From positions 124,001 to 188,000 of the forward strand of contig JAQGMR010000006.1 in NCBI GenBank assembly GCA_028292265.1: DNA of 64,000 nt, written 5' to 3'. Every line of letters starts with the position of its first letter. Position 1 is the stretch's first letter. The notes beneath the pieces were generated by a model. It made no database searches, was not told the origin of the DNA, and worked only from the letters and a program-made list of their open reading frames with translations. Source of the stretch: Herminiimonas sp. (GTDB lineage Bacteria > Pseudomonadota > Gammaproteobacteria > Burkholderiales > Burkholderiaceae_D). Positions 1 to 64,000 of the stretch are shown one piece after another. A program made the translations under genes and the position numbers.

Positions 1-1059
1 ATCGAACAGCAACCTTGACGAGACTTTGGAGCTGTCCCTGCGCAAGGACTTGCGAATGACCCAGTCCTTGACCAGATAACGCGTGTTGGCAAAATGCGGG
101 TTTAGATGCAAACCGGACCGCAGCAGCTTTTGAAGCGGGGAGCGATAGACTGTCAATCTGGCGAAATCCCGCTGTGCTCCCAACAGGCGATATTTGTATT
201 CATATTGCCCCCACAGAAAGTGGTATTCCTTGCCGCCGCGCGCGATGCATTCGCATATGCCGAGGTAGCAGCAAAGCGTCCCAAGCCCGTATCGATCAAA
301 TTGAGAATCATGCGAAAGCAGGTGCAGGAAAAAATTGCTGCCAAATTGAAAATTGACAGCTCCAGCAACGATCTGGTCATCTATCTTTATCACCGCAATA
401 AATCCGCATTTTTCGAGAAGCCGGCGCATGCAGTCCGCTTCGTTTTCACCAATGTCAGCAGACTGATTCCGCTTCTCGATCCGCGCCCTGTTAAGAGAAA
501 GAAGAGTGTCGAGTACTGCGGCATCCACGCGTCCTGCCGGAATGACTTCGAACTGAAAGGACGGGTGATCCTTCCGAATTTTGCTGCCGTACCGTTTTAG
601 CGAGTTGCGTGTAGATTTTCCTAAAGCGGCAAAGTATTCTTTTTCAGTTTCGGGCAAGGACAGAACGATATCGCTGGTCCACAAGATAGCGCTATATGAA
701 CAGGAGAGTGATTGGAAGTGCGGGCTGATGGCGGGAAATAATACGCGGCGGGCAGAGGGGTTTTCCTGAAAGACGAACTCTACGAACTGCTCGATCTCCT
801 CTTTTTCCAGCGCGATCTGCTCGTTGAGCACAATGACGTCCGGTCCTTCAACATGGAACAGGAGCGCTGTCAAAACGGCATTTCCATTCGAGGCCGTGTA
901 CTGTCTCGCAGCTTGGGGAATCCGTCCAAATATGCTCAAGAACTGTGGCGACGCATACATATGCTGAAAGCGTCCGTCCATGTAGCGTTGTATGGCCGCA
1001 CCGCGCTGTCGATCGGAAAGGTTTTGCAGTGCCACTTCGCTGCGGTTAATCGTCACCAT
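1..1059 (-). CDS. CelD/FemAB-like GNAT acetyltransferase (3' end off window)
   Basis: The reading frame is open from an ATG at 1059 to the window edge, giving 353 residues without a stop. The region around residues 141-165 (GKSTRNSLKRYGSKIRK) and the C-terminal stretch at 275-290 (GGKEYHFLWGQYEYKYRL) resemble the PF13480 acetyltransferase fold (CelD/BcsL, FemAB-like) common in exopolysaccharide loci. No signal peptide is seen, so a cytoplasmic protein modifying a sugar or lipid-linked precursor is likely. It is transcribed away from the glycosyltransferase at 1498, with a 438-base intergenic region. The start is tentative because no strong ribosome-binding site precedes it. The family assignment is by pattern only; the substrate is unknown. 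Confidence 0.75.
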   Translation of the reverse strand, partial: MVTINRSEVALQNLSDRQRGAAIQRYMDGRFQHMYASPQFLSIFGRIPQAARQYTASNGNAVLTALLFHVEGPDVIVLNEQIALEKEEIEQFVEFVFQENPSARRVLFPAISPHFQSLSCSYSAILWTSDIVLSLPETEKEYFAALGKSTRNSLKRYGSKIRKDHPSFQFEVIPAGRVDAAVLDTLLSLNRARIEKRNQSADIGENEADCMRRLLEKCGFIAVIKIDDQIVAGAVNFQFGSNFFLHLLSHDSQFDRYGLGTLCCYLGICECIARGGKEYHFLWGQYEYKYRLLGAQRDFARLTVYRSPLQKLLRSGLHLNPHFANTRYLVKDWVIRKSLRRDSSKVSSRLLFD

Positions 1060-1497
1060 GAGTCGGCGGTCCCTAGTTTTGGTCCCGGCAGATGTCGAAT
1101 AAACAATGCCGCGACTTAGCTTACGATGAACTCACGCGCCCGTAGTTCCCTGAGCAGTCAATCCGTTCGAGCATCGGGCCTTGTGAATTAGGACAGCACC
1201 AACGGCCACGTTTGAAACCTCTGCACCCATACAAAAGAAATTGTAACGCATGAAATTTACTCTCGGGGCGAGGAAGGTTTCCTGCACAGTGACAGTAACG
1301 ATCTTGAATGCGATCGTCTCGTTATGACGCCCCCTTCACCACGCGCGTATTAAAGATTCTGGCGTGGGAATCTGCGTCTTTCTGCGACGTAGAGTTTCAT
1401 CGACAGGAACGTGTTTTGGTATGTCCGCGGTCAACACGAGCCTGCTTGCAAGGCAGAGCATGACCCTATTGATTGACGCAAAATTTGTGGCCTTGCC
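1060..1497. other. Divergent intergenic region
   Basis: Separates the leftward acetyltransferase from the rightward glycosyltransferase. No convincing coding frame, RNA or clear sigma-70 promoter is visible, but promoters for both genes should lie here. Confidence 0.5.
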
Positions 1498-2631
1498 ATG
1501 AACAAGATTGTATTGGTAACGAATGAACCGCCGCCGTATCGCGTCCCCGTATTTGATCGAATCGCCAAGTCGGAAGGCGCGCGCTTTCACGTCGTTTTTT
1601 GTTGCAGAAGGGAGCCGAACCGGCAATGGAACCTACCCGCCTTCGAGTTCCGCCACACCTTTCTGAAAGAGCGGATATTTACCCGTAACGGACGGTACAT
1701 CCACAATAATCCCGACATCATCCCCGCACTGCGGCGGTTGAAGCCAGACGTCGTGATCAACGACGGCATGAATCCAACGCATATCTATGCGTTCCTCTAT
1801 GCTGCCGTCCGGGGCATCCCGCACGTTCCCCTGACGGATGGCACGGACGTGTCGGAAGCGTCGTTCGGGTTTCTGCATGTTGGGGTTCGCAAAGTGGTAT
1901 ACCGTCGGTCGACGTGCTTCGTCGCGGCAAGCCAGGGTGGGATCCGTCTCTTTGAACGGTATGGAGTTCCCAGGTCGCGGTGCTACCTCTCGCCACTCTG
2001 TGCCGACAACGACGCCTATCGCAACGTAGGGCACTCCACAAACAGGCCGTACGACCTGGTGTTCACGGGGCGCATGGTGGACGCGAAAAATCCTAGTTTC
2101 GCTCTTCAGGTAGCAAGCGGTGTATCGCGCCGCCTTGGACGGCGAACGAAGATTCTTTTTATCGGGTCAGGGCCACTCGATGACGCATTGAGAGCGCAGG
2201 CAGCCGAACTAGGCGACGATGTCGAAGCTACGTTCGCCGGGTTCGCAAGGCAGGAAGAACTTCCAGCGCTCTATGCGTCTGGGAAGGTATTTCTTTTCCC
2301 GACGGCCGCAGATGTGTGGGGTGTGGTCGCCAACGAAGCGTGTGCGGCCGGCTTGCCGGTGATCGTCTCGCCGTTTGCCGGCGCGGCGGGCGAACTGGTG
2401 GTAGACGGAGTCAATGGATATGTCCTGAACCTCGACGTGCAGTCCTGGGCGGACCACGCGGCGGCGCTGCTTGGGGATGGAGGGCTTTGGCACCGATTTT
2501 CAGATGCCAGTCTACGTAGCGTGTCGCCCTATTCGTTTGACAACGCGGCAGCAGGCATCCTGGATGCGGCGAACAAGGCTGTCGAAATAAGTCGAAATGG
2601 TGCCGCTTCGAATCTGCCGCTGGCACCCTGA
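1498..2631 (+). CDS. Glycosyltransferase family 4
   Basis: This 377-residue protein begins with the usual GT4 N-terminus (KIVLVTNEPPPYRVPVF), in which a beta strand leads into a PPYRVP loop. The C-terminal Rossmann domain carries GRMVDAKNP near 191-199 and DVWGVVANEACAAGLPVI from 272. The last is a variant of the E-x7-E sugar-nucleotide motif, with Asp272 in place of the first Glu and Glu280 as the second. It should transfer a sugar from a nucleotide donor to a growing glycan on the cytoplasmic face of the membrane. The ATG has a poor ribosome-binding site but matches the family start. Its neighbours suggest polysaccharide synthesis. Donor and acceptor cannot be told. Confidence 0.9.
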   Translation: MNKIVLVTNEPPPYRVPVFDRIAKSEGARFHVVFCCRREPNRQWNLPAFEFRHTFLKERIFTRNGRYIHNNPDIIPALRRLKPDVVINDGMNPTHIYAFLYAAVRGIPHVPLTDGTDVSEASFGFLHVGVRKVVYRRSTCFVAASQGGIRLFERYGVPRSRCYLSPLCADNDAYRNVGHSTNRPYDLVFTGRMVDAKNPSFALQVASGVSRRLGRRTKILFIGSGPLDDALRAQAAELGDDVEATFAGFARQEELPALYASGKVFLFPTAADVWGVVANEACAAGLPVIVSPFAGAAGELVVDGVNGYVLNLDVQSWADHAAALLGDGGLWHRFSDASLRSVSPYSFDNAAAGILDAANKAVEISRNGAASNLPLAP

Positions 2632-2977
2632 GAACATCAAGTAGTGTCGGCCCTTGGCTGCCGTGGTCGGCCGCGAGATAAATAATATCCTTTTAACGCT
2701 TTTTATTGCATTCGATAGTGACTTCACTTATCGATATGGTAATGCCTGCTCAACCGGCCAGAATATTTTACGTTTTCTTGAACGTTTATTTGAATACGAT
2801 TTCTGAAGGTCAGGGGATTTGTGGCACTTTTCAGCGCATGCCGGAGAAGTGAAGAGGACGTGGAAGTGAAAGATGCATAAAGCTTATTAAAGCTAAGTTT
2901 TTTTCCAACATATGTATCGAAAAGCCCCGGGCCACGAGCGAACCTATACCGGTGACATAAAGACAGGAAGGTGATGT
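2632..2977. other. AT-rich intergenic region before the PhyH gene
   Basis: Noticeably AT-rich compared with most of the window and without a coding frame. It ends in a good ribosome-binding site (GGAAGGTGATGT) for the gene at 2978. A weak hairpin-like stretch followed by a T run lies near 2880-2908, but the stem is imperfect and is not called a terminator. Confidence 0.45.
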
Positions 2978-3835
2978 ATGGATCAATCTTATTTTGAAAC
3001 GGCTGAGGTAATGGGCGGTCTCTATGGCGATGGGATCATCGCTCGAAAGAGCGCTTTTTCAGTAGAGTTTGTCCGGCGCCTACGTGATGATATTAATCTG
3101 CTCAAGGACGAGGCGAAGGAAGCCGGAAATCTGATTCATCGAGGCCCGAATCGCTACTACACCGAGATCCATCCTGAGCGCCTTAGTGGTTTTGCGGAGA
3201 TCATCTCGCATCCCTGGTTCCAGGGCGTTTGCAACGCAGTTCTTGGGCCGGCTTTCAAGATCATTGAGGTTGGCTTTGATATCGCCGCTCCCGGCGCTGA
3301 AAAACAGCCGTGGCATAGAGACTTTGCATCTCCAGTAGAAACTACGAACGAGAAGCGTCTTACTTCTCTGGCATTCAACATGTCAACGGTTAATGTAGAG
3401 CCAGGAATGGGGCCGTTGGAAATTGCACCCGGAACGCAGTGGGATTATCTGCGTGATGAAGATGCAGATCGAAAGCTCATGTTTCCAAAGGATCATAAGT
3501 GGGATCGGTATGAAAGCCTGGCAGTAAAGAAGTTTCCGCAGATGGGTGATATCAGCGCCAGAACTGCGCTGATGATCCATCGAGGAACTGCGAACGTCTC
3601 CAGCACGCCGAGACCAGTTCTGGTGATCGGTGTTGATGGCCCCTCAGCGAGAAATAGTGAGTGGCATGACTTGCAGGTTACTCGACAGTTCTATGATTCG
3701 TTACCTGCGCCGATTGCCGCTTCATTAGGCGGGCGAATCGTTGATAAGCTTGTGCCGATTGTGCAAGAACATAAAATTGAAGGTCTTTCGCAAAAGCCGG
3801 GAAAAGTGCCGGGCGATGCATTAGCATCAATCTGA
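2978..3835 (+). CDS. Phytanoyl-CoA dioxygenase (PhyH) family protein
   Basis: A 285-residue Fe(II)/2-oxoglutarate dioxygenase-fold protein. The facial triad is visible: His113-x-Asp115 in QPWHRDFASP and a distal His201 in MIHRGTANVSS, followed by Arg212, which likely binds 2-oxoglutarate. PhyH proteins hydroxylate diverse small molecules including lipids, sugars and secondary metabolites. The substrate here is unknown, but the neighbouring genes hint at a glycan or lipid modification. It has a strong ribosome-binding site, moderate GC content and an AT-rich leader, consistent with horizontal acquisition. Its 3' end overlaps the convergent gene at 3827 by 9 bases. Confidence 0.85.
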   Translation: MDQSYFETAEVMGGLYGDGIIARKSAFSVEFVRRLRDDINLLKDEAKEAGNLIHRGPNRYYTEIHPERLSGFAEIISHPWFQGVCNAVLGPAFKIIEVGFDIAAPGAEKQPWHRDFASPVETTNEKRLTSLAFNMSTVNVEPGMGPLEIAPGTQWDYLRDEDADRKLMFPKDHKWDRYESLAVKKFPQMGDISARTALMIHRGTANVSSTPRPVLVIGVDGPSARNSEWHDLQVTRQFYDSLPAPIAASLGGRIVDKLVPIVQEHKIEGLSQKPGKVPGDALASI

Positions 3836-4216
3836 TTCGCCCGATTCCCGCAGCCATTTTGCCCCACGAGATACATCGTCATAGAAAACCCGATGGTGCA
3901 GGCCGAAAAACGTCTGCCTTGCCAGGAAGGCCGTGGCGGAATCCGACACGACCAATGCGAGCCGAAGTTCACGCGCTTGCAATTGAGCGTTCAGTTTTGT
4001 TTGCAGCCCACGCCCTGCCTCGGTCGGGGAATGTGCGTAGCGAAGATCAAACAAGATGTTCTTGAAACCCGTAGCATCAACGTACCGGAGTACAAGATCG
4101 TGACGGCGACGAACGATCTCTTCTGAGATGTGGCATTCGACACGGACGAAAATAACGCCACCAATAACCTCGACACGCAACTGGTCTGCCAGGTTTTCCA
4201 AACTAATTGCTCCCAA
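3827..4216 (-). CDS. Hypothetical protein, STAS/SpoIIAA-like fold possible
   Basis: A protein of up to 129 residues, convergent with and slightly overlapping the PhyH gene. The alternating strand and helix pattern (VIFVRVECHI, NILFDLRYAH, LRLALVVSD, then FYDDVSRGAKWL at the end) resembles SpoIIAA-like/STAS proteins (PF11964 type). No signal peptide or membrane segment is present. The longest frame begins at a TTG without a clear ribosome-binding site, so a later start is possible. Function unknown; the fold proposal is inference from pattern. Confidence 0.55.
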   Translation of the reverse strand: MGAISLENLADQLRVEVIGGVIFVRVECHISEEIVRRRHDLVLRYVDATGFKNILFDLRYAHSPTEAGRGLQTKLNAQLQARELRLALVVSDSATAFLARQTFFGLHHRVFYDDVSRGAKWLRESGESD

Positions 4217-4397
4217 AAATGGATCAGTATGGGTATGGCGCGGGGCTCTCGTCTGCTGGAAGCGCGGTGGCTGCTTTCAAACACTCTGCACAGGGTTACC
4301 GGGCGGCCCCTGGTTGCACAATACTCCCTTGTTGCCCGAACGGTGTAATGAACAAGGGTCGGTTCGTGACGGTGAGATGTGTCTCACCTGCTGCACC

Positions 4398-5459
4398 CTA
4401 TGCTGTGCGGGCACCGAAAACGCGCGTAAAGCTTACGGACGTGTACGCCATGCCAAGCTTGTACGCAGTGATAAGAAAACAGGTGACAGCAACGGGCGTT
4501 AAGAACCAGTACAGCGCATATGGAACATGTGGTGCAAGCTGCTTGTACAACACAAACGACACCATGAGCAAAGGCGCATGTAAAAGAAAGATGAAGAAGC
4601 TGTACCTGGATTTCCTCGCAAGCCAATAGCCTGCCTTTGTATCAGAGAACAGTGCTGACGCGGGCCAAAGCAGTATCGGGGCAACAAACCGTATATAAGT
4701 CGTATTAGTCGCTTTGAAATAAATTACCGAAACACATAACGCAAGAAACAACACTAAACATAGACCTGCATACCTGTCCAGTCGCTTGATATTCCAGTTT
4801 TGCACCGCGGCCATGCCGCCGATATAAAACATGATCGGCATCTCGTTTCTCACGATAAGGAAGCCGTCGATGTTGAACCAGAACACAGGCACGACCAACA
4901 CCAAGCCGGCAAACGGTGAACGTCTTAACACTAATCCGAATAACGGCGCGAGAATCATCAGAATAAACAGATCTCGAACAAAGTTAAGGGGATAGTTTAC
5001 CGGGGACGTTGTCAGTCCAAACGCAGCGTCAAGCATCGTACCAAGGTTGAAAGGATATAACTGGTACGACATCGGCAGTTTGGCTTCGGCTTGTATTATG
5101 TAAACGAAAAGCGCGAGCAACGAGTTGCAAACAAGAAATGGAATCAGCAAAGTGCGACACTTTTTTAACCAAAGCTTTCTGAAGTCCCGGTCCAGCCCTG
5201 ACCGGAACAGCAAGTAGCCGGAGATACAGGTAAGCATCGGAACGGTGCAACGGAATACCGCGCTTTGGAAAAAAGCCTTAGTGAGATCGAACCACCCAGA
5301 CCCGACGTTTGCGATGTTCACGTAGGTAGGGGTGTGCAAGACCACAATTCCAAAAATCATTACAAACCTGAGAATGCTTATACGATTTTTTACGTCAGGG
5401 TCGATATAGGAGTTAATCATTAAGAAGCGCTTAGGCGATCCCGCTATGGCGATTTTCAC
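4398..5459 (-). CDS. Acyltransferase 3 family membrane protein
   Basis: A polytopic protein of 353 residues with about ten hydrophobic segments. Near the N-terminus ISILRFVMIFGIVVLH contains the R-x(n)-H arrangement of the first transmembrane helix typical of the acyltransferase-3 (OafA/ExoZ/NodX) family, which moves acyl groups from cytosolic donors onto O-antigen, exopolysaccharide or other glycans. Length fits the single-domain family. GC content is lower than most of the window. It is preceded by an AT-rich region of about 290 bases. With the glycosyltransferase and CelD-like gene it suggests a surface-polysaccharide locus. A start at residue 14 (MINSYIDPD) is also possible. Confidence 0.85.
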   Translation of the reverse strand: MKIAIAGSPKRFLMINSYIDPDVKNRISILRFVMIFGIVVLHTPTYVNIANVGSGWFDLTKAFFQSAVFRCTVPMLTCISGYLLFRSGLDRDFRKLWLKKCRTLLIPFLVCNSLLALFVYIIQAEAKLPMSYQLYPFNLGTMLDAAFGLTTSPVNYPLNFVRDLFILMILAPLFGLVLRRSPFAGLVLVVPVFWFNIDGFLIVRNEMPIMFYIGGMAAVQNWNIKRLDRYAGLCLVLFLALCVSVIYFKATNTTYIRFVAPILLWPASALFSDTKAGYWLARKSRYSFFIFLLHAPLLMVSFVLYKQLAPHVPYALYWFLTPVAVTCFLITAYKLGMAYTSVSFTRVFGARTA

Positions 5460-5747
5460 GCTTTATCGGATGAGTTGCCAACTGAGCAGTGTTGGAGGAA
5501 GTTACCCAATAGCAATAGCTATGCCAGCGAGAAATATTGATATTTATCAATATGTTGGGCGGGAAGTATGTTTTTACGTGGGAACTGTGTAAGGTTTGCC
5601 GACAGCAGGGAATTGACGGCGAGAGAAGGCGGGCTTGGCGGAATCTATGTTGCCGTTGGCTCGACTACATGGTCGAAATAGGAAAATGCGGGATATTTGG
5701 CAGCAAAACGCGCCGCTGACTTAACTGGGCTAAGTTATCGATTCGCA

Positions 5748-5823
5748 TGGGGTGGCCGACGGGGCTCGAACCCGCGACAACAGGAATCACAATCCTGGAC
5801 TCTACCAACTGAGCTACGGCCAC
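5748..5823 (-). tRNA. tRNA-His (GUG anticodon)
   Basis: On the minus strand the molecule folds as a full cloverleaf: acceptor GTGGCCG/CGGCCAC, D-arm AGCTCAGTTGGTAGAG, anticodon loop around TTGTGAT, and T-arm GCGGGTTCGAGCCCCGT. CCA is encoded at the 3' end. A G lies at position -1 (5824) opposite C73, the tRNA-His identity feature. Confidence 0.97.
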
Positions 5824-5864
5824 CATTGAAACGCTGCCCTGGCGTTGCACCAGAGAAGCCGGCA

Positions 5865-5893
5865 ATTATACAAACATCAGGGCGGGCTGGCAA
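5865..5893 (-). promoter_or_regulatory. Sigma-70 promoter for tRNA-His
   Basis: On the minus strand TTGCCA (-35, 5893-5888) and a perfect TATAAT (-10, 5870-5865) are separated by exactly 17 bases. The predicted start near 5857 lies about 35 bases before the mature tRNA-His. Confidence 0.8.
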
Positions 5894-5915
5894 TTGCGGG
5901 TTTGACCCGTGCCCC

Positions 5916-6278
5916 CTATTTCTGCTCGACTATCGCGTCGACGCGGTCTGGGTAGAAGGCGAGGTAGTTCTTGATCGCAGTGACGGCGGGGAAGGGCGCC
6001 TCGTAGCTCCAGACGGCATTCTTCGAGCGTTCGCCGCCGGCTGGAATGCTGTAGTAGGCGCAGTCGCCCTTGTAGGGACAGTGCGTCGAGTGGCTGGTAC
6101 GGGCAAGCGCCTCCATGTCGACATCATTGCGCGGCAGGTACTGCACCGGAGGATAGGTCGATTCCTGCAACGTCAAGGCATTGCGGGAATCGGCGATGAC
6201 GCGTCCGCCAATGGAAACCATGACGCGCGCCAGATTGCGGGTAATCGTGATCGGGTGGTCAGGACCGGGGGTCTTCAT
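5916..6278 (-). CDS. DUF427 family protein
   Basis: A protein of about 120 residues beginning MKTPGPDHPITI. It shows the hallmark order of DUF427 proteins: RVMVSIGGRVIADS, then YPPVQYLPRNDVDM, then HCPYKGDCAYYSI, then WSYEAPFPAVTAIKNYLAFYPDRVD. These are small single-domain cytoplasmic proteins of unknown biochemical role. I chose the internal ATG at 6278 because the family begins there; an upstream in-frame ATG at 6293 and a longer frame to 6365 exist without strong ribosome-binding sites. It lies just upstream of the tRNA-His promoter on the same strand, apparently alone. Confidence 0.85.
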   Translation of the reverse strand: MKTPGPDHPITITRNLARVMVSIGGRVIADSRNALTLQESTYPPVQYLPRNDVDMEALARTSHSTHCPYKGDCAYYSIPAGGERSKNAVWSYEAPFPAVTAIKNYLAFYPDRVDAIVEQK

Positions 6279-6486
6279 TGGGCCAGCTTGCATAAGTGTT
6301 GTCCGAAATTGAAAGGGTTGCGTGTACAGCGGGCAGTGTCCCATGGCGGCTTGCGGGCGAAACAAAATCGCGGGGCAATGAAGCTAAACTTGAGGCACTG
6401 TTTGCGTCAATATCGCCTGATCAAACAGTAGCGTCAAGCCCGACTCATGATAGGGAGGTACGCCGCGACCGCACGCCTGCACCGCC

Positions 6487-7326
6487 CTAATCCAAATGCG
6501 AAACCGGAACCTCAAGTCGTAGCAGGCGCGAGAAAGCAGTGGCGAGGGCTGTTACGCTTCCGGTAGACAGACTGCGGAGAACACCGGGAGTCGCGCTGCT
6601 TTGCACTAGCCCGTGCTGCTCCAGTACCCGCGCCAATTGCCGCCCTACCGCTTCTCCTGTGTCGATGACCCCTATCGGCAAGCGGGCATGCGCACGTGAC
6701 ACGGACTGGACTAGCGGAAGTACGAAAGGGTAGTGTGTGCAACCCAGCACCACGGTGTCGGCACCTTCCCGCAGCAGCGGCGCAAGGTAACGTTCCAGCA
6801 GCGCGGAAGTCGCACGGGAGCGCAGTTCGCCTTTCTCGATCTGGTCGGCCAGGCCAGTGCAGGCCGCAACGAGAAATCGCACTTTGCCAGTTGCTTCGAG
6901 GTTGCGCTTTGATTCCGCGAATCGCGTACTGCCCAGTGTGCCGGCCGTCGCGAGCACCGCTACGAGGCCATTCGTGGTGTTTGCCGCGGCGGGTTTAAGT
7001 CCAGGCTCCACGCCAACAACAGGCCATCCCGGGTAACGATGGCGAACCGCACTTATCGCTGCCGCGGTAGCCGTGTTGCAGGCAATGACCATCGCCTTTG
7101 CCGGCAAGGCTTTCAGGAAGTCGGCTAGCGCAAGGGTGCGCGCGATGACTTCGGCGTCAGGCTTTTCACCGTAGGGAGCAAACCCGGAGTCGGCGATATA
7201 GACGAGGTGCTCGGAAGGGAGGATTGCGCGCACATGGCGCAGCACCGAAAGGCCCCCGGCGCCGGAGTCAACAATGCCGACGGGAGCGTCGGCATTGTTG
7301 TGTGCCGCGAGCGCAAGGGCGCTCAT
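6487..7326 (-). CDS. murI: Glutamate racemase
   Basis: A 279-residue enzyme that interconverts L- and D-glutamate for peptidoglycan synthesis in the cytoplasm. The N-terminal PVGIVDSGAGGLSVL signature is intact. The two catalytic cysteines are visible in ACNTAT (Cys83) and GCTHYP (Cys196). The start at 7326 is preferred over an upstream in-frame ATG at 7362 because AAGGA lies seven bases before it and the extra 12 residues are not family-like. It sits 75 bases downstream of the fumarase gene on the same strand, so the two are probably co-transcribed. Confidence 0.95.
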   Translation of the reverse strand: MSALALAAHNNADAPVGIVDSGAGGLSVLRHVRAILPSEHLVYIADSGFAPYGEKPDAEVIARTLALADFLKALPAKAMVIACNTATAAAISAVRHRYPGWPVVGVEPGLKPAAANTTNGLVAVLATAGTLGSTRFAESKRNLEATGKVRFLVAACTGLADQIEKGELRSRATSALLERYLAPLLREGADTVVLGCTHYPFVLPLVQSVSRAHARLPIGVIDTGEAVGRQLARVLEQHGLVQSSATPGVLRSLSTGSVTALATAFSRLLRLEVPVSHLD

Positions 7327-7401
7327 CCGGTCCTTGGCGGGTATATCATTCCAGGCCGGCACCCCATGTTTGGAGAGAGCTCCCCATGCTGTATGACACG
7401 C

Positions 7402-8946
7402 TCATGCAACTGTCACGGGTATCTGTCCGAGCTTGCCGCTCGAAGTGATATTTTGCTGCCATTCCTTCGGACCGGTTTCGTGCACTGCCACACCCTTAGA
7501 ATCCACAGCTACCGTAACCGGCATGTCCTTGACATCGAACTCATAGATGGCTTCCATGCCCATGTCTTCAAAGCCAAGCACTTTCGCGCCCTTGATGGCC
7601 TTCGAGACTAGATAAGCCGCGCCACCGACCGCCATGAGATAGGCCGACTTGTGCTTCTTGATTGATTCAATCGCAACCGGGCCGCGCTCCGCCTTGCCGA
7701 TCATGCCGATCAAGCCGGTTTGCTCCAGCATCATGTCGGTGAACTTGTCCATGCGAGTCGAAGTGGTGGGGCCTGCAGGACCGACGACTTCATCGCGCAC
7801 CGGGTCGACCGGGCCGACGTAATAAATCACGCGATTGGTAAAGTCCACGGGCAACTTCTCGCCACGTGCGAGCATTTCCTGGATGCGCTTGTGGGCGGCA
7901 TCGCGGCCGGTCAGCATCTTGCCATTCAGGAGCAGCGTTTGGCCTGGCTTCCAGCTTGCGACTTCTTCCTTCGTCAGGGTGTTCAGGTCCACGCGGCGCG
8001 ATTTCTCTGTGTCGGGCGTCCAGTGCACTTCCGGCCACTCGGACAATGAAGGCGGCTCGAGGTAGGCCGGGCCAGAACCGTCGAGCACGAAATGCGCATG
8101 GCGGGTCGCTGCGCAGTTCGGAATCATCGCTACCGGCTTGGATGCGGCGTGCGTCGGATACATGGCAATCTTCACGTCCAGCACGGTGGTAAGGCCGCCC
8201 AAGCCCTGCGCGCCGATGCCCAGCGCGTTCACCTTCTGGAACAGTTCAATGCGCAATTCCTCGGTCTTGTTCTGTGGCCCACGCTTGAGAAGGTCGTACA
8301 TGTCGATGTCGCCCATCAGCGATTCCTTCGCCATCAACATGGCCTTCTCAGCGGTGCCGCCGATGCCGATGCCAAGCATGCCGGGAGGGCACCATCCGGC
8401 GCCCATTGCCGGCACTGTTTTGAGGACCCAGTCGACGATGGAATCGGACGGGTTGAGCATGGCAAATTTTGATTTGTTTTCCGAGCCGCCACCCTTGGCA
8501 GCGATCTGGATATCAACCGTATTGCCCGGCACAACTTCCATATGCACGACAGCCGGCGTGTTGTCCTTCGTGTTCTTGCGGTCGAACTGCGGGTCGGCCA
8601 CGATTGAGGCGCGCAGCACGTTGTCTGGATCGTTGTAGCCGCGGCGCACGCCTTCGTTGACAGCATCGGCGACGGAGCCCTTGAAGCCTTCGAACTTCAC
8701 GTCCATGCCGATCTTCATGAAGACGTTCACGATCCCGGTGTCCTGGCACAGCGGTCGACGACCTTCGGCGCACATGCGCGAGTTGGTCAGGATCTGCGCG
8801 ATAGCGTCCTTGGCCGCCGGGCTTTGCTCAGCTTCGTAAGCGCGTGCGAGGTGCTGGATGAAGTCAACCGGATGGTAATAGCTGATGTACTGCAGGGCGG
8901 CGGCGACGGATTCGATCAGGTCGTCTTGCTTGATGAGGGTGGTCAT
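7402..8946 (-). CDS. fumA: Fumarate hydratase, class I (iron-sulfur)
   Basis: A 514-residue class I fumarase converting fumarate to malate in the TCA cycle. The three cysteines expected to hold the oxygen-sensitive [4Fe-4S] cluster are visible: Cys67 (RPLCQDTG), Cys186 (GAGWCPPGM) and Cys278 (IPNCAATRHAHF). The C-terminal domain contains GPTTSTRMDKF and the GGAAYL segment of the family. The order with murI is compact. The divergent acs gene starts about 275 bases away. The exact paralogue name (fumA versus fumB) is arbitrary in this group. Confidence 0.93.
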   Translation of the reverse strand: MTTLIKQDDLIESVAAALQYISYYHPVDFIQHLARAYEAEQSPAAKDAIAQILTNSRMCAEGRRPLCQDTGIVNVFMKIGMDVKFEGFKGSVADAVNEGVRRGYNDPDNVLRASIVADPQFDRKNTKDNTPAVVHMEVVPGNTVDIQIAAKGGGSENKSKFAMLNPSDSIVDWVLKTVPAMGAGWCPPGMLGIGIGGTAEKAMLMAKESLMGDIDMYDLLKRGPQNKTEELRIELFQKVNALGIGAQGLGGLTTVLDVKIAMYPTHAASKPVAMIPNCAATRHAHFVLDGSGPAYLEPPSLSEWPEVHWTPDTEKSRRVDLNTLTKEEVASWKPGQTLLLNGKMLTGRDAAHKRIQEMLARGEKLPVDFTNRVIYYVGPVDPVRDEVVGPAGPTTSTRMDKFTDMMLEQTGLIGMIGKAERGPVAIESIKKHKSAYLMAVGGAAYLVSKAIKGAKVLGFEDMGMEAIYEFDVKDMPVTVAVDSKGVAVHETGPKEWQQNITSSGKLGQIPVTVA

Positions 8947-9221
8947 GTTGAGCGCAAATCCTTGAAGTTGCTGATAAGCGGCGGCCGCTGCTGCTGACGA
9001 CCGGCGTCGGTGGCACGCATTTTACACGGCGAACAAAGGACATGTGACCGCGGACGCCCACGAGCCCCGGGACTGTTTAAGCATTCAAGGCATCTACATC
9101 AAGGCGTTGGCGAACTATTCCTGTAAAAGATCGCATAATGCTTTTCCGGCAATGTAAGGCGTCAGTAAGACAAAAGCCCTATCGTCGACCCCAGTTTCAT
9201 TACCCCGCGCAGGAGACCGCC

Positions 9222-11204
9222 ATGGCAGACATCGAGTCGTTGAAGCAGGAAAACCGGGTGTTTAATCCGCCCGCCGAACTTGCAAGGAATGCGGCCATTC
9301 CCAGCATGGCTGTCTACAACGCGATGTGCGCCGAAGCCGAACGCGACTACGAAGGGTTCTGGGCCAAACTGGCGCGCGAAAATATTGAATGGCACAAGCC
9401 GTTTACCAAGGTGCTCGACGAATCGCAGGCGCCGTTCTACAAATGGTTTGAGGATGGCGAACTCAACGTCTCGTACAACTGCCTCGACCGCAACCTCAAG
9501 AACGGTAACGCCGACAAGACCGCCATCATCTTCGAATCCGATGGCGGCGAAGTTACACCGCTGACCTACCGCCAACTGCATGAGAAGGTCTGCCGCTTCG
9601 CTAACGGGCTCAAGTCGCTTGGCATCAAGAAGGGTGACCGCGTCGTCATTTACATGCCGATGTCGGTAGAAGGCGTCGCCGCCATGCAGGCCTGCGCCCG
9701 CATTGGCGCCACCCACTCAGTCGTGTTCGGTGGCTTCTCGGCGAAGTCGCTCCAGGAACGCATCATCGATGCCGGCGCGGTGGCGGTCATCACCGCTGAC
9801 GAACAGGTACGGGGTGGCAAGCAGCTTCCGCTGAAGGCAATCGTCGATGAAGCGCTCGCGCTTGGCGGCTGTGAAGCGATCCGCAATGTCGTTGTCTACC
9901 GACGCACTGGCGGCAACATCAAGTTCCTGCAGGGCCGCGACTTGTGGCTGCACGAGCTTCTGGAAACGCAGTCAGCCGAGTGTGAACCGGAATGGGTGAG
10001 CGCCGAGCATCCGCTCTTCATACTTTATACATCGGGTTCCACCGGCAAGCCGAAAGGCGTGCAGCATTCGTCGGGCGGCTACCTGCTGTGGGCTGCGTTG
10101 ACGATGAAGTGGACCTTTGACATCAAGCCGACCGACGTGTTCTGGTGCACCGCCGACATCGGCTGGGTTACCGGCCACAGCTACATTACGTATGGCCCGC
10201 TTGCTGTCGGCGCTACCGAGATCGTGTTCGAAGGCATACCGACCTATCCAAACGCCGGTCGTTTCTGGGACATGATCCAGAAGCACAAGACAAGCATTTT
10301 CTACACCGCGCCCACTGCCATTCGCTCGCTCATCAAGGCCGCTGAAGCCGACGCGAAGGTCCATCCGTCACAGTATGATTTGTCGAGCCTGCGCATACTC
10401 GGCTCGGTTGGTGAGCCAATCAATCCAGAAGCCTGGATGTGGTACTACAAGAATATCGGCGGCGAGAGATGCCCGGTCACGGACACCTTTTGGCAAACCG
10501 AAACCGGCGGGCACATGATTTCGCCCCTGCCGGGCGCTACGCCAATGGTGCCGGGGTCATGCACCTTGCCGCTGCCTGGCATCATGACCGCGATCGTCGA
10601 CGAAACCGGCGGCGACCTGCCAAACGGGCAGGGCGGCATCCTCGTGGTCAAGCGGCCGTGGCCCTCCATGATTCGCACGATATGGAATGATCCAGAGCGC
10701 TTCATCAAGAGTTATTTTCCGGAAGAACTGGGCGGCAAAACCTACCTCGCCGGCGACGGCGCGATTCGCAACAAGGAGACCGGCTACTACACCATCACGG
10801 GCCGCATCGATGACGTGCTTAACGTTTCGGGCCACCGCATGGGGACGATGGAAATCGAATCCGCATTGGTCGCAAACCCGATCGTGGCCGAGGCCGCCGT
10901 GGTCGGCAAACCGGACGCAACGACTGGCGAATCCATCTGCGCTTTCGTGGTCCTGAAGCGCACCCGGCCGACCGGCGACGAAGCGAAGCAGATTGCCAAG
11001 GAACTGCGCGACTGGGTAGCGAAGGAGATCGGCCCGATCGCCAAGCCGAAGGAAATCCGGTTCGGTGACAATCTGCCGAAGACAAGGTCGGGCAAGATCA
11101 TGCGTCGTTTGCTGCGCGTGCTGGCCAAGGGCGAAGAGATTACGCAGGATATTTCGACTTTGGAGAACCCGGCGATTCTGGATCAGTTGAAGCAGGCGCA
11201 GTAG
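9222..11204 (+). CDS. acs: Acetyl-CoA synthetase (AMP-forming)
   Basis: A 660-residue enzyme that activates acetate to acetyl-CoA through acetyl-AMP. Visible motifs are the P-loop-like [11 protein letters not shown], the adenylation core [10 protein letters not shown], the hinge region [14 protein letters not shown], and the C-terminal [10 protein letters not shown], whose lysine is the usual acetylation-regulated catalytic residue. Length agrees with E. coli Acs (652). The start at 9222 is chosen because AGGAGA precedes it; a longer frame from 9138 lacks this and adds non-conserved residues. It is divergent from the fumarase-murI pair. No reliable promoter was assigned. Confidence 0.96.
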
Positions 11205-11359
11205 GGCGGGGGCGCGGCTTGGCTGCGCGGGCACAGGTACTGGCGTTAGGAAATGCCAGCCATGATTCGCTACCGGGCGGCCGTCCCTTCACAGGGCGTT
11301 AAGGCGAATCTCTTGCGCCTCGTCACCGCTTTCTCAGTCGCCGACCCTGAAAACTTTGC

Positions 11360-11365
11360 TATAAT
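11360..11365 (+). promoter_or_regulatory. -10 element for tRNA-Ser
   Basis: A perfect TATAAT lies 46 bases before the mature tRNA-Ser. No convincing -35 hexamer is present at the right spacing. Confidence 0.55.
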
Positions 11366-11410
11366 CTGCCGCTTCGCGAAACGCCGGCCGTTTCCGACTG
11401 CAGTACAGCA

Positions 11411-11501
11411 GGAGAGATGGATGAGCGGTTTAAGTCGCACGCCTGGAAAGCGTGTATAGGTTCATAGCCTATCCGGGGTTCGAATCCCCGTCTCTCCGCC
11501 A
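11411..11501 (+). tRNA. tRNA-Ser (GGA anticodon)
   Basis: A class II tRNA of 91 bases with a long variable arm. The acceptor stem is GGAGAGA/TCTCTCC, the anticodon stem-loop GCCTGGAAAGC gives GGA, and the T-arm is GGGGTTCGAATCCCC. GCCA is encoded at the 3' end. Confidence 0.97.
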
Positions 11502-11532
11502 ACGACCTGTTTTGAGAAGTCCGAAAACGTTC

Positions 11533-11572
11533 AAAAAACCCGCCTCAAGCCTGGTGCTGACGCGGGTTTTTT
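11533..11572 (+). terminator. Rho-independent terminator after tRNA-Ser
   Basis: AAAAAACCCGC and GCGGGTTTTTT form a long A/T-flanked stem 32 bases after the tRNA. A degraded look-alike of this segment recurs near 12907. Confidence 0.85.
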
Positions 11573-11780
11573 GTTTTCAAGCGATTTTGCGGTTCGATAG
11601 CATCCGGAGCTTTAACGGGTACTTTTGCGGATATCGATCTTGTGCCGTTTAGGACGCACTCGCGAATGCCTAAGCATGCAGCGACCTAGACGGACATCCA
11701 GCCGCGCTCCGCGAAGCCGAAAGGATTTCGATTCCGCTTTCAAAGTTGCGTACGAGGTCGGAATTCCCAAACCACACAAT

Positions 11781-12632
11781 TTAGTCGTTCCGCTGGAAAA
11801 CGAACTCATTACACGCGAGTCCACCGCTGGTCTTCAATATTTTTAAGGTGTACCCACGAACTTTGTAGAAGTCGAATATTTGTTCGGGTCTAGAAACTTC
11901 AAACGGAAAGCCGCCAATCCAATCCACCTTGTCATGCCACCAGCTCATTCCCCGGTCTTTGCTGTAGTTAGCGATATTCCGGAAGTACACCTGAGGTTCT
12001 CTTCTAACCACATGAATTGCAAGCGACCTAAGCTCCATCGGAATGCATACTAGTACGGCGAAGCTTAATTTGAGGTAGGGAGGCAATCGGTTATATATCT
12101 TCTTGACGGTGTGCCACCGCTTGGATGCCCCACCCTGGTCATTATAAAGTGATATGAAAAGCTTTCCGTGAGGCGCGACGTTTTCAGTTATGTTTTCCAA
12201 TGCAGTCCATAAGTCGCCCGTGTGATGGAGCACACCCCAAGAATACACAACGTCAAACTTACCCAAGCTCCGCAAGAAGGCTTTGTCAAGCACAGAGCCG
12301 GCCTCTATCTTCCAGTTATCGTCATTACAGAAATATCGCGCCTTTAGCTCCTTAGTGCACCCTACGGATTCTGGATCGTAATCAAAGGAATGTACCTTTG
12401 CACCCAACCTTAGAGCTGCGAGGGAAAACAGGCCGCTCCCGCTTCCAATGTCTAAAAATGCCTTGTTCCGTAAATCATCAATCTCCAGGCGCGCTTTTAA
12501 GCTGTCAACGGCTTGCTTGATCCGTTCCTCATTAAGAACATTTAGGAAATGAGCCCAGTTCTGACCAAATGAAAATCGATCGCCGTGCGCGACCTCCTGG
12601 CTGTGATTCCCGATTGCATCCATGGTTTTCAT
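11781..12632 (-). CDS. Class I SAM-dependent methyltransferase
   Basis: A 283-residue protein with the SAM-binding motif I in FLDIGSGSGLFSLAALRLG (residues about 59-77), an acidic strand end (SFDYDPES) and the motif DVVYSWGVLHHTGDLW. The C-terminal segment (WWHDKVDWIGGFPFEV, then GGLACNEFVFQR) resembles methyltransferases found in O-antigen or glycan clusters. The base composition is clearly more AT-rich than its neighbours and it lies directly behind a tRNA gene, both signs of horizontal acquisition. Its substrate is unknown. A second ATG (residue 4) is equally possible as start. Confidence 0.85.
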   Translation of the reverse strand: MKTMDAIGNHSQEVAHGDRFSFGQNWAHFLNVLNEERIKQAVDSLKARLEIDDLRNKAFLDIGSGSGLFSLAALRLGAKVHSFDYDPESVGCTKELKARYFCNDDNWKIEAGSVLDKAFLRSLGKFDVVYSWGVLHHTGDLWTALENITENVAPHGKLFISLYNDQGGASKRWHTVKKIYNRLPPYLKLSFAVLVCIPMELRSLAIHVVRREPQVYFRNIANYSKDRGMSWWHDKVDWIGGFPFEVSRPEQIFDFYKVRGYTLKILKTSGGLACNEFVFQRND

Positions 12633-13009
12633 AAGCGGCTCGCTCAGGAACGTGAACGCTGGGTGAGTCTGAGCGTCCGATGGCTAATAAAACGGTGTCC
12701 CAGTTTCAGCCCCTGGAGCTTATGAATATTGAGTTTCGTCAAAACGCCTCGCGAGCACGTTTCATTTCGGCATTGGCACAATCCTGCCGGCCTATTCATT
12801 ACATTGGGGGGAAAGGATTCGCCTAGTTACAGCAGGTTGCGTCGATCGATTGCGGCCGGACCTAGAACCGGTATGGGCGAGCGCGACTGGAGATGCAGTA
12901 ACATCAAGAACCCGCCTCAAGCTTGGCCGACGTGGTTTTTGTTTTTTGCGAATTCGCACTACGTCGAGGCGTGCTACTGAGGGTACTGATTACTTCGAGG
13001 CTAAACCGC
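12633..13009. other. Intergenic region with degraded terminator copy
   Basis: No credible gene. Near 12907-12946 a segment reading AACCCGCCTCAAGCTTGG followed by T-rich DNA closely resembles the tRNA-Ser terminator at 11533, with a weakened stem. Confidence 0.5.
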
Positions 13010-14035
13010 CTACTGATGAATAGGCCCTTCAGCCCCGGCATCGTTCGTGGAAACCGCTCGGTCCACAGAGGCCACATGAACAACCGGTTTCCCTTTCTGC
13101 ACTTGCGGCATGATTGGCCTGAGTGTGGTCGCAGCTGGGACGTGGAACTTGAACAGTTTCATGGTTCGAACGATAAGGTCGCGATGTGCTGTCGGCGTGT
13201 CTCCATACCATCCTTCAAGATACTCCCGAAAGCTTTTGGCCTCCTGAGTACGTTGGAGATTGAGAAAGCTCACAGCGCGCCAGTCCCGATTTTGCTCAAG
13301 TATCGGTAAAAATAGCATTGCCACAATCTCATTCTTATTACGCAGATAGGGGTTGCCCAGTAGCGAACTTCGATTCTGCTGGAACCATTGTGGAAGCGAT
13401 GTATTTGGCGGAAGCTGACGATGACTATCACTCAAGGCCCGCTGCGTAAATCGCGCCAGTTCGGGACCAGAAGACACCCACTCACCTCTTGGCGCAGCCT
13501 CCTTCCAGCCTGTCGACAATCGCTTCAAGTTGTAAAGCGACACTGTCTCGCACATCATCTCTTCGAACCACTGATGCCGTGCTCCCTGAGGAGAACGGTG
13601 GTTCTCATAATTGGCAAGGACATGAAAAAGCTCATGAGAAAATTCGTAGATGTATTCGCCCCAATTCCTTCCCTTCGCAGCAAGTAGAATACGGTACTGG
13701 TTTTCTGGCCCTTTCTCGTACAACACGACCGGTCTAAGACTGGACGAAGAAACCTCAATGGACGCAATCCTCCTGTTTGGGAAATGCGTCAGCATCTCGG
13801 CAGTGATTTCGTTAAGCAGTATTTCAATTTCTTCGGGTTTCGCATCGCCCCAGTCGCCGTTGGCGACATGGATTGAATAGTCCCGCTTATCCTGTGACAC
13901 TGTGCTTCGTTTCAGAACAGGGGACGGGTGCTTCAACTCGCTGGCCCGTCCGTGCGATGCCGAGAAGGTGAGCAATAACGAAGTCGCTAGCGCAATGCGT
14001 TTCATATTCCAGCCTGCGTGAAAACTGAATTTCAT
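13010..14035 (-). CDS. Secreted HExxH putative zinc metallopeptidase
   Basis: A 341-residue protein with an N-terminal signal sequence (MKRIALATSLLLTF, cleavage probably after HGRA near residue 31). Residues 134-138 read HELFH, a zinc-metallopeptidase HExxH motif. About twenty residues later WFEEMMCE supplies glutamates (158, 159, 163) suitable as a third, gluzincin-type ligand. The rest does not match a family I recognise; it ends in a non-conserved tail. The start at 14035 has AAGGAG just upstream; the ATG at 14005 would give a shorter signal peptide and is a real alternative. It is likely periplasmic. Peptidase activity is inference from the motif. Confidence 0.75.
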   Translation of the reverse strand: MKFSFHAGWNMKRIALATSLLLTFSASHGRASELKHPSPVLKRSTVSQDKRDYSIHVANGDWGDAKPEEIEILLNEITAEMLTHFPNRRIASIEVSSSSLRPVVLYEKGPENQYRILLAAKGRNWGEYIYEFSHELFHVLANYENHRSPQGARHQWFEEMMCETVSLYNLKRLSTGWKEAAPRGEWVSSGPELARFTQRALSDSHRQLPPNTSLPQWFQQNRSSLLGNPYLRNKNEIVAMLFLPILEQNRDWRAVSFLNLQRTQEAKSFREYLEGWYGDTPTAHRDLIVRTMKLFKFHVPAATTLRPIMPQVQKGKPVVHVASVDRAVSTNDAGAEGPIHQ

Positions 14036-14432
14036 TTTGCTCCTTTCCTTGCCCCCGTCAAGCAAGTGGCGCCTAGATCAGACATGCAAAAATTGTTCCG
14101 GGCGTGAACTGGAGTCGCACCCAAATTGGATCGGATCTCGAAATAGTGGGGGGTACACAAACCGTGATCGGTTAATTGCTGACAAGCCTGTTCCAGCATC
14201 CGCGATTTCCTCCTTTCATCAAAGCTGTTGCGGATTAAGGCATGGCGCAAGTTCCGATCCATTCTTTCCGACCGATCATTGTGGAATCAAATTAGCTGTA
14301 TAGACTGCCACGGTAGGCTGTGTTTTGTAGATGAGCCCAACCGAAATAGCGTGACTCACCCAGGCAATGCATCAAGGGCCGCATGTCCGTCCGGACCGCC
14401 CCTAGTCCTACATGACTTTTTTGGGGACTGAA
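14036..14432. other. Divergent intergenic region
   Basis: Lies between the leftward HExxH gene and the rightward small exported protein. No coding frame or RNA recognised. Confidence 0.5.
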
Positions 14433-14774
14433 ATGAAATCCACATCCACGATTAAATCTTTGGCAGCGCTGGCAATGCTGGCGACCGCTGGTTTCGCGTC
14501 GGCGGACGTCGGCACGCGTGATGGATCTGATCAATTTAGCGACTTCAGATCCAGCCGAACGCGGGCAGAAGTGCAAGATGAAATTATGAACGGGGGAAGC
14601 CAGGGCGCAGCCGAAAGCAGCCGGATCACTTCTGACGAGGCAAATACTGGCGCCTACGGCGTGGCTGGTTCACGCTATTCCTCACGGCCCGAGAGCAAAG
14701 ACGTTGGCGGTCAAGCGACCAATAGCAATGGCCGCCCTGCCTGGAACCCGTCCTACATATATTTCGGAAGTTGA
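14433..14774 (+). CDS. Small exported protein, DUF4148-like
   Basis: A protein of 113 residues starting MKSTSTIKSLAALAML, with a signal peptide ending at GFASA. The mature part begins with a short SRTRAEVQDEI segment, reminiscent of DUF4148 periplasmic proteins of Burkholderiales. The remainder is Ser/Gly-rich and probably disordered. The start at the second ATG gives a canonical signal peptide; an upstream ATG at 14412 only adds seven residues. Function is unknown. Confidence 0.6.
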   Translation: MKSTSTIKSLAALAMLATAGFASADVGTRDGSDQFSDFRSSRTRAEVQDEIMNGGSQGAAESSRITSDEANTGAYGVAGSRYSSRPESKDVGGQATNSNGRPAWNPSYIYFGS

Positions 14775-15410
14775 ACGCTAACCTTGCCAGTGGCTTGCGC
14801 CGCTGGTGGTTCGAGTCGAGTGCGTCCCAGACACTCGCGAAAGGCCTTGGCCGACCATAACAGCGTAATTGGTCGGGCATGGCTGCACTGCGCATGGCGA
14901 CCCGCCCGGGTCGGCCACTGGGCATTCGTGCATCACAATTCCTCAATAATTGCGTCTGCACCTGCGCCTCCCGCCGTGCCAAATGCGATGCGGTCGCCAC
15001 GGAAGGTAGGGGCGGTTTCTGCGTGCCTTCGTCCAGCCGGTTAGCCTGCCGGGGCTCGCTGCTTGGTGGGGTGCCGCGCCCTCCTGCGGTGGTGGCATCG
15101 GTGGGCCGCGGCTGACCTCGATTTCTCGATGCTGCCGGACCGGCCCCTGTCGCCAATGGCGGTCGACGGCTTCGTGGCCAATACGCGACGCCCCCACAAT
15201 GCTCCTCGTTCGAGGCGCTTCCCAGATTTCTGTCAGGCCCAGAAAGTCATGCTAGTTGAAGTAGTGTCCAGATAGTGAACAGCGCTGCCGCGCAATCCGC
15301 GAGTTCAATTACACTATTTTTCAATCTGCATATCTGCATATCTGCATATCTGCGTATCTGCGTATCCGCCCGTCTCCGAATGGGCTCGTCAAATTGGGAA
15401 GCGAGAAATC
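14775..15410. other. 636-base region without a recognised gene
   Basis: Frames on both strands are open for 80-170 codons but have low-complexity Arg/Pro-rich translations, as expected from GC-rich non-coding DNA or decayed sequence. The last part contains an 8-bp tandem repeat (15324-15371). I do not recognise an insertion-sequence remnant. Confidence 0.4.
15324..15371. repeat. Tandem 8-bp repeat (ATCTGCAT)
   Basis: Five copies of ATCTGCAT or ATCTGCGT, plus a degenerate sixth (ATCCGCCC), in direct array. They end about 40 bases before the start of the FAH-family gene and so lie where a promoter would be expected. Confidence 0.85.
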
Positions 15411-16403
15411 ATGAAGTTGGCATCATTAAAGTCGGGACGGGACGGCGAACTGCTCGTCGTGAGCAAGGATCTGCGCACCGCGGTGAAGTCGGGGTCGATC
15501 GCACCGACAATGCAATATGCCCTCGATAACTGGGATGCCGTGCATCCGCAGTTGGAAAGCTTGTACCAAGCCCTCAATCTGGGGCGGGCAAGCGACGCGT
15601 TTCCGTTCGATATGAATTCGCTTGCAGCCCCATTGCCGCGGTCTTACCAGTATCTGGATGGCGCGGCCTACGCGAGCCACATTCAGCGCAACCGCGCGGC
15701 ACGCGGCGAGGCCGTGCCGGACGATTTTTTCCAGAAGCCGCTCGTCTATCAAGGAATTTCCCACGGATTCATGGCATGGAATGAGGACGTGCGGCTGCCA
15801 AGCGACGACCTGGGCATCGATTTCGAAGCGGAGATTGCCGCAATCACCGACGACGTGCCGATGGGTGTAACCGCGGAGCAGGCCGGCAAGCACATCCGCC
15901 TGTTCGTGCTGTTGAACGACGTTTCATTGCGCAGTTTGATACCGGCGGAACTGAAACGTAGCTTCGGCTTCTTGACAGGAAAACCCGCATCCAGCATGGG
16001 GCCGATTGCGGTGACGCCCGATGAACTCGGCGACCTGTGGGATGGAAGCCTTGTGTCTGGCATCATGCAATGCTGGGTGCGCGGAGAGCTGGTTGGGAAG
16101 ATCAACACCGGCATCGATACGCCTTTCCATTACGGCGACCTGATCGCACATGTGGCGCAGACCCGCAACTTCGAGCCCGGCACGCTGGTCGCTCTGGGGA
16201 CGGTCTCGAATGAAGACGAGTCCGTCGGATGTGGCTGTATTGGCGAGATCCGGGCACTTGAAATACTGAAAACCGGAAAGGCCGTAACACCTTTCTTCAA
16301 GTTCGGCGATGGCGTGCGGATTGAACACTTCGACCGCGATGGAAATTCGCTTTTCGGTTGGATTGATCAACGATTCATGGCCGCCACGCCGGTCGAATCC
16401 TGA
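15411..16403 (+). CDS. Fumarylacetoacetate hydrolase family protein
   Basis: A 330-residue FAH-superfamily enzyme, cytoplasmic, of the kind that cleaves or hydrates C-C bonds in ring-cleavage products. The central YQGISHGFMAWNEDVRLP and GIDFEAEIAAITDDVP match the metal-binding core: the Glu pair in FEAEIA and the Asp in TDD are likely Mg ligands. A C-terminal SNEDESVGCGCIGEIRALE follows. GGAAGCGAG precedes the ATG. It is followed after about 60 bases by a VOC protein, and both converge on an IclR regulator, so they probably belong to one aromatic degradation unit. The true substrate cannot be told. Confidence 0.88.
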   Translation: MKLASLKSGRDGELLVVSKDLRTAVKSGSIAPTMQYALDNWDAVHPQLESLYQALNLGRASDAFPFDMNSLAAPLPRSYQYLDGAAYASHIQRNRAARGEAVPDDFFQKPLVYQGISHGFMAWNEDVRLPSDDLGIDFEAEIAAITDDVPMGVTAEQAGKHIRLFVLLNDVSLRSLIPAELKRSFGFLTGKPASSMGPIAVTPDELGDLWDGSLVSGIMQCWVRGELVGKINTGIDTPFHYGDLIAHVAQTRNFEPGTLVALGTVSNEDESVGCGCIGEIRALEILKTGKAVTPFFKFGDGVRIEHFDRDGNSLFGWIDQRFMAATPVES

Positions 16404-16465
16404 GCACGCGCGCTGCCGTTTGCGTCTCGTAAAAACGATTCTATAAAAAATATACAGGAGGCCCT

Positions 16466-17020
16466 ATGCTCTGCAAAAGCTTGCATCATGCCGCGTTTCG
16501 CTGCAGGGATGCGCGGGAAACCGTCGATTTCTATACCAATGTGTTGGGCCTGAAATTCATCCATGCGATGGGCGAAGACCATGTGCCGTCGACCGGAAAA
16601 TACAGCCCGCATATCCACATTTTCTTCGAGATGGAAGATGGCAGCTGCATTGCGTTCTTTGAATTGCCGAAAGATGCCGGCAGCCTTTCCGGACGTGATC
16701 CCGAAACGCCGGATTGGGTGCAGCACTTTGCCTTCCGGGTTGCGGACGAGGCCACGCTGCTGAAAGCCAAGGCAGACATGGAAGCCAAAGGCATCAGTGT
16801 GCTTGGTCCAACCAACCACGATGATTTTCTGCTTTCAATTTATTTCTTCGACCCTTCAGGGCATCGCCTTGAGCTCAGCGTCCACACGGCGTCTCAAGCC
16901 CAAGACCGGGAATTCCGTGCCGAGGCAATGGATGTGCTGAACCTGTGGGACCAAACCCACGACTGGTCGCAACGGGCCAAGCTCTTCGGCGGCACAACCG
17001 GATACCAGCGCAAAACTTGA
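16466..17020 (+). CDS. VOC family protein (glyoxalase/dioxygenase fold)
   Basis: A 184-residue vicinal-oxygen-chelate protein. It has two beta-alpha-beta-beta-beta modules, with probable metal ligands at His7 or His8 (LHHAAF), Glu in CIAFFELP, His in VQHFAFRV and Glu in GHRLELSV. The full ligand set suggests an active metalloenzyme, either a lactoylglutathione lyase-like or a small ring-cleavage type enzyme. AGGAGG lies just before the ATG. It shares an apparent transcription unit with the FAH-family gene upstream and is convergent with the IclR gene (7 bases apart). Exact reaction unknown. Confidence 0.85.
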   Translation: MLCKSLHHAAFRCRDARETVDFYTNVLGLKFIHAMGEDHVPSTGKYSPHIHIFFEMEDGSCIAFFELPKDAGSLSGRDPETPDWVQHFAFRVADEATLLKAKADMEAKGISVLGPTNHDDFLLSIYFFDPSGHRLELSVHTASQAQDREFRAEAMDVLNLWDQTHDWSQRAKLFGGTTGYQRKT

Positions 17021-17027
17021 ATGCGCA

Positions 17028-17909
17028 TTAGCGCTCAATGAACGCGGGACTCAAGTCCCGAATCGCCTTTTCGATCCGGACGATTTGTTCCTTCAACAGC
17101 TGGGCGATTTGCCTGCGGCGCTGCGCGCCCATGCGCGAATCAATGGCACCGACACTGATTGCGCCGATGGGGCGGCGCATGGAGTCATGGAATGGCATGC
17201 CGAGCGCCGTAACGCCGAGCGTGACGCGGTTCTTGACAAGTGCATAGCCGGCGCTGCGGGTGCCGGCGATGGCTTCGCGCTGTTGCTGCACATCGAGCTT
17301 GCCGAAGTCTGGCAGACGCGGGGCAGTCGCTTGCAATATCCGTTCATGCTCTTCGTCACTGCATGCCGCCAGAATGGCCAAGCCGCCAGCGCCCACGCCA
17401 AGCGGTCGACGGCTGCCAATTTCCAGCGTGATCGTCCGGATTGGAAACGATCCTTCAATACGATCAATGCACACCGCATCGAACCCGCTGCGCATGACGA
17501 AGTACGAGGTGTCTTCGGTCTCGCCGCTCAACTTTTCCAGGACAGGCCGGCAAACGTGGCGCAGGTCAAAGATTTCGGCCGCAGCAAGTCCCAGTTCATA
17601 GGCGACAGGGCCGAGAAGATAGCGACGCGATTCCTCATGCTGCGAAATCAGGCCCTCGTTATTGAGCTGCTTCAGCAGGCGATGCACTGTGGGATGCGGG
17701 AGGGCGCTGCGCGCCGAAATTTCGGTCAGGGCCAAGCCGCGCTTGCCGGCGGTTGCGAGCAGACGCAGTAATAGATTGGCACGTCGTATAGTCCCGATAT
17801 CGTCCCGGACAGGTGGCGTGATCGGCGGTCTGGAAGTTGGCAATGGCAGGTAACTGATGGTGAAGGATCGATTAACTCTCTGTCCATTATACGGAAAAGC
17901 GCTACGCAA
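17028..17909 (-). CDS. IclR family transcriptional regulator
   Basis: A protein of up to 293 residues. The N-terminal winged helix-turn-helix (RRANLLLRLLATAGKRGLAL, LPHPTVHRLLKQL) is followed by the IclR effector domain containing ICIDRIEGS-like and RPLGVGAGGLAILA segments. IclR proteins usually sense an organic acid or aromatic and control adjacent catabolic genes. It is divergent from the Bug gene at 18016 and convergent with the FAH/VOC pair, so it likely regulates this cluster. The longest frame starts at a TTG at 17909 that overlaps a TATAAT (17891-17886); the real start may be downstream. Confidence 0.9.
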   Translation of the reverse strand: MRSAFPYNGQRVNRSFTISYLPLPTSRPPITPPVRDDIGTIRRANLLLRLLATAGKRGLALTEISARSALPHPTVHRLLKQLNNEGLISQHEESRRYLLGPVAYELGLAAAEIFDLRHVCRPVLEKLSGETEDTSYFVMRSGFDAVCIDRIEGSFPIRTITLEIGSRRPLGVGAGGLAILAACSDEEHERILQATAPRLPDFGKLDVQQQREAIAGTRSAGYALVKNRVTLGVTALGMPFHDSMRRPIGAISVGAIDSRMGAQRRRQIAQLLKEQIVRIEKAIRDLSPAFIER

Positions 17910-18015
17910 AAACCCTGTGCTTTCCTATAGTAGGCAGCACCAACAGAATGGTCACTGCCCTGCCTGATACCGGCCTTTGACATCGAAGAAGTTCATCATC
18001 ACATCGAGGATCGAC

Positions 18016-18981
18016 ATGAATAATAAATGGGGACGTCTTGCTGTTAGCGCCGCCTTGGCAGTCGTGTGCATCGCGGCTCAGGCAAGCGATTATCCGAGCC
18101 GACCGATCACGCTGATGCATGGCTTTGGCGCCGGCGGCAATGCCGACGTGGTGGCAAGGATTGTTGGTGTCAAGATGCAGGAAGGGCTGAAGTCGCCAGT
18201 CCTGGTCGAGCCAAAGACCGGTGCCGGCGGCACGATTGCCAGTGCCGCGGTAGCGAAGGCGGCGCCCGACGGATACACCCTCATCATGCTGACTGGTGGC
18301 CATGCCGTGTCCGCCGCGTATCAGAAGAACTTGCCTTATCAGCCGGTCAAGGATTTCCAGATGATTTCGCTGGTTTCGACCTTTCCGTTTGTGATTGCCG
18401 TGCGCGCCGATCACCCGGCCAAGACCTTGGCCGACCTGATCGCCATGGCGAAACGCGAACCGGGAAAGCTTACATTCAGCTCTGTCGGCGTTGGCTCCAC
18501 CCAGCACCTGGTGGGGGAGTTGCTTGGCTCGGCCAGCAAGACAAAATTCCTGCACGTTCCTTACCGCGGCGGGGCTGCGCCTGTTCAGGCCGTTCTTGGC
18601 GGTGAGGTGGATATGCTGGTGGATTCAGTGACGGTTACAGTTGGCCAGGTCAAGGCAGGCAAGTTACGCGCCTTGGCAGTGACCAGCGCTGCGCCATGGC
18701 CGACATTGCCGGGCGTGCCGCCGGTGGGTGACACGCTTGCGGGCTTCGAGGTGCTGTCCTGGCTCGGCATCGCGGCACCGAAGGGCACCCCGGCCGACGT
18801 CGTGGACAAATTGAACAAGGAGATTGGGCGCGCGCTTGTGCAGCCAGACACGAAACGTGCGCTGGAGGGCGTTGGCAGCGAGCCAGCTCCAAGCACGCCA
18901 GCGAAGATGCAGGCTCTCGTGGAAAGTGAGATTGCGCGCTGGAAGAAGGTGATTGCGGAGGCGGGGATCACTCCCGAATAA
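18016..18981 (+). CDS. Bug/TctC-type TTT substrate-binding protein 1
   Basis: A periplasmic solute receptor of 321 residues. A signal peptide (MNNKWGRLAVSAALAVVC) ends near AQAS, and the mature protein begins DYPSRPITLMHGFGAGGNAD, the first ligand loop of the Bug family. KFLHVPYRGGAAPVQAVLGG in the middle corresponds to the second conserved block. GAGGA precedes the ATG. These proteins normally deliver carboxylates to a TctA/TctB permease; none is encoded nearby. It is the first gene of the unit divergent from iclR, so its expression is probably controlled by that regulator. Ligand unknown. Confidence 0.92.
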   Translation: MNNKWGRLAVSAALAVVCIAAQASDYPSRPITLMHGFGAGGNADVVARIVGVKMQEGLKSPVLVEPKTGAGGTIASAAVAKAAPDGYTLIMLTGGHAVSAAYQKNLPYQPVKDFQMISLVSTFPFVIAVRADHPAKTLADLIAMAKREPGKLTFSSVGVGSTQHLVGELLGSASKTKFLHVPYRGGAAPVQAVLGGEVDMLVDSVTVTVGQVKAGKLRALAVTSAAPWPTLPGVPPVGDTLAGFEVLSWLGIAAPKGTPADVVDKLNKEIGRALVQPDTKRALEGVGSEPAPSTPAKMQALVESEIARWKKVIAEAGITPE

Positions 18982-19297
18982 AGCGGATATCTTTCGTTTC
19001 AGTCGCCTGACGGAACGACAGGGGACTGTAGCGGGGGCGGGGCCGTGTTGGCACAGGCAGGGCAGAAACAGAGGCAGCGGCAGTGGCAAAACCAGAAGCA
19101 GAGGCTGAGGCGGAAAAAGAGGTCGAAGCGGAAAAAGAGCCACCGACGGAAACAGAGGCAAAGGCAAAGGCAAAGGCAAAGGCAAAGGCCGGGGCATAGC
19201 AAAGGCATGGGCATCGTCGGCCACCTGCTTTAATATGAAACCCAATTTTGAATCGCCCTGCGACGCAAGCAAAACAAATTATCAGGAGACACACGAC
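18982..19297. other. Intergenic region with GGCAAA repeat
   Basis: Purine-rich on the plus strand and containing a hexamer array. A frame across it codes a Gln/Arg/Lys-rich low-complexity peptide, which I do not consider a gene. Confidence 0.5.
19157..19186. repeat. Hexamer repeat (GGCAAA)x5
   Basis: Five perfect copies of GGCAAA within a longer purine-rich stretch, between two Bug genes. Copy number could vary by slippage. Confidence 0.9.
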
Positions 19298-20272
19298 ATG
19301 CGCATTTCCCATGCTCTGGCCGCAGCCGTGCTCAGCACGCCGGTGGCAATCGCCGCGCCGGCCTTTGCGGCGGACTACCCTAGCCGCCCGGTCAGCATCG
19401 TGGTTCCCTATGCGCCAGGAGGCGCCACCGACTTCAGCGCAAGACTGGTAGCGCAGGCACTACAAAAGCAATCTGGTGGCACGTTCATCGTAGAGAACGT
19501 CCCCGGTGCCGGCACCACCATTGGCGCGGGCAAGGTGGCAAGGGCGGTTCCGGATGGCTATACCTTGCTGTGGGGCGGACTCAGCTCCAACGCCATGGCG
19601 CCGAACCTGTATTCGAAGCTGGGCTTCGATGGCATCAAATCCTTTGAACCGATCTCAATGATCGCCACGCAACCTTATGTGTTGATCGTCGGCGCTGGCT
19701 CGCCGTATCGCACGCTCGCTGAACTGACGGCGAAAGCGAAGGCAGCGCCCGGTAAGCTCAACTTCGCCAGCCCCGGCGAAGGCAGTTCACCCCATTTGAC
19801 GACCGAAATGATCTTGAAGGCGACGAACATCTCCGCGCAGCATGTGCCGTACAAGGGCGCGGCACCTGCGATGACGGCGCTCATCGCTGGCGACGTGGAC
19901 TTCTTCGTCGACACGCCAACTGCACCGCTACCGATGATTAAAGCGGGGCGCGTTCGGCCGCTTGCCGTCACCAGCGCGCAACGTCTGCCGGAACTGCCGG
20001 ACGTGCCGACAATGCAGGAAGCAGGACTCGCGGGCTTTGAAGCCTCCGCGTGGTTCGCCTTGTTCGCGCCACGCGGCGCGCCGGCTGATGTTGTCGCCGC
20101 GCTCAACAAGATGGTTAACACGGTGCTGAAAGATCCGGCGGTAGTGGCCCGGATGTCGCAGGCAAGCTTCAACGTCGCGCCTTCTACACCAACTGAACTC
20201 GCCGATACGGTCAAGTCGGAAAGTGCCAAGTGGGGCAAGATTATCAAGGACAGGAATATCCGGTTGGAGTAA
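19298..20272 (+). CDS. Bug/TctC-type TTT substrate-binding protein 2
   Basis: A 324-residue periplasmic receptor. The signal peptide MRISHALAAAVLSTP leads to a cleavage site near AFAA; the mature N-terminus YPSRPVSIVVPYAPGGATD has the canonical PGG ligand loop. The motif QHVPYKGAAPAMTALIAGD follows in the second lobe. AGGAGA precedes the ATG at 19298, which is preferred over an upstream in-frame ATG at 19235 that would spoil the signal peptide. It is followed by an FAD monooxygenase gene 45 bases on and is likely co-transcribed with it. The ligand is unknown but may be the monooxygenase substrate. Confidence 0.93.
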   Translation: MRISHALAAAVLSTPVAIAAPAFAADYPSRPVSIVVPYAPGGATDFSARLVAQALQKQSGGTFIVENVPGAGTTIGAGKVARAVPDGYTLLWGGLSSNAMAPNLYSKLGFDGIKSFEPISMIATQPYVLIVGAGSPYRTLAELTAKAKAAPGKLNFASPGEGSSPHLTTEMILKATNISAQHVPYKGAAPAMTALIAGDVDFFVDTPTAPLPMIKAGRVRPLAVTSAQRLPELPDVPTMQEAGLAGFEASAWFALFAPRGAPADVVAALNKMVNTVLKDPAVVARMSQASFNVAPSTPTELADTVKSESAKWGKIIKDRNIRLE

Positions 20273-20317
20273 CACCATGGCCGGTCCCGACAGCCACATG
20301 CCTTTGCAGGAAATGAA

Positions 20318-21517
20318 ATGAGAAAGCGTATAAAAGTATTGATTGCAGGTGCTGGACTTGGCGGCCTGACTGCGGCTCTGGCGCTGCTTAAGCGAGGCTG
20401 CGATGTGCAAGTCTTTGAGCAGGCGCCGGAGCTGCGTGAAGTTGGCGCGGGGCTGCAGCTGAGCGCAAACGGTTTGCGTCCTTTGTACCAACTAGGGTTG
20501 GAAGAAGCCTTGCGCGCGCTGGCCAGCGAACCCTCGGGCAAGGAAATCCGCCTCTGGAATACTGGCCAGACCTGGAAACTGTTTGACCTCGGCGCGACGT
20601 CCGTTGCGCAGTACGGCTATCCGTATCTTATGTTCCACCGTCCGGACCTGCACAAGGTGCTTGCCGACGCCGTGCGCGCCCTGAGACCGGAGGCTATAAC
20701 GCTTGGTGCGCAGTGCACAGGCTTTGAGCAGGACGAAGAAGGCGTGACTCTGAAACTTGCCGATGGACGCCTGGCACGCGGCGATTTGCTGATCGGTGCC
20801 GACGGTGTGCATTCGCAAATCCGTGGACAGCTCCTGGCTGCGGACCAGCCGACTTTCTCCGGTTGCCTGGCATGGCGTGGCGTGATTCCGATGGACCGCC
20901 TGCCGCAGCGCCTGCAGCGGCCTGTGGGCACGAACTGGGTCGGGCCTGGCGCCCATGTAATCCACTATCCGCTGCACGGCGGCGCGTTGATGAACTTCGT
21001 CGGCATTGTGGAGCGTGGCGACTGGCAGGTGGAATCATGGACGCAGAAGGGCACGCACGAGGAGTGCCATGCCGACTTCAAGGGTTGGCATGACGATGTA
21101 CATGAATTGATCAGCAATGTCGATGTGCCATACAAGTGGGCATTGATGGCACGGGAACCACTGCAGCAATGGTCTTTCGGACGTGTGACGCTTCTGGGTG
21201 ACTCCTGCCATCCAACACTACCTTTCCTCGCCCAAGGCGCAGCGATGGCAATCGAAGACGGCTACATCCTTGCCCGCTGCATAGAGAAATATGAAAGCGA
21301 CCCGGCGCTGGCTTTAAAGCAGTTCGAAGTTGCACGCATTGAGCGTACGACAAAGATCGTGCAGCGGTCGACGGAAAACGGGAAGCGCTTCCATAACCCC
21401 GCGCTGGCATCGGCCGACGGCGCCGCGGCCTATGTCGAGCGCGAGTGGGCCGAGCCGAAAGTCAGGGAGCGTTACGACTGGCTGTTCCGCTATAACGTAG
21501 ATGAAGTTCCGGTTTGA
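20318..21517 (+). CDS. FAD-dependent aromatic hydroxylase (salicylate hydroxylase-like) A
   Basis: A 399-residue group A flavoprotein monooxygenase. The dinucleotide-binding IAGAGLGGLTAALALLKRG starts near residue 6, the DG motif is LLIGADGVHSQIR, and the GD motif is VTLLGDSCHPTLPFLAQGAA. This arrangement is typical of salicylate or 3-hydroxybenzoate hydroxylases that use NAD(P)H and oxygen. The gene sits between a Bug receptor and an alpha/beta hydrolase with short gaps, forming an operon-like set. The second hydroxylase at 23478 is a clear paralogue. Substrate unknown. Confidence 0.9.
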   Translation: MRKRIKVLIAGAGLGGLTAALALLKRGCDVQVFEQAPELREVGAGLQLSANGLRPLYQLGLEEALRALASEPSGKEIRLWNTGQTWKLFDLGATSVAQYGYPYLMFHRPDLHKVLADAVRALRPEAITLGAQCTGFEQDEEGVTLKLADGRLARGDLLIGADGVHSQIRGQLLAADQPTFSGCLAWRGVIPMDRLPQRLQRPVGTNWVGPGAHVIHYPLHGGALMNFVGIVERGDWQVESWTQKGTHEECHADFKGWHDDVHELISNVDVPYKWALMAREPLQQWSFGRVTLLGDSCHPTLPFLAQGAAMAIEDGYILARCIEKYESDPALALKQFEVARIERTTKIVQRSTENGKRFHNPALASADGAAAYVEREWAEPKVRERYDWLFRYNVDEVPV

Positions 21518-21542
21518 CCTTCCTGATTGATTCGGACATGAG

Positions 21543-22304
21543 ATGACCATGACAAATAGCACCAGGATCATTGGTAATGGCCCGCACAAGGTCATGGCGC
21601 TGCACGGATGGTTCGGTAGCGCGCATGGCTGGGGGCCTTTATATGATGTCCTCAACCCGCATGACTTCACCTATGCATTCATGGACTACCGGGGCTACGG
21701 CGGGTCTATGGCGATCGCGGGCGACTTCACCATTGCAGAAATAGCCGGCGACGCAGTTGTAATTGCAAACGACCTCAACTGGGAGCGCTTCAGCCTGATT
21801 GGTCACTCGATGGGCGGCAAGGCGATCCAGCAGGTGTTGCTCGATGTGCCGGACCGGGTGCGCAAACTTGTCGCCATTACGCCAGTACCGGCGTGCGAGG
21901 TTCCCTTTGACGAGCAGGGTTGGGCTTTCTTTTCCGGGGCGGCAAAAGATCCCGCGGTGCGCAAAGGCATTATTGACCTCAGTACCGGGAAGCGGCTATC
22001 TGAATATTGGCTCGATAAAATGGTGGCGCATTCCCTGAACAATTCCACTGTCGAGGCTTTTGCAGCCTACCTGAACGCTTGGGCTAAAACGGATTTTTCG
22101 GATCGCGTAAAGGGAAATTCTGCAGCGATCAAGGTGATCGTGGGAGAGCATGACCCGACTCTGACTGCAGAGAGCATGCGCCAAACCTATATGCAGTGGT
22201 ATCCCAATGCACAGCTAGAAATTATGGCGAATGCGGGCCACTACCCAGCGGATGAAACACCGGTTTGTCTTGCGACCACGATCGAGGCCTTCCTGAGAGC
22301 CTGA
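21543..22304 (+). CDS. Alpha/beta hydrolase
   Basis: A 253-residue alpha/beta hydrolase-fold enzyme without signal peptide. HGWFGSAHGW forms the oxyanion region, GHSMGG carries the nucleophile (Ser89), VGEHDPTL the likely acid (Asp) and NAGHYP the histidine. It starts 25 bases after the hydroxylase; the first ATG has a weak ribosome-binding site and the second (21549) is an equal candidate. Such enzymes in catabolic clusters cleave esters or ring-fission products. Its role is inferred from position only. Confidence 0.87.
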   Translation: MTMTNSTRIIGNGPHKVMALHGWFGSAHGWGPLYDVLNPHDFTYAFMDYRGYGGSMAIAGDFTIAEIAGDAVVIANDLNWERFSLIGHSMGGKAIQQVLLDVPDRVRKLVAITPVPACEVPFDEQGWAFFSGAAKDPAVRKGIIDLSTGKRLSEYWLDKMVAHSLNNSTVEAFAAYLNAWAKTDFSDRVKGNSAAIKVIVGEHDPTLTAESMRQTYMQWYPNAQLEIMANAGHYPADETPVCLATTIEAFLRA

Positions 22305-22373
22305 ACGCTCGAGCCGCGCGGCAAGCCTTGCCGCGGCAAAAACATGAAATTCATAAAAAGCAGGAGACGCAAC

Positions 22374-23345
22374 ATGAAGAGAATACTTATTCTTGGGCTA
22401 ATCGCAGTTGGTCTTTCAGGAGCAATGCAAACCCAGGCGGCGCATGCGGCCTATCCAGAAAAGCCGATCAGGATCATCGTACCGTTTGCCCCTGGCGGCA
22501 TTGCGGACGGTACCGCACGCGTTATCGGAAATGGGCTGGCTATCCGGTTCAATCAGTCGGTCATTGTCGAGAATCGTCCTGGCGGGGGCGCCATAATCGG
22601 CACAACGGTGGTCGCCAAGGCACCTGGCGATGGCTACACGCTGCTGTTGGGCAGCACCAATATCTCAACCAACCCGTCGCTATACAAGAGCCTTCCGTAC
22701 GACGCAGAAAAAGAGCTGAAACCAGTTTCACTCGTGATGTTACTTCCGGCCGCCTTGGTCGTTCCCAGTTCACTTCCTGTGAAGTCTTTCGCGGACTTGC
22801 TCAGTTATGCGAAAGAGAAGCCGGGGAAGATAAACTATTCGTCCGTGGGACTGGGAAGCTACCCTCACCTTGCCATCGAAAGCCTGGTTCAAAAGACCGG
22901 CGTCAAGATGACGCATGTGCCCTACAAAGGCTTTGCGCCAGCAACCATGGCGGTTTTGTCCGGCGAGGTTGAGTTACTCGCAAGCGATGTACCAAGCGCC
23001 TTGCAATATATTCAGAGCGGCAAGGTACGTGCGCTTGCTGTCACCGGGGCAAAAAGGTTGGCAGTACTTCCGAACGTTCCAACGGTGCAGGAAGAGGGCG
23101 TAAAGGACTACGACGTTGTGGGCTGGCTCGGGATCATGGCGCCGAGCGATACACCTCCCGAGATCGTTAATCTACTCAACAGCGAAATCAACAAGATCAT
23201 GCAGTCGCCCGATGTACAAAAGCGATTCGCCGAACAAGGCGTTGATACTCCTGTTGGAGACCCTGCGGCATTCAAACAGTTTCTCACCCAGAAGAAAGCA
23301 GAATGGGAGAAGGTGATCAGGGCTGGCAAAATTTCGCTTGATTGA
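22374..23345 (+). CDS. Bug/TctC-type TTT substrate-binding protein 3
   Basis: A 323-residue periplasmic receptor with signal peptide MKRILILGLIAVGLSG and a cleavage site near AHAA. The mature N-terminus YPEKPIRIIVPFAPGGIADG has the canonical loop; THVPYKGFAPATMAVLSGE is the second block. AGGAGA precedes the ATG. It is the third Bug gene of the IclR-associated cluster, located between the alpha/beta hydrolase and the second FAD hydroxylase. It may be tuned to a different ligand than its neighbours. No permease genes are linked. Confidence 0.92.
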   Translation: MKRILILGLIAVGLSGAMQTQAAHAAYPEKPIRIIVPFAPGGIADGTARVIGNGLAIRFNQSVIVENRPGGGAIIGTTVVAKAPGDGYTLLLGSTNISTNPSLYKSLPYDAEKELKPVSLVMLLPAALVVPSSLPVKSFADLLSYAKEKPGKINYSSVGLGSYPHLAIESLVQKTGVKMTHVPYKGFAPATMAVLSGEVELLASDVPSALQYIQSGKVRALAVTGAKRLAVLPNVPTVQEEGVKDYDVVGWLGIMAPSDTPPEIVNLLNSEINKIMQSPDVQKRFAEQGVDTPVGDPAAFKQFLTQKKAEWEKVIRAGKISLD

Positions 23346-23477
23346 CGCGTTGGGCAATGACGCGCGCTGTAGCAGGCTTGAAAGTGAATCGCTTGCTACC
23401 TGAAGCGCGTTGCATCTTCCGCTCGTCGCCTTCTTGAAGGCAGGCGAAAGCAAGGGACTATTGAATTCGGAGAAGAC

Positions 23478-24665
23478 ATGACGATGCTTGATACTGGTCG
23501 AGCACTGCGCATCGCTATCGTGGGTGCCGGGATTGGCGGTCTCACTGCCGCGGCCGCGTTACGAAAAATGGGCGGCTTTGAAGTCAGCGTCTACGAGCGT
23601 TCTATTGACCTTGGTGAAGTCGGCGCCGGCTTGCAAATGGGCCCCAATGCGGTCAAGGTCATTCGCGCGCTCGGGCTCGAAGAACAGTTCATGCAGCTTG
23701 CTTGCGAACCGCCATCGCGCGTCACATTGAAGTGGGACGACGGCACTGAAATGTCCCGCGAACCATTCAAGGGCCGAATGCATGCGACCTTCGGTGCGGG
23801 CTATCAGATGGCGCATCGCGCCGATGTGCACAATCTTTTGCTTTCGCTCGTGCCACAGGAATCAATCCATACCGGCGTTGAATGTGTTGACGTACAAAAC
23901 GGGAAAGACGGTGCGGTGCTGCGCCTGGCCAGTGGCGAGGAGATCGAAGCTGACGTGGTGCTTGGTGCTGATGGCATCCACTCTGTGGTCCGCACGGCAG
24001 TATTTGGAGAAAGCAAAGCCCGGTTCACAAACCAGATCTGTTGGCGCCTGGTCCTACCGATGGAGGAGGTGCGCAAGGCGGCCGACAAGCTGCCCGCTTC
24101 ATTTGATGGCAGCCAATACACAGGGTGGCTCGGGCCTAAAGGGCACGTCATACTCTATCCAATTCGGGGCGGTGAATCGCTCAACATCTTTGCCGGTCGC
24201 GTGTCGGACCAGTGGGCAGGCGAGAAGTGGGCGGTGCCGAGCCCTATTGATGAAATGCTCGACGCCTATGCCGGTTGGCACCCCGGCATGCTTTACCTTC
24301 TCTCGCGCGCCACGGAAACGTTCAAATGGGGAATCCACGACCATGACCCGCTCGACGCCTGGGTCTCCGGCCGCATCGCGCTTCTCGGTGATGCGGCGCA
24401 TCCCATGATGCCCACGCTCGCGCAGGGCGCCGCGATATCGATCGAAGATGGATACGCCATTGCGCGGCACCTTGATGCACACCGTGCGGATCCGATTGCA
24501 GCATTAGCGGAATACGAACGAGCGCGTCTGCCGCGTGCAGCCAGAGTGCAGTTGCAGGCACGGCAGCAGTTCCTCAACAATCAACTCACGCCACCCCCGC
24601 CGTTTCTGCCGACCGACTGGATTTATGGGTATGACGTGGTGACTAGTCGGCTTGCCGCCGACTGA
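23478..24665 (+). CDS. FAD-dependent aromatic hydroxylase (salicylate hydroxylase-like) B
   Basis: A 395-residue group A flavin monooxygenase. IVGAGIGGLTAAAALRKMG is the FAD-binding Rossmann motif, VVLGADGIHSVVR the DG motif, and IALLGDAAHPMMPTLAQGAA the GD motif. It is a diverged paralogue of the enzyme at 20318. The two are separated by a hydrolase and a Bug gene, giving a repeating receptor-plus-hydroxylase arrangement. The last enzyme gene of this cluster; about 180 bases of non-coding DNA follow before the next likely gene end. Substrate unknown. Confidence 0.9.
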   Translation: MTMLDTGRALRIAIVGAGIGGLTAAAALRKMGGFEVSVYERSIDLGEVGAGLQMGPNAVKVIRALGLEEQFMQLACEPPSRVTLKWDDGTEMSREPFKGRMHATFGAGYQMAHRADVHNLLLSLVPQESIHTGVECVDVQNGKDGAVLRLASGEEIEADVVLGADGIHSVVRTAVFGESKARFTNQICWRLVLPMEEVRKAADKLPASFDGSQYTGWLGPKGHVILYPIRGGESLNIFAGRVSDQWAGEKWAVPSPIDEMLDAYAGWHPGMLYLLSRATETFKWGIHDHDPLDAWVSGRIALLGDAAHPMMPTLAQGAAISIEDGYAIARHLDAHRADPIAALAEYERARLPRAARVQLQARQQFLNNQLTPPPPFLPTDWIYGYDVVTSRLAAD

Positions 24666-24847
24666 GTTTTGATTCGGTTCGGAAACGGACAGCGATCTTG
24701 GGATGCATGTGCGTGCAATGGGCTATTTAGCCTAAGCAAGTCCTATGTGCGCTGGCGCGCCGCACGAGGTCGCCCCATACCGGAATGTGCGGCCAGTCAA
24801 AAGCGAAGTCACGTACGGGCGGCGGATTAACGGCCATTGATTGCCTG

Positions 24848-25063
24848 TCAGCTCGTGACGCGATCAGAACGCGTTTCCGCTCCCTTGTCACGACTGTACG
24901 ACCTGTCGGACCACCTCCTCAAGTCCTGCGCGTCTTTTATGAGAAATCGCTCGCCACAGCACCGGCACTGGAACCGAGCACTTTGCGCAAACAGCAGCCG
25001 CTGCCAAAAGTTGCGAGTAATGCGTCGGGTGTCGTCGTTTCCACAGTTTGGGCAATTGTTCAT
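24848..25063 (-). CDS. Small zinc-ribbon protein
   Basis: A 71-residue protein starting MNNCPNCGNDDTRRITRNF. Two cysteine pairs, CPNCG and CRCCG, about 25 residues apart, would form a zinc ribbon. The C-terminal part is charged. A GGAAAG sequence lies near the preferred ATG at 25063; a longer frame reaches 25135. It is convergent with the hydroxylase gene. Function is unknown, possibly nucleic-acid binding. Confidence 0.5.
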   Translation of the reverse strand: MNNCPNCGNDDTRRITRNFWQRLLFAQSARFQCRCCGERFLIKDAQDLRRWSDRSYSRDKGAETRSDRVTS

Positions 25064-25565
25064 GGCGTCTTTCCGAGAGAAAGACTGATGTTCACCGGTC
25101 GTGGCCCCGCCTTGGGTTAGCGATTGTAAGTTCAAAACGGGCGGACTTCTGTCCCGGCGTTAGCCGTTCTGCATGGCTCGAATGACATTCTCCCGTTTCC
25201 GGCGTCTATATCTAGACTTGAACAGCATCATCCTGAAACAACTTTCACGGTGGTTCACCGATGCAGCGTCGTGCGTCGGCCGAATGCAGCGCTACAACGC
25301 GCCGCCACCGGCTTCAAGCGGGGTCGGCCCTTCTTGCGTTTCTGCACCGGGGCACCAGGTCAGCATCAAGCAACCTGCGTCTAAGTCCGCGGGCGCGCGC
25401 GAACCGGAACTTAGCTTTGTGCGGCGCATCACACAGCCGTTATCCAATCGAAAACTATGGCGGGCAGGGCGAATGCACTTTTAGCCGAGGAAGATTACAG
25501 CCGCCGGGAAGCGACTGGCACCTTGGATACGCCGTTGACGGGCCCGCATATTCGATAAATTGGAA
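25064..25565. other. Intergenic region
   Basis: About 500 bases with only short, compositionally unconvincing frames. No RNA, repeat or terminator recognised. Confidence 0.45.
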
Positions 25566-26618
25566 ATGACGGTTCAAACACGGCCTGACAAAGGCACCTT
25601 AAAACAAAACTTTCTAGTGAGTGCTTTTATGCAGAAACGCATACCTTTACTTCTTGGCGGCGCCGCTGCGCTTGCAACAATGGCAGTGTTTGTACAACGC
25701 CGAACCAGAAAAACGGAATATGAGAATCCGCCTCTCGGCAGGTTCGTTGAGGTGGATGGAATCCGACTTCACTACATTGAGCGGGGAGAAGGGCAGCCGG
25801 TAGTCATGTTGCATGGGAATGGCACGATGGCCGAGGAGTTGGACGTTAGCGGAGTTTTGGACGCGGCGGCGGAAAGGTACCGTGTTATTGCTTTCGACCG
25901 ACCTGGTTACGGCTATAGCGATCGGCCGCGCATGACGATTTGGAGTCCGTTGGCACAGGCGAAGCTGCTATGCAAGGCATTGCAGCAACTTGGCGTTGAG
26001 CAGCCAGTGGTGGTTGGCCACTCGTGGGGCACCATGGTCGCGATGGCCATGGCCCTGGAGCAGCCAGAGTATGTGCAAAGTCTGGTTCTACTTTCCGGGT
26101 ACTACTATCCGATGCCCCGGCTCGACGTTGTCCTTTCCTCCCCGCCTGCGTTGCCAATCTTGGGCGACCTGATGCGACACACGATCTCGCCCTGGTTCGG
26201 CAGAATGCTGTGGCCTGTAATGATACGCAAGCTGTTTGCACCTGCAGACACGACAGAACGATTCAAGGCAATGTACCCGGTATGGATGAGCCTGCGGCCC
26301 TCGCAGCTTCGCGCTACGACCGAAGAAATCGCCTTGATGATCCCCTCCGCTTATAACCTGAGTCATCGCTATGGCGAACTGAAAATGCCGGTCGTGATCA
26401 TGGCGGGGGCGGCGGATCTGCACGTCATTCCCAAGCTGCACTCAGAGCGGCTGCACGAAGAGCTGCCACAGAGCGCGTTGATTCTTGTGCCTGGAGTGGG
26501 CCATATGGTTCAGCATTCGGCGCCACAGGAAGTGATGGCGGCGATTGACCAGGCGGTGAATCGGATTCCGCTGGTCAGGGCAATGGCGGGTGATGCAATC
26601 ATGCAGGCGGCCAGGTAG
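25566..26618 (+). CDS. Membrane-anchored alpha/beta hydrolase
   Basis: A protein of about 350 residues. A hydrophobic helix (IPLLLGGAAALATMAVFV) near the N-terminus is followed by a positively charged RRTRK, so the enzyme is probably tethered to the inner membrane. The alpha/beta hydrolase domain carries HGNGTMAEE near the oxyanion loop, VGHSWGT with the nucleophile serine, AGAADLHV with the acid, and PGVGHMVQH with the histidine. It resembles haloalkane dehalogenase/epoxide hydrolase-like proteins only in general fold. Starts at 25566 or 25629 are both possible; neither has a strong ribosome-binding site. No clear operon partner. Confidence 0.82.
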   Translation: MTVQTRPDKGTLKQNFLVSAFMQKRIPLLLGGAAALATMAVFVQRRTRKTEYENPPLGRFVEVDGIRLHYIERGEGQPVVMLHGNGTMAEELDVSGVLDAAAERYRVIAFDRPGYGYSDRPRMTIWSPLAQAKLLCKALQQLGVEQPVVVGHSWGTMVAMAMALEQPEYVQSLVLLSGYYYPMPRLDVVLSSPPALPILGDLMRHTISPWFGRMLWPVMIRKLFAPADTTERFKAMYPVWMSLRPSQLRATTEEIALMIPSAYNLSHRYGELKMPVVIMAGAADLHVIPKLHSERLHEELPQSALILVPGVGHMVQHSAPQEVMAAIDQAVNRIPLVRAMAGDAIMQAAR

Positions 26619-26695
26619 ACGAGACGGCGCAGCCGACCCAGGAACGCACCACCGAGGTGGCCAACTACGATGGCCAATCGGCGACACGCCTTGGA

Positions 26696-26741
26696 TCAAG
26701 ACGTCTTTCGGTGGGTGGTACGACTTAGGTCAAGACGTCTT
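26696..26741. repeat. Direct repeat of a palindrome (TCAAGACGTCTT x2)
   Basis: Two perfect 12-base copies, each containing the 10-base palindrome AAGACGTCTT, start 34 bases apart. The second copy overlaps the end of the PEP-CTERM remnant. Confidence 0.7.
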
Positions 26742-26918
26742 GCGGCGGCGAACTAAACGCATCGCTGCTATGCCGAAACCAAACAGTGCAATAGATGCTG
26801 GCTCGGGTACGGCGCTTCGGGCAACTGTCCAAGTCCCGTTTGTGCCCTCATCAGCCAGTCTTCTACCTGAAAAGAAAAAGACCAGTACGCCCACGTAGTT
26901 AAGGTACCAAAAGGTCAC
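26730..26918 (-). pseudogene. PEP-CTERM protein fragment
   Basis: The C-terminus of this 62-residue frame (AVPEPASIALFGFGIAA then MRLVRRRKTS) is a textbook PEP-CTERM sorting signal: the VPEP motif, a hydrophobic helix and an arginine-rich tail, recognised by exosortase. The complete family has a long secreted domain and an N-terminal signal peptide; here only about 25 residues precede the signal and an in-frame stop lies ten codons upstream of the GTG. It is therefore most likely the remnant of a deleted gene. A very short functional protein is less likely. No exosortase is in the window. Confidence 0.6.
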
Positions 26919-27007
26919 TGCGATCGGACGTTTACCAGTCCCAGGTCAAGCCGCCAAAGCCCCCCGGTGCTATTCTTTTGCCTCCTTCTTTTCCAAGGTA
27001 TTCCGCA

Positions 27008-27691
27008 ATGAGAACATCCAATCTCCGCATCACCTCGGCTGTGCTGGCCGCCGTCCTCGGGCTTTCCGGCTGCGCCGACATGAACATGAGCGATACGCAG
27101 CGCAATACCGGTTTGGGCGCCATGGGCGGCGCTGTCGCGGGCGCCGTGCTGGGACGCGCGACCTCCGGGGGCGGCAGCACTGGCAGAAGCACCGGCACTG
27201 GGGCCATGATCGGCGCTGCCGCTGGCGGCGTGGGCGCCTATATCTGGTCTCGCAACATGGAGGAGCAGAAGCGCCGCATGCAGCAAGCGACGCAGGGTAC
27301 GGGCGTTGAGGTTACCCAGACTGCTGATAACCGGCTGAAGCTGAATATCCCAAGCGATATCTCCTTCGACACCGGCCGCGCCGACATCAAGCCGAACCTG
27401 CGCTCGGTTCTCGACCAGTTTGCCCAAAGCTTGCGGGATAACCCGAACACCAATATCTCCATCATCGGCCACACGGACAATACCGGGTCCGAGGCAGTCA
27501 ATAACCCGCTGTCGGTGAACCGTGCCGCCAGCACGCGGAAATATCTTGAGGAGCGTGGGGTCAATCCTTCCCGCATAGCGATCGACGGACGTGGCATGCA
27601 TGAGCCGGTGGCCGAGAATACGACTGACGCCGGACGTGCTCGCAATCGCAGGGTCGAGATCTTCGTGGCTGAGCAGCAGGCATCGCGCTAA
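27008..27691 (+). CDS. OmpA family lipoprotein with glycine zipper (YiaD-like)
   Basis: A 227-residue outer-membrane lipoprotein. The signal peptide ends in LSGC (Cys22 lipidated). Residues about 37-80 are Gly/Ala-rich, typical of a glycine-zipper segment. The C-terminal OmpA domain includes IIGHTDNTGSEAVNNPLSVNRA and a terminal ARNRRVEIFV, which bind peptidoglycan. The start at 27008 follows an AAGG and gives the lipoprotein signal; a frame from 26978 adds ten residues. Likely anchors the outer membrane to the cell wall. It appears to be a single gene. Confidence 0.92.
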   Translation: MRTSNLRITSAVLAAVLGLSGCADMNMSDTQRNTGLGAMGGAVAGAVLGRATSGGGSTGRSTGTGAMIGAAAGGVGAYIWSRNMEEQKRRMQQATQGTGVEVTQTADNRLKLNIPSDISFDTGRADIKPNLRSVLDQFAQSLRDNPNTNISIIGHTDNTGSEAVNNPLSVNRAASTRKYLEERGVNPSRIAIDGRGMHEPVAENTTDAGRARNRRVEIFVAEQQASR

Positions 27692-27999
27692 ACAGACGCC
27701 TGCGCTGCCCGGCGCCGCCGGACCGGGGAAGCCGGGTTGCGCTGCAGCGTAATCGCGCTGCAGCAGCCAGTACGCCCGCACCGGCCAATACCCCAAGCCG
27801 CGGCGCTGCATCCGCGCGCACCTCCGTGGCAGCCAACCTCCATAACGGTTGCGGCCACACTTCGACAGCCCTCCCTGCACAACAGCGGTCAGGCCGGATC
27901 ACATCAGCTATTGCCAAAAGACACGGCTATACTGCGACATCGACAACGGGGGCAGACGACGTCGACACGGCAAGCTGACCATTATAAAAAGGGACAAAC
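27692..27999. other. Intergenic region
   Basis: About 310 GC-rich bases without a credible gene. It includes two copies of the palindromic GCTGCAGC (near 27745-27770). Confidence 0.45.
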
Positions 28000-29187
28000 A
28001 TGACAAGCACCCGCATCCTGGCAAGCGCACTCCTCAGCATTTCCGTACTCGCAGGTTGTTCGACCATGCAGGCATCGCCCGGCAAGCGCGAGTTGATGGT
28101 GGTCGGCCACGACGAGAAGCAAAGTTGGGACGACGCCGGAAAGGCCATATTTGCGAAGCAAGGCCGCGACACGGTCTCGATCATCGATATCGGCACCGAT
28201 CCATTAGCGCCAAAAATCCTCGTCAATCTGCCTCTGGCGAATTCAATCGTAGGCCCGCCGACCAATCTCGCGATTACACCGGACGAAGGCTTGGCCCTGG
28301 TTGCAAATTCCATCAACGTGGTGGAGGAGGGCGGCGTACTGAAGCAGGTCCCTGACAACCGTCTATGGGTAATCGACCTCACCACCAATCCGCCAAAGCT
28401 GATCGATACGGTCACGGTTGGGAAGCAGCCGTCCGGCATGTCGATCAACCGTGCTGGCACGCTCGCGCTCATAGCGAATCGCGCCGATAACTCCATTAGC
28501 GTTTTGCGGATCGCCGGCAAGAAGGTGGAGCTGATCGATACCGTCGTTATCGGCGAACACGTGGCACACGTGCGCTTCACGCCTGATGGCAAAAGGGCGA
28601 TTGCTGCCAAGTTCCCGGGCCACAAAGTGGCGATGCTTGAGGTGAATGGCGAGAAGGTTACCTACAACAAGGCAGACATTCCGGTCGGCATGTGGCCTTA
28701 CAACCTTGACATAACGCCAGATGGCAAGCTGGCGCTGACTGCGGACAATGGCAACTCCGGCGCCTCCGACGGCCACATTGATACCGTAAGCGTGATCGAC
28801 ATCGAAGCGAATCCGCCGCGCGTGATCGATCGCGTTGTTGTTGGTGACGGCCCGGAAGGATTCGCCATAAGTCCAACTGGCAAGATGGCCGTGGCGGTCA
28901 TTTTGGCGGGAACGAACTCGGCGAAGAACGCGTTCTTTTATAACCGGAACGCAACGGTCGTCGCATTGAAGATAGATGGCAAGAAGGTGACTCGGTCCAA
29001 TGAAGTTCAAGTTCGTGGATTGCCGGAAGGCGTCGTGTTCAGTCAGGACGGCCGCTACATCTATGTCGGAAACTTCATTGACCAAGACATTTCGATTCTG
29101 CGTGTGGACGGCGACCAGATCGTCGACACGGGCAAGTCCATGCAGCTTCCAGGGCATCCTGCCTCCATGCGTGGACGCACGCATTAA
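28000..29187 (+). CDS. YncE-like beta-propeller lipoprotein
   Basis: A 395-residue protein whose signal peptide ends in LAGC (Cys20). The mature part has repeated blades containing TVSIIDIGTDP, RLWVIDLTTNPP, SISVLRIAGKKVE and TVSVIDIEANPP-type strands with ITPDG turns, a seven-bladed YVTN/YncE propeller. Such proteins are periplasmic or surface-exposed and are thought to bind ligands or partners; no enzymatic residues are known. It is followed by a strong terminator and is probably monocistronic. Function not known. Confidence 0.88.
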   Translation: MTSTRILASALLSISVLAGCSTMQASPGKRELMVVGHDEKQSWDDAGKAIFAKQGRDTVSIIDIGTDPLAPKILVNLPLANSIVGPPTNLAITPDEGLALVANSINVVEEGGVLKQVPDNRLWVIDLTTNPPKLIDTVTVGKQPSGMSINRAGTLALIANRADNSISVLRIAGKKVELIDTVVIGEHVAHVRFTPDGKRAIAAKFPGHKVAMLEVNGEKVTYNKADIPVGMWPYNLDITPDGKLALTADNGNSGASDGHIDTVSVIDIEANPPRVIDRVVVGDGPEGFAISPTGKMAVAVILAGTNSAKNAFFYNRNATVVALKIDGKKVTRSNEVQVRGLPEGVVFSQDGRYIYVGNFIDQDISILRVDGDQIVDTGKSMQLPGHPASMRGRTH

Positions 29188-29564
29188 GCGTTGCAACTGA
29201 CCGCGCCGTTTCTGGCGCGATCAATGATCTGCAAGTGGGTCGGCCAGAGCGTGCCGGCCCTTTTTCATTCCAGCATCGACTGCTTCTCTCTTCCCTGCTT
29301 AAGGCTTGGCTGCGCCGTATTTGCCGTGCGGCGACTGGCGTTTCCCGCATAGCCCCGTTCTCTTGATGCGACTCAAGACGTTACCGGAGAAGCATCCTAA
29401 GTTGGATTATCGGGCAGTCCCTTCCAGACCGGTTCAGCGCTTTCATTGCATTGCATGAAGGACCGCTTTGGCGCGAACGACGATCATGTCGACCTGGTGA
29501 GTCTGCAGGGCGACAAGCCTCAACAACGTAATTCAATGAATCCGTTGGAAGGAGATCACGCGTC
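29188..29564. other. Intergenic region with terminator
   Basis: Contains the terminator of the beta-propeller gene (29237-29265); nothing else recognised. Confidence 0.5.
29237..29265 (+). terminator. Rho-independent terminator
   Basis: GGGTCGGC and GCCGGCCC form an 8-bp stem (one G-U pair) with an 8-base loop followed by TTTTT, 50 bases after the beta-propeller gene. Confidence 0.85.
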
Positions 29565-30257
29565 ATGAAACACGGAATCCTCGCCTCTACCTTGCTCGCG
29601 CTGTCCTGCATGCCGCTTGCCGGTTGCAACGGCGACGATTCGCCGGCCCAGGCCGCGACTGCCATTACGACTGGCACCAATCTGCAGACTCAGCCGCAAG
29701 GACAGTCTCAGACGCCTCTGGCTTCTACCTTTACCCTGTCCAGCCCGGATCTGACAGGCGGCACCTTCGACCAGAAGTTCATCCTGAACGGCTTCGGATG
29801 CTCCGGCCAGAATATTTCGCCGGCCATTGAATGGAGCAACGTACCGGCGGGCACCAAGTCCCTTGCGCTCCAGGTCTTTGATCCCGACGCGCCGTCCGGC
29901 AGCGGGTTCTGGCATTGGGCTGTGTATGACATTCCGCCGACTGCTACCGGCTTGCCACAGGGCGCGGGTAACGACCCGAATTTGCTGCCGGCAGGCGCCT
30001 TTGGTGGCACTACGGATTTGTTCGACACCGGGCTTACCAACGGTAACGGCAACTACGGAGGACCTTGTCCACCGCAGGGCGACGCGCCGCATCGCTATAT
30101 CTTCACGCTGTACGCGACGGCAGTCGACAAACTGGAGGTGGCAGGCGGTGTCCCGAAGACCGGCACCGCAGGGCTATATGGGTTTGTGCTTAACAAGGGA
30201 CTTGGTGCCGGCCTGCTGGGAAAGGCGACGTTTACGGCCAAGTTCGGCCGACCCTGA
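29565..30257 (+). CDS. YbhB/YbcL family (PEBP) lipoprotein
   Basis: A 230-residue protein with a lipoprotein signal ending LAGC (Cys21), a Gln/Thr-rich linker, then a phosphatidylethanolamine-binding-like domain from about residue 55. Family marks are FGCSGQNISPAIEWSNVPAGTKS, VFDPDAP and HRYIFTLYA. Bacterial PEBP-like proteins are of unclear function. The lipid anchor places it in the envelope. GGAGATC precedes the ATG. Confidence 0.88.
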   Translation: MKHGILASTLLALSCMPLAGCNGDDSPAQAATAITTGTNLQTQPQGQSQTPLASTFTLSSPDLTGGTFDQKFILNGFGCSGQNISPAIEWSNVPAGTKSLALQVFDPDAPSGSGFWHWAVYDIPPTATGLPQGAGNDPNLLPAGAFGGTTDLFDTGLTNGNGNYGGPCPPQGDAPHRYIFTLYATAVDKLEVAGGVPKTGTAGLYGFVLNKGLGAGLLGKATFTAKFGRP

Positions 30258-30301
30258 AAGCCGGCTTTGTCCAAGGCCCCTTTGGAGTACGCTTGCTTGA
30301 T

Positions 30302-30589
30302 TCAAGCCCTGTACAGCGGCAGTTTTTGCCCGTCCTTCTCAACCAGGATGGCGCGCCGGTCCCAGTAAGCCAGTGCTTCGCCTTCGCCACTGACCTCCAC
30401 CTTCACCGATGGGGCCAGGCAAAGCGCGCTGGTTAAATGCAACTGCCCGTGCAACAGGCGAAATCCATTATTTTCACGAACGATCAAGATTTCCGGGGTC
30501 ACGATGTGTTCTCCGCCAATCTGCAAACCCGGGGTATCCGGTTTTGCAGAAGCATGCGCCGCCAACATTTCAGCGCAATGACATTTCAT
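30302..30589 (-). CDS. Hypothetical protein
   Basis: A 95-residue frame from MKCHCAEMLAAHASA to LPLYRA, convergent with the PEBP gene. It is mostly predicted beta (GLQIGGEHIVTPEILIV, LHGQLHLTSAL, VKVEVSGEGEALAYW), has no signal peptide and no domain I recognise. The frame stays open to 30811, but the upstream translation is low-complexity. The start lacks a good ribosome-binding site. Coding status is probable rather than certain. Confidence 0.4.
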   Translation of the reverse strand: MKCHCAEMLAAHASAKPDTPGLQIGGEHIVTPEILIVRENNGFRLLHGQLHLTSALCLAPSVKVEVSGEGEALAYWDRRAILVEKDGQKLPLYRA

Positions 30590-30946
30590 CGAAAGCGATG
30601 CGTCGTTCCCGCATCGCTGCGTCAGCCAGCTTGAGGTCGAACCGTTTGTTGGGTTGCCCGCTGGGTAGAGGTGTCGGCATTGCGCTGCAACAGACCAAAT
30701 CGCGGTTACCCGGCATCTCGATGAGCCAGTGTACAAAGAAATCGGCCGTCCGAATAGCGCAAGCTGATTGAATCTGCAAATCACCAGGCTGGCACGAAAT
30801 CGCATGCGCAAATCGTCCTTGGAAAGCTTCCCGGCAAATCAGACTTGGCGCAGTGGGGGATTCGACCTAGTGAGCGCTTTTCCGCAAGGGTTTGGGGGCG
30901 TAGAGCGGGTTCGTAGCGGCGGTATCGGCGACAAACCGAAATGCCT

Positions 30947-31795
30947 CTATTTTTCCTGCTCCAGCACATATTCCGGAACGAGACGATCCAGCGTCCGGTG
31001 CAGTTCGTCGGCGTCAATCGGCGCCCTGAGAAATGCATCGCATCCCAAGAACGTTCCACGAATCCTGTCCACAGCCTTGCGGTTTGTGCTGAGGATAATG
31101 GTGCTCACCTTGCGCCGTCCCTGTGACTGCTTCAGCATGCGGCAGATGCCGACGCCGTCCTCGTCCGGCAGAAGCATCTCCACGAAAACAGCGTTGTATC
31201 GAAAGTTTGCCAGCAAGAGCACTGCAGCTTCGCCGGTACAAACATGGTCCACCCGATAGCCGCGGGCCGCCAGTTCGCCGGTAATGTAGCGCCAGCCCTT
31301 GGGATTCGGATTCACAATCAGCGCCGTGGCGACCGTCTTATAGACTCGCGGCGTAGCAGGCTTGACGGCAACAGGCTCGAGGACAGCGGATTTGAGGGCG
31401 GTGCCGGCTTTCAGCGATGTCGCTAAGCTCCCCAATTCAGTCTGAACGGCAACGCCGTTATTCGCGCTGCTGCCGGTAACTGACTCCAGCGTTTCAAGCA
31501 CGATCGACCAACGCAAGGGGCGGCTAATGGTCGCTGCGATACCGGTTGCGGGCGTCGCATTGCCGACCGCGATGACAGGCGGATGAGGGGCCTTCGGACG
31601 GTCCCGTTCGTACCAGCTTTGCGCTACGTCCGTTCCAATATCCAGCAAGACGCAGTCGGGCTTGCCTTCCATATCGTCTTTCCATTCACGATATGCACCG
31701 GACACCTTGAACAACGAGGCGAAAAGCGTGCGTTCCTGTTCGCTGAAACCGATCAGCAAGACACCGTACCGTACGGCAGCGATATGAGCTGGCAT
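30947..31795 (-). CDS. Tandem degenerate response-regulator receiver protein
   Basis: A 282-residue cytoplasmic protein starting MPAHIAAVRYGVLLIG. The C-terminal part (about 155-275) is a receiver fold: strand ALIVNPNP, strand AVFVEMLLPDEDG, strand STIILSTN, and CDAFLRAPID at the end. The aspartate that is phosphorylated in receivers is replaced by Glu206, the acidic pair by Asn-Pro-Asn, and the conserved Lys before Pro by Ala258. The N-terminal part (10-105) looks like a second, even more degenerate receiver. There is no output domain. It should act without phosphorylation, perhaps through protein contacts. Divergent from a similar protein at 32264. Confidence 0.75.
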   Translation of the reverse strand: MPAHIAAVRYGVLLIGFSEQERTLFASLFKVSGAYREWKDDMEGKPDCVLLDIGTDVAQSWYERDRPKAPHPPVIAVGNATPATGIAATISRPLRWSIVLETLESVTGSSANNGVAVQTELGSLATSLKAGTALKSAVLEPVAVKPATPRVYKTVATALIVNPNPKGWRYITGELAARGYRVDHVCTGEAAVLLLANFRYNAVFVEMLLPDEDGVGICRMLKQSQGRRKVSTIILSTNRKAVDRIRGTFLGCDAFLRAPIDADELHRTLDRLVPEYVLEQEK

Positions 31796-32263
31796 CAGAT
31801 TTTTCTGCTTTCTTGGTGGTCGAGCCCGTATCCGTAGCGTCAAGCGACGCCATGCGCCGATTTTATTGGCGTTTGGTAAGTACTGCACCACATTAATTTT
31901 GCCAGGTCCGTCGGAGCCAAGTCCCGTCGTGCGTTCTTCGGAGACGAGGACGAGACAAGGTAGCTTTATTCAACCCATATTCCAGACGCGAAGAGCGATA
32001 CAGAGCAGCGGTCGCATCGATCCAACCCAAGTAGGCGGGAGTACTTCGGCTTCCGCCAGACGCGCCGGTTACCATTTAGATGCCGTGCCAATTAGTGCGA
32101 CCGGCCAGCCGGTCCCGATAGTGTAGAACGGAAATAATTTCCCACTGTCAAAAAATCCGGTAATCTCTCTTGCACACGATAGTGCTGGTCGACTGCCATG
32201 TTCGATGCTAGGGCTCGATAAAGAGCGACTATAAGCGGGACTATAAAAGCAGGGAGGGGGAAC
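31796..32263. other. Divergent intergenic region of the pseudo-receiver pair
   Basis: No coding frame of merit. Contains a 13-bp palindrome (32130-32142) and, close to 32264, a good ribosome-binding site (GGGAGGGGG). Confidence 0.5.
32130..32142. promoter_or_regulatory. Palindrome GGAAATAATTTCC
   Basis: A perfect 6-1-6 inverted repeat in the region between the divergent pseudo-receiver genes; a candidate operator. Confidence 0.35.
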
Positions 32264-32731
32264 ATGACGAGAGCGCGAATTCTGTGCGCCGTTTTGCCGG
32301 AGTCGATCGATGAGCAACGGCGGGTTCTTGAGCCGACATACCAGGTGACATACGTAACAACGTTGGATGACGCGCGCAAGGCGCTCGCTACCTACGATTT
32401 CAATCTGATCGTCTGCGGTATTCACTTCGACGCATCCCAAATGCCGCTTCTGCTGCAGCACTGCAAGAACGATCCACGCCTCAAGGACATCCCCTTCGTC
32501 TGCGTTCGAGGCTACCGGGGCAGGCTGTCTGAAAGCATGTACCAGCAAGTACGATCCGCCACTGCGCTCCTCGGCGGCTTCTATGTCGATCTGGCTCACT
32601 GGATTGATTCCAGGGGTTATGAGCACGCCTTGCGTGACTTGGGCGGGGTGATTGCCTCCCTGCTGCGCAGTAGCAAAAGCGCCAGCAACGGCAACGGCAA
32701 CGGCAACGGGAACGGCAATCAGGATCATTAG
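32264..32731 (+). CDS. Receiver-like protein with Asn/Gly repeat tail
   Basis: A 155-residue protein. Residues 1-125 follow the receiver pattern (RARILCAVLPES, FNLIVCGIHFDAS, IPFVCVRGYRG), but the phosphorylatable aspartate is replaced (NLIVCGI has Gly) and the acidic pair is missing. The C-terminus is an (Asn-Gly)n run encoded by GGCAAC repeats. There is no output domain. It is divergent from the degenerate receiver protein at 31795. A strong ribosome-binding site precedes the ATG. Function unknown. Confidence 0.7.
   Translation: MTRARILCAVLPESIDEQRRVLEPTYQVTYVTTLDDARKALATYDFNLIVCGIHFDASQMPLLLQHCKNDPRLKDIPFVCVRGYRGRLSESMYQQVRSATALLGGFYVDLAHWIDSRGYEHALRDLGGVIASLLRSSKSASNGNGNGNGNGNQDH
32687..32723. 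repeat. In-frame GGCAAC repeat
   Basis: About six GGCAAC-type hexamers at the 3' end of the receiver-like gene, coding the Asn-Gly tail. Slippage would add or remove NG pairs without a frameshift. Confidence 0.8.
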
Positions 32732-33117
32732 ACCGGGCGAGTGCTTCTATCGAGGCTATGCCGCGGCAATCGTCCCTTCAGCCAACGCATTGTCACTCCG
32801 CGGTTTAACGGGTCTCCCTTCGCCGCCTCTTTGCCGACGATGGCCGCAACCGTTTGCATCGCGCTAGCCACACATCAAGAAGGCAGGCGGGGCGCAGCCC
32901 GCAAGCCTCTCTTTCTGGCGTCTACCAGGTTCTCGTCAACGGAAGCAGTTAAGCCTTCGGCATCGCGACGAAAGCGGCTTCTTCGATGCGGATCGCGGCC
33001 ATGTACTGGTCGCTTTTCCTTTGCTGGTTTCCAATGGAATCTACATCAAATTTGCCGAAAACATTCGCCGTGCCCCGCGAGGCGGCTGCTTATACTGAAA
33101 TTTTCAGGAGAGCAAAA
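32732..33117. other. Intergenic region
   Basis: About 390 bases, no recognised gene. Ends with AGGAGAG, the ribosome-binding site of the gene at 33118. Confidence 0.45.
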
Positions 33118-33318
33118 ATGGATAAGAATGTAGGAGGCATTGACCGGGCGCTCCGCGTCGTCGCAGGGCTCGTAATTATTGGCCTGTTTTTCGTGGTCGG
33201 GGATGCCTATCGCTGGTGGACCTTGCTGGGCATCGTGCCGCTCATGACGGGATTGATTGGATGGTGCCCGATATATATGCCGTTCGGCGCTAGCAGTTGC
33301 AAGGGCGCGGTACATTGA
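33118..33318 (+). CDS. DUF2892 small inner-membrane protein
   Basis: A 66-residue protein (MDKNVGGIDRALRVVAGL at the start) with two hydrophobic helices and the family ending PLMTGLIGWCPIYMPFG. DUF2892/YgaP-like membrane proteins often accompany rhodanese or sulfur functions, but no such gene is adjacent. AGGAGAG lies seven bases upstream of the ATG; longer upstream frames have no ribosome-binding site. Confidence 0.85.
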   Translation: MDKNVGGIDRALRVVAGLVIIGLFFVVGDAYRWWTLLGIVPLMTGLIGWCPIYMPFGASSCKGAVH

Positions 33319-33446
33319 ACTGACGCATTCGGCTTGCCGGCGGCGAGAAGGCGACTGGCAAAGCCATGTAGCCCTGCGGCCGGGCCGTATTCCGAAGGTA
33401 AGCGGACGGCAGCGACGCACGATGTAGCGTCGCTGCCGTTTGTTCG

Positions 33447-34526
33447 TCAGGCTTCCGAACGAATCGGATTACGAATGATGCCAACGCCGGTAATTTCGGT
33501 TTCCACGACGTCGCCGTGCTTCAGAAATTCCTGTGGCTTGCGCGCGAAGCCAACACCGGACGGCGTACCCGTCGCAATAATGTCACCCGGTTCCAGTGTC
33601 AGGCCGCGTGATAATTCCGCGATGATGCGGGGAATCTTGAAGTACATCTGCTTGTAACTGGCGTTCTGCTTTTCCACGCCGTTCACGCGGCAAATCACGC
33701 GCACGTCATCGAGTTTCACGCCTGCTGCCGTGACGATCCACGGGCCCATCGGGCCGTGGCCATCCAGGCTCTTGCCCTTGAACCATTGACCGCCGTGGCG
33801 CTTCTGCTGTACTTCGCGCGAGGTGGTGTCGTTGTAAGCAGAGTAGCCAAACACATAGTCCATGGCCTTGTCTTCCGGGATGTTGCGGCCGCGCTGTCCG
33901 ATGATTACCGCGAGTTCCGCTTCCCAGTCCGTCGTGTTGGACAAGGTCGAATCATGCGGGATCGAATCGAACGGGCCGTTCATGGTGTGGGTGGCCTTGG
34001 TGAAGAAGACCGGATGGTCTGGCAGGGTCTGCACCGTTTTGTCAGCGCGTACATCCTTGCCTTCCTCGAAGTGGTCGAGGTAGTTCCAGCCGACGCAGTA
34101 GATGTTACGGTCGGGACGGGGAACGGGGGACATGAACTGCGCCTGTTGCAGACCCGGCAGCGAAGCACGCTGCTGTGCTGCCTTCTCTGCCACGGCTCGA
34201 ACTCGTGCGAAGCCGGCATTGCCGCTTGCGATCAGCGCGAGCATGGAGCTTGCGTCGAATGGCAGACTAACGCCCTGGCGTTGTGCTTCGGCTTTCAGGT
34301 CGATCAGCTTGCCGTCGTCTAGCACAACCACGACGGTCGGCGCCGACCCCGCGGCCATCACGCAGGTCGCCAAACGCATCCCGACGGCGCCAGCCAGTGG
34401 GGGCACTGCCTTGATCTGGGCTGCGCCGTTGGCCTGGGCGCTTGCGCCGCCAGCGCGGCTGATCAACAGGCCACCGACTGCGGCGGTTGCGCTAGCCTTG
34501 AGTAGATCGCGACGATTCTTGTCCAT
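33447..34526 (-). CDS. Tat-exported fumarylacetoacetate hydrolase family protein
   Basis: A 359-residue protein that begins MDKNRRDLLKASATAAVGG, a twin-arginine (Tat) signal with a hydrophobic core and a cleavage site near ASAQA. The FAH domain follows: NIYCVGWNYLDHFEEG, TDWEAELAVIIG (metal-binding Glu pair), YSAYNDTTSREVQ, KSLDGHGPMGPWI and TPSGVGFARKP. FAH enzymes are normally cytosolic, so periplasmic export of a folded metal enzyme is unusual. GGAGA precedes the ATG. It lies upstream of a GntR regulator gene on the same strand. Substrate unknown. Confidence 0.9.
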   Translation of the reverse strand: MDKNRRDLLKASATAAVGGLLISRAGGASAQANGAAQIKAVPPLAGAVGMRLATCVMAAGSAPTVVVVLDDGKLIDLKAEAQRQGVSLPFDASSMLALIASGNAGFARVRAVAEKAAQQRASLPGLQQAQFMSPVPRPDRNIYCVGWNYLDHFEEGKDVRADKTVQTLPDHPVFFTKATHTMNGPFDSIPHDSTLSNTTDWEAELAVIIGQRGRNIPEDKAMDYVFGYSAYNDTTSREVQQKRHGGQWFKGKSLDGHGPMGPWIVTAAGVKLDDVRVICRVNGVEKQNASYKQMYFKIPRIIAELSRGLTLEPGDIIATGTPSGVGFARKPQEFLKHGDVVETEITGVGIIRNPIRSEA

Positions 34527-34689
34527 ACTTGTCTCCATAGAGTTTTGACTGCTGGTTTCAACTGCTGGTTTTAACTGCGCGTTTCAACGTTCACAAAAAG
34601 AGCAACAGGGAAGGCGTTACAGGCTGGTCGACTGCATGCTTTGCTTCCCTTGAGACGAGGGGGGATTGCGTTTGCGTTCTTCACGGCGG

Positions 34690-35358
34690 TTACTCGGCCG
34701 ACTGATCCAGCGTCGACAGCAGGCGTTGCCGACCGGAGAGTACGTGGCGCTCGGCCGTCGTTTTGGCGCGCGCCTCCGAACCGCTGCAGATCGCTTCGTA
34801 GATCTGCCAGTGCTCGACATTCGACTTGCGCATATTGCCGGGGGAGTCGAAATACTTGCGGCGGAAAAGGTGCAATTCGTTGACATAGTCAAGGTATGCC
34901 TGGTGTGCGCGCTTGTTGTTCGAGAGCGTAAGGATCAGCGCATGGAATTCGAGGTTCAAGCTGTAGTAGCCATTACCGTCGCCGGTCTCGCATGATGTGT
35001 CCATTGCCTTCAGCAGGCGTTCAAGCTCGAGCCGATTGCCGGCGGTTAGCCGCTCTGTCGCGCGCTGCGCGGCGAAGCCAAATACCAGCGCCCGAAGTTC
35101 ATAAATTTCCAGCATCTCGCGCACTGAAATTTTGCGCACGAACACGCCCTTGTTTGGCACCGCGGTCACAATGCCAAAGCCGGCGAGGATGCGGATTGCT
35201 TCCCGAATCGGTCCGCGACTGGTTCCCATGCGCAGTGCCAGCGCCGCTTCATTAAGCCGCTCGCCGGGAAGTATTTCGCCCGAATAGATCAGTTGCTTGA
35301 GCTGCTCCGAAATGCTCAAGGCAAGACCTTGAAGTGGCTGCTTTACGGCTCCTGTCAT
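34690..35358 (-). CDS. GntR family regulator, FCD effector domain
   Basis: A 222-residue protein. The N-terminal winged helix contains GEILPGERLNEAALALRMG and TSRGPIREAIRILAGFGIV. The helical FCD domain follows, with LNLEFHALILTLSNN providing possible metal-binding His and VEHWQIYEAI near the end. Such FadR-subfamily regulators usually repress adjacent catabolic genes until an organic acid binds. It is divergent from the CoA-transferase operon (258 bases between starts) and precedes the Tat-exported FAH gene on the same strand. A palindrome at 35543 is a good candidate operator. Confidence 0.92.
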   Translation of the reverse strand: MTGAVKQPLQGLALSISEQLKQLIYSGEILPGERLNEAALALRMGTSRGPIREAIRILAGFGIVTAVPNKGVFVRKISVREMLEIYELRALVFGFAAQRATERLTAGNRLELERLLKAMDTSCETGDGNGYYSLNLEFHALILTLSNNKRAHQAYLDYVNELHLFRRKYFDSPGNMRKSNVEHWQIYEAICSGSEARAKTTAERHVLSGRQRLLSTLDQSAE

Positions 35359-35542
35359 TCTCTATTCACCTGGTTACTGCTTTCCTGAAAAAGTTCGGTG
35401 GTGCCCGGACGGCGCTCAAGTCGCGAGGCTTATCGACCGCGCGCCGCAGTCTGTCACGCGGCAAAAAAATTATAACAGTCGACCACGGATTCTATAGCGG
35501 ATTGTCATCCAAAAGCCAGCAAGAAGTCTACGATGAACTCAA

Positions 35543-35556
35543 AAGTGTTGACACTT
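35543..35556. promoter_or_regulatory. Palindrome AAGTGT-TG-ACACTT with embedded -35
   Basis: A perfect inverted repeat of two 6-base arms with a 2-base spacer, in the region between the GntR gene and the CoA-transferase gene. It contains TTGACA (35548-35553), a consensus -35 on the plus strand, though the matching -10 is weak. A regulator bound here would block RNA polymerase. Assignment to the GntR protein is inference. Confidence 0.45.
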
Positions 35557-35615
35557 CGAAGGCGTCTCGTCAATACTGCGTCAATCTGCAATCCAATAAC
35601 ACGGAGACATTAACC

Positions 35616-36806
35616 ATGCCCCATCTTCCCGCGTCGGCCGCGCTACAACGCTTCCGCGTCGTTGACCTGACACAGGTCCGTGCCGGACCCACCGCTTGCC
35701 GACAGCTTGCTGATTGGGGCGCCGACGTGATCCAGGTGCAGATGCCGGAGCACATGCGGGGCGACGATACGTTGGGTGGCCAGGACGGCTCGGACTACCA
35801 GTACACGCACCGCAACAAGCGCTCCATGACGCTCAACCTGAAAGAGCAGGAAGGTATCGATGTGCTGAAGCGGCTGATTGCCACCGCCGATGTGCTGGTC
35901 GAAAATTTTCGGGCCGACGTGAAGTATCGGCTTGGTATCGATTACGACAGTCTCGCCAAGGATAATCCCGGTTTGGTGTACGCCAGCATCTCTGGCTTCG
36001 GTCAGACCGGGCCCTATTCGAAGCGTCCGGGATTTGACCAGATTGCCCAAGGCATGGGCGGGCTGATGTCCGTAACCGGGTTGCCTGGCCAGGGTCCAGT
36101 GCGGGTTGGGCTTCCTATCGCCGATCTATGCTCCGGCATTTTTGCGGCGCAGGGCATTCTGGTCGCGCTGCTGGAGCGCGGTGCGTCCGGCAAGGGACAA
36201 TGGCTTCATACGTCGCTGCTCGAAGCTACGGTCTACATGATGGACTTCCAGACGGCACGTTGGCTCACCGACGGCGAGATTCCAGGCCAGGCCGGCAACT
36301 ATCATCCGACCAGCATTCCGACCGGCGTATACCAGGCGCGTGACGGGTTCATGAACATCGCTGTGTTCGGCTCAAAAATCTGGGAGCGCTTTTGTCAGAT
36401 CCTCGGCGCGCCAGAATTGGCCCACGATGATCGCTACAAGGACAAGATGGGGCGCTCGAAAAATCGCGATGTTCTCAATGCGGAAATCAATCGGCGTCTT
36501 GCCATGCATGATCGCGCACACTGGATCGAATGCTTCAACGAGGGTGGCGTTGCCTGCGGACTCATCAACAACATGCAGGAAGTATTCGAGGAGCCGCAGG
36601 TCAAGCACTTGAACATGGTAAAGACTGTGGTGTCTCCAAGGCTGGGCGAGCAGCGCCTGGTAGGGCAGCCGGTACAGCTTTCGCGTACCCCCAGCACCAT
36701 TGCGCGTTCCGCGCCGCGGCGCGGTGAACATACCGTAGAGATTCTGGAAGAACTAGGTTTCGATGCAGCCGACATGGCGCGCATGAAGGCTGCCAGCGTT
36801 TTTTAA
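35616..36806 (+). CDS. CaiB/BaiF family (type III) CoA-transferase
   Basis: A 396-residue enzyme that moves CoA between carboxylic acids. The N-terminal RVVDLTQVRAGPTACRQLADWGADVIQV and the central NPGLVYASISGFGQTGPY are typical. The catalytic aspartate is Asp170 in GLPIADLCSG. The start at 35616 has GGAG nine bases upstream; the longer frame from 35334 overlaps the GntR gene and is rejected. It begins an operon-like series with the crotonase-fold protein, MDR reductase and Bug receptor. The acid it activates is not known. Confidence 0.92.
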   Translation: MPHLPASAALQRFRVVDLTQVRAGPTACRQLADWGADVIQVQMPEHMRGDDTLGGQDGSDYQYTHRNKRSMTLNLKEQEGIDVLKRLIATADVLVENFRADVKYRLGIDYDSLAKDNPGLVYASISGFGQTGPYSKRPGFDQIAQGMGGLMSVTGLPGQGPVRVGLPIADLCSGIFAAQGILVALLERGASGKGQWLHTSLLEATVYMMDFQTARWLTDGEIPGQAGNYHPTSIPTGVYQARDGFMNIAVFGSKIWERFCQILGAPELAHDDRYKDKMGRSKNRDVLNAEINRRLAMHDRAHWIECFNEGGVACGLINNMQEVFEEPQVKHLNMVKTVVSPRLGEQRLVGQPVQLSRTPSTIARSAPRRGEHTVEILEELGFDAADMARMKAASVF

Positions 36807-36881
36807 TCCGTTCGGGCGCCACCGCCGGCTTTGCCGGCGCGGCGCGCGCAAAATCCATTTCATTTTTTCTGGAGTCATCTC

Positions 36882-37691
36882 ATGCCAAGTACAGCCTACC
36901 AATCCCCGACCGAACGCATGAAGGTTTGGGCCGACGCGACCACGCTGCACATTCGCTTCAACAACCCGGCGCGCCATAACGCACTCTCAGTCGACATGTG
37001 GGCAGCGATTCCAAAGCTGCTGGCACAAGCAGAGCAGGACGACCAGATTCGGCTGATCGTGTTTTCTGGCGAAGGGGAAAAAGCGTTCGTATCCGGCGCC
37101 GACATTTCGCAATTCGAAGACATGCGCGCCGCGCGTGAAGCGGTCAAGCATTACGAAGCCATGGCGGAAGAAGCGCTCATGGGCATCTACAACTGCAGCA
37201 AGCCGACGCTGGCCTGTATCCGGGGCTTTTGCCTTGGCGGCGGTGTCAACGTCGCCATCAGCTGTGACATCCGCATTGCATCGACCGATTCGGTATTCTC
37301 AATTCCGGCCGCGCGCCTCGGCCTTGGATATCGCTTTTCGGCACTGAAGAATCTGGTGGACCTGGTTGGCCCCGGTGCCGCCAAGGACCTGTTCTTCACT
37401 GCCCGGAAAATCGACGGCACCGAAGCGAAGTCGCTGGGTCTAGTCAGCCGAATTTGCGCACCACAGGAACTGCCTGCGCTGCTTGCGGAATACACGTCGG
37501 CAATGGCCAACAATGCGCCGCTCACGATTAGCGCCGGCAAGACCATCATCAAGGAAATGCTGAAGCCCTCCGACGATCTCGACATGGATCATTGCCGCCG
37601 CGCGATCCTGGCATGCTTCGAGAGCGAAGACTATGCCGAGGGTCGTCGCGCCTTCATGGAAAAACGCAAGCCAGTCTTCACCGGCAAATAG
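36882..37691 (+). CDS. Enoyl-CoA hydratase/isomerase family protein with altered active site
   Basis: A 269-residue crotonase-fold protein. The CoA-binding/oxyanion segments GADISQFEDMRAAR and ACIRGFCLGGGVNVAISCDIRIA are intact. Where classical hydratases have the first catalytic Glu (PE.xLG), this protein has Ala143 (IPAARLGLG), and the second Glu position is Asp (AAKDLFFT, Asp169). It may catalyse another crotonase-type reaction rather than hydration. GGAG precedes the ATG at 36882. It is flanked by a CoA-transferase and an MDR reductase in one apparent operon. Family is certain; reaction is not. Confidence 0.88.
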   Translation: MPSTAYQSPTERMKVWADATTLHIRFNNPARHNALSVDMWAAIPKLLAQAEQDDQIRLIVFSGEGEKAFVSGADISQFEDMRAAREAVKHYEAMAEEALMGIYNCSKPTLACIRGFCLGGGVNVAISCDIRIASTDSVFSIPAARLGLGYRFSALKNLVDLVGPGAAKDLFFTARKIDGTEAKSLGLVSRICAPQELPALLAEYTSAMANNAPLTISAGKTIIKEMLKPSDDLDMDHCRRAILACFESEDYAEGRRAFMEKRKPVFTGK

Positions 37692-37730
37692 ATCAGGCAT
37701 GGCGACCCCGCCGCTACCGAGGAGGATGTA

Positions 37731-38705
37731 ATGCAGTCTTACTGGATGCAAGCCGATGATGAGGTCGCAACGCTGTCGCTGCGCGAGGTTCCCACGCCGA
37801 CGCCAGGACCCGGACAGCTTCTGCTGCGCGTACGCGCAGCCGGGCTGAATCGCGGCGAATTCATTTTGGGCCATGGCTTGACGAAGAAGGGCGCTGTCAA
37901 GCAGATCGGCATGGAAGGCGCCGGTGAAGTGGTTGCGCTCGGCGCTGGCGTGCAGCGCTTCGCACAAGGCGATCCCGTATTCGGACGTTTTCCCGGTGCA
38001 TTTTCGGAATATGCACTGATCGACGAGCGCGAAGTGATACCAATGCCGGCCAATCTTTCGTGGGCGGAGGCGGCCAGCTTCCCGATTACCTTCGCTGTCG
38101 TGTACGACATGCTCGTGGTGCAGGGGCACGTTGCGCCGGGAGAATGGGTGCTGGTAGCGGGCGTTTCCTCCGGTGTCGGCGTGGCGGCAATGCAGATGGC
38201 CCGGGCGCTCGGAGCCAGGGTCATAGGCACTTCCGGCTCGCCGGAAAAGCTGGAACGGCTTGCTACACTGGGACTCGACATTGGCATCTGCACCCGCAAG
38301 CCAGACTTCTACGATGCGGTCATGCAGGCGACCGCAGGCAAGGGGGTTGATCTTGTCGTGAATGCCGTTGGCGGGTCCGTGTTCGCCGAGTGCGTGCGGA
38401 CCATGGCTTTCGAAGCGCGGCTGGCGACCGTCGGCTATGTAGACGGCGTGCTCCACGGCGACCTTGATATCGAGGCCCTGCATGCAAAACGGCTTACCCT
38501 GTTCGGCGTCTCCAACAAGATGCGCAGCATAGAGCAACGGGTTGCGGCCAACCCGGGCTTTGTCGCGGACATACTGCCGTTGATTGCAAGCGGACGCATT
38601 CCGCCTGTCGTGGACACGGTCTACCCGTTCGCGCAGATGGCCGAGGCCAAAGCGCGCATGGAGTCCAACCTGCATGCCGGAAAAATAGTGGTGGCAGTTC
38701 CCTGA
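37731..38705 (+). CDS. Zinc-independent MDR family oxidoreductase (quinone reductase-like)
   Basis: A 324-residue medium-chain reductase/dehydrogenase. The N-terminal GroES-like half includes GMEGAGEVVALGAGV, and the Rossmann half has VLVAGVSSGVGVAAMQMARALGARVIGTSGS, suited to NADPH. The cysteine/histidine zinc ligands of alcohol dehydrogenases are missing, placing it with quinone oxidoreductase or enoyl reductase-type members. GAGGAGG is just upstream of the ATG. It belongs to the CoA-transferase operon, 39 bases after the crotonase gene. Likely reduces an activated alkene; substrate unknown. Confidence 0.88.
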   Translation: MQSYWMQADDEVATLSLREVPTPTPGPGQLLLRVRAAGLNRGEFILGHGLTKKGAVKQIGMEGAGEVVALGAGVQRFAQGDPVFGRFPGAFSEYALIDEREVIPMPANLSWAEAASFPITFAVVYDMLVVQGHVAPGEWVLVAGVSSGVGVAAMQMARALGARVIGTSGSPEKLERLATLGLDIGICTRKPDFYDAVMQATAGKGVDLVVNAVGGSVFAECVRTMAFEARLATVGYVDGVLHGDLDIEALHAKRLTLFGVSNKMRSIEQRVAANPGFVADILPLIASGRIPPVVDTVYPFAQMAEAKARMESNLHAGKIVVAVP

Positions 38706-38728
38706 CCACCCAAGAGGGAGGAGACCTG

Positions 38729-39706
38729 ATGAAGAAGCTGAGTGTGGTTTGCGCAGTGGTGGGCTGCATGCTGGGCTTCCTGCCGGGCGCCCAGGCGCGG
38801 GCGGAAGGATTCCCGGATCGTCCAATTCGGCTGATCGTTGGCTTCACGCCGGGTGGGGCGGCCGATTATGTCGGGCGCAATTTTGCCATCGGCATGGAAC
38901 GCGCACTGCGCCAGTCGGTGATCGTTGAAAACAAGCCCGGCGCGGGATCGAGCATCGCGGCTGAATATGTGGCGCATGCCGCGCCGGATGGCTACACCAT
39001 CCTGATCGCGAGCCCAAGCAGCATCGCCGTCAATCCCGCGATCAATCCGAAACAGAGTCCGACCGTTTCGACCCTGGTGCCGATCTCCAAAGTCTCGAAC
39101 TCACCGCTCGTCATCGCGACCAATCCCTCGACCGGTATCAAGTCGATCGCCGAGCTGATCGCGGTGGCGAAGAAGGAGCCGGGCAAACTTAACTTCGCCT
39201 CCGCCGGCAACGGTTCCGCGCCGCATCTGGGCGGCGTATTGTTCAACCAGGTGGCCGGTGTTGATATGGTCCACGTTCCTTTCAAAGGCGGCGCGCCTGC
39301 AATGCAATCCGTGATCGCGGGTGATACCCAAATAGCCTTCGCTACGCCGCCGTCGGTGCTGCCGTTCATCAAGTCGGGCCGCCTTCGCGGGCTGGCGATC
39401 ACGACCACGGAGCGTACGTCGCTGGTACCGGAACTTCCTGGCATGAAAGAAGCGGGCCTGCCTGGTTACAAGCTTGAATTCTGGTACGGGATCTTCGCGC
39501 CACCAGGCACACCGCCAGACGTGGTGAAAAAGCTGTACGAGGCGACCGTCGCCGCCATGCAGCGGCCTGAGATGAAAACCGTGCTCGCCCGTGAGGGCAC
39601 GGACGTGTCGATCTCCAGTTCTCCGGCGGACTTCGCGGCTTTCGTTAAGGAAGATGCGAAATTCTGGGGCAAGCTGGCGAAAGATGCCGCAGTAAAGATG
39701 GAGTAG
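38729..39706 (+). CDS. Bug/TctC-type TTT substrate-binding protein 4
   Basis: A 325-residue periplasmic receptor. The signal peptide MKKLSVVCAVVGCMLGFL ends near AQARA, and the mature N-terminus FPDRPIRLIVGFTPGGAAD has the canonical loop. VHVPFKGGAPAMQSVIAGD is the second block. GGAGGAGA precedes the ATG. It is the last gene of the GntR-associated CoA operon, 23 bases after the MDR gene, so its ligand is likely the acid handled by the CoA-transferase. No permease is linked. Confidence 0.93.
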   Translation: MKKLSVVCAVVGCMLGFLPGAQARAEGFPDRPIRLIVGFTPGGAADYVGRNFAIGMERALRQSVIVENKPGAGSSIAAEYVAHAAPDGYTILIASPSSIAVNPAINPKQSPTVSTLVPISKVSNSPLVIATNPSTGIKSIAELIAVAKKEPGKLNFASAGNGSAPHLGGVLFNQVAGVDMVHVPFKGGAPAMQSVIAGDTQIAFATPPSVLPFIKSGRLRGLAITTTERTSLVPELPGMKEAGLPGYKLEFWYGIFAPPGTPPDVVKKLYEATVAAMQRPEMKTVLAREGTDVSISSSPADFAAFVKEDAKFWGKLAKDAAVKME

Positions 39707-39939
39707 TTTCTGAGGCAGCCCGTTCGGCGAGGACGGCGACAGCCAGCCGTACCAACGTGCGTCGCATACAGGTCGGCGCAATCACGCGGTTCCGGTTTCG
39801 ACCTTGTGGCGCGTCTGCTGTATAGTCCGACGGGTCAATAGCCGCGGCGTCTTTGGTCGCTCCCGGCTGTTGCGCTTTATCTGGCCGGACAGCCTTGATG
39901 ACTGCCTCCGGCCTCCACCACCAAAGAAAAGGAACTCCC

Positions 39940-40275
39940 ATGAAAAACCTGCGCGCAATTCTTGTCGCCATATCAGCACTTGCTCTAGTCCACGTTGCGC
40001 AAGCGCAAACTCCCTCCGCAGCTGGCTCTGCCGCACCTGCCGGAGCAACGCAGTCCGCTGCCCCGAATCCAAATGCCCCTTATTCTGCTGACCCGATGGT
40101 GCAAAAGCGCCAGGCCGACGCCGTAGCAAAGTCGGAATACAAGGCACGCAAGAAAGAGGCAAAGCAAAAAATGAAAGCCGAGAAAAAAGCGGCGAAGACG
40201 GAAATGAAGTCCGAGAAAGCCGAAGCAACCGCGATCCGGAATGACGCCATGGCGCCAGCACCCGCTTCGAAGTAA
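39940..40275 (+). CDS. Small secreted Lys/Ala-rich protein
   Basis: A 111-residue protein. The signal peptide MKNLRAILVAISALALVHVAQA is followed by an Ala/Pro-rich linker and then a highly charged helix (YKARKKEAKQKMKAEKKAA). AAGGAACTCCC precedes the ATG. It is presumably periplasmic; the helix could form a coiled coil or bind nucleic acid or anionic polymer. No family recognised. A long hairpin follows at 40334. Confidence 0.7.
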   Translation: MKNLRAILVAISALALVHVAQAQTPSAAGSAAPAGATQSAAPNPNAPYSADPMVQKRQADAVAKSEYKARKKEAKQKMKAEKKAAKTEMKSEKAEATAIRNDAMAPAPASK

Positions 40276-40589
40276 GTAGCAAGCTGGCTGGCCGATCCAT
40301 CGGTCAGCTGGAAGTCGTCTACAAAGTCATTCTCAGCGCCCTCCGGCAGACAATGCCGCAGGGCGCTGTTGCATTGGCTGCCGTGATTGTGGCCGTTCAG
40401 AAAATTGAGGGCAGGTGGAGACCTGCGGAATGTCCACAGGCCGGCGCCAGACACGGTGCTACGAGCGCGACGGAGCGCGACTTTTCGTACACCGTTGGGC
40501 CGCCCCCGCCGCCTCGACGAGGATCGCAACTTCTCGATTCCACGTGTGTTGCCGTCTTCTGCATTACGGCGCGTCGCATCCTTCTGCAT
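40276..40589. other. Intergenic region between convergent genes
   Basis: Contains the 35-base hairpin at 40334-40368. Nothing else recognised. Confidence 0.45.
40334..40368. terminator. Strong hairpin, possible bidirectional terminator
   Basis: CAGCGCCCT pairs perfectly with AGGGCGCTG, with an inner GGCA/TGCC stem around GACAA. It stands 58 bases after the small secreted gene. No T-run follows, so the terminator role is uncertain. Confidence 0.4.
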
Positions 40590-42347
40590 TCAAGGCGCCA
40601 GCGTTGGCACGGAACCGGTACCAATTCCAATGGCGCCCGCCGAGCCGGGAGTTCCGGTGGTCGAGATGCCGGTTGCGCCTGCGGAGCCGGCGATGCCGGT
40701 GCTGCTGATACTGGACGTAGTCATGCTGGGTGTTGCGATCGGGATGGCGAAGGTGCTTGTACCGAAGCCAGTGACCGGTGGGGAGCCTATGCTGGAGATG
40801 GAGGTCGCCGGTACGGTAGTAAACCCGGTCGCGTTGCTCACTCCGGATGGGGTAAGCGTTCCTGGGAAGACGCCCGTGGCACCGGTTATGCCGGGACTAC
40901 CCGTGATCGCGGTGGTGCCGGTTATGCCGGGAGTACCAGTGATTGCGGTGGTGCCGGTTATGCCGGGAGTGCCGGCGATTGCGGTGCTGCCGGTTATGCC
41001 GGGAGTGCCCGTGATTCCGGTGGTGCCGGTTATGCCGGGAGTGCCAGTGATCGCGGTGGTGCCGGTTATGCCAGGAGTACTCGTGATCGCGGTGTTGCCG
41101 GTTATGCCGGGAGTGCCCGTGATTGCGGTGGTGCCAGTTACGCCGGGAGTACCTGTGATTGTGGTGCCACCTGTGATGCCAGTAGCCCCGGTGATTCCGG
41201 TTCCTGCTGCACCTGCGGTTCCCGGCCTCCCGGTGTTGATGGAAGCGGCGTTTGCACCAATAGCAGCGGCCTGAGCCGGGGAGACAATCTGGCCGCGAAT
41301 TTCACCGTTCGGAAATGCGGCGCTGCGGACTTCGAAATAATCTCCGCCCGAGGTCAGCGTGGCGCTTTGGGCCGTCGTGAGATTGGCGCGTGCTGTCCAT
41401 ATGCCACTTCCTGCAGCAGTTTCAAATAACGACACAACGTTGGGACCGATACTGCCGGGCACAGCGCTTGCAATCGCGGCGCTGGAGCCGACCATGCCCA
41501 CGGTAATGAGTGACGCCGTCAGGGCGGGCGCGGAAGGGCTGATAATTGCCACGCCGACTCCCATTGCGGCGCTGCCGGACGCTGGAACCTGCTGGGCCCC
41601 ACTCAGCACATTGACGAAAACAGTCGCGCCATTAGCGGTGGTCGGCGCAATGGCTGAAACGCTGGATGTGTTGCTCGTGGTTGCCGCGCCGGTGGCGCCG
41701 CTCAAGGGTATCTGGCGCAGGATTTGACCGCGTATTTCGCCACCCGGACGTGTAGGGCTGGCGACGTTGAAGAAATAGCCGCCCGCAATCATCGTTGCGA
41801 GCTGCTCCGTCGTGAAGGTGGCTTGCACCGTCCATACCCCGCTGCCAATCGCCGTCTCTGCCATTGGAAATATCACGGGCCCGGTCGCGCCTGGTATGGC
41901 CTGCTGGATGCTTGCGGCACTTCCCGCAATACCGGTCGTCGTAATGCTCGCTTTCAAGATGCGGGAACTGCTGTCTACAAGCACGAGCCCGACCCCGCTG
42001 CCGTTGCTCGCCAATGCGGGCACTTCCTGGGTTCCTGCCAGGATGGCGGAGAACAGATTGCTTGGGACCAAACCATTGTCGGCAGCGACTGCTGTTTCGG
42101 CACTCGCGGTCGTGACGGCAGGGACTGATGCACTGCCGGTGGCGGCGCCGGTTGCGCTTGTACCGAGGCCCGAGTTCACGGTCGCGCTGTCGCCTCCGCC
42201 ACAGGCCGCCATAACGCAAGCGATCATGGCCATGAAAATCCAGCGCGCAAATTTCTGGCCGGGAATATGGGAAGTGGGAGCAGGGCCGGCGCTACGGAAG
42301 CCCTGGGCGCTGGAAGACCAACGTGGTAGGACGAGGCGAAGATGCAT
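40590..42347 (-). CDS. CHRD-domain lipoprotein with tandem GTPGITGTTAIT repeats
   Basis: A 585-residue protein. AGGAG stands eight bases before the ATG at 42347. A hydrophobic segment IFMAMIACVMAACGGG contains a probable lipobox (AAC), unusually far from the N-terminus. Two CHRD domains follow (about 95-215 and 230-365), each with an AGTQEVPA or SGAQQVPA motif at its start and PGGEIRGQI or PNGEIRGQI at its end. Residues about 385-500 are a tandem 12-residue repeat rich in Gly/Thr/Ile. CHRD proteins are exported and of unclear function. The repeat region may form an elongated stalk and may vary in copy number. Confidence 0.85.
   Translation of the reverse strand: MHLRLVLPRWSSSAQGFRSAGPAPTSHIPGQKFARWIFMAMIACVMAACGGGDSATVNSGLGTSATGAATGSASVPAVTTASAETAVAADNGLVPSNLFSAILAGTQEVPALASNGSGVGLVLVDSSSRILKASITTTGIAGSAASIQQAIPGATGPVIFPMAETAIGSGVWTVQATFTTEQLATMIAGGYFFNVASPTRPGGEIRGQILRQIPLSGATGAATTSNTSSVSAIAPTTANGATVFVNVLSGAQQVPASGSAAMGVGVAIISPSAPALTASLITVGMVGSSAAIASAVPGSIGPNVVSLFETAAGSGIWTARANLTTAQSATLTSGGDYFEVRSAAFPNGEIRGQIVSPAQAAAIGANAASINTGRPGTAGAAGTGITGATGITGGTTITGTPGVTGTTAITGTPGITGNTAITSTPGITGTTAITGTPGITGTTGITGTPGITGSTAIAGTPGITGTTAITGTPGITGTTAITGSPGITGATGVFPGTLTPSGVSNATGFTTVPATSISSIGSPPVTGFGTSTFAIPIATPSMTTSSISSTGIAGSAGATGISTTGTPGSAGAIGIGTGSVPTLAP
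40880..41180. repeat. 36-bp coding tandem repeats
   Basis: About eight imperfect 36-bp units, recognisable by a GTGCCGGTTATGCCGGGAG core, code the 12-residue repeat of the CHRD protein. Spacing is constant and there are no unique spacers, so this is not a CRISPR array. Edges approximate. Confidence 0.85.
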
Positions 42348-42442
42348 GACGGTGTCTCCTGAACATGCTCCTGTTCAGTGAGACATCCGCGGGCCATAAC
42401 CGTTCCGGTCGGCTGCGGCGATCGGGAGGGCCGAGCCGGCTG

Positions 42443-43366
42443 CTACCTCGCTGTGCCGGCAAGGTAACTGGTGAGAAATTCGCGAAAGCTGCCCGCTGCG
42501 GGAGAGAGGTCAACGCCACGCCGATAGAAAAGCGATAGATGCCGGTAAACCACCGGCGCCTGTATCGGCCGCGATACCAACCCGAAGGACGCAATTAGCG
42601 GAATGGCGCTGGCCGGTTGCGCCGTGATGCCGTGGCCCCACTGCACCAGGCCGAGTGCGGTCGTCAGGAAGGAAACATTGAAGTCCGGGTCCAATACAAG
42701 TTGGTCCGAACTGCGGAAGAGGTCGGCCTGCAGGCGGGCGGTGAAATCAGGTGTGAGCGATATGAACGGCTCGCGCAGTACCTGGGCCCAGGTGACCCGC
42801 TCGCGCGCCGCCAGCGGATGGTCGGCACGGCAGATAAGCGCCATACGATCCTTGAACAAATCTTCCTGCGTCAGTTCAGGCGGCGTCGGACGTTGCGGCG
42901 CAATACACAGATCGGCCTCGCCGGTGCCAACTCGTGACAGCGCTTGCTGATTGAGTGAGTCGAGCATGTAGATTGCGATGGCAGGGTATTGCTCGCGATA
43001 GCTCAGAATTAACTGTGGCATGAGGATCGATGCATACAGCGGGGTGCAGGCAATGCGAATGGTGCCGCGCTTTTTTTGTTCGAGCTCCTGGGTGCTTTCG
43101 ACCGCGCGCCCGAGATCGTCCAGCACCTTCCTTGCCAACGGATAGAAATCGGCCCCCACGAGGGAAAGCGTGGTACTGCGGGTTGTTCGCTGGAACAGCC
43201 TCACACCGAGGATGTTTTCCATTTCCTTGACGAGCAGGCTCAAGGCCGACGGCGTCAGCGACAGTCGCCGTGATGCCGCGACGAAGCTTCCTGCGTCAGC
43301 GATAGCTACGAACGCCCGCAATTGGCGCAGGGTGATATTGGCTATGGCAGCCTGGGTTTGATTCAT
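42443..43366 (-). CDS. LysR family transcriptional regulator
   Basis: A 307-residue protein. The N-terminal helix-turn-helix is LRQLRAFVAIADAGSFVAASRRLSLTPSALSLLVKEME-type (residues about 13-50), followed by the two-lobed effector domain (GTIRIACTP, EADLCIAP, VPxxL-like segments). It is divergent from the hydroxypyruvate isomerase-like/Rieske genes and is the probable activator of that operon. A dyad matching the LysR T-N11-A rule lies 37 bases upstream of its start. The start codon is an ATG; effector unknown. Confidence 0.93.
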   Translation of the reverse strand: MNQTQAAIANITLRQLRAFVAIADAGSFVAASRRLSLTPSALSLLVKEMENILGVRLFQRTTRSTTLSLVGADFYPLARKVLDDLGRAVESTQELEQKKRGTIRIACTPLYASILMPQLILSYREQYPAIAIYMLDSLNQQALSRVGTGEADLCIAPQRPTPPELTQEDLFKDRMALICRADHPLAARERVTWAQVLREPFISLTPDFTARLQADLFRSSDQLVLDPDFNVSFLTTALGLVQWGHGITAQPASAIPLIASFGLVSRPIQAPVVYRHLSLFYRRGVDLSPAAGSFREFLTSYLAGTAR

Positions 43367-43402
43367 CAGGAAAGCTCACTAATCGATAAAAATATCTGGT
43401 TT

Positions 43403-43421
43403 GTCGAAACAGTACATCGAC
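43403..43421. promoter_or_regulatory. Candidate LysR-box dyad GTCGA-N9-TCGAC
   Basis: A perfect 5-9-5 inverted repeat between the LysR gene and its divergent target. It contains T-N11-A (T43404, A43416), the usual LysR-type box. Assignment to the adjacent regulator is inference. Confidence 0.5.
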
Positions 43422-43608
43422 TATACCCTGTGAGTCTTCCTGAATGATGCGTTGCTGCGGGTTTCCGTCGAGCCGGTATGGAGCCTGTTATCCAGCGGTT
43501 ATGCAGCCGTGTTCGCAGCCCCTGCTTGCGCTCGACACCCGCGGTTCCGCGACGCAGTTTTTCAGTCCTGTCCCGCAGTCCGTTCTGCAGCTTTTCCCTG
43601 GAGTGTGC

Positions 43609-44397
43609 ATGCTTAGATTTGACCCCAACCTTCGCTGGCTTTTTACCGAGGTTCCCATGCTGGACCGCTTCACAGCGGCGGCGCAGGCCGGCTTCAAGGG
43701 TGTGGAGATCGCGTTTCCTTACGAATACCCGGCGGCGCAAATGGCCCGGCTGCTTTCCGACAACGGCCTGGACCTGGTTCAGGTATTAGCGCCGTTCGAC
43801 TGGGAGGGAGGCGAGCGCGGTATCGCGGCGATGCCAGGGCGTGAGCAGGCATTTCGCAGCAGCATGGAGACGGCGGTTGCCTATGCCGTACAGGTCGGCC
43901 GGCCGATGATTCACGTCATGCCAGGCAACATGACGCCAGATCTTGACCCGGAACGCTGCATGGCGCTGTTTCAGGAGAACCTGGCGTGGGCCGCGGACAT
44001 GGCGGCTGCGGAACGCATCACGCTGATACTGGAGCCCTGCTGCACTGCGCGCTTTCCCGACTTTCTCTATCACCGCCTCGACGAGGGCATTGCGGTCATC
44101 AAGGCGCTGGGACGGGACAACGTCAAGTTGTGCTTTGACACATTCCATGTCCAGATGGAAGAGGGCGCTATCACGCCGAAGTTGCATGAGGCGTTTCCCT
44201 ATATCGGTCACATTCAGGTCGGAAACGTGCCCGGCCGGCACGAACCAGGAACCGGTGAAATCCATTTCCCTTACCTGTTTGGACAAATTGAAAAGCTGGG
44301 TTGGGATCGCTGGATCGGCTGCGAATACACGCCGTCTGGTCCAACGCTCGACACGCTCGCCTGGGGCAAGCCGTATGGCATTGGCTCGGCACGTTGA
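43609..44397 (+). CDS. Hydroxypyruvate isomerase-like TIM-barrel protein
   Basis: A 262-residue xylose-isomerase-like TIM barrel beginning MLRFDPNLRWLFTEVPMLDRF, which matches the start of Hyi family proteins. Metal-site residues are visible in LILEPCC (Glu), NVKLCFDTFHVQ (Asp and His) and IGHIQVGNVPGRHEPG, and IGCEYTPSG (Glu) at the end. CTGGAG is just upstream of this ATG; the frame extends to 43444 but without support. Hyi interconverts hydroxypyruvate and tartronate semialdehyde, but many relatives act on other sugars. First gene of the LysR-linked operon. Confidence 0.88.
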   Translation: MLRFDPNLRWLFTEVPMLDRFTAAAQAGFKGVEIAFPYEYPAAQMARLLSDNGLDLVQVLAPFDWEGGERGIAAMPGREQAFRSSMETAVAYAVQVGRPMIHVMPGNMTPDLDPERCMALFQENLAWAADMAAAERITLILEPCCTARFPDFLYHRLDEGIAVIKALGRDNVKLCFDTFHVQMEEGAITPKLHEAFPYIGHIQVGNVPGRHEPGTGEIHFPYLFGQIEKLGWDRWIGCEYTPSGPTLDTLAWGKPYGIGSAR

Positions 44398-44446
44398 CGT
44401 CCGAAGTCACATCTACTCTTGAATTTTCCTCGCTGAAGGATTCGCC

Positions 44447-45793
44447 ATGCTGAGCGCTGCCGACAATGAAATGCTGACCCGCACCGGTCCGCAAACGCCG
44501 ATGGGCCAATACATGCGCCACTTCTGGCAGCCGATCGCGCTCTCGCGTGAACTGCCGGAAGCCGACGGCGCGCCACTGCGCGTCAACATCATGGGCGAGG
44601 AACTGGTCGCCTTTCGAAACGCGAAGGGCGTCGTCGGACTGGCCGATTCGAAATGTCCGCACCGCGGCGCGTCGCTTTATTTCGGGCGGAATGAAGACTG
44701 CGCAATTCGGTGTGTGTTCCATGGCTGGAAATTCGACATGGAAGGCAAACCGGTTGAGTTGCCCAACGTGCCGGACGATTCCGGCTATTACAAATCGATT
44801 CGTTTGCGCACCTACCCGACGCGCGAATTCGGCGAGATCGTATGGGCGTGGCTTGGGCCGGATGGCAGCGAGCCTGACAAGCTGCCCGGGGTGCCGCAGC
44901 TTGAATTCGGCCTGGTGCCAGCATCGCACCGTTACGTGACAAAGAAGCTGCAGGAATGCAACTGGGCGCAGTCCATTGAAGGCGCGCTCGACACGGCGCA
45001 CTTTTCCTTCCTGCACATGCCGGCGCCGCACATGCCGTCGAACGAGAATCCAGACGCACCGGCTGACGAGAAACGTTTGCGCTGGATTCGCGATGATCCC
45101 CGTCCGCAGTTTTCCGTCCTGGAGCATGATGTCGGGTTTGTCGTTGGCGGCGCACGCCGCGCGGACGGTGAGGATCGTTATTGGCGCACCACGCAGTTCG
45201 CACTGCCGGCACACAGCACCACGCCATCGACGCTGCCTGGTGAGAACCACTTCGGCTATACCTGGGTACCGATCGACGACCACAACTGCTGGATCTACAC
45301 TTACGCATGGAACCCGGTCCGGCCACTTACCGACGATGAGCGCGCCAAGTTCAAGGCCGGCCATGGCGTCATCGCGGAGGTCGACGACAAGTTCATGCCA
45401 CTTTCCAATCGCGCCAACGAATACCGGATTGATCGAGCCCTGCAGAAGCATTCGACTTTTACTGGCGTGCGTGGCGTGGCGGAGCAGGACGCGATGATTC
45501 AGGACAGCCAGGGACGGATAGTGGACCGCACCATTGAGCACCTCACCGCTTCGGACGCCGCCATCGTGCGTTTCCGGCGCCTTGTGCTCGAAGGCGCCAA
45601 GGCGCTGGTTACCGGGACGCGACCGGAAGCGGCCTTGCGGCATGAAAGCTACCGCTTGCGCTCAGGCAGCTGGATCGGGCATGAAGGCGTACCGTTCGAG
45701 CAGGTCATGCTGGAGCGCTTCGGCAATCGGGTTGGCCGCATTGGCCCCGTAGAGGCCGAGCAACTGAGTGACGGCGTGGCCGAGCCGAAGTAG
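44447..45793 (+). CDS. Rieske non-heme iron oxygenase, alpha subunit (phthalate dioxygenase-like)
   Basis: A 448-residue oxygenase. The Rieske [2Fe-2S] ligands are Cys70-x-His72 (SKCPHRGAS) and Cys89-x2-His92 (IRCVFHGW). The mononuclear iron site is in IEGALDTAHFSFLH (His185, His190, with Asp182 bridging). Length and organisation resemble single-component alpha3 oxygenases such as phthalate 4,5-dioxygenase or O-demethylases. These need a reductase, which is not in the window. The gene is 50 bases after the Hyi-like gene and 65 bases before a Bug gene. Substrate presumably aromatic acid (inference). Confidence 0.92.
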   Translation: MLSAADNEMLTRTGPQTPMGQYMRHFWQPIALSRELPEADGAPLRVNIMGEELVAFRNAKGVVGLADSKCPHRGASLYFGRNEDCAIRCVFHGWKFDMEGKPVELPNVPDDSGYYKSIRLRTYPTREFGEIVWAWLGPDGSEPDKLPGVPQLEFGLVPASHRYVTKKLQECNWAQSIEGALDTAHFSFLHMPAPHMPSNENPDAPADEKRLRWIRDDPRPQFSVLEHDVGFVVGGARRADGEDRYWRTTQFALPAHSTTPSTLPGENHFGYTWVPIDDHNCWIYTYAWNPVRPLTDDERAKFKAGHGVIAEVDDKFMPLSNRANEYRIDRALQKHSTFTGVRGVAEQDAMIQDSQGRIVDRTIEHLTASDAAIVRFRRLVLEGAKALVTGTRPEAALRHESYRLRSGSWIGHEGVPFEQVMLERFGNRVGRIGPVEAEQLSDGVAEPK

Positions 45794-45857
45794 AGGCCAG
45801 AAAGACAAATCCGGACCTTGCAGTCGTACTATCCAACTATAAAACGAGAGAGACATC

Positions 45858-46853
45858 ATGCGGCTTTTCCCATCAATTTCAACACTGCTTCGACGCGGCC
45901 TGCATGCGGCCTGCGTGCTGCCACTACTGGTGGTCGGCACGGCACACGCCCAGAGTTGGCCCGCCAAGCCGATCCGGCTGATCGTGCCCTATGCCGTCGG
46001 AGGTTCCACCGACAGCACCGCGCGACTTATCGCGAAGTCTCTTGGGCAGCGGCTAGGGCAACCGGTCGTTGTGGAAAACCGGGCCGGCGCCGGTGGCGCA
46101 ATCGGCCAGGAAATTGTTGCCAAGTCGCCGGCTGACGGCTACACGCTTCTGTTCAGCGCCGCAGGCCCGCTGACAGTGACGCCGCACATCTACGCCAAAC
46201 TCAATTACGATCCAGTGAAAAGCTTTGAGCCGGTCACCCTGGTTGCAACCCAACCGCTGCTGCTGGTGGTGAATCCGTCGCTCAAGGCGAACAATGTGGC
46301 GGAGTTGATCAAGGATGGGAAGGCCCAGCCGGGAAAGCTGAATTACGGTTCCTTCGGCAATGGCAGCGCCGCACATCTGGCGGGCGAGTACTTCAAGACC
46401 TTGACCAAGGTGGACATGAAGCACGTGCCGTACAAGGGCAGTGGGCCGGCTCTTGTAGACCTTATCGCAGGGCAGATCGATTTGATGTTTGACGTGTTCA
46501 GCACCGCAGCGCCGCTTGCGAAAAGCGGCAAACTGCGCGCCCTCGCCATTACGTCGGCAGAACGCTCGTCGCAGTTCCCCGATGTGCCCACCATGCAGGA
46601 AGCCGGCGTGGCCGGCTTTGAAGCCGGCACATGGTTCGGCTTGCTCGCGCCGGCTGGCATCAGCAAGCCAATCGTGGATCAGTTGTCCAAGACCATGAAT
46701 GAGGTGCTGACCGAAAAAGAACTGCGCGACACGCTGGCCTCGCAGGGCGCGGTCGTACGCGGCGGAACGCCAGCGCAGTTCAGCCAGTTCTTCCTGGCTG
46801 AGTATCAGAAGTGGGGAAAAATTGTGAAGGCGGCGGGCGTGACGGTGGAGTAG
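45858..46853 (+). CDS. Bug/TctC-type TTT substrate-binding protein 5
   Basis: A 331-residue periplasmic receptor. A longer signal peptide (MRLFPSISTLLRRGLHAACV) ends near AHAQ; the mature start is WPAKPIRLIVPYAVGGSTD, with a VGG variant of the ligand loop. KHVPYKGSGPALVDLIAGQ is the second block. It is the last gene of the LysR-linked operon and is followed by a hairpin that separates it from a convergent gene. Probably binds the substrate of the Rieske oxygenase or a precursor; this is inference from order. Confidence 0.93.
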   Translation: MRLFPSISTLLRRGLHAACVLPLLVVGTAHAQSWPAKPIRLIVPYAVGGSTDSTARLIAKSLGQRLGQPVVVENRAGAGGAIGQEIVAKSPADGYTLLFSAAGPLTVTPHIYAKLNYDPVKSFEPVTLVATQPLLLVVNPSLKANNVAELIKDGKAQPGKLNYGSFGNGSAAHLAGEYFKTLTKVDMKHVPYKGSGPALVDLIAGQIDLMFDVFSTAAPLAKSGKLRALAITSAERSSQFPDVPTMQEAGVAGFEAGTWFGLLAPAGISKPIVDQLSKTMNEVLTEKELRDTLASQGAVVRGGTPAQFSQFFLAEYQKWGKIVKAAGVTVE

Positions 46854-46857
46854 GGAG

Positions 46858-46886
46858 GGGCGCCAAACACGGCGCCCATTTATTAT
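46858..46886 (+). terminator. Hairpin between convergent genes
   Basis: GGGCGCC and GGCGCCC form a perfect 7-bp stem with a 6-base loop, five bases after the Bug stop codon, followed by ATTTATTATT. It touches the end of the convergent enolase-superfamily gene. Confidence 0.65.
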
Positions 46887-48022
46887 CTGCGGACCGTCGT
46901 CCAGGCCTTTGCGGCGCCCGCGTACTTCGCTATCGCCGCCTCGTCGAAGTTGAATCCCAAACCTGGCTCGCGATGCAGGACCACATCGCCCCGGTCCAGC
47001 GACAACTGGCGATCGATCAGGCGGCGGAAATTGAGCACCTGATCGTCGGCGAAATATTCGACGAAGCGCGCGTTGGGCGTGGCGGCGACGAGTGGTGCAT
47101 GCAGGTCGTGGAACCAGTGCGGGCATACCGTCACACCGCGGCTGTCCGCATGCGCCGCGATGCGGCGCCATTCAGAAATGCCACCACATACCGCGGCATC
47201 GGTTTGCAGGATTTCTGCGCCGCCGGCATCGATCAGTTCACGGAACCGCCAGCGCCCGACTTCGATTTCGCCCGTCGCCACGGTGATCGGTGTGGACTGC
47301 GCCAGGCGCGCATGCAGGTCGATCGCGTCCGGTGAAAACGGTTCTTCAATCCAGTACGGCTCATGCTGCTCGAAGCGGCGCACATATTCCATGGCGGTGG
47401 GCAGGTCGCGCCACGCATTATTTGCATCCAGCATCAGCAGCACGTCAGGGCCGATCGCCTCGCGTGCGGCGCGAACACGTTCTTCCTCCTCGCGTGGCGA
47501 GAGTCGGCCCGTCTTCATCTTGACGGCAGTAAAACCCTCGCGCGCATAGCCTTCCATTTCATCACCAAGCATGGCGGCGGTCTTGCCGTCGACGTAGTAG
47601 CCGCCGCTGGCATAGGCCGGCACCTTGTCGTCCACCATTGCGCCCAGGTAGTGATGCAGCGGCAGCTTGCTGGAGCGGGCGTTGAGGTCCCAAATCGCGG
47701 TGTCGAGGATCGACAGCGCGCGCATCACTGCGCCGGAACGTCCTTGCAGTACCGATTCCTGGTACATGGTCTGCCACAGGCCTTCACTAAGGCGGCTTTC
47801 ACGTCCGAGCAGGTGCGGCGCCAGCAATTGTTCCACCGCCACCTTTGCAATCGCGCCCGCCGCGCTGCCGACATAGCAGAAGCCGATACCTTCCACGCCT
47901 TCGGTGGAGCGAACCTTGACCAGGCAATAGTGGCGTTCGCTCACGGTTCGGGTCGAGAAAGAGGTGACGACATCCAGCGGCACTGTGACGGCGGCTACAT
48001 CAATCGATTCAATAAGTGGCAT
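46883..48022 (-). CDS. Mandelate racemase/muconate lactonizing enzyme family protein
   Basis: A 379-residue enolase-superfamily enzyme. The catalytic KxK is in FTAVKMKTG, and the Mg ligands are in LLMLDANNAW (Asp), YWIEEPF (Glu) and VATGEIEVG (Glu). A late His in CPHWFHDLH may act as the second base, as in the mandelate racemase subgroup. ACGGAAG precedes the start at 48022; an upstream in-frame start at 48064 is less well supported. It likely abstracts an alpha proton from an acid sugar or carboxylate. It is convergent with the Rieske/Bug operon and divergent from the amidohydrolase. Confidence 0.9.
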   Translation of the reverse strand: MPLIESIDVAAVTVPLDVVTSFSTRTVSERHYCLVKVRSTEGVEGIGFCYVGSAAGAIAKVAVEQLLAPHLLGRESRLSEGLWQTMYQESVLQGRSGAVMRALSILDTAIWDLNARSSKLPLHHYLGAMVDDKVPAYASGGYYVDGKTAAMLGDEMEGYAREGFTAVKMKTGRLSPREEEERVRAAREAIGPDVLLMLDANNAWRDLPTAMEYVRRFEQHEPYWIEEPFSPDAIDLHARLAQSTPITVATGEIEVGRWRFRELIDAGGAEILQTDAAVCGGISEWRRIAAHADSRGVTVCPHWFHDLHAPLVAATPNARFVEYFADDQVLNFRRLIDRQLSLDRGDVVLHREPGLGFNFDEAAIAKYAGAAKAWTTVRR

Positions 48023-48405
48023 ATGCGGCTTCCGTAACAAGTTGGGATGAACACCGAAGGGCAAGACCGGTTACCCTCCGATCCTGTGTGCGAATCAGTG
48101 TGGCGCTAGATCATAACAAAATGGAGTGGCATGGCAGTGCTGCAGTGCACTGGCACGAGCGCAACCGACGTGAAATCTTCTGGACGAATCCTGGGGGCAT
48201 TGCGGACCGGCCTTCACGACAGCGAGCGTCCCGCCTGAGAGCAACAATTGATGGCATTATTCAAGTCCCTTGACAGGGACGATTAGCGTGAACAGATCGC
48301 GAACAATCGGCAGGAACAAGCGGCAGGAACAAGCGGCACCAACAAGCGGCACCAACAAGCAGTACTCATAGTGACGTAATGTCGATAAAAAAGGGGACAC
48401 GCAAC
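48023..48405. other. Divergent intergenic region with 13-bp tandem repeat
   Basis: About 380 bases without a recognised gene; includes the array at 48309-48360 immediately before the amidohydrolase. Confidence 0.5.
48309..48360. repeat. Tandem 13-bp repeat x4
   Basis: Two copies of GGCAGGAACAAGC followed by two of GGCACCAACAAGC, head to tail, 45 bases before the amidohydrolase start. Position suggests the promoter or 5' leader. Confidence 0.9.
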
Positions 48406-49509
48406 ATGACTGATCGCAGAGCCTTTATCAAGAACAGCGCCGGCGCCATGGCCGGGCTGGTGTTTTGCAGTTGCGGCCTGCTGGAGGCCGCGCATGCGCA
48501 GGCCAGGCCGCAGACCCGGCGCGTTGGTCCGCTCATCCGCGGCAAGCGTATCAAGACCATCGATACCCACGCGCATTGCTTTTTCCAGGATGCGATCGAC
48601 CTGATGGGAGCGGACGCCAAAGGCGTGCTGCCACCGGTGAAGGGCATACCGGAGCACTTCATCGAAATTGAGAAGCGGCTGGCTGCGATGGATCAGCAGG
48701 GCATCGACATGCAGGTCTTGAGCATCAATCCGTTCTGGTACCGCAAGGACGCCGACACGGCCCGCGCCATATGCGCAATCCACAATGAAAAGCTGGCCGA
48801 ACTGTGCGCCGCGCGTCCTGACCGCTTCGCCGCATTTGCGTCACTCACAATGCAGGCGCCTTCGCTGGCCGTGCAGCAACTGGAAGAGGCGGTGAAAAAG
48901 TACGGCTTGCGCGGTGCAGCGGTTGGCGCGAGCGTCTCGGGCGATGATTTTGCGGACCCGAAATATCATCCGGTGTGGGCGAAGGCTGAGGAGCTTGGCG
49001 CTGTCATATTCATCCATCCCCAAAGCACGCCAGAGCTGGCAAAACGGTTCAAGGGCAATGGATGGTTATCCAACACGATCGGCAATCCGCTCGATACCAC
49101 CATCGCGTTGCAGCACCTGATTTTTGAAGGCACGCTGGATCGCTTCCCCGGCCTGAAAATACTTGCGGCCCATGGCGGCGGCTACCTTGGTTCCTATGCG
49201 CCGCGGTCGGACCACAGCTGTTTCGTTTCGCCCGCCAACTGCAATCCAGAGATTGTCCTGAAGAAGAAGCCGACCGAATATCTGAACCAGCTTTATTTCG
49301 ATTCGCTGGTCTTCACGCCAGAGGCGCTGCGCCATCTGGTGGCCCAGGTCGGCGCAAGCCAGGTCATGATCGGCACCGATCATCCAATCCCTTGGGAAGA
49401 GCATCCTGTGGACGTGATCATGAAGACACCGACCCTGAGCGATGCGCAACGCATCGCCATACTGGGCGGCAATGCCGCCCGCATTTTCGGGATGAGTTCA
49501 CAGGGCTAG
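48406..49509 (+). CDS. Tat-exported amidohydrolase (ACMSD-like, COG2159)
   Basis: A 367-residue protein. MTDRRAFIKNSAGAMAG is a twin-arginine signal, with a cleavage site near AHAQA. The amidohydrolase-2 domain starts with KTIDTHAHCFF (His-x-His metal ligands), has VIFIHPQS in the middle, KILAAHGGGY with a metal His, and MIGTDHPIPW with the catalytic Asp. The family includes decarboxylases and hydratases of ring-cleavage products, normally cytosolic. GGGGACACG precedes the ATG at 48406. It is followed by a dehydrogenase and a Bug gene. Periplasmic location is predicted; reaction unknown. Confidence 0.9.
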   Translation: MTDRRAFIKNSAGAMAGLVFCSCGLLEAAHAQARPQTRRVGPLIRGKRIKTIDTHAHCFFQDAIDLMGADAKGVLPPVKGIPEHFIEIEKRLAAMDQQGIDMQVLSINPFWYRKDADTARAICAIHNEKLAELCAARPDRFAAFASLTMQAPSLAVQQLEEAVKKYGLRGAAVGASVSGDDFADPKYHPVWAKAEELGAVIFIHPQSTPELAKRFKGNGWLSNTIGNPLDTTIALQHLIFEGTLDRFPGLKILAAHGGGYLGSYAPRSDHSCFVSPANCNPEIVLKKKPTEYLNQLYFDSLVFTPEALRHLVAQVGASQVMIGTDHPIPWEEHPVDVIMKTPTLSDAQRIAILGGNAARIFGMSSQG

Positions 49510-49632
49510 CACGCGGACCGCGCGGTGAGGCAAGCGGCGGTTACAACGGCAGCAACCGGGCTACGGATTCATGCAACAATCCGGCAGCCCGGCTTTATGC
49601 GTTACACATCAAAACCATAGCGAGACCCTGTA

Positions 49633-50688
49633 ATGACTATCAAGATTTCCGCTGCGCGATTGCGTGCTTTTTCCGCCGACGCGCTGTGCAAGGCCGGCCT
49701 CGAACCTGCCGACGCGGCGCGCGTCGCCGACCTGATGACACAGGCGGACCTGCAGGGATCGGACGGCCACGGCATCATCCGCCTGCTGCCCTACGTGAAG
49801 CGGATCCAGTCGGGTGGCATCAACCTGCGCCCGAAGATTTCTGTCGTCACCGAGAGGCCAGCAATGGCGCTGCTGGACGGCGACAACGCAATGGGGCACC
49901 TCGTCATGGCGCGCGCAGCGGAAATCGCCATCGAGAAGGCGCGCACCTGCGGCGTGGCATGGGTCGGCGCCCAGCACAGCAACCATGCCGGACCGGCATC
50001 GCTGTATGCCCGGATGGCGCTCGAGCACGACATGATCGGCCTGTACTTCGCCGTCGGCAACGCCAACCATCTGCCGCCGTGGGGCGGGCTGGACATGCTG
50101 CTCTCCACCAATCCAATCGCGGTGGCGGTGCCGGCCGGTGAGGAAGCGCCCATCGTGCTCGACATGGCCACCACGGTCGCCGCTTACGGCAAGGTCAAGG
50201 CCAAGGCGCAGCAGGGCGAGTCCATGCCCGAAGGCTGGATGATCGACCGCGAAGGCAAGCCCCTGCTGGACCCGAAGCGGGCGGCCGAGGGCTTCCTGCT
50301 TCCAATCGGTGGCTACAAGGGTTACGGCCTTGCACTGATTGTCGGCCTGCTTGCCGGCACACTGAACAGCGCCGCGATGGGCAAGCAGGTGGTGGACTTT
50401 AACGCAGACCAATCGACACCAACAAACACTGGACAAGCCATCATGGCCATCGACATTAGCGCCTTCGGTGATGTCAAGGCGTTCAAGGAACGGGTCGACG
50501 TGGTGGTACGTGACCTGCACAATAGCGAACGCATGCCCAATGTCGAACGCATCTGGGTGCCGGGCGAGCAGAGCCATCAAAAGCGCATCGATTACTTGCG
50601 TGATGGCGTGCCCGTGGCGCCGGCGTTATTCGCGGTGCTGGCGACCCTGGCGACCGAACTCGACATTGCGCCGCTGAGCGCAGAATAA
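49633..50688 (+). CDS. Ldh family (type 2 malate/lactate) NAD(P)-dependent dehydrogenase
   Basis: A 351-residue oxidoreductase of the YlbC/ComC/AllD type. The typical motifs are GSDGHGIIRLLPYVKRIQSG, VGAQHSNHAGPASLYARMA, LSTNPIAVAVP, VLDMATTVAAYGKV and the C-terminal GGYKGYGLALIVG. These enzymes oxidise alpha-hydroxy acids to alpha-keto acids using their own NAD fold. Located between an amidohydrolase and a Bug receptor, it probably oxidises a hydroxy acid intermediate of this cluster. Start codon agrees with family. Confidence 0.92.
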   Translation: MTIKISAARLRAFSADALCKAGLEPADAARVADLMTQADLQGSDGHGIIRLLPYVKRIQSGGINLRPKISVVTERPAMALLDGDNAMGHLVMARAAEIAIEKARTCGVAWVGAQHSNHAGPASLYARMALEHDMIGLYFAVGNANHLPPWGGLDMLLSTNPIAVAVPAGEEAPIVLDMATTVAAYGKVKAKAQQGESMPEGWMIDREGKPLLDPKRAAEGFLLPIGGYKGYGLALIVGLLAGTLNSAAMGKQVVDFNADQSTPTNTGQAIMAIDISAFGDVKAFKERVDVVVRDLHNSERMPNVERIWVPGEQSHQKRIDYLRDGVPVAPALFAVLATLATELDIAPLSAE

Positions 50689-50824
50689 GTAACAGGCGCG
50701 GCGTTGATACCGTAATCGTCATAAGCGCAGATCGGCGGCAGGCAGTAGAGCGTTCAACAAATGCGGCCTCTGCATGACGAGTAGAACGGACCGCGGCACA
50801 CAAGAACACCAACTGGAGACGACC

Positions 50825-51796
50825 ATGTTTTACGCAGCACGCTTTTCCCTTTTCATGGCGCTTGGCGCAATGGCCCTTGCGGCCCAGGCGCAATCGACTT
50901 ATCCCGCCCGGCCCATCCGCATGATCGTGCCGCTGGCCGCTGCCAGCGCGGTAGACAATGCGGCCCGCATCCTTACCCAGAAAATGGCGGCCAACATGGG
51001 GCAGGCGTTCGTCATTGAGAACATGCCGGGCGCCTCCGGTCAGATCGGTGCGGACAAGGTGGCGAAAGCTGCGCCGGATGGCTACACGGTCGGCGGTTTC
51101 AACGACAGCATCATGACCATGCTGCCGAACATTTCCGCACATCTGCCGTGGAATATCCTCAAGGACTTCGAGCCGGTATCGCTCGTGGCCACAGTCGAGT
51201 GGGGCATGGTCGCCACGCCTAATACCGGTTACAACACCGTTGACGACGTCATCAAGGCGGCGCGCGCCAACCCAGGCAAAATAAATTACGGTTCTGGCGG
51301 CATTGGCAGCCCGCAGCACATTGCCATGGCGCTGTTTGCAGCGAACGCAGGCGTGACAATGACCCATGTTCCATACAAGGGTGCTTCCCAGGCCGCGCTC
51401 GGTGTGGCGGGTGGCGAAGTGCCGGTCGCATTTCAGGGCCTTGCGACGGTGAGCTCGCTGATTGCAGGCAAGAAGGTGAAGCTGCTTGGGGTGTCGACCA
51501 AGGCGCCACTTGCGCAATATCCTGGCGTCCCTACCGTATCGGAATCTGGCTTGCCGGGCTTCCAGTTCAACTCATGGTTCGCTATCGTGGCGCCCGCTGG
51601 CACGCCAAAGGAAATCGTCACCCGTCTCAACGCCGAAGTATTGAAGGCGCTGGCTGACCCTGAAGTGCAGGAGAAATTCCGTGCACAGGGGCTGACCATG
51701 CGCGGCTCCTCGCCGCAGGAACTTGGCACCGCGACGCGCGAGCAATTGACACGCTATGGGCAGTTGATGCAAAGCGCAGGCATCAAGGCGGAATAA
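50825..51796 (+). CDS. Bug/TctC-type TTT substrate-binding protein 6, variant ligand loop
   Basis: A 323-residue periplasmic receptor with signal peptide MFYAARFSLFMALGAMALAA ending near QAQS. The mature N-terminus is YPARPIRMIVPLAAASAVDN. The first ligand loop, usually P-x-G-G-x-x-D, reads LAAASAVD here, so the glycine pair is lost; ligand contacts may differ. THVPYKGASQAALGVAGGE is the second block. CTGGAGACG precedes the ATG. It lies 136 bases after the dehydrogenase and nine bases before an alpha/beta hydrolase. Confidence 0.92.
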   Translation: MFYAARFSLFMALGAMALAAQAQSTYPARPIRMIVPLAAASAVDNAARILTQKMAANMGQAFVIENMPGASGQIGADKVAKAAPDGYTVGGFNDSIMTMLPNISAHLPWNILKDFEPVSLVATVEWGMVATPNTGYNTVDDVIKAARANPGKINYGSGGIGSPQHIAMALFAANAGVTMTHVPYKGASQAALGVAGGEVPVAFQGLATVSSLIAGKKVKLLGVSTKAPLAQYPGVPTVSESGLPGFQFNSWFAIVAPAGTPKEIVTRLNAEVLKALADPEVQEKFRAQGLTMRGSSPQELGTATREQLTRYGQLMQSAGIKAE

Positions 51797-51804
51797 TCGC
51801 CAGC

Positions 51805-52506
51805 ATGAAAACCTATGTGCTAGTGCACGGTGCGTGGCATGGCGCATGGTGCTGGCGCGATGTGGCATCCGGATTGCGCCAGGCGGGGCACCGGGTGTTT
51901 ACGCCGACCCAAACCGGTTCCGGGGAGCGGGCGCACCTTCTGTCGCGTGACATCACCCTTGATTGCTACGTCAGGGATGTAGTTAATTTGTTGGAGGCGG
52001 AAGACTTGTCAGACGTGGTGCTGGTTGGCCACAGCTTCGGCGGCATCAGCATCAGCGGCGCGGCGGACCGCGTGCCGCATCGGATACGGCATCTGGTCTA
52101 CCTCGATGCGCTCATCCTGAACGATGGCCAGAGCGCCTTCTCGATGATCCCGGCCGATGTCGTCGCCATGCGTCGGGCGCTGGCGACCGCGTCGGGCGGG
52201 GTGTCGATTCCGGTGCCCGATCCGGCGGCCTTTGGCGTGACTGTGCCGGAGCAGGCGGCATGGCTGCGCAAGGAATGCACGCCGCATCCACTTTCAAGCT
52301 ACGAAGATGTTTTCCGGTTAAAGGGCGTGGTCGGCAACGGCCTGCCCGCGACCTATGTCGCGGTGACGCCGCACTATGTTCCCACTACGGCAAGCCGCGA
52401 CTACGCAAAAGCGCGCGAGGACTGGCACTACGCAGAGCTTGAGGCGGGTCACGACGCGATGGTGACCACGCCGGGCTCCCTGATTGAAATCCTGCTCGGG
52501 ATCTGA
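51805..52506 (+). CDS. Alpha/beta hydrolase (esterase/lipase-like)
   Basis: A 233-residue cytoplasmic hydrolase. VLVHGAWHGAWCW is the oxyanion loop, VGHSFGG carries the nucleophile (Ser77), and AGHDAMVT near the end supplies the His. The pattern is that of the EstC/methylketone-type family frequent in soil proteobacteria. It begins nine bases after the Bug stop codon, so it is translationally linked with it. Likely cleaves an ester or ring-fission product; substrate unknown. Confidence 0.9.
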   Translation: MKTYVLVHGAWHGAWCWRDVASGLRQAGHRVFTPTQTGSGERAHLLSRDITLDCYVRDVVNLLEAEDLSDVVLVGHSFGGISISGAADRVPHRIRHLVYLDALILNDGQSAFSMIPADVVAMRRALATASGGVSIPVPDPAAFGVTVPEQAAWLRKECTPHPLSSYEDVFRLKGVVGNGLPATYVAVTPHYVPTTASRDYAKAREDWHYAELEAGHDAMVTTPGSLIEILLGI

Positions 52507-52668
52507 TTCGTCTATCGTGGACCCGACACCGTACGGCTTCGTCAACTTCCTTGAACAAGCTCGCGCGATGCTGCACTGCATGACAAACTGCGGCGAATTC
52601 CGGTGAGGACCTTTGCCAAACTTATATTACTATCTGCAACATTCCAACCCGTTAGAAGGAGTTCCGCC

Positions 52669-53136
52669 ATGCGTCGATCTGTTGTGATGTCCGTTGCGAT
52701 TGCTGCCGCCTTTGTAGCTGGCTTGACCGTATCGCCTGTCGCTCAACACCTGCTGCCAGCGGCGCACGCCGAGACCGCGCCACTGGTCGCGGGCGTGTAC
52801 GACCTGATCGGGGTGGCAAGCGCCGATCTTCCCGCTACGCCCAACCCGGACATGCGCTCCAAACCGCTGGTGGTGACAGACAATGCGACGATTGCAATCC
52901 AGGCGGGCAACGCACCAAAGCACTTCCACGCCAAGTCCGATGAAATTCAGTACATCATCGAAGGCACAGGCCAGATGTGGCTCGGCAATGAGCGGCGCGA
53001 CATCAAACCGGGGATGCTTATCGTCATTCCAAAAGGCACGGCGCATTCCGGCACCATCGTGACCAGCGGACCGATCAAGGCCATCGCCATCAAGATTCCA
53101 CCGCAGACAAACGGTGACGTCGTCGTCGTGCAGTAG
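52669..53136 (+). CDS. Exported cupin-domain protein
   Basis: A 155-residue protein. A signal segment MRRSVVMSVAIAAAFVAGLTV is followed by a small cupin: KHFHAKSDEIQYIIEGTG gives His85, His87 and Glu92, and PKGTAHSG gives His126, the full metal-binding set. AAGGAG precedes the ATG at 52669; the longer frame from 52603 has no support. A metal-binding role in the periplasm, perhaps dioxygenase-like or sugar binding, is possible. No clear operon partner. Confidence 0.85.
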   Translation: MRRSVVMSVAIAAAFVAGLTVSPVAQHLLPAAHAETAPLVAGVYDLIGVASADLPATPNPDMRSKPLVVTDNATIAIQAGNAPKHFHAKSDEIQYIIEGTGQMWLGNERRDIKPGMLIVIPKGTAHSGTIVTSGPIKAIAIKIPPQTNGDVVVVQ

Positions 53137-53275
53137 GCCGTGTGTCGGTGCTCGCCGACATGGCCTGCGCCATGTTAGCGGGGCATCAAATCACTAGCCG
53201 CATTGCAAACTGCATCAAGCCGAACAGGCTGCGGACTCAAGAGCGCGGATCAAAAATTACACGGGGAGAAACAGG

Positions 53276-53686
53276 ATGAGCCTTATCAGTGAGTTCCGGG
53301 AGTTCGCGGCAAAGGGTAATGTGATGGATCTCGCGGTCGGGGTCATCATCGGCGCAGCCTTCGCAAAGATCGTCGATTCACTCGTTGGTGACATCATCAT
53401 GCCAATCATCAGCCGGGTTTTTGGCGGCCTCGATTTCAGCAATTACTTTCTGCCGCTGGCAGGCCAGACCGCAACCACGCTCGCCGATGCAAAGAAGGCG
53501 GGCGCTGTGCTTGCGTATGGAAACTTTCTCACCGTCACGCTGAACTTCATCATCCTCGCCTTTGTCATTTTTCTGATGGTGCGACAGGTGAATCGACTCA
53601 AGCGTGCTACGCCTGCGCCGGTCCCGGCCGTGGTGGCGGAAGAGGTGCTGCTGCTTCGCGAAATACGGGACGGACTGCGCCGGTAG
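53276..53686 (+). CDS. mscL: Large-conductance mechanosensitive channel
   Basis: A 136-residue inner-membrane channel, the same length as E. coli MscL. The N-terminal [23 protein letters not shown] and the following [15 protein letters not shown] are near-perfect family signatures; a second helix ([20 protein letters not shown]) and a charged C-terminal bundle follow. It opens on membrane tension to release solutes during hypo-osmotic shock. GGGGAG precedes the ATG. Confidence 0.97.
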
Positions 53687-53961
53687 TCAGCGGAGTTGGA
53701 AGGCTATTCCGGCCCCGCCGCGACGCCCGTCCTGCAGTTTTGCACCTGGCATTCAGCAGACATGCAACAGTGATTCGGCGAGACGTTTCCCTGGCCTGTG
53801 AGATGCCACAGGCATCCATGTAGCGGTAGTAGAAACCTCAACTTGCGGCAGGTATGCAGCTTGCATGACGATGGCATCGTCCGCCCAAGCTATTTCGGCA
53901 GTTTCTGATCTGTCGAACCGGAGCGGCCATTCATGCAAACGCACCAAGGAGGTTTAGCAGC

Positions 53962-54854
53962 ATGGCACGTTCCCTCAAACCACTCGACCAGCAAGTCATC
54001 GTCATAACCGGCGCGTCCAGTGGCATCGGCCTCGCGACGGCCGAATCCGCAGCGGACCAGGGTGCAAAGCTGGTACTGGCCGCGCGCAGTGAAGACACGC
54101 TGGCTGAGATCGTTGCCGAGATCAATGCGGTCGGTGGCGAGGCCATCGATATGGTGGCTGATGTTGGCGTACGTGAGCAGGTTGAACGCATCGCACAGGC
54201 CGCAATCCAGCGCTTCGGACGGATAGATACCTGGATCAACGACGCGGGTGCCTCAATCTATGGCCGGCTTGACACGGTGTCCGAGGCCGACAGCAGGCGC
54301 CTGTTCGATACCAACTTTTGGGGTGTCGTCAACGGTTCACTCGTCGCCTTGCCACATCTGATCGTTCAGGGCGGCGCACTCATCAACGTTGGTAGCGAAG
54401 TATCAGACGCGGTGATTCCGCTGCAGGGCATGTACGCTGCCTCCAAGCATGCGGTGAAAGGCTTCACCGACGCCTTGCGGTGGAGCTGGAGGAAATCGAC
54501 AAGGCTCCAGTCTCAATTACATTGATCCAGCCAACTGCGGTAGACACGCCGTTTCCGCAGCACGCAAAAAACTACATGGATCGTGAACCGAAGTTGCCAA
54601 CGCCGCAGATCGATCCGCACCAGGTGGCCCAGGCGATATTGCATGCAGCGACCACGCCCACGCACCACGTCAAGGTGGGAATGATGTCGAAGATAAATAC
54701 CGTCATGCACGACGTCGTTCCGGCTCTGGCTCAGAAAATCGAAGCAATGCAGGCCAACCGCCAGCAGTATGATGAGCCGCCGCGCGACGCCGACGGCGCA
54801 CTCTACAAACCCGGCCGCACCGGGAAGGTGTATGGGAGCGGCGGTCGGGTCTGA
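53962..54854 (+). pseudogene. Short-chain dehydrogenase with one-base frameshift
   Basis: The first frame (53962-54525) codes a normal SDR start: VIVITGASSGIGLATAESA, NDAGASIYGRLDT (NAG-like), and the catalytic MYAASKHAV (Tyr-x3-Lys). After DALR near 54478 the frame goes astray, and the family continuation (VELEEIDKAPVSITLIQPTAVDTPF) is found in the +1-shifted frame to 54854. Restoring one G in CGGTGGAG re-joins the frames. It is either a real inactivating deletion or a sequence error. AGGAGG precedes the ATG. Intact, it would be an SDR of about 297 residues. Confidence 0.85.
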
Positions 54855-55058
54855 GACCTGCAAGTGAATTGCTGTGCCGGCGCGCCACCAGACTTGCATA
54901 GCGGCCCGGGTTATGGGTCGGCAAGGATCACCTGCCCTGATCGTGATCCCTGCCTCGTCTTGCACCAGCATAACCATTGCAATGTTTCACATGCTTTGCG
55001 CCTTGGCCATGGTCGACATTACGACCAGAATGGTGGACGGTAATCCGTAAGATCGCGC

Positions 55059-55856
55059 TCAGGGTTTTACGAATTTCAGGGCAAACTTGTCTGACTGTTG
55101 CTCACGGTCGGACGATGGGCGGTCCCGGCGGTCCGACGGATTGGAATAAAATTCCCCGCGCTGTTGCAGGCGGAAGCCGGCTTGCTGTACTTCGGAAATC
55201 ACGCTGGCTTCGTCAATGCGGTGCAGTGTCGACGAGTCCGCCGTGCCGCTGCCCGGCCGGGCAGCGTGGTCCACAATCACCAGATGGCCGCCTGGCTTGA
55301 GTGCGTCGAACAAGTGACGGTTCATCTGCAGGCGGTCGACCGGCATGTTTGCGATGTCATGGTAGTTCAGGATCAGGGTGGCCAGATCAAGCGGAGGCGT
55401 GCCAGGTGGCACCGGGTCCTGGAATGGTCGCACCGTGGGAATGATGTTTGGTTGCGGATGATCCGCGAGACGCTTCTCGAGGTTTGGCCGCCGTTGGTCG
55501 ACCTGTGCATACACCTTGCCACTCGGTCCGACAGCCAGAGCCAGCAACTGGGTGGTATAACCTCCGCCGGCATCGACGTCGATGACATTCATTCCCGGAC
55601 GCGGCTGTACGAATGAAAGGAACTCAGTGGGTTTTCGCCGGGCGTCCGCAGCGCGGTCGGCTTCCGTACGCACGGGACTCGATGCGATATCTTGATACGT
55701 CGCGTTACTGGACGGCGAAGAGAGGGGGATGGACTGCGAAGCGACTGGCGCGGGCGATCGGGCCGCACATCCGGCAAGGAAAAGCGCCGCTGCAAGTGCA
55801 GCAACCGGGGCAAGCTGTAGGGCGGGCTTTTGCACAGTGTTCTGGGACGCTTTCAT
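55059..55856 (-). CDS. Predicted methyltransferase lipoprotein (COG4798-like)
   Basis: A 265-residue protein with a lipoprotein signal ending LAGC (Cys30). The mature domain looks like a class I methyltransferase: GMNVIDVDAGGGYTTQLLA is motif I, DLATLILNYHDIANM follows, and ALKPGGHLVIVDHAARPGSG is the later motif. A SAM-fold in the envelope is odd since SAM is cytosolic, yet COG4798-type exported proteins are known in proteobacteria. Its activity is doubtful. It stands convergent with the SDR frame. Confidence 0.82.
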   Translation of the reverse strand: MKASQNTVQKPALQLAPVAALAAALFLAGCAARSPAPVASQSIPLSSPSSNATYQDIASSPVRTEADRAADARRKPTEFLSFVQPRPGMNVIDVDAGGGYTTQLLALAVGPSGKVYAQVDQRRPNLEKRLADHPQPNIIPTVRPFQDPVPPGTPPLDLATLILNYHDIANMPVDRLQMNRHLFDALKPGGHLVIVDHAARPGSGTADSSTLHRIDEASVISEVQQAGFRLQQRGEFYSNPSDRRDRPSSDREQQSDKFALKFVKP

Positions 55857-56337
55857 GGCGGTGCTCTCCTGGTGTTGGTGGCGGGTGTTCAGGCCAGCGC
55901 GATGGATACTGAAATTATCGCCATCGGTCGAGGCCTGGTCTGGATCGGTCGATCACTACATCGCTACATCGTTGCTCAAGGGCGCTACCGCGGCTTGAGC
56001 CGGATTACATAGTAGTCGAACAAGTTCCACCGCTGAAAAACGGACGTCGGATTTCCGCGACAGACTTCGACGATACGAAAGTTTCGGGCCCGGAAGGGTG
56101 CTTTCCGCCAAGCCATGTCGAAAAAATCCTGTTATCTATCGTTCGAATCCAGATGCCGAAATCATGCGTATACCGGAGTGTGCGCTACCAAAATATGACC
56201 GAAAGTAAATAATCCATGTCCGATTTGTCCGAAGCGCCGGCTTTGGTCGGGGCTGTCTCCTCATGCCGCCCGGCCGATATGTCATTGGCTTGTGTGCGGC
56301 CTTGCCAATCAGTCTCCCGCGATACCTGGAGGGCAGC
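55857..56337. other. Divergent intergenic region
   Basis: About 480 bases between the leftward methyltransferase lipoprotein and the rightward repressor-like gene; no gene or RNA recognised. Confidence 0.45.
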
Positions 56338-56820
56338 ATGAGCGTCTCTAGCGAACGACGCGGATTTAGTGCGCGTCTCAAAACAGCGCTAGCCAATGTG
56401 TCAGAGGCTCCGGAAAGCGCGACACTGCTGGCGCGTAACTTCAATGCTCGTTACCCGTGGCAGCCAATTACTGTGCATGCTGCGCGCAAATGGCTGCTTG
56501 GCGAAGCTATTCCAACACAGGACAAACTCCGCGTCATAGCGGAGTGGCTGGCGGTATCGGTGATGTGGTTACGCTATGGCGAAGGGGAGGGTGCCCCGGT
56601 ATTGAGTTATCCGCCGGCCGCTGAATCCTATGGCTTCGATTCCGCGGACGTCAAACTTCTTGAAGACGTGCGAGCGCTCAAGGATCACGAGCGGCGACTC
56701 ATTAATGACCTGGTTCAAATGTTCTTGCAAAACCAGGATGGCAAGCACGGGGTCCGGGAACCTGTTGCGGCATACCGAGTGGACCGCGAGGCGATCGTAC
56801 CCGAGCCAGCGCAGGGCTAG
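56338..56820 (+). CDS. Small DNA-binding regulator, phage-repressor-like
   Basis: A 160-residue protein. Residues 1-75 form a helix-rich region (FSARLKTALANVSEA, AARKWLLGEAIPTQDKLRVIAEWLAVSVMWLRYG) that resembles lambda-type HTH repressors used in Burkholderiales; the W-L-x-G-E and VSxxWLRYG signatures are typical. The C-terminal helix DHERRLINDLVQMFLQ could dimerise. CTGGAGG precedes the ATG at 56338. The longer frame from 56263 is not supported. Target unknown. Confidence 0.75.
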   Translation: MSVSSERRGFSARLKTALANVSEAPESATLLARNFNARYPWQPITVHAARKWLLGEAIPTQDKLRVIAEWLAVSVMWLRYGEGEGAPVLSYPPAAESYGFDSADVKLLEDVRALKDHERRLINDLVQMFLQNQDGKHGVREPVAAYRVDREAIVPEPAQG

Positions 56821-56958
56821 GTCCGCCACGTGGCGATGGCAACGCATGAACACCCGCGCCAAAGCTTATGCTGCACTGCGTAGTGACGAACGCAATCTGT
56901 TCGGGCAAAATCCCGCTGCAGCTAAAAAATCTATTCCCAAGGATGGAGCAGGAGACAT

Positions 56959-56991
56959 AAAACCCGCCCGAAGCGATTCCGGCGGGTTTTT
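56959..56991 (+). terminator. Rho-independent terminator
   Basis: AAAACCCGCC and GGCGGGTTTTT form a strong A/T-flanked stem about 140 bases downstream of the repressor-like gene. Confidence 0.85.
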
Positions 56992-57157
56992 CTTCGCTCG
57001 AATCACCACAGAGACTAAGGTTCGAAAGTTAACCTTCTGTGATGCTCGATCGCGAGACGGCCCTTTGACCTCAAGACCCTGTAACGGGTCGCCCCGACGT
57101 AATATTCTGCACCGCGGCTTATTCACGGCACGAATATGAGTTATACGAATTGGAAAG

Positions 57158-57186
57158 CAGACACTGGCCATATCGGCGGCTATAGT
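57158..57186 (+). promoter_or_regulatory. Candidate sigma-70 promoter for sRNA
   Basis: CAGACA (4 of 6 to TTGACA) and TATAGT (5 of 6 to TATAAT) are separated by exactly 17 bases. No gene on this strand follows before the terminator at 57227. Confidence 0.4.
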
Positions 57187-57192
57187 GAATTC

Positions 57193-57258
57193 GTCTCCTC
57201 CAGCCTCTAAAAGGGATGGATTTAAGCCCGGCACCTTCTGGTTGCCGGGTTTTTTTTT
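57193..57258 (+). ncRNA. Candidate small RNA with anti-Shine-Dalgarno 5' end
   Basis: A predicted transcript of about 66 bases, from the candidate start near 57193 to the U-tract of the terminator at 57227-57258. The 5' end contains TCTCCTCC, complementary to a Shine-Dalgarno sequence, and is followed by a mixed linker and a strong terminator. No open reading frame fits. Existence and role are inference from sequence. Confidence 0.35.
57227..57258 (+). terminator. Rho-independent terminator without upstream gene
   Basis: CCCGGCA and TGCCGGG form a 7-bp stem followed by nine T. It works only in the plus direction, yet the neighbouring gene is on the minus strand. Confidence 0.85.
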
Positions 57259-57613
57259 ATTCTGCGCCAAACCCGCGCTCCGCGCGGCCTCCGGGCGCCA
57301 AGCCTGAGGACAGGATTGGCTCGTAGCGCGTGATTGCGTCATACATCCTGACGATCGCACTGATCATCCCATACACCTCGCGATCTTCAATGCCGGAAAG
57401 ATTCTCCATTATTGAGGATCGGTCTGCCTTTTCCTTGTTCCTTACCGCGCCAGTCAGAAGCTTCAAAAATTCGTCCCGAATCTCGGCCGGAACATCCTTC
57501 TTGGAAAGCCGTACCAAGTGGTCAGAACATGCCTGGGCCAGTCGACTTCGCTGTGAATCGGGACCGGCGAGGATTTGTATGGATGAGTGAAAGGCTTCCC
57601 AGGCAGTTGGCAT
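57257..57613 (-). CDS. Hypothetical helical protein
   Basis: A 118-residue protein starting MPTAWEAFHSSIQILAG. The sequence is largely helical and charged (SRLAQACSDHLVRLSKKDVP, IRDEFLKLLTGAVRNKEKAD, VYGMISAIVRMYDAI). GGAGTCCACT before the ATG at 57613 decides the start over an ATG at 57628 and a frame to 57670. No domain recognised; similar small helical proteins occur in Oxalobacteraceae (recollection, not checked). Cytoplasmic. Confidence 0.65.
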   Translation of the reverse strand: MPTAWEAFHSSIQILAGPDSQRSRLAQACSDHLVRLSKKDVPAEIRDEFLKLLTGAVRNKEKADRSSIMENLSGIEDREVYGMISAIVRMYDAITRYEPILSSGLAPGGRAERGFGAE

Positions 57614-57978
57614 AGTGGACTCCGGCATGATGCAGAAAGCGAAAGGAGCGAAAAGGCGGATTGTAACCAACCTTAGAGCAACTTACTTTTAGTAATGTGC
57701 CATTAGACTTCTCGCCAACGTGATAAGCCATCCCATGAACTAGGGGTTTTTCTATGCCTAAGCGGTCCTTTCTTTGTGATCAAGAGAAATTTGCCGGCCG
57801 CCATATTTTGTTGCTAAAGTAGGCACGCCTGCGGCAGACGGCAAAAGGCGCTTTCGAGCGTCTGAATGCCTCAAAGTCGTAACTTCGCGACCTCGAATGT
57901 CCGGTGGCTGCTGGTACCGGCCCTGCAGGTAGCACGACGGCATATACTGGATAAATCGGAACGCAAAGGGAGACGCTC
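57614..57978. other. Divergent intergenic region
   Basis: About 365 bases between the helical hypothetical protein and uspA; no gene recognised. AGGGAGA at the end is the uspA ribosome-binding site. Confidence 0.5.
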
Positions 57979-58452
57979 ATGTATCGGAAAATTCTGGTCG
58001 CCTACAACGGCACCAAGGAAAGCCGTTTTGCGCTGAACGAATGCATCCGTCTGGCACCGGATCCGTCTGCGGAGGTCCATCTTGTGGTCGTGGTTACGCC
58101 GCCCCCCTATCTGCTGGTTGGCGAATATGCCGCGGCAGCCGTGCTAAGCGTGGAAGAGGGCCTGGCCGCGGAGCGGCAAAAGATGGAAATAGAGCTTGGG
58201 GAAGGGAACGCGATGTTGACCGGCGCCGGGATGCGCGTGATAAACCACCTTGAAGTCGGCGAGCCGGCTGACATCATTCAAAGTCTTTCCCAGTCCCTCG
58301 GAATCGAACTGGTGATTGTTGGTCACTCCCGGCACAAGCCGCTCGCCATGCGCTGGTGGCGCGGGTCAATGGATGCAATGCTGGTTGAAAAAGTACGTTG
58401 CAGTCTTCTTGTAGCGGGCGATCCGGTGCAGCACACCCCAAGCAAAAAGTAA
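57979..58452 (+). CDS. Universal stress protein (UspA family)
   Basis: A 157-residue alpha/beta protein. The N-terminal MYRKILVAYNGTKESRFALNE, the middle VINHLEVGEPADIIQSLSQSL and LVIVGHSRHKPLAMRWWRGSM follow the Usp fold. The ATP-binding G-x2-G-x9-G-S motif is altered (GHSRHKPLAM, Arg at the second Gly), though the final GS is kept, so nucleotide binding is uncertain. Usp proteins aid survival in stress. AGGGAGA precedes the ATG. Confidence 0.9.
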   Translation: MYRKILVAYNGTKESRFALNECIRLAPDPSAEVHLVVVVTPPPYLLVGEYAAAAVLSVEEGLAAERQKMEIELGEGNAMLTGAGMRVINHLEVGEPADIIQSLSQSLGIELVIVGHSRHKPLAMRWWRGSMDAMLVEKVRCSLLVAGDPVQHTPSKK

Positions 58453-58737
58453 GGGGTGACGCGATGGGCATTGCAGGCCCGTGATCAACCCGAAACCCAG
58501 TCTTCTTTTCTGCGCCGCAATGCGGGCATAGATCCTACTCATCTCCACCTGACTTGGCCCTCCCGCTTGCGCGGAGTGGGGGCTTTCGGTTGTGCGAAGT
58601 CAAACCTCGTCTTGCTGCTGACACGGTCTGTGTAGCAATTTATTCGAATCCGGTTACCGGTTGATCTTTCTCATGCGACGCGCATTTCTAGTGGGTAATC
58701 TCCAAGACAACGAGTACGCCCATTTCGCGGAGAAAAT

Positions 58738-58947
58738 ATGGAACAAGGTAACGGCCGAAACATGCAGCCGACTAACGCACAACAACCGGGCGTTTCACAA
58801 GCAAAACCGATGCTGCCTGCGAAAGGGTTTTGCTGGTATTGCGATCATGCCGTAGACAATGTGCGGCGATTCTGCAGTGTGGCGTGCCGCGAGGACTACT
58901 TCGAAGAAGAGGCCGAATTTGGCTCCCAGTCGCACGCGGCGGAGTAA
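58738..58947 (+). CDS. Small zinc-binding protein
   Basis: A 69-residue protein with the motif GFCWYCDHAVDNVRRFCSVACREDYFEEE, in which Cys-x2-Cys and Cys-x3-Cys pairs would hold zinc in a treble-clef-like manner. GCGGAG lies seven bases before the ATG. The N-terminal third is Gln/Asn/Pro-rich and likely disordered. Role unknown. Confidence 0.7.
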   Translation: MEQGNGRNMQPTNAQQPGVSQAKPMLPAKGFCWYCDHAVDNVRRFCSVACREDYFEEEAEFGSQSHAAE

Positions 58948-59136
58948 TCGGCTTCGAATCTCATCCGCTTCGGCAAGGCTGGCGATTATTAAGCGATTTG
59001 ATTGACTAAAGGAGCTTAAACTCCCATTTCGGCCGCCGACGTTCGCTGTCAAGCGGGCCGTTGCGCAATCTCAAAAAAGTATATCAACAACCCGCCACAA
59101 TCCAGTGAGCAGTTATCAACCTGGAGAGGGCGAATC

Positions 59137-59436
59137 ATGAGCGACAAAAACCCGACGGACACGGTTCATTACGACCCCGATAATCTTCTGGGGTCGATTA
59201 TTGGCAAACTTAATCTGAAAAACGATGCGGCACTTTCGCGAGCTCTGGAAGTAGCGCCTCCCGTGATCAGCAAGATCCGCCATCGGAGGCTGCCAGTCGG
59301 CGCTTCTCTATTAATTCGAATGCATGAGGTTACGCAGCTGAGTATTAAGGATCTGCGGACGCTCATGGGGGATCGGCGGAACAAGTTCCGTATCAGCGAC
59401 AAGCAATTCAAGCCGCGCACTGCGACTGTTGCGTAA
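59137..59436 (+). CDS. Small helix-turn-helix protein
   Basis: A 99-residue protein with a Cro/CI-like helical arrangement: NLLGSIIGKLNLKNDAALSRAL, VAPPVISKIRHRRLPVGASLL and IRMHEVTQLSIKDLRTLMG. The VAPPVISKIRHRR segment reads as a recognition helix. GGAGAGGGCG precedes the ATG. The resemblance to lambda-type HTH regulators is good, though family is not certain. The target is unknown. Confidence 0.75.
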   Translation: MSDKNPTDTVHYDPDNLLGSIIGKLNLKNDAALSRALEVAPPVISKIRHRRLPVGASLLIRMHEVTQLSIKDLRTLMGDRRNKFRISDKQFKPRTATVA

Positions 59437-59528
59437 CGCTTGAACTGGCGGCTTGCAACGCCTTTGGCTAGCCTGCGCCAGCGCGGCGCAGCTTGGCCAT
59501 GCAGAAACCACCGAATAGCGAGTGATGA

Positions 59529-59789
59529 TCAGTCCACGGACGGACGCCGGTTAGGGCTTTTTCGTCGTTTCCTCGTCGCATTTGAATCGAGTCGCTCCGG
59601 TGCCCGCTTTCGGTCCAACTCGTGTGCTTCCCGCGCCATCGCCAACCCGCCTCGATAACGAGCGTTGTCAAAGCCGCGCCACGAGCGAATATCGTGCAGC
59701 GGCCGGCCATCCCGGATGAAGGAAACGTCGGGCTTCGATATTATTGTGATCGACGAAGCAGCCGCGTTTTCCCGCTCAAGACACTCCAT
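59529..59789 (-). CDS. Hypothetical protein (weak)
   Basis: An 86-residue frame. The middle (SFIRDGRPLHDIRSWRGFDNARYRGGLAMAREAHELDRKR) looks protein-like rather than random, while the ends are basic and low-complexity. No ribosome-binding site precedes the ATG. A real small gene is possible but not demonstrated. Confidence 0.3.
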   Translation of the reverse strand: MECLERENAAASSITIISKPDVSFIRDGRPLHDIRSWRGFDNARYRGGLAMAREAHELDRKRAPERLDSNATRKRRKSPNRRPSVD

Positions 59790-59879
59790 GTGTCAACTTC
59801 ACGATATCGCCGAATAGACCCGACCTGTTCGATTGTGGCGTCGCAAAACCACGCTGTGTTTCGAGCATATTATCGATAT

Positions 59880-59953
59880 CGAGTCATCTCCAACTCGACT
59901 CAAATGGGTAGGCAGCGAGTTTCCCGCAGCGCAAGCCGCTGCGGGATTTTTTT
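59880..59953 (+). ncRNA. Candidate double-hairpin small RNA
   Basis: CGAGT (59880-59884) and ACTCG (59893-59897) form a first hairpin whose 8-base loop, CATCTCCA, has a CUCC anti-Shine-Dalgarno core. The terminator hairpin at 59923 is the second. TATTAT at 59868-59873 is a suitable -10 that predicts a start at about 59880; no good -35 is visible. Inference from sequence only. Confidence 0.3.
59923..59953 (+). terminator. Rho-independent terminator without upstream gene
   Basis: CCCGCAGC and GCTGCGGG form an 8-bp stem with a 7-base loop, followed by A and seven T. The nearest plus-strand gene ends almost 490 bases upstream. Confidence 0.85.
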
Positions 59954-60204
59954 CAGCCGCGGCACTCCTGGTTTAATGTGGACGCGGGTAGTGTTTCTGC
60001 CCGTGATAAGTGACAGATTTCGCTTCCGCGGCGAGCACGGCGTCGTCGACGGGCGGCGTTTTTGTGTGAGCGCAAGGACAGTGGGGCGCTTCGAGCTATG
60101 GTGAAGGCGTCAGCAATGAATCGGCCACTCCAGACGGGTGCGTTGGCGTTCTTTAACGGCAGCCCGACAGGGATAGTGACGCAAATATTTTTGACAAGGT
60201 CGAC

Positions 60205-60402
60205 ATGCGCTTTCCAACTTATTCGGATGAAGTGATCGAAGCCATGGTGGAAGCAATGTGCAGCATGCACGCGTCCGCACGCGACCGCGAAATCTATCGA
60301 GAAGCGCTACGCGGCCTGGTCCGGCTTGGCCAGGCTGAGCAACTGCTTAGCATGCAAATCGACTTCAACTGCCTGACGCGCGGACCTACGTTGCATCATT
60401 GA
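60205..60402 (+). CDS. Small hypothetical protein
   Basis: A 65-residue helical protein (SDEVIEAMVEAMCSMHASARDREIYREALRGLVRLGQAEQLLSM). AAGGTCGAC precedes the ATG. No domain recognised. It is convergent with the HAD phosphatase gene, whose end is only 8 bases away. Confidence 0.5.
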   Translation: MRFPTYSDEVIEAMVEAMCSMHASARDREIYREALRGLVRLGQAEQLLSMQIDFNCLTRGPTLHH

Positions 60403-60410
60403 CGGCGCGG

Positions 60411-61031
60411 TCACGAATCCGCACTGCGAATTGCATCGATGATGCTGTCGGTCCCAGTGACGTGTACTGCCATCATGCCGACAGCCTTGGCGCCATCGAC
60501 GTTTTCCATGGTGTCGTCGAAAAAAAGAATGTGCCGTGGGTCCAGACCGGCGGCGCTTGCGACATGCAGGAAAGCTTCAGCGTCCGGCTTGCGCAGACCA
60601 ATTTCCGACGAGACAAACACTTCCGCGAAATTCGCTAGCATGCCAGCATATGCTCGCTCCCAGCGCACATGATGCGTGCGGTTTGAATTGCTGAACAGGT
60701 AAAGCGGTCGTTGCTGCAACAGTCCCGGAAGCAAGCGCGTGGTGCTGACAATTTCCGCGCCCAGGATCGCGTTCCAGCCGCGCTCGAACAGGGCATCGTC
60801 AATATTGATGCCGAGCGAATTTCGCAGTGCGGCGAAATATTGCTCCGCGCTGATTTCGGCACGTTCATGGCGGTGATATGCGTCGTCGACCTTGAAGCGG
60901 GATCGCAATAGCGTAGCGTCAATGCCGCTTGCGAGGGACCAGTTTTCAAAAGCGCGATTGAAATCGACATCAATCAGGACGCCCCCGAGATCGAAGAGCA
61001 GGGCGTCGATGTGTTTTGGTATTGTGAGCAA
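60411..61031 (-). CDS. HAD superfamily hydrolase (subfamily IA)
   Basis: A 206-residue phosphatase-like protein. HAD motif I is ALLFDLGGVLIDVDF, where the first Asp would be the nucleophile and Gly-Gly replaces the usual second Asp, motif II is YLFSNSN, motif III lies in GLRKPDAEAF (Lys), and motif IV is ILFFDDTMENV. There is no ATG at the proper place; a TTG at 61031 with AAGGGA upstream fits the family start best. A longer frame to 61253 overlaps the divergent prfC start and is rejected. Substrate probably a phosphorylated metabolite. Confidence 0.87.
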   Translation of the reverse strand: MLTIPKHIDALLFDLGGVLIDVDFNRAFENWSLASGIDATLLRSRFKVDDAYHRHERAEISAEQYFAALRNSLGINIDDALFERGWNAILGAEIVSTTRLLPGLLQQRPLYLFSNSNRTHHVRWERAYAGMLANFAEVFVSSEIGLRKPDAEAFLHVASAAGLDPRHILFFDDTMENVDGAKAVGMMAVHVTGTDSIIDAIRSADS

Positions 61032-61245
61032 GGCAAATCCCTTCTTGAGGTCCCGATTGTACGATGCAGGGGAGGGCCTTATGTTCCGACCAGCGCGGAT
61101 GCAAATGCGCCAAAGCCATGCTCCCAGGGGACGTCGCATCAAGACTTCCCAACCGAATTTGAAGAGGAATTCCAGAGCGTTCCCAATGGCAGTTCGACTA
61201 AACCGCCAATAGCCGCTAAAATTTACGGTTTTCCGCAGCCCCTCC

Positions 61246-62940
61246 ATGGCCACAATTCCCGATCCTGTTACTGCTGGCGAAGCCGCCTTGCCCGTTCATT
61301 CTGGCGACGCCGCCTCGACCCCGGAGACGCGCGTCGTCCCGCTTGAACTGATCGCTCGAGAAGTCGCCCGGCGTCGTACCTTCGGCATCATTTCCCATCC
61401 AGACGCCGGCAAGACCACACTGACTGAGAAACTGTTGCTGTTTTCGGGCGCCATCCAGCTTGCAGGGACAGTCAAGGCGCGCAAGAGCGGCCGCCATGCT
61501 ACCTCCGACTGGATGGAGATCGAGAAGCAGCGCGGCATTTCGGTGGCGAGTTCGGTGATGCAGTTTGAATATCGCGATCATGTGGTCAACCTGCTTGACA
61601 CGCCGGGACACCAGGACTTTTCGGAAGACACCTATCGCGTCTTGACCGCAGTTGACTCTGCATTGATGGTAATTGACGCGGCGAAGGGCGTTGAGGCGCA
61701 GACCATCAAGCTGCTCAATGTGTGCCGGATGCGGAACACGCCCATCATCACTTTCATGAACAAGCTGGATCGTGAAACGCGTGACCCGCTTGAGTTGCTC
61801 GATGAGCTTGAGTCGGTGCTCGAGATCAGGTGCGCGCCGGTGACATGGCCGATCGGCATGGGCAAGTCCTTCCGTGGGGTGTATCACCTGTTGCGTGACG
61901 AGATCATGCTGTTTGCGGCTGGCAGCGAAAAGGCGGACCAGGCTTTCGAAATCATCAAGGGCATTAACAACCCTCGACTGCTGGAACTGTTCCCGCTTGA
62001 GATGGAACAGCTCAAGATGGAGGTGGAACTTGTGCATGGCGCCTCCAATCCATTCAATCTTGATGCTTTCCTGGCAGGGCAACTGACGCCGGTTTTCTTT
62101 GGGTCCGCCATAAACAACTTTGGTGTGCGTGAAATACTGAATGCCTTGCTCGACTGGGCTCAACCGCCGCGCGAGCGCGACGCCACGGTGCGCGCCGTAT
62201 TGCCAACCGAGCCGGCCTTTACCGGATTCGTTTTCAAGATCCAGGCGAACATGGATCCCGCCCATCGCGACCGCATCGCCTTCCTGCGCGTGTGTTCCGG
62301 GCGCTTCGAGCGTGGCATGAAGATCCGCCACCTTCGCCTCAACCGCGACATCAAGGTGTCGAGCGTGGTGACGTTCATGGCAGCGAGCCGTGAACAGGTC
62401 GAAGAAGCCTACGCGGGCGATATCATTGGCCTGCCCAACCACGGCAACATGCAGATTGGCGACACGTTCTCGGAGGGCGAGCCACTGCAGTTCACCGGCA
62501 TTCCGTATTTTGCGCCAGACTTCTTTCGCTCAGTCCGCATTCGCAATCCCCTCAAGATCAAGCAACTGCACAAGGGCTTGCAGCAGTTGGGGGAAGAGGG
62601 CGCAGTGCAGGTCTTCAAGCCGGTCCACAGCGGCGACCTGGTGCTCGGCGCGGTGGGCGTGCTGCAGTTTGAAGTCGTAGCGAGTCGCCTGCTTAATGAG
62701 TATGGGGTGGACGCGGTATTCGAGGGCACCAGCATCAGCAGCGCGCGCTGGGTTTCCTGCGATGACAAGCGCGTGCTTGCCGATTTCGAAAAGTCTTCCG
62801 CCGGCAATCACATCGCCTACGACGCCGCCGGCAACATGGCGTATCTGGCTACTTCCGGCGTCAATCTCAAGCTGACGCAGGAACGCTGGCCGCAAGTCAC
62901 GTTCCACACTACCCGCGAACACGCGGTTAAAGTCGGCTGA
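61246..62940 (+). CDS. prfC: Peptide chain release factor 3
   Basis: A 564-residue translational GTPase that recycles RF1/RF2 from the ribosome. The G domain has [16 protein letters not shown] (P-loop), the conserved [24 protein letters not shown] switch region, [14 protein letters not shown] and [12 protein letters not shown] (NKxD). Later domains include [20 protein letters not shown] and HRTREHAV-type end. The N-terminus is about 35 residues longer than in E. coli (529 total); no better start codon is seen before the conserved [10 protein letters not shown]. Divergent from the HAD gene. Confidence 0.95.
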
Positions 62941-63089
62941 CGCACTGCACCACGACGAGAGTGCAGTTATTCGATTGCCGATGAGGTCGGCATAACTGCA
63001 GGACCGTTCCGCCTGCCTTGCGCGATATCAAACGGGGCGGTTGCGCGCTTTCTATACTTATGCGACGCGATCAAGCGACGGCCCGCAAA

Positions 63090-63108
63090 GTTACCCGCCG
63101 AAGGTAAC
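63090..63108. promoter_or_regulatory. Inverted repeat GTTACC-N7-GGTAAC
   Basis: A perfect 6-7-6 inverted repeat ending 51 bases before the gene at 63159; either an operator or a leader hairpin. No regulator is assigned. Confidence 0.3.
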
Positions 63109-63158
63109 AAGTTGGCCACACACGCTCCGCTTCACATCACAAGAATATCGGGGACACG

Positions 63159-63695
63159 ATGCTCACTGCTACCTATTCTCTTGTTACCTTATCGGTAGAA
63201 CAAAAGAATGCGCGGTGCGGACTGTCAGCACTGCAGCAATTCATCAGCAACAACGCGCGAAGTGCGGCACAACCGGATGTGGTCGTCCTGGAGACCGCGA
63301 TCAACAAGCTCTCCGAGTTTGATGAATACTGCCACTCCCGCAAGGTGGAAATGTATGTGATCCCCGCGATCCGCAAGGCCACGCGCGAGGCCGACCCCTT
63401 GCTGGCCGAACTCGAATCCCTAAGCCATCGCGGGCTGTGCATCCTCGGTTCGCTGCGAGTGGGAGTCCGGAGCGCAGTTGGCCAGGGCCGCGAGAAAATT
63501 GAAGAGCTATGCGCCTCGATGGAACTCTATTGCGCCAATCTCTATCAGCGGCTGGTCAAGGAGGAAGAGCTTTTCAATATCGCCCAGCGCGTAATATCGA
63601 TGGACCAGTGGTTTTCTATCGCGGCCGACTTTTTGTCTGACGATGCGGCGCGCAAGCCGCACCATGGCGCGTCTGGAAAACTGCTGCCCGGATGA
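63159..63695 (+). CDS. Hypothetical helical protein, hemerythrin-like possible
   Basis: A 178-residue, almost entirely helical protein. HSRKVEMYVIPAIRKATREADPLLAELESLSHRG has the spacing of a hemerythrin HHE-type helix pair, though the His/Glu ligand pattern is incomplete. CGGGGACACG precedes the ATG. There is no signal peptide. Function unknown; the family suggestion is weak. Confidence 0.6.
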   Translation: MLTATYSLVTLSVEQKNARCGLSALQQFISNNARSAAQPDVVVLETAINKLSEFDEYCHSRKVEMYVIPAIRKATREADPLLAELESLSHRGLCILGSLRVGVRSAVGQGREKIEELCASMELYCANLYQRLVKEEELFNIAQRVISMDQWFSIAADFLSDDAARKPHHGASGKLLPG

Positions 63696-63884
63696 CTGCT
63701 GCCCGGCGGATTGCTGCCTCGTTGACTGTTTAGCCGGACTCCTGCAGTGCAAGAAAATACTTCCTAAGCCGGCATCGCATCCCTGCGCGTCCGGCGAAGC
63801 GAAAATGCGTGACTGCAGATTGCCGCTTGCATAGCCGCCAGATTGTTGGCAAGGTGTTCCCCACGGTGTTTTAGCGGGACATGC

Positions 63885-64000
63885 ATGCCAAAAATATTCA
63901 ACTTCACTCGTTTCTCATTGCGCGACCTTGTCGTAACGGCGGGGCCCGCTACATTGGCCATTGCGGTTGTATGCATGCTTGCATACTGGCTGGTCGACCC
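63885..64000 (+). CDS. Possible TAXI-type TRAP binding protein (3' end off window)
   Basis: Only the first 38 codons are visible: a basic start (MPKIFNFTRFSLRDLVVTAG) leading into a hydrophobic helix (ATLAIAVVCMLAYWLV), then VDP at the edge. The layout matches the membrane-anchored N-terminus of TAXI-family TRAP solute receptors in betaproteobacteria. GGGAC precedes the ATG. A different anchored protein cannot be excluded. Confidence 0.45.
   Translation, partial: MPKIFNFTRFSLRDLVVTAGPATLAIAVVCMLAYWLVD

Follow-up and report, generated by a model that had tools for sequence, protein, structure and literature searches.

The DNA analysed here (the window) is a stretch of 64,000 nucleotides from Herminiimonas sp., and it contains a short promoter-terminator unit on the plus strand at 57158-57258. 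A -35-like hexamer, CAGACA (57158-57163), located within AAAGCAGACA (57154-57163), is separated by a spacer of 17 bases from the -10 hexamer TATAGT (57181-57186). Transcription is predicted to start at G57193, 7 bases past TATAGT and the first base of GTCTCCTCC. The small RNA (sRNA) gene predicted from this start covers 57193-57258 (66 nt), as supported by cmscan and conservation described below. The RNA begins with the seed GUCUCCUCC (DNA GTCTCCTCC, 57193-57201), which is complementary to ribosome-binding sites and whose first six bases are predicted to be unpaired. The predicted fold places a first hairpin (UCCA.CCU / GGG.UGGA) at 57199-57220 and a terminator hairpin with its U tract at 57224-57258, where the stem CCCGGCA...TGCCGGG is followed by nine T ending at 57258. 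A first-pass annotation of this DNA had described a -35/-10 pair with exact 17-base spacing, a start and then a terminator delimiting 66 nt, and the absence of a protein gene on this strand. The coordinates of both hexamers proved to be accurate, the predicted transcript extends from G57193 to the nine T as described, and the plus strand across the sRNA showed no convincing protein gene; a 40-codon GTG ORF occupies 57185-57307 there.

Upstream of the promoter, ATATGAGTTAT (57134-57144, plus strand) is a one-mismatch copy of a box, ATANCNGNTAT, that recurs in relatives and is a putative activator site. Downstream, a convergent small ORF on the minus strand (57257-57670), to which no function was assigned by homology, has its stop codon at the terminator U tract; it gave no Pfam or NCBIfam match, and a 50% identical homologue stands beside the sRNA in one related place that carries two labels (L002 and L069). 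Farther downstream on the plus strand lies a universal stress protein (usp) gene at 57979-58452 (Pfam Usp, PF00582, E 1.5e-19).

Taken on their own, the promoter and terminator signals were weak and barely distinct from shuffled DNA. When 3.5 kb was scanned, two promoter-like sites were counted (shuffle mean 2.0) and eight terminator-like sites (shuffle mean 4.0, sd 2.0); the window holds two copies of TCTCCTCC, where 1.16 would be expected. The 66-nt RNA had a predicted folding energy of -27.1 kcal/mol (z -3.56), and 1 of 200 dinucleotide shuffles was equally stable. The case for the element is made by its conservation.

The pattern AAAGCAGA-N16..28-TATANT-N5..9-GTCTCCTCC was searched against a public genome collection, the listing of which may omit records of the window's own genome or a very near one. 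It gave 97 matches in 93 genome stretches, most of them from Herbaspirillum, Collimonas, Undibacterium, Noviherbaspirillum, and Glaciimonas, and the remainder from Lacisediminimonas, Herminiimonas, Duganella, Paucimonas, unassigned assemblies, and one Bacteroidales MAG (L142). Despite the loose gaps permitted, both spacings agreed within one base in 96 of the 97 matches: the gap pair was (19,7) in 82, (19,6), which is that of the window, in 12, (20,6) in two, and (24,6) in one. The sole outlier was the match in the Bacteroidales MAG, which lacks the sRNA body. Conservation of the promoter spacing, including the position of TATAGT, had been set beforehand as one of two tests by which the element could be refuted, and the spacing is kept in relatives. 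Furthermore, 96 of the matches have at least 60 bases of 3' DNA; TGGATT was present downstream in 95 of these, and 93 satisfied a strict pattern for a GC stem with a T run. Of the three that failed, L142 has no terminator, and those of L125 and L134 are evident but of a form not covered by the pattern. When 68 less-redundant copies were compared, C followed AAAGCAGA in more than 70%, AAAGCAGA itself being fixed by the search pattern.

When 60 genomes were searched separately at the DNA level, 13 of them, counting the window's own, had matches, and the sRNA was present on reading in 13 of the 16 places outside its own genome. The other three places (L008, L011, and L012) showed no sRNA on reading and were judged to be chance or coding matches. 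By this comparative evidence, the element looks like a real, conserved sRNA gene.

The usp neighbour also recurs. Of 209 loci searched, 13 have a relative of usp downstream of the sRNA and on its strand; they correspond to 11 distinct places because L002/L069 and L005/L126 are identical sequences from the same places. All 11 fall among the 93 pattern-matched stretches, and the distance from the sRNA start to the usp start is 172-960 nt in these relatives and 786 nt in the window.

Structural conservation was examined with an alignment of 46 sequences, consisting of the window and 45 copies of less than 90% identity chosen from the pattern matches, L142 and the truncated L062 being excluded. 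Bases 1-10, the first nine of which are fixed by the search pattern, and UGGAUU were invariant, and each of the 46 predicted folds contained two hairpins and left the first six bases unpaired. RNAalifold gave 10 consensus pairs; in four of these, both partners change in some sequences with pairing maintained, and 6 to 12 of the 46 have the pair broken or gapped; the other six never vary. The first stem of the window includes an unpaired G/A. Only three pairs of the terminator stem were recovered from the MAFFT alignment, which we attribute to the variable length of the terminator loop.

The element had been reported in the first-pass annotation as belonging to no described RNA family, and this does not hold. 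Using cmscan, RF02278 (Betaproteobacteria toxic sRNA) was matched at 57192-57258 over the whole model (1-64 of 64) with 45.3 bits and an E value of 1.7e-8. Since this score lies just under the curated gathering cut-off of 50 bits, an Rfam scan of the window at default thresholds was silent on the sRNA and called two tRNAs only. The runner-up, anti-hemB (RF02837), reached 27.3 bits and thus fell short of its own cut-off of 49.5. Two loci that share the usp neighbour scored on both sides of the RF02278 cut-off (47.9 bits for L002 and 53.3 bits for L005). Beyond the full-length match in sequence and structure, the window element has in its predicted fold the arrangement of the family, namely the 5' seed GUCUCCUCCA, two hairpins, and a U tract; it differs in its lower score and in the upper part of hairpin 1, which is shorter and divergent. 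The window copy thus combines resemblance to RF02278 in sequence and predicted structure with the conserved promoter spacing and a terminator. When related loci were scanned, all 13 matched RF02278, with 16 hits of which 10 were above the cut-off; these 13 loci exclude the three places rejected from the 60-genome search.

RF02278 matches were frequent among relatives of the window. At E<=0.01, a match was found in 110 of 116 genomes of the window's family, its own included, and 102 of the 116 had a match over the cut-off; a single genome had up to 22 matches, some of them perhaps weak. Across the order, 164 of 300 genomes matched at E<=1e-4. Among 14 control genomes, one matched at E<=0.01, none over the cut-off, and none matched at E<=1e-4. 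The window's own genome gave 12 hits at E<=10, of which three are convincing (71, 49.2, and 45.3 bits, the last being the window element). At this loose threshold, 13 of the 14 controls also matched, none over the cut-off, so that weak hits mean little; the other nine own-genome hits (33.8 bits or less) were excluded from the copy count, with the reservation that L021 may be a fourth copy. Occurrence in Betaproteobacteria, often in several copies, is a trait of RF02278, and it is seen here both in the three convincing copies and in the spread through the family's genomes. An sRNA family with an anti-Shine-Dalgarno sequence is therefore present in nearly every sampled genome of the window's family (110 of 116), and one of its subtypes has a conserved promoter layout.

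The copy with 49.2 bits (L019, G000:C48:121833-121897) is located on the same contig, about 2.1 kb before the first base of the window, and by eye it has no obvious -10 hexamer at the usual distance. The possible fourth copy (L021, G000:C33:35905-35966, minus strand; 33.8 bits) is divergent, and GTCTCCTCC, a hairpin, and a T run were recognized in it by eye.

The window element has the lowest score of the three convincing copies in its genome and one mismatch in its upstream box, as might be expected if it were a decayed, silent member of the family. We consider this improbable, since the copy still has the promoter spacing, the seed, the two hairpins, and the terminator, and the usp neighbourhood has been retained. 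As judged from its sequence, the window element is a sub-threshold member of the known family RF02278 and an ordinary one, and it adds a copy that is missed at the default Rfam threshold.

RNAs of RF02278 have been published in Burkholderia and Herbaspirillum, and a relative in Bordetella (PMC4603805, PMC5688073, PMC7011215, PMC11722255). Citing papers attribute the family to Kimelman et al. (2012), and Northern blots showed expression in four strains of B. cenocepacia (PMC4603805). The B. cenocepacia members ncS03, ncS05, ncS27, and ncS62 resemble the window element in family, size (57-92 nt), two hairpins, a CU-rich stretch, and several copies per genome (PMC5688073, PMC4603805), and the CU-rich stretch is complementary to ribosome-binding sites (PMC5688073). 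Overexpression of ncS27 slows growth and its silencing speeds growth (PMC5688073); ncS03, ncS05, and ncS27 increase in biofilm, starvation, and glucose medium (PMC5688073, PMC4603805); and, according to a review, ncS27 affects genes for amino acid and carbohydrate use (PMC10987360). Hsnc059, Hsnc063, Hsnc086, and Hsnc107 of Herbaspirillum seropedicae also belong to RF02278, in a genus that has the promoter layout of the window, whereas they score 59.6-64.7 bits and are tabulated as longer RNAs in which the family match begins at base 25-48 (PMC7011215). S17 of Bordetella pertussis has a short form with a 5' end similar to that of RF02278 RNAs, represses several genes, and is Hfq-dependent, but differs in that this short form is processed from a longer RNA (preprint PMC11722255). 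Overexpression of S17 in E. coli left exponential growth unimpaired and had a modest effect on entry into stationary phase (preprint PMC11722255); hence members of the family may differ. By analogy with these published relatives, the window copy may also be expressed, influence growth, and affect metabolic genes.

We consider it very probable that the window element is a 66-nt, trans-acting, double-hairpin sRNA of the RF02278 type, which would be transcribed from a weak promoter with the aid of the upstream box, block ribosome-binding sites with its seed, and reduce the expression of genes for transport and catabolism as growth slows. The activity, targets, and regulation of the window copy are predicted as follows. 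RNA polymerase would start at about G57193 from the weak promoter CAGACA-17-TATAGT, probably assisted by a factor binding the box at 57134-57144, and would terminate where the hairpin and its U tract end, at 57258. Through its unpaired 5' end, GUCUCCUCC, the RNA would then bind a set of mRNAs at ribosome-binding sites rich in purines (GGAGGAGAC and shorter forms of it); ribosomes would be blocked by the pairing, and the expression of transport and catabolism genes would fall as growth slows. The first-pass proposal that the 5' anti-Shine-Dalgarno sequence UCUCCUCC could pair with ribosome-binding sites fits this scheme, as the sequence is suited to such pairing and the proposal agrees with the published work on relatives. 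Silencing of other genes by covering their ribosome-binding sites is probably the function of the sRNA.

Candidate targets were sought in the window's own genome. The pattern GGAGGAGAC-N2..9-ATG occurred seven times, against one for the reversed pattern, and GGAGGAG before ATG 42 times, against 19 reversed. The AC extension was present in 7 of the 42 GGAGGAG...ATG sites, where about 2.6 would be expected by chance (simple arithmetic), that is, at about 2.7 times one in sixteen. This genome-wide evidence for targets of the seed, drawn from motif counts, is weak. One candidate target site within the window, GGAGGAGACCTGATG (38717-38731, plus strand), is predicted at the start of a gene for a TctC-type receptor (38729 on; TctC PF03401, E 1e-68), with a predicted sRNA duplex of -27.3 kcal/mol. 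Four of the seven GGAGGAGAC sites were searched for the protein families of their genes, which are a TctC-type receptor (PF03401), an ABC permease (PF00528), a carboxymuconolactone decarboxylase/AhpD-type protein (PF02627), and a metallo-beta-lactamase-fold protein (PF00753). These four predicted targets fit the theme of transport and catabolism.

The neighbouring usp gene offers two other explanations. Its mRNA might be the chief target in place of a dispersed set, given that the ribosome-binding site of usp in the window, AAGGGAGAC, is predicted to pair with the seed at -14.6 kcal/mol. However, GGAGAC precedes usp in only 3 of 12 cases (the window, L068, and L131, out of the window and the 11 places), and the other nine have other purine-rich sites; the ribosome-binding sites across loci do not support usp as a specific target, and we regard this explanation as unlikely. 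Still less likely is that the element is a 5' leader or attenuator of usp, in which transcripts starting at 57193 would mostly stop at 57258 and read-through would regulate usp: usp does follow the sRNA on its strand at 13 loci (11 places once duplicates are merged, 172-960 nt), but it was matched at E<=1e-4 in only 11 of the 93 stretches (up to 8 kb long and some ending near the sRNA, so that a few may be missed), family members occupy several sites in one genome, a minus-strand ORF intervenes in the window, and the terminator appears complete.

The upstream box, ATANCNGNTAT, is inverted-repeat-like. In 73 of the 97 matches its start precedes AAAGCAGA by exactly 20 bases, and it was found at no other position within up to 90 bases before AAAGCAGA; one of the 97 (L143) comes without any upstream DNA. 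Upstream conservation in the 68 less-redundant copies stops sharply about 36 bases before AAAGCAGA. The window agrees with 14 of the 31 conserved upstream columns, and 24 of 2000 shuffles were as good, which is moderate agreement only; the last six columns of this comparison are one base out of register for the window, and the upstream columns are unaffected. In another own-genome copy, L018, the box is exact (ATAACAGGTAT) and is followed by a -35 region that differs. The exact box is missing at L019 and L021, and none of the nine outside-family loci examined has it within 100 bases upstream of the seed.

A common upstream motif has been reported for three of the four B. cenocepacia RNAs, its letters being given in the supplement (PMC5688073); this motif may or may not correspond to the box found here. 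Neither the fixed upstream box nor the usp neighbourhood was found described in the accessible text of the papers cited here on the family, and either may already be in print. As a tentative extension, which we hold to be possible though short of probable, many double-hairpin RNAs in Oxalobacteraceae would be sibling sRNAs co-activated by one activator acting on ATANCNGNTAT, which lies at a constant spacing from a weak promoter; one signal would then lower the translation of many transport and catabolism genes, and the copies beside usp would link this response to the general stress response. The box offers a practical starting point for identifying the regulator, which is not named in the accessible text of the literature on relatives.

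Other arrangements of RF02278-type RNAs were observed among the loci collected. A second subtype (L031, L033, L039-L042, L047, L055, and others) has by eye a tandem GTCTCCTC(C/T)AT-GTCTCCTCC, a -35 region of another sequence (AATTGG), and a similar upstream box. For a third subtype, GTCTCCTCCACCCTCCTCCTTTGGTGGATT (L030, L034, L035, L044-L046, L056, L058, L221-L223, and L225-L227), no promoter adjoining the seed was seen by eye; these RNAs are therefore perhaps processed from a longer RNA, like ncS27 and S17. Neighbouring RF02278 RNAs form a convergent pair in L014 (1500-1560, plus strand, and 1715-1781, minus strand) and tandem pairs on the plus strand in L010 (1134-1201 and 1512-1576) and L004 (1269-1333 and 1516-1580), and L081 carries three tandem sRNA copies 185 bases apart.
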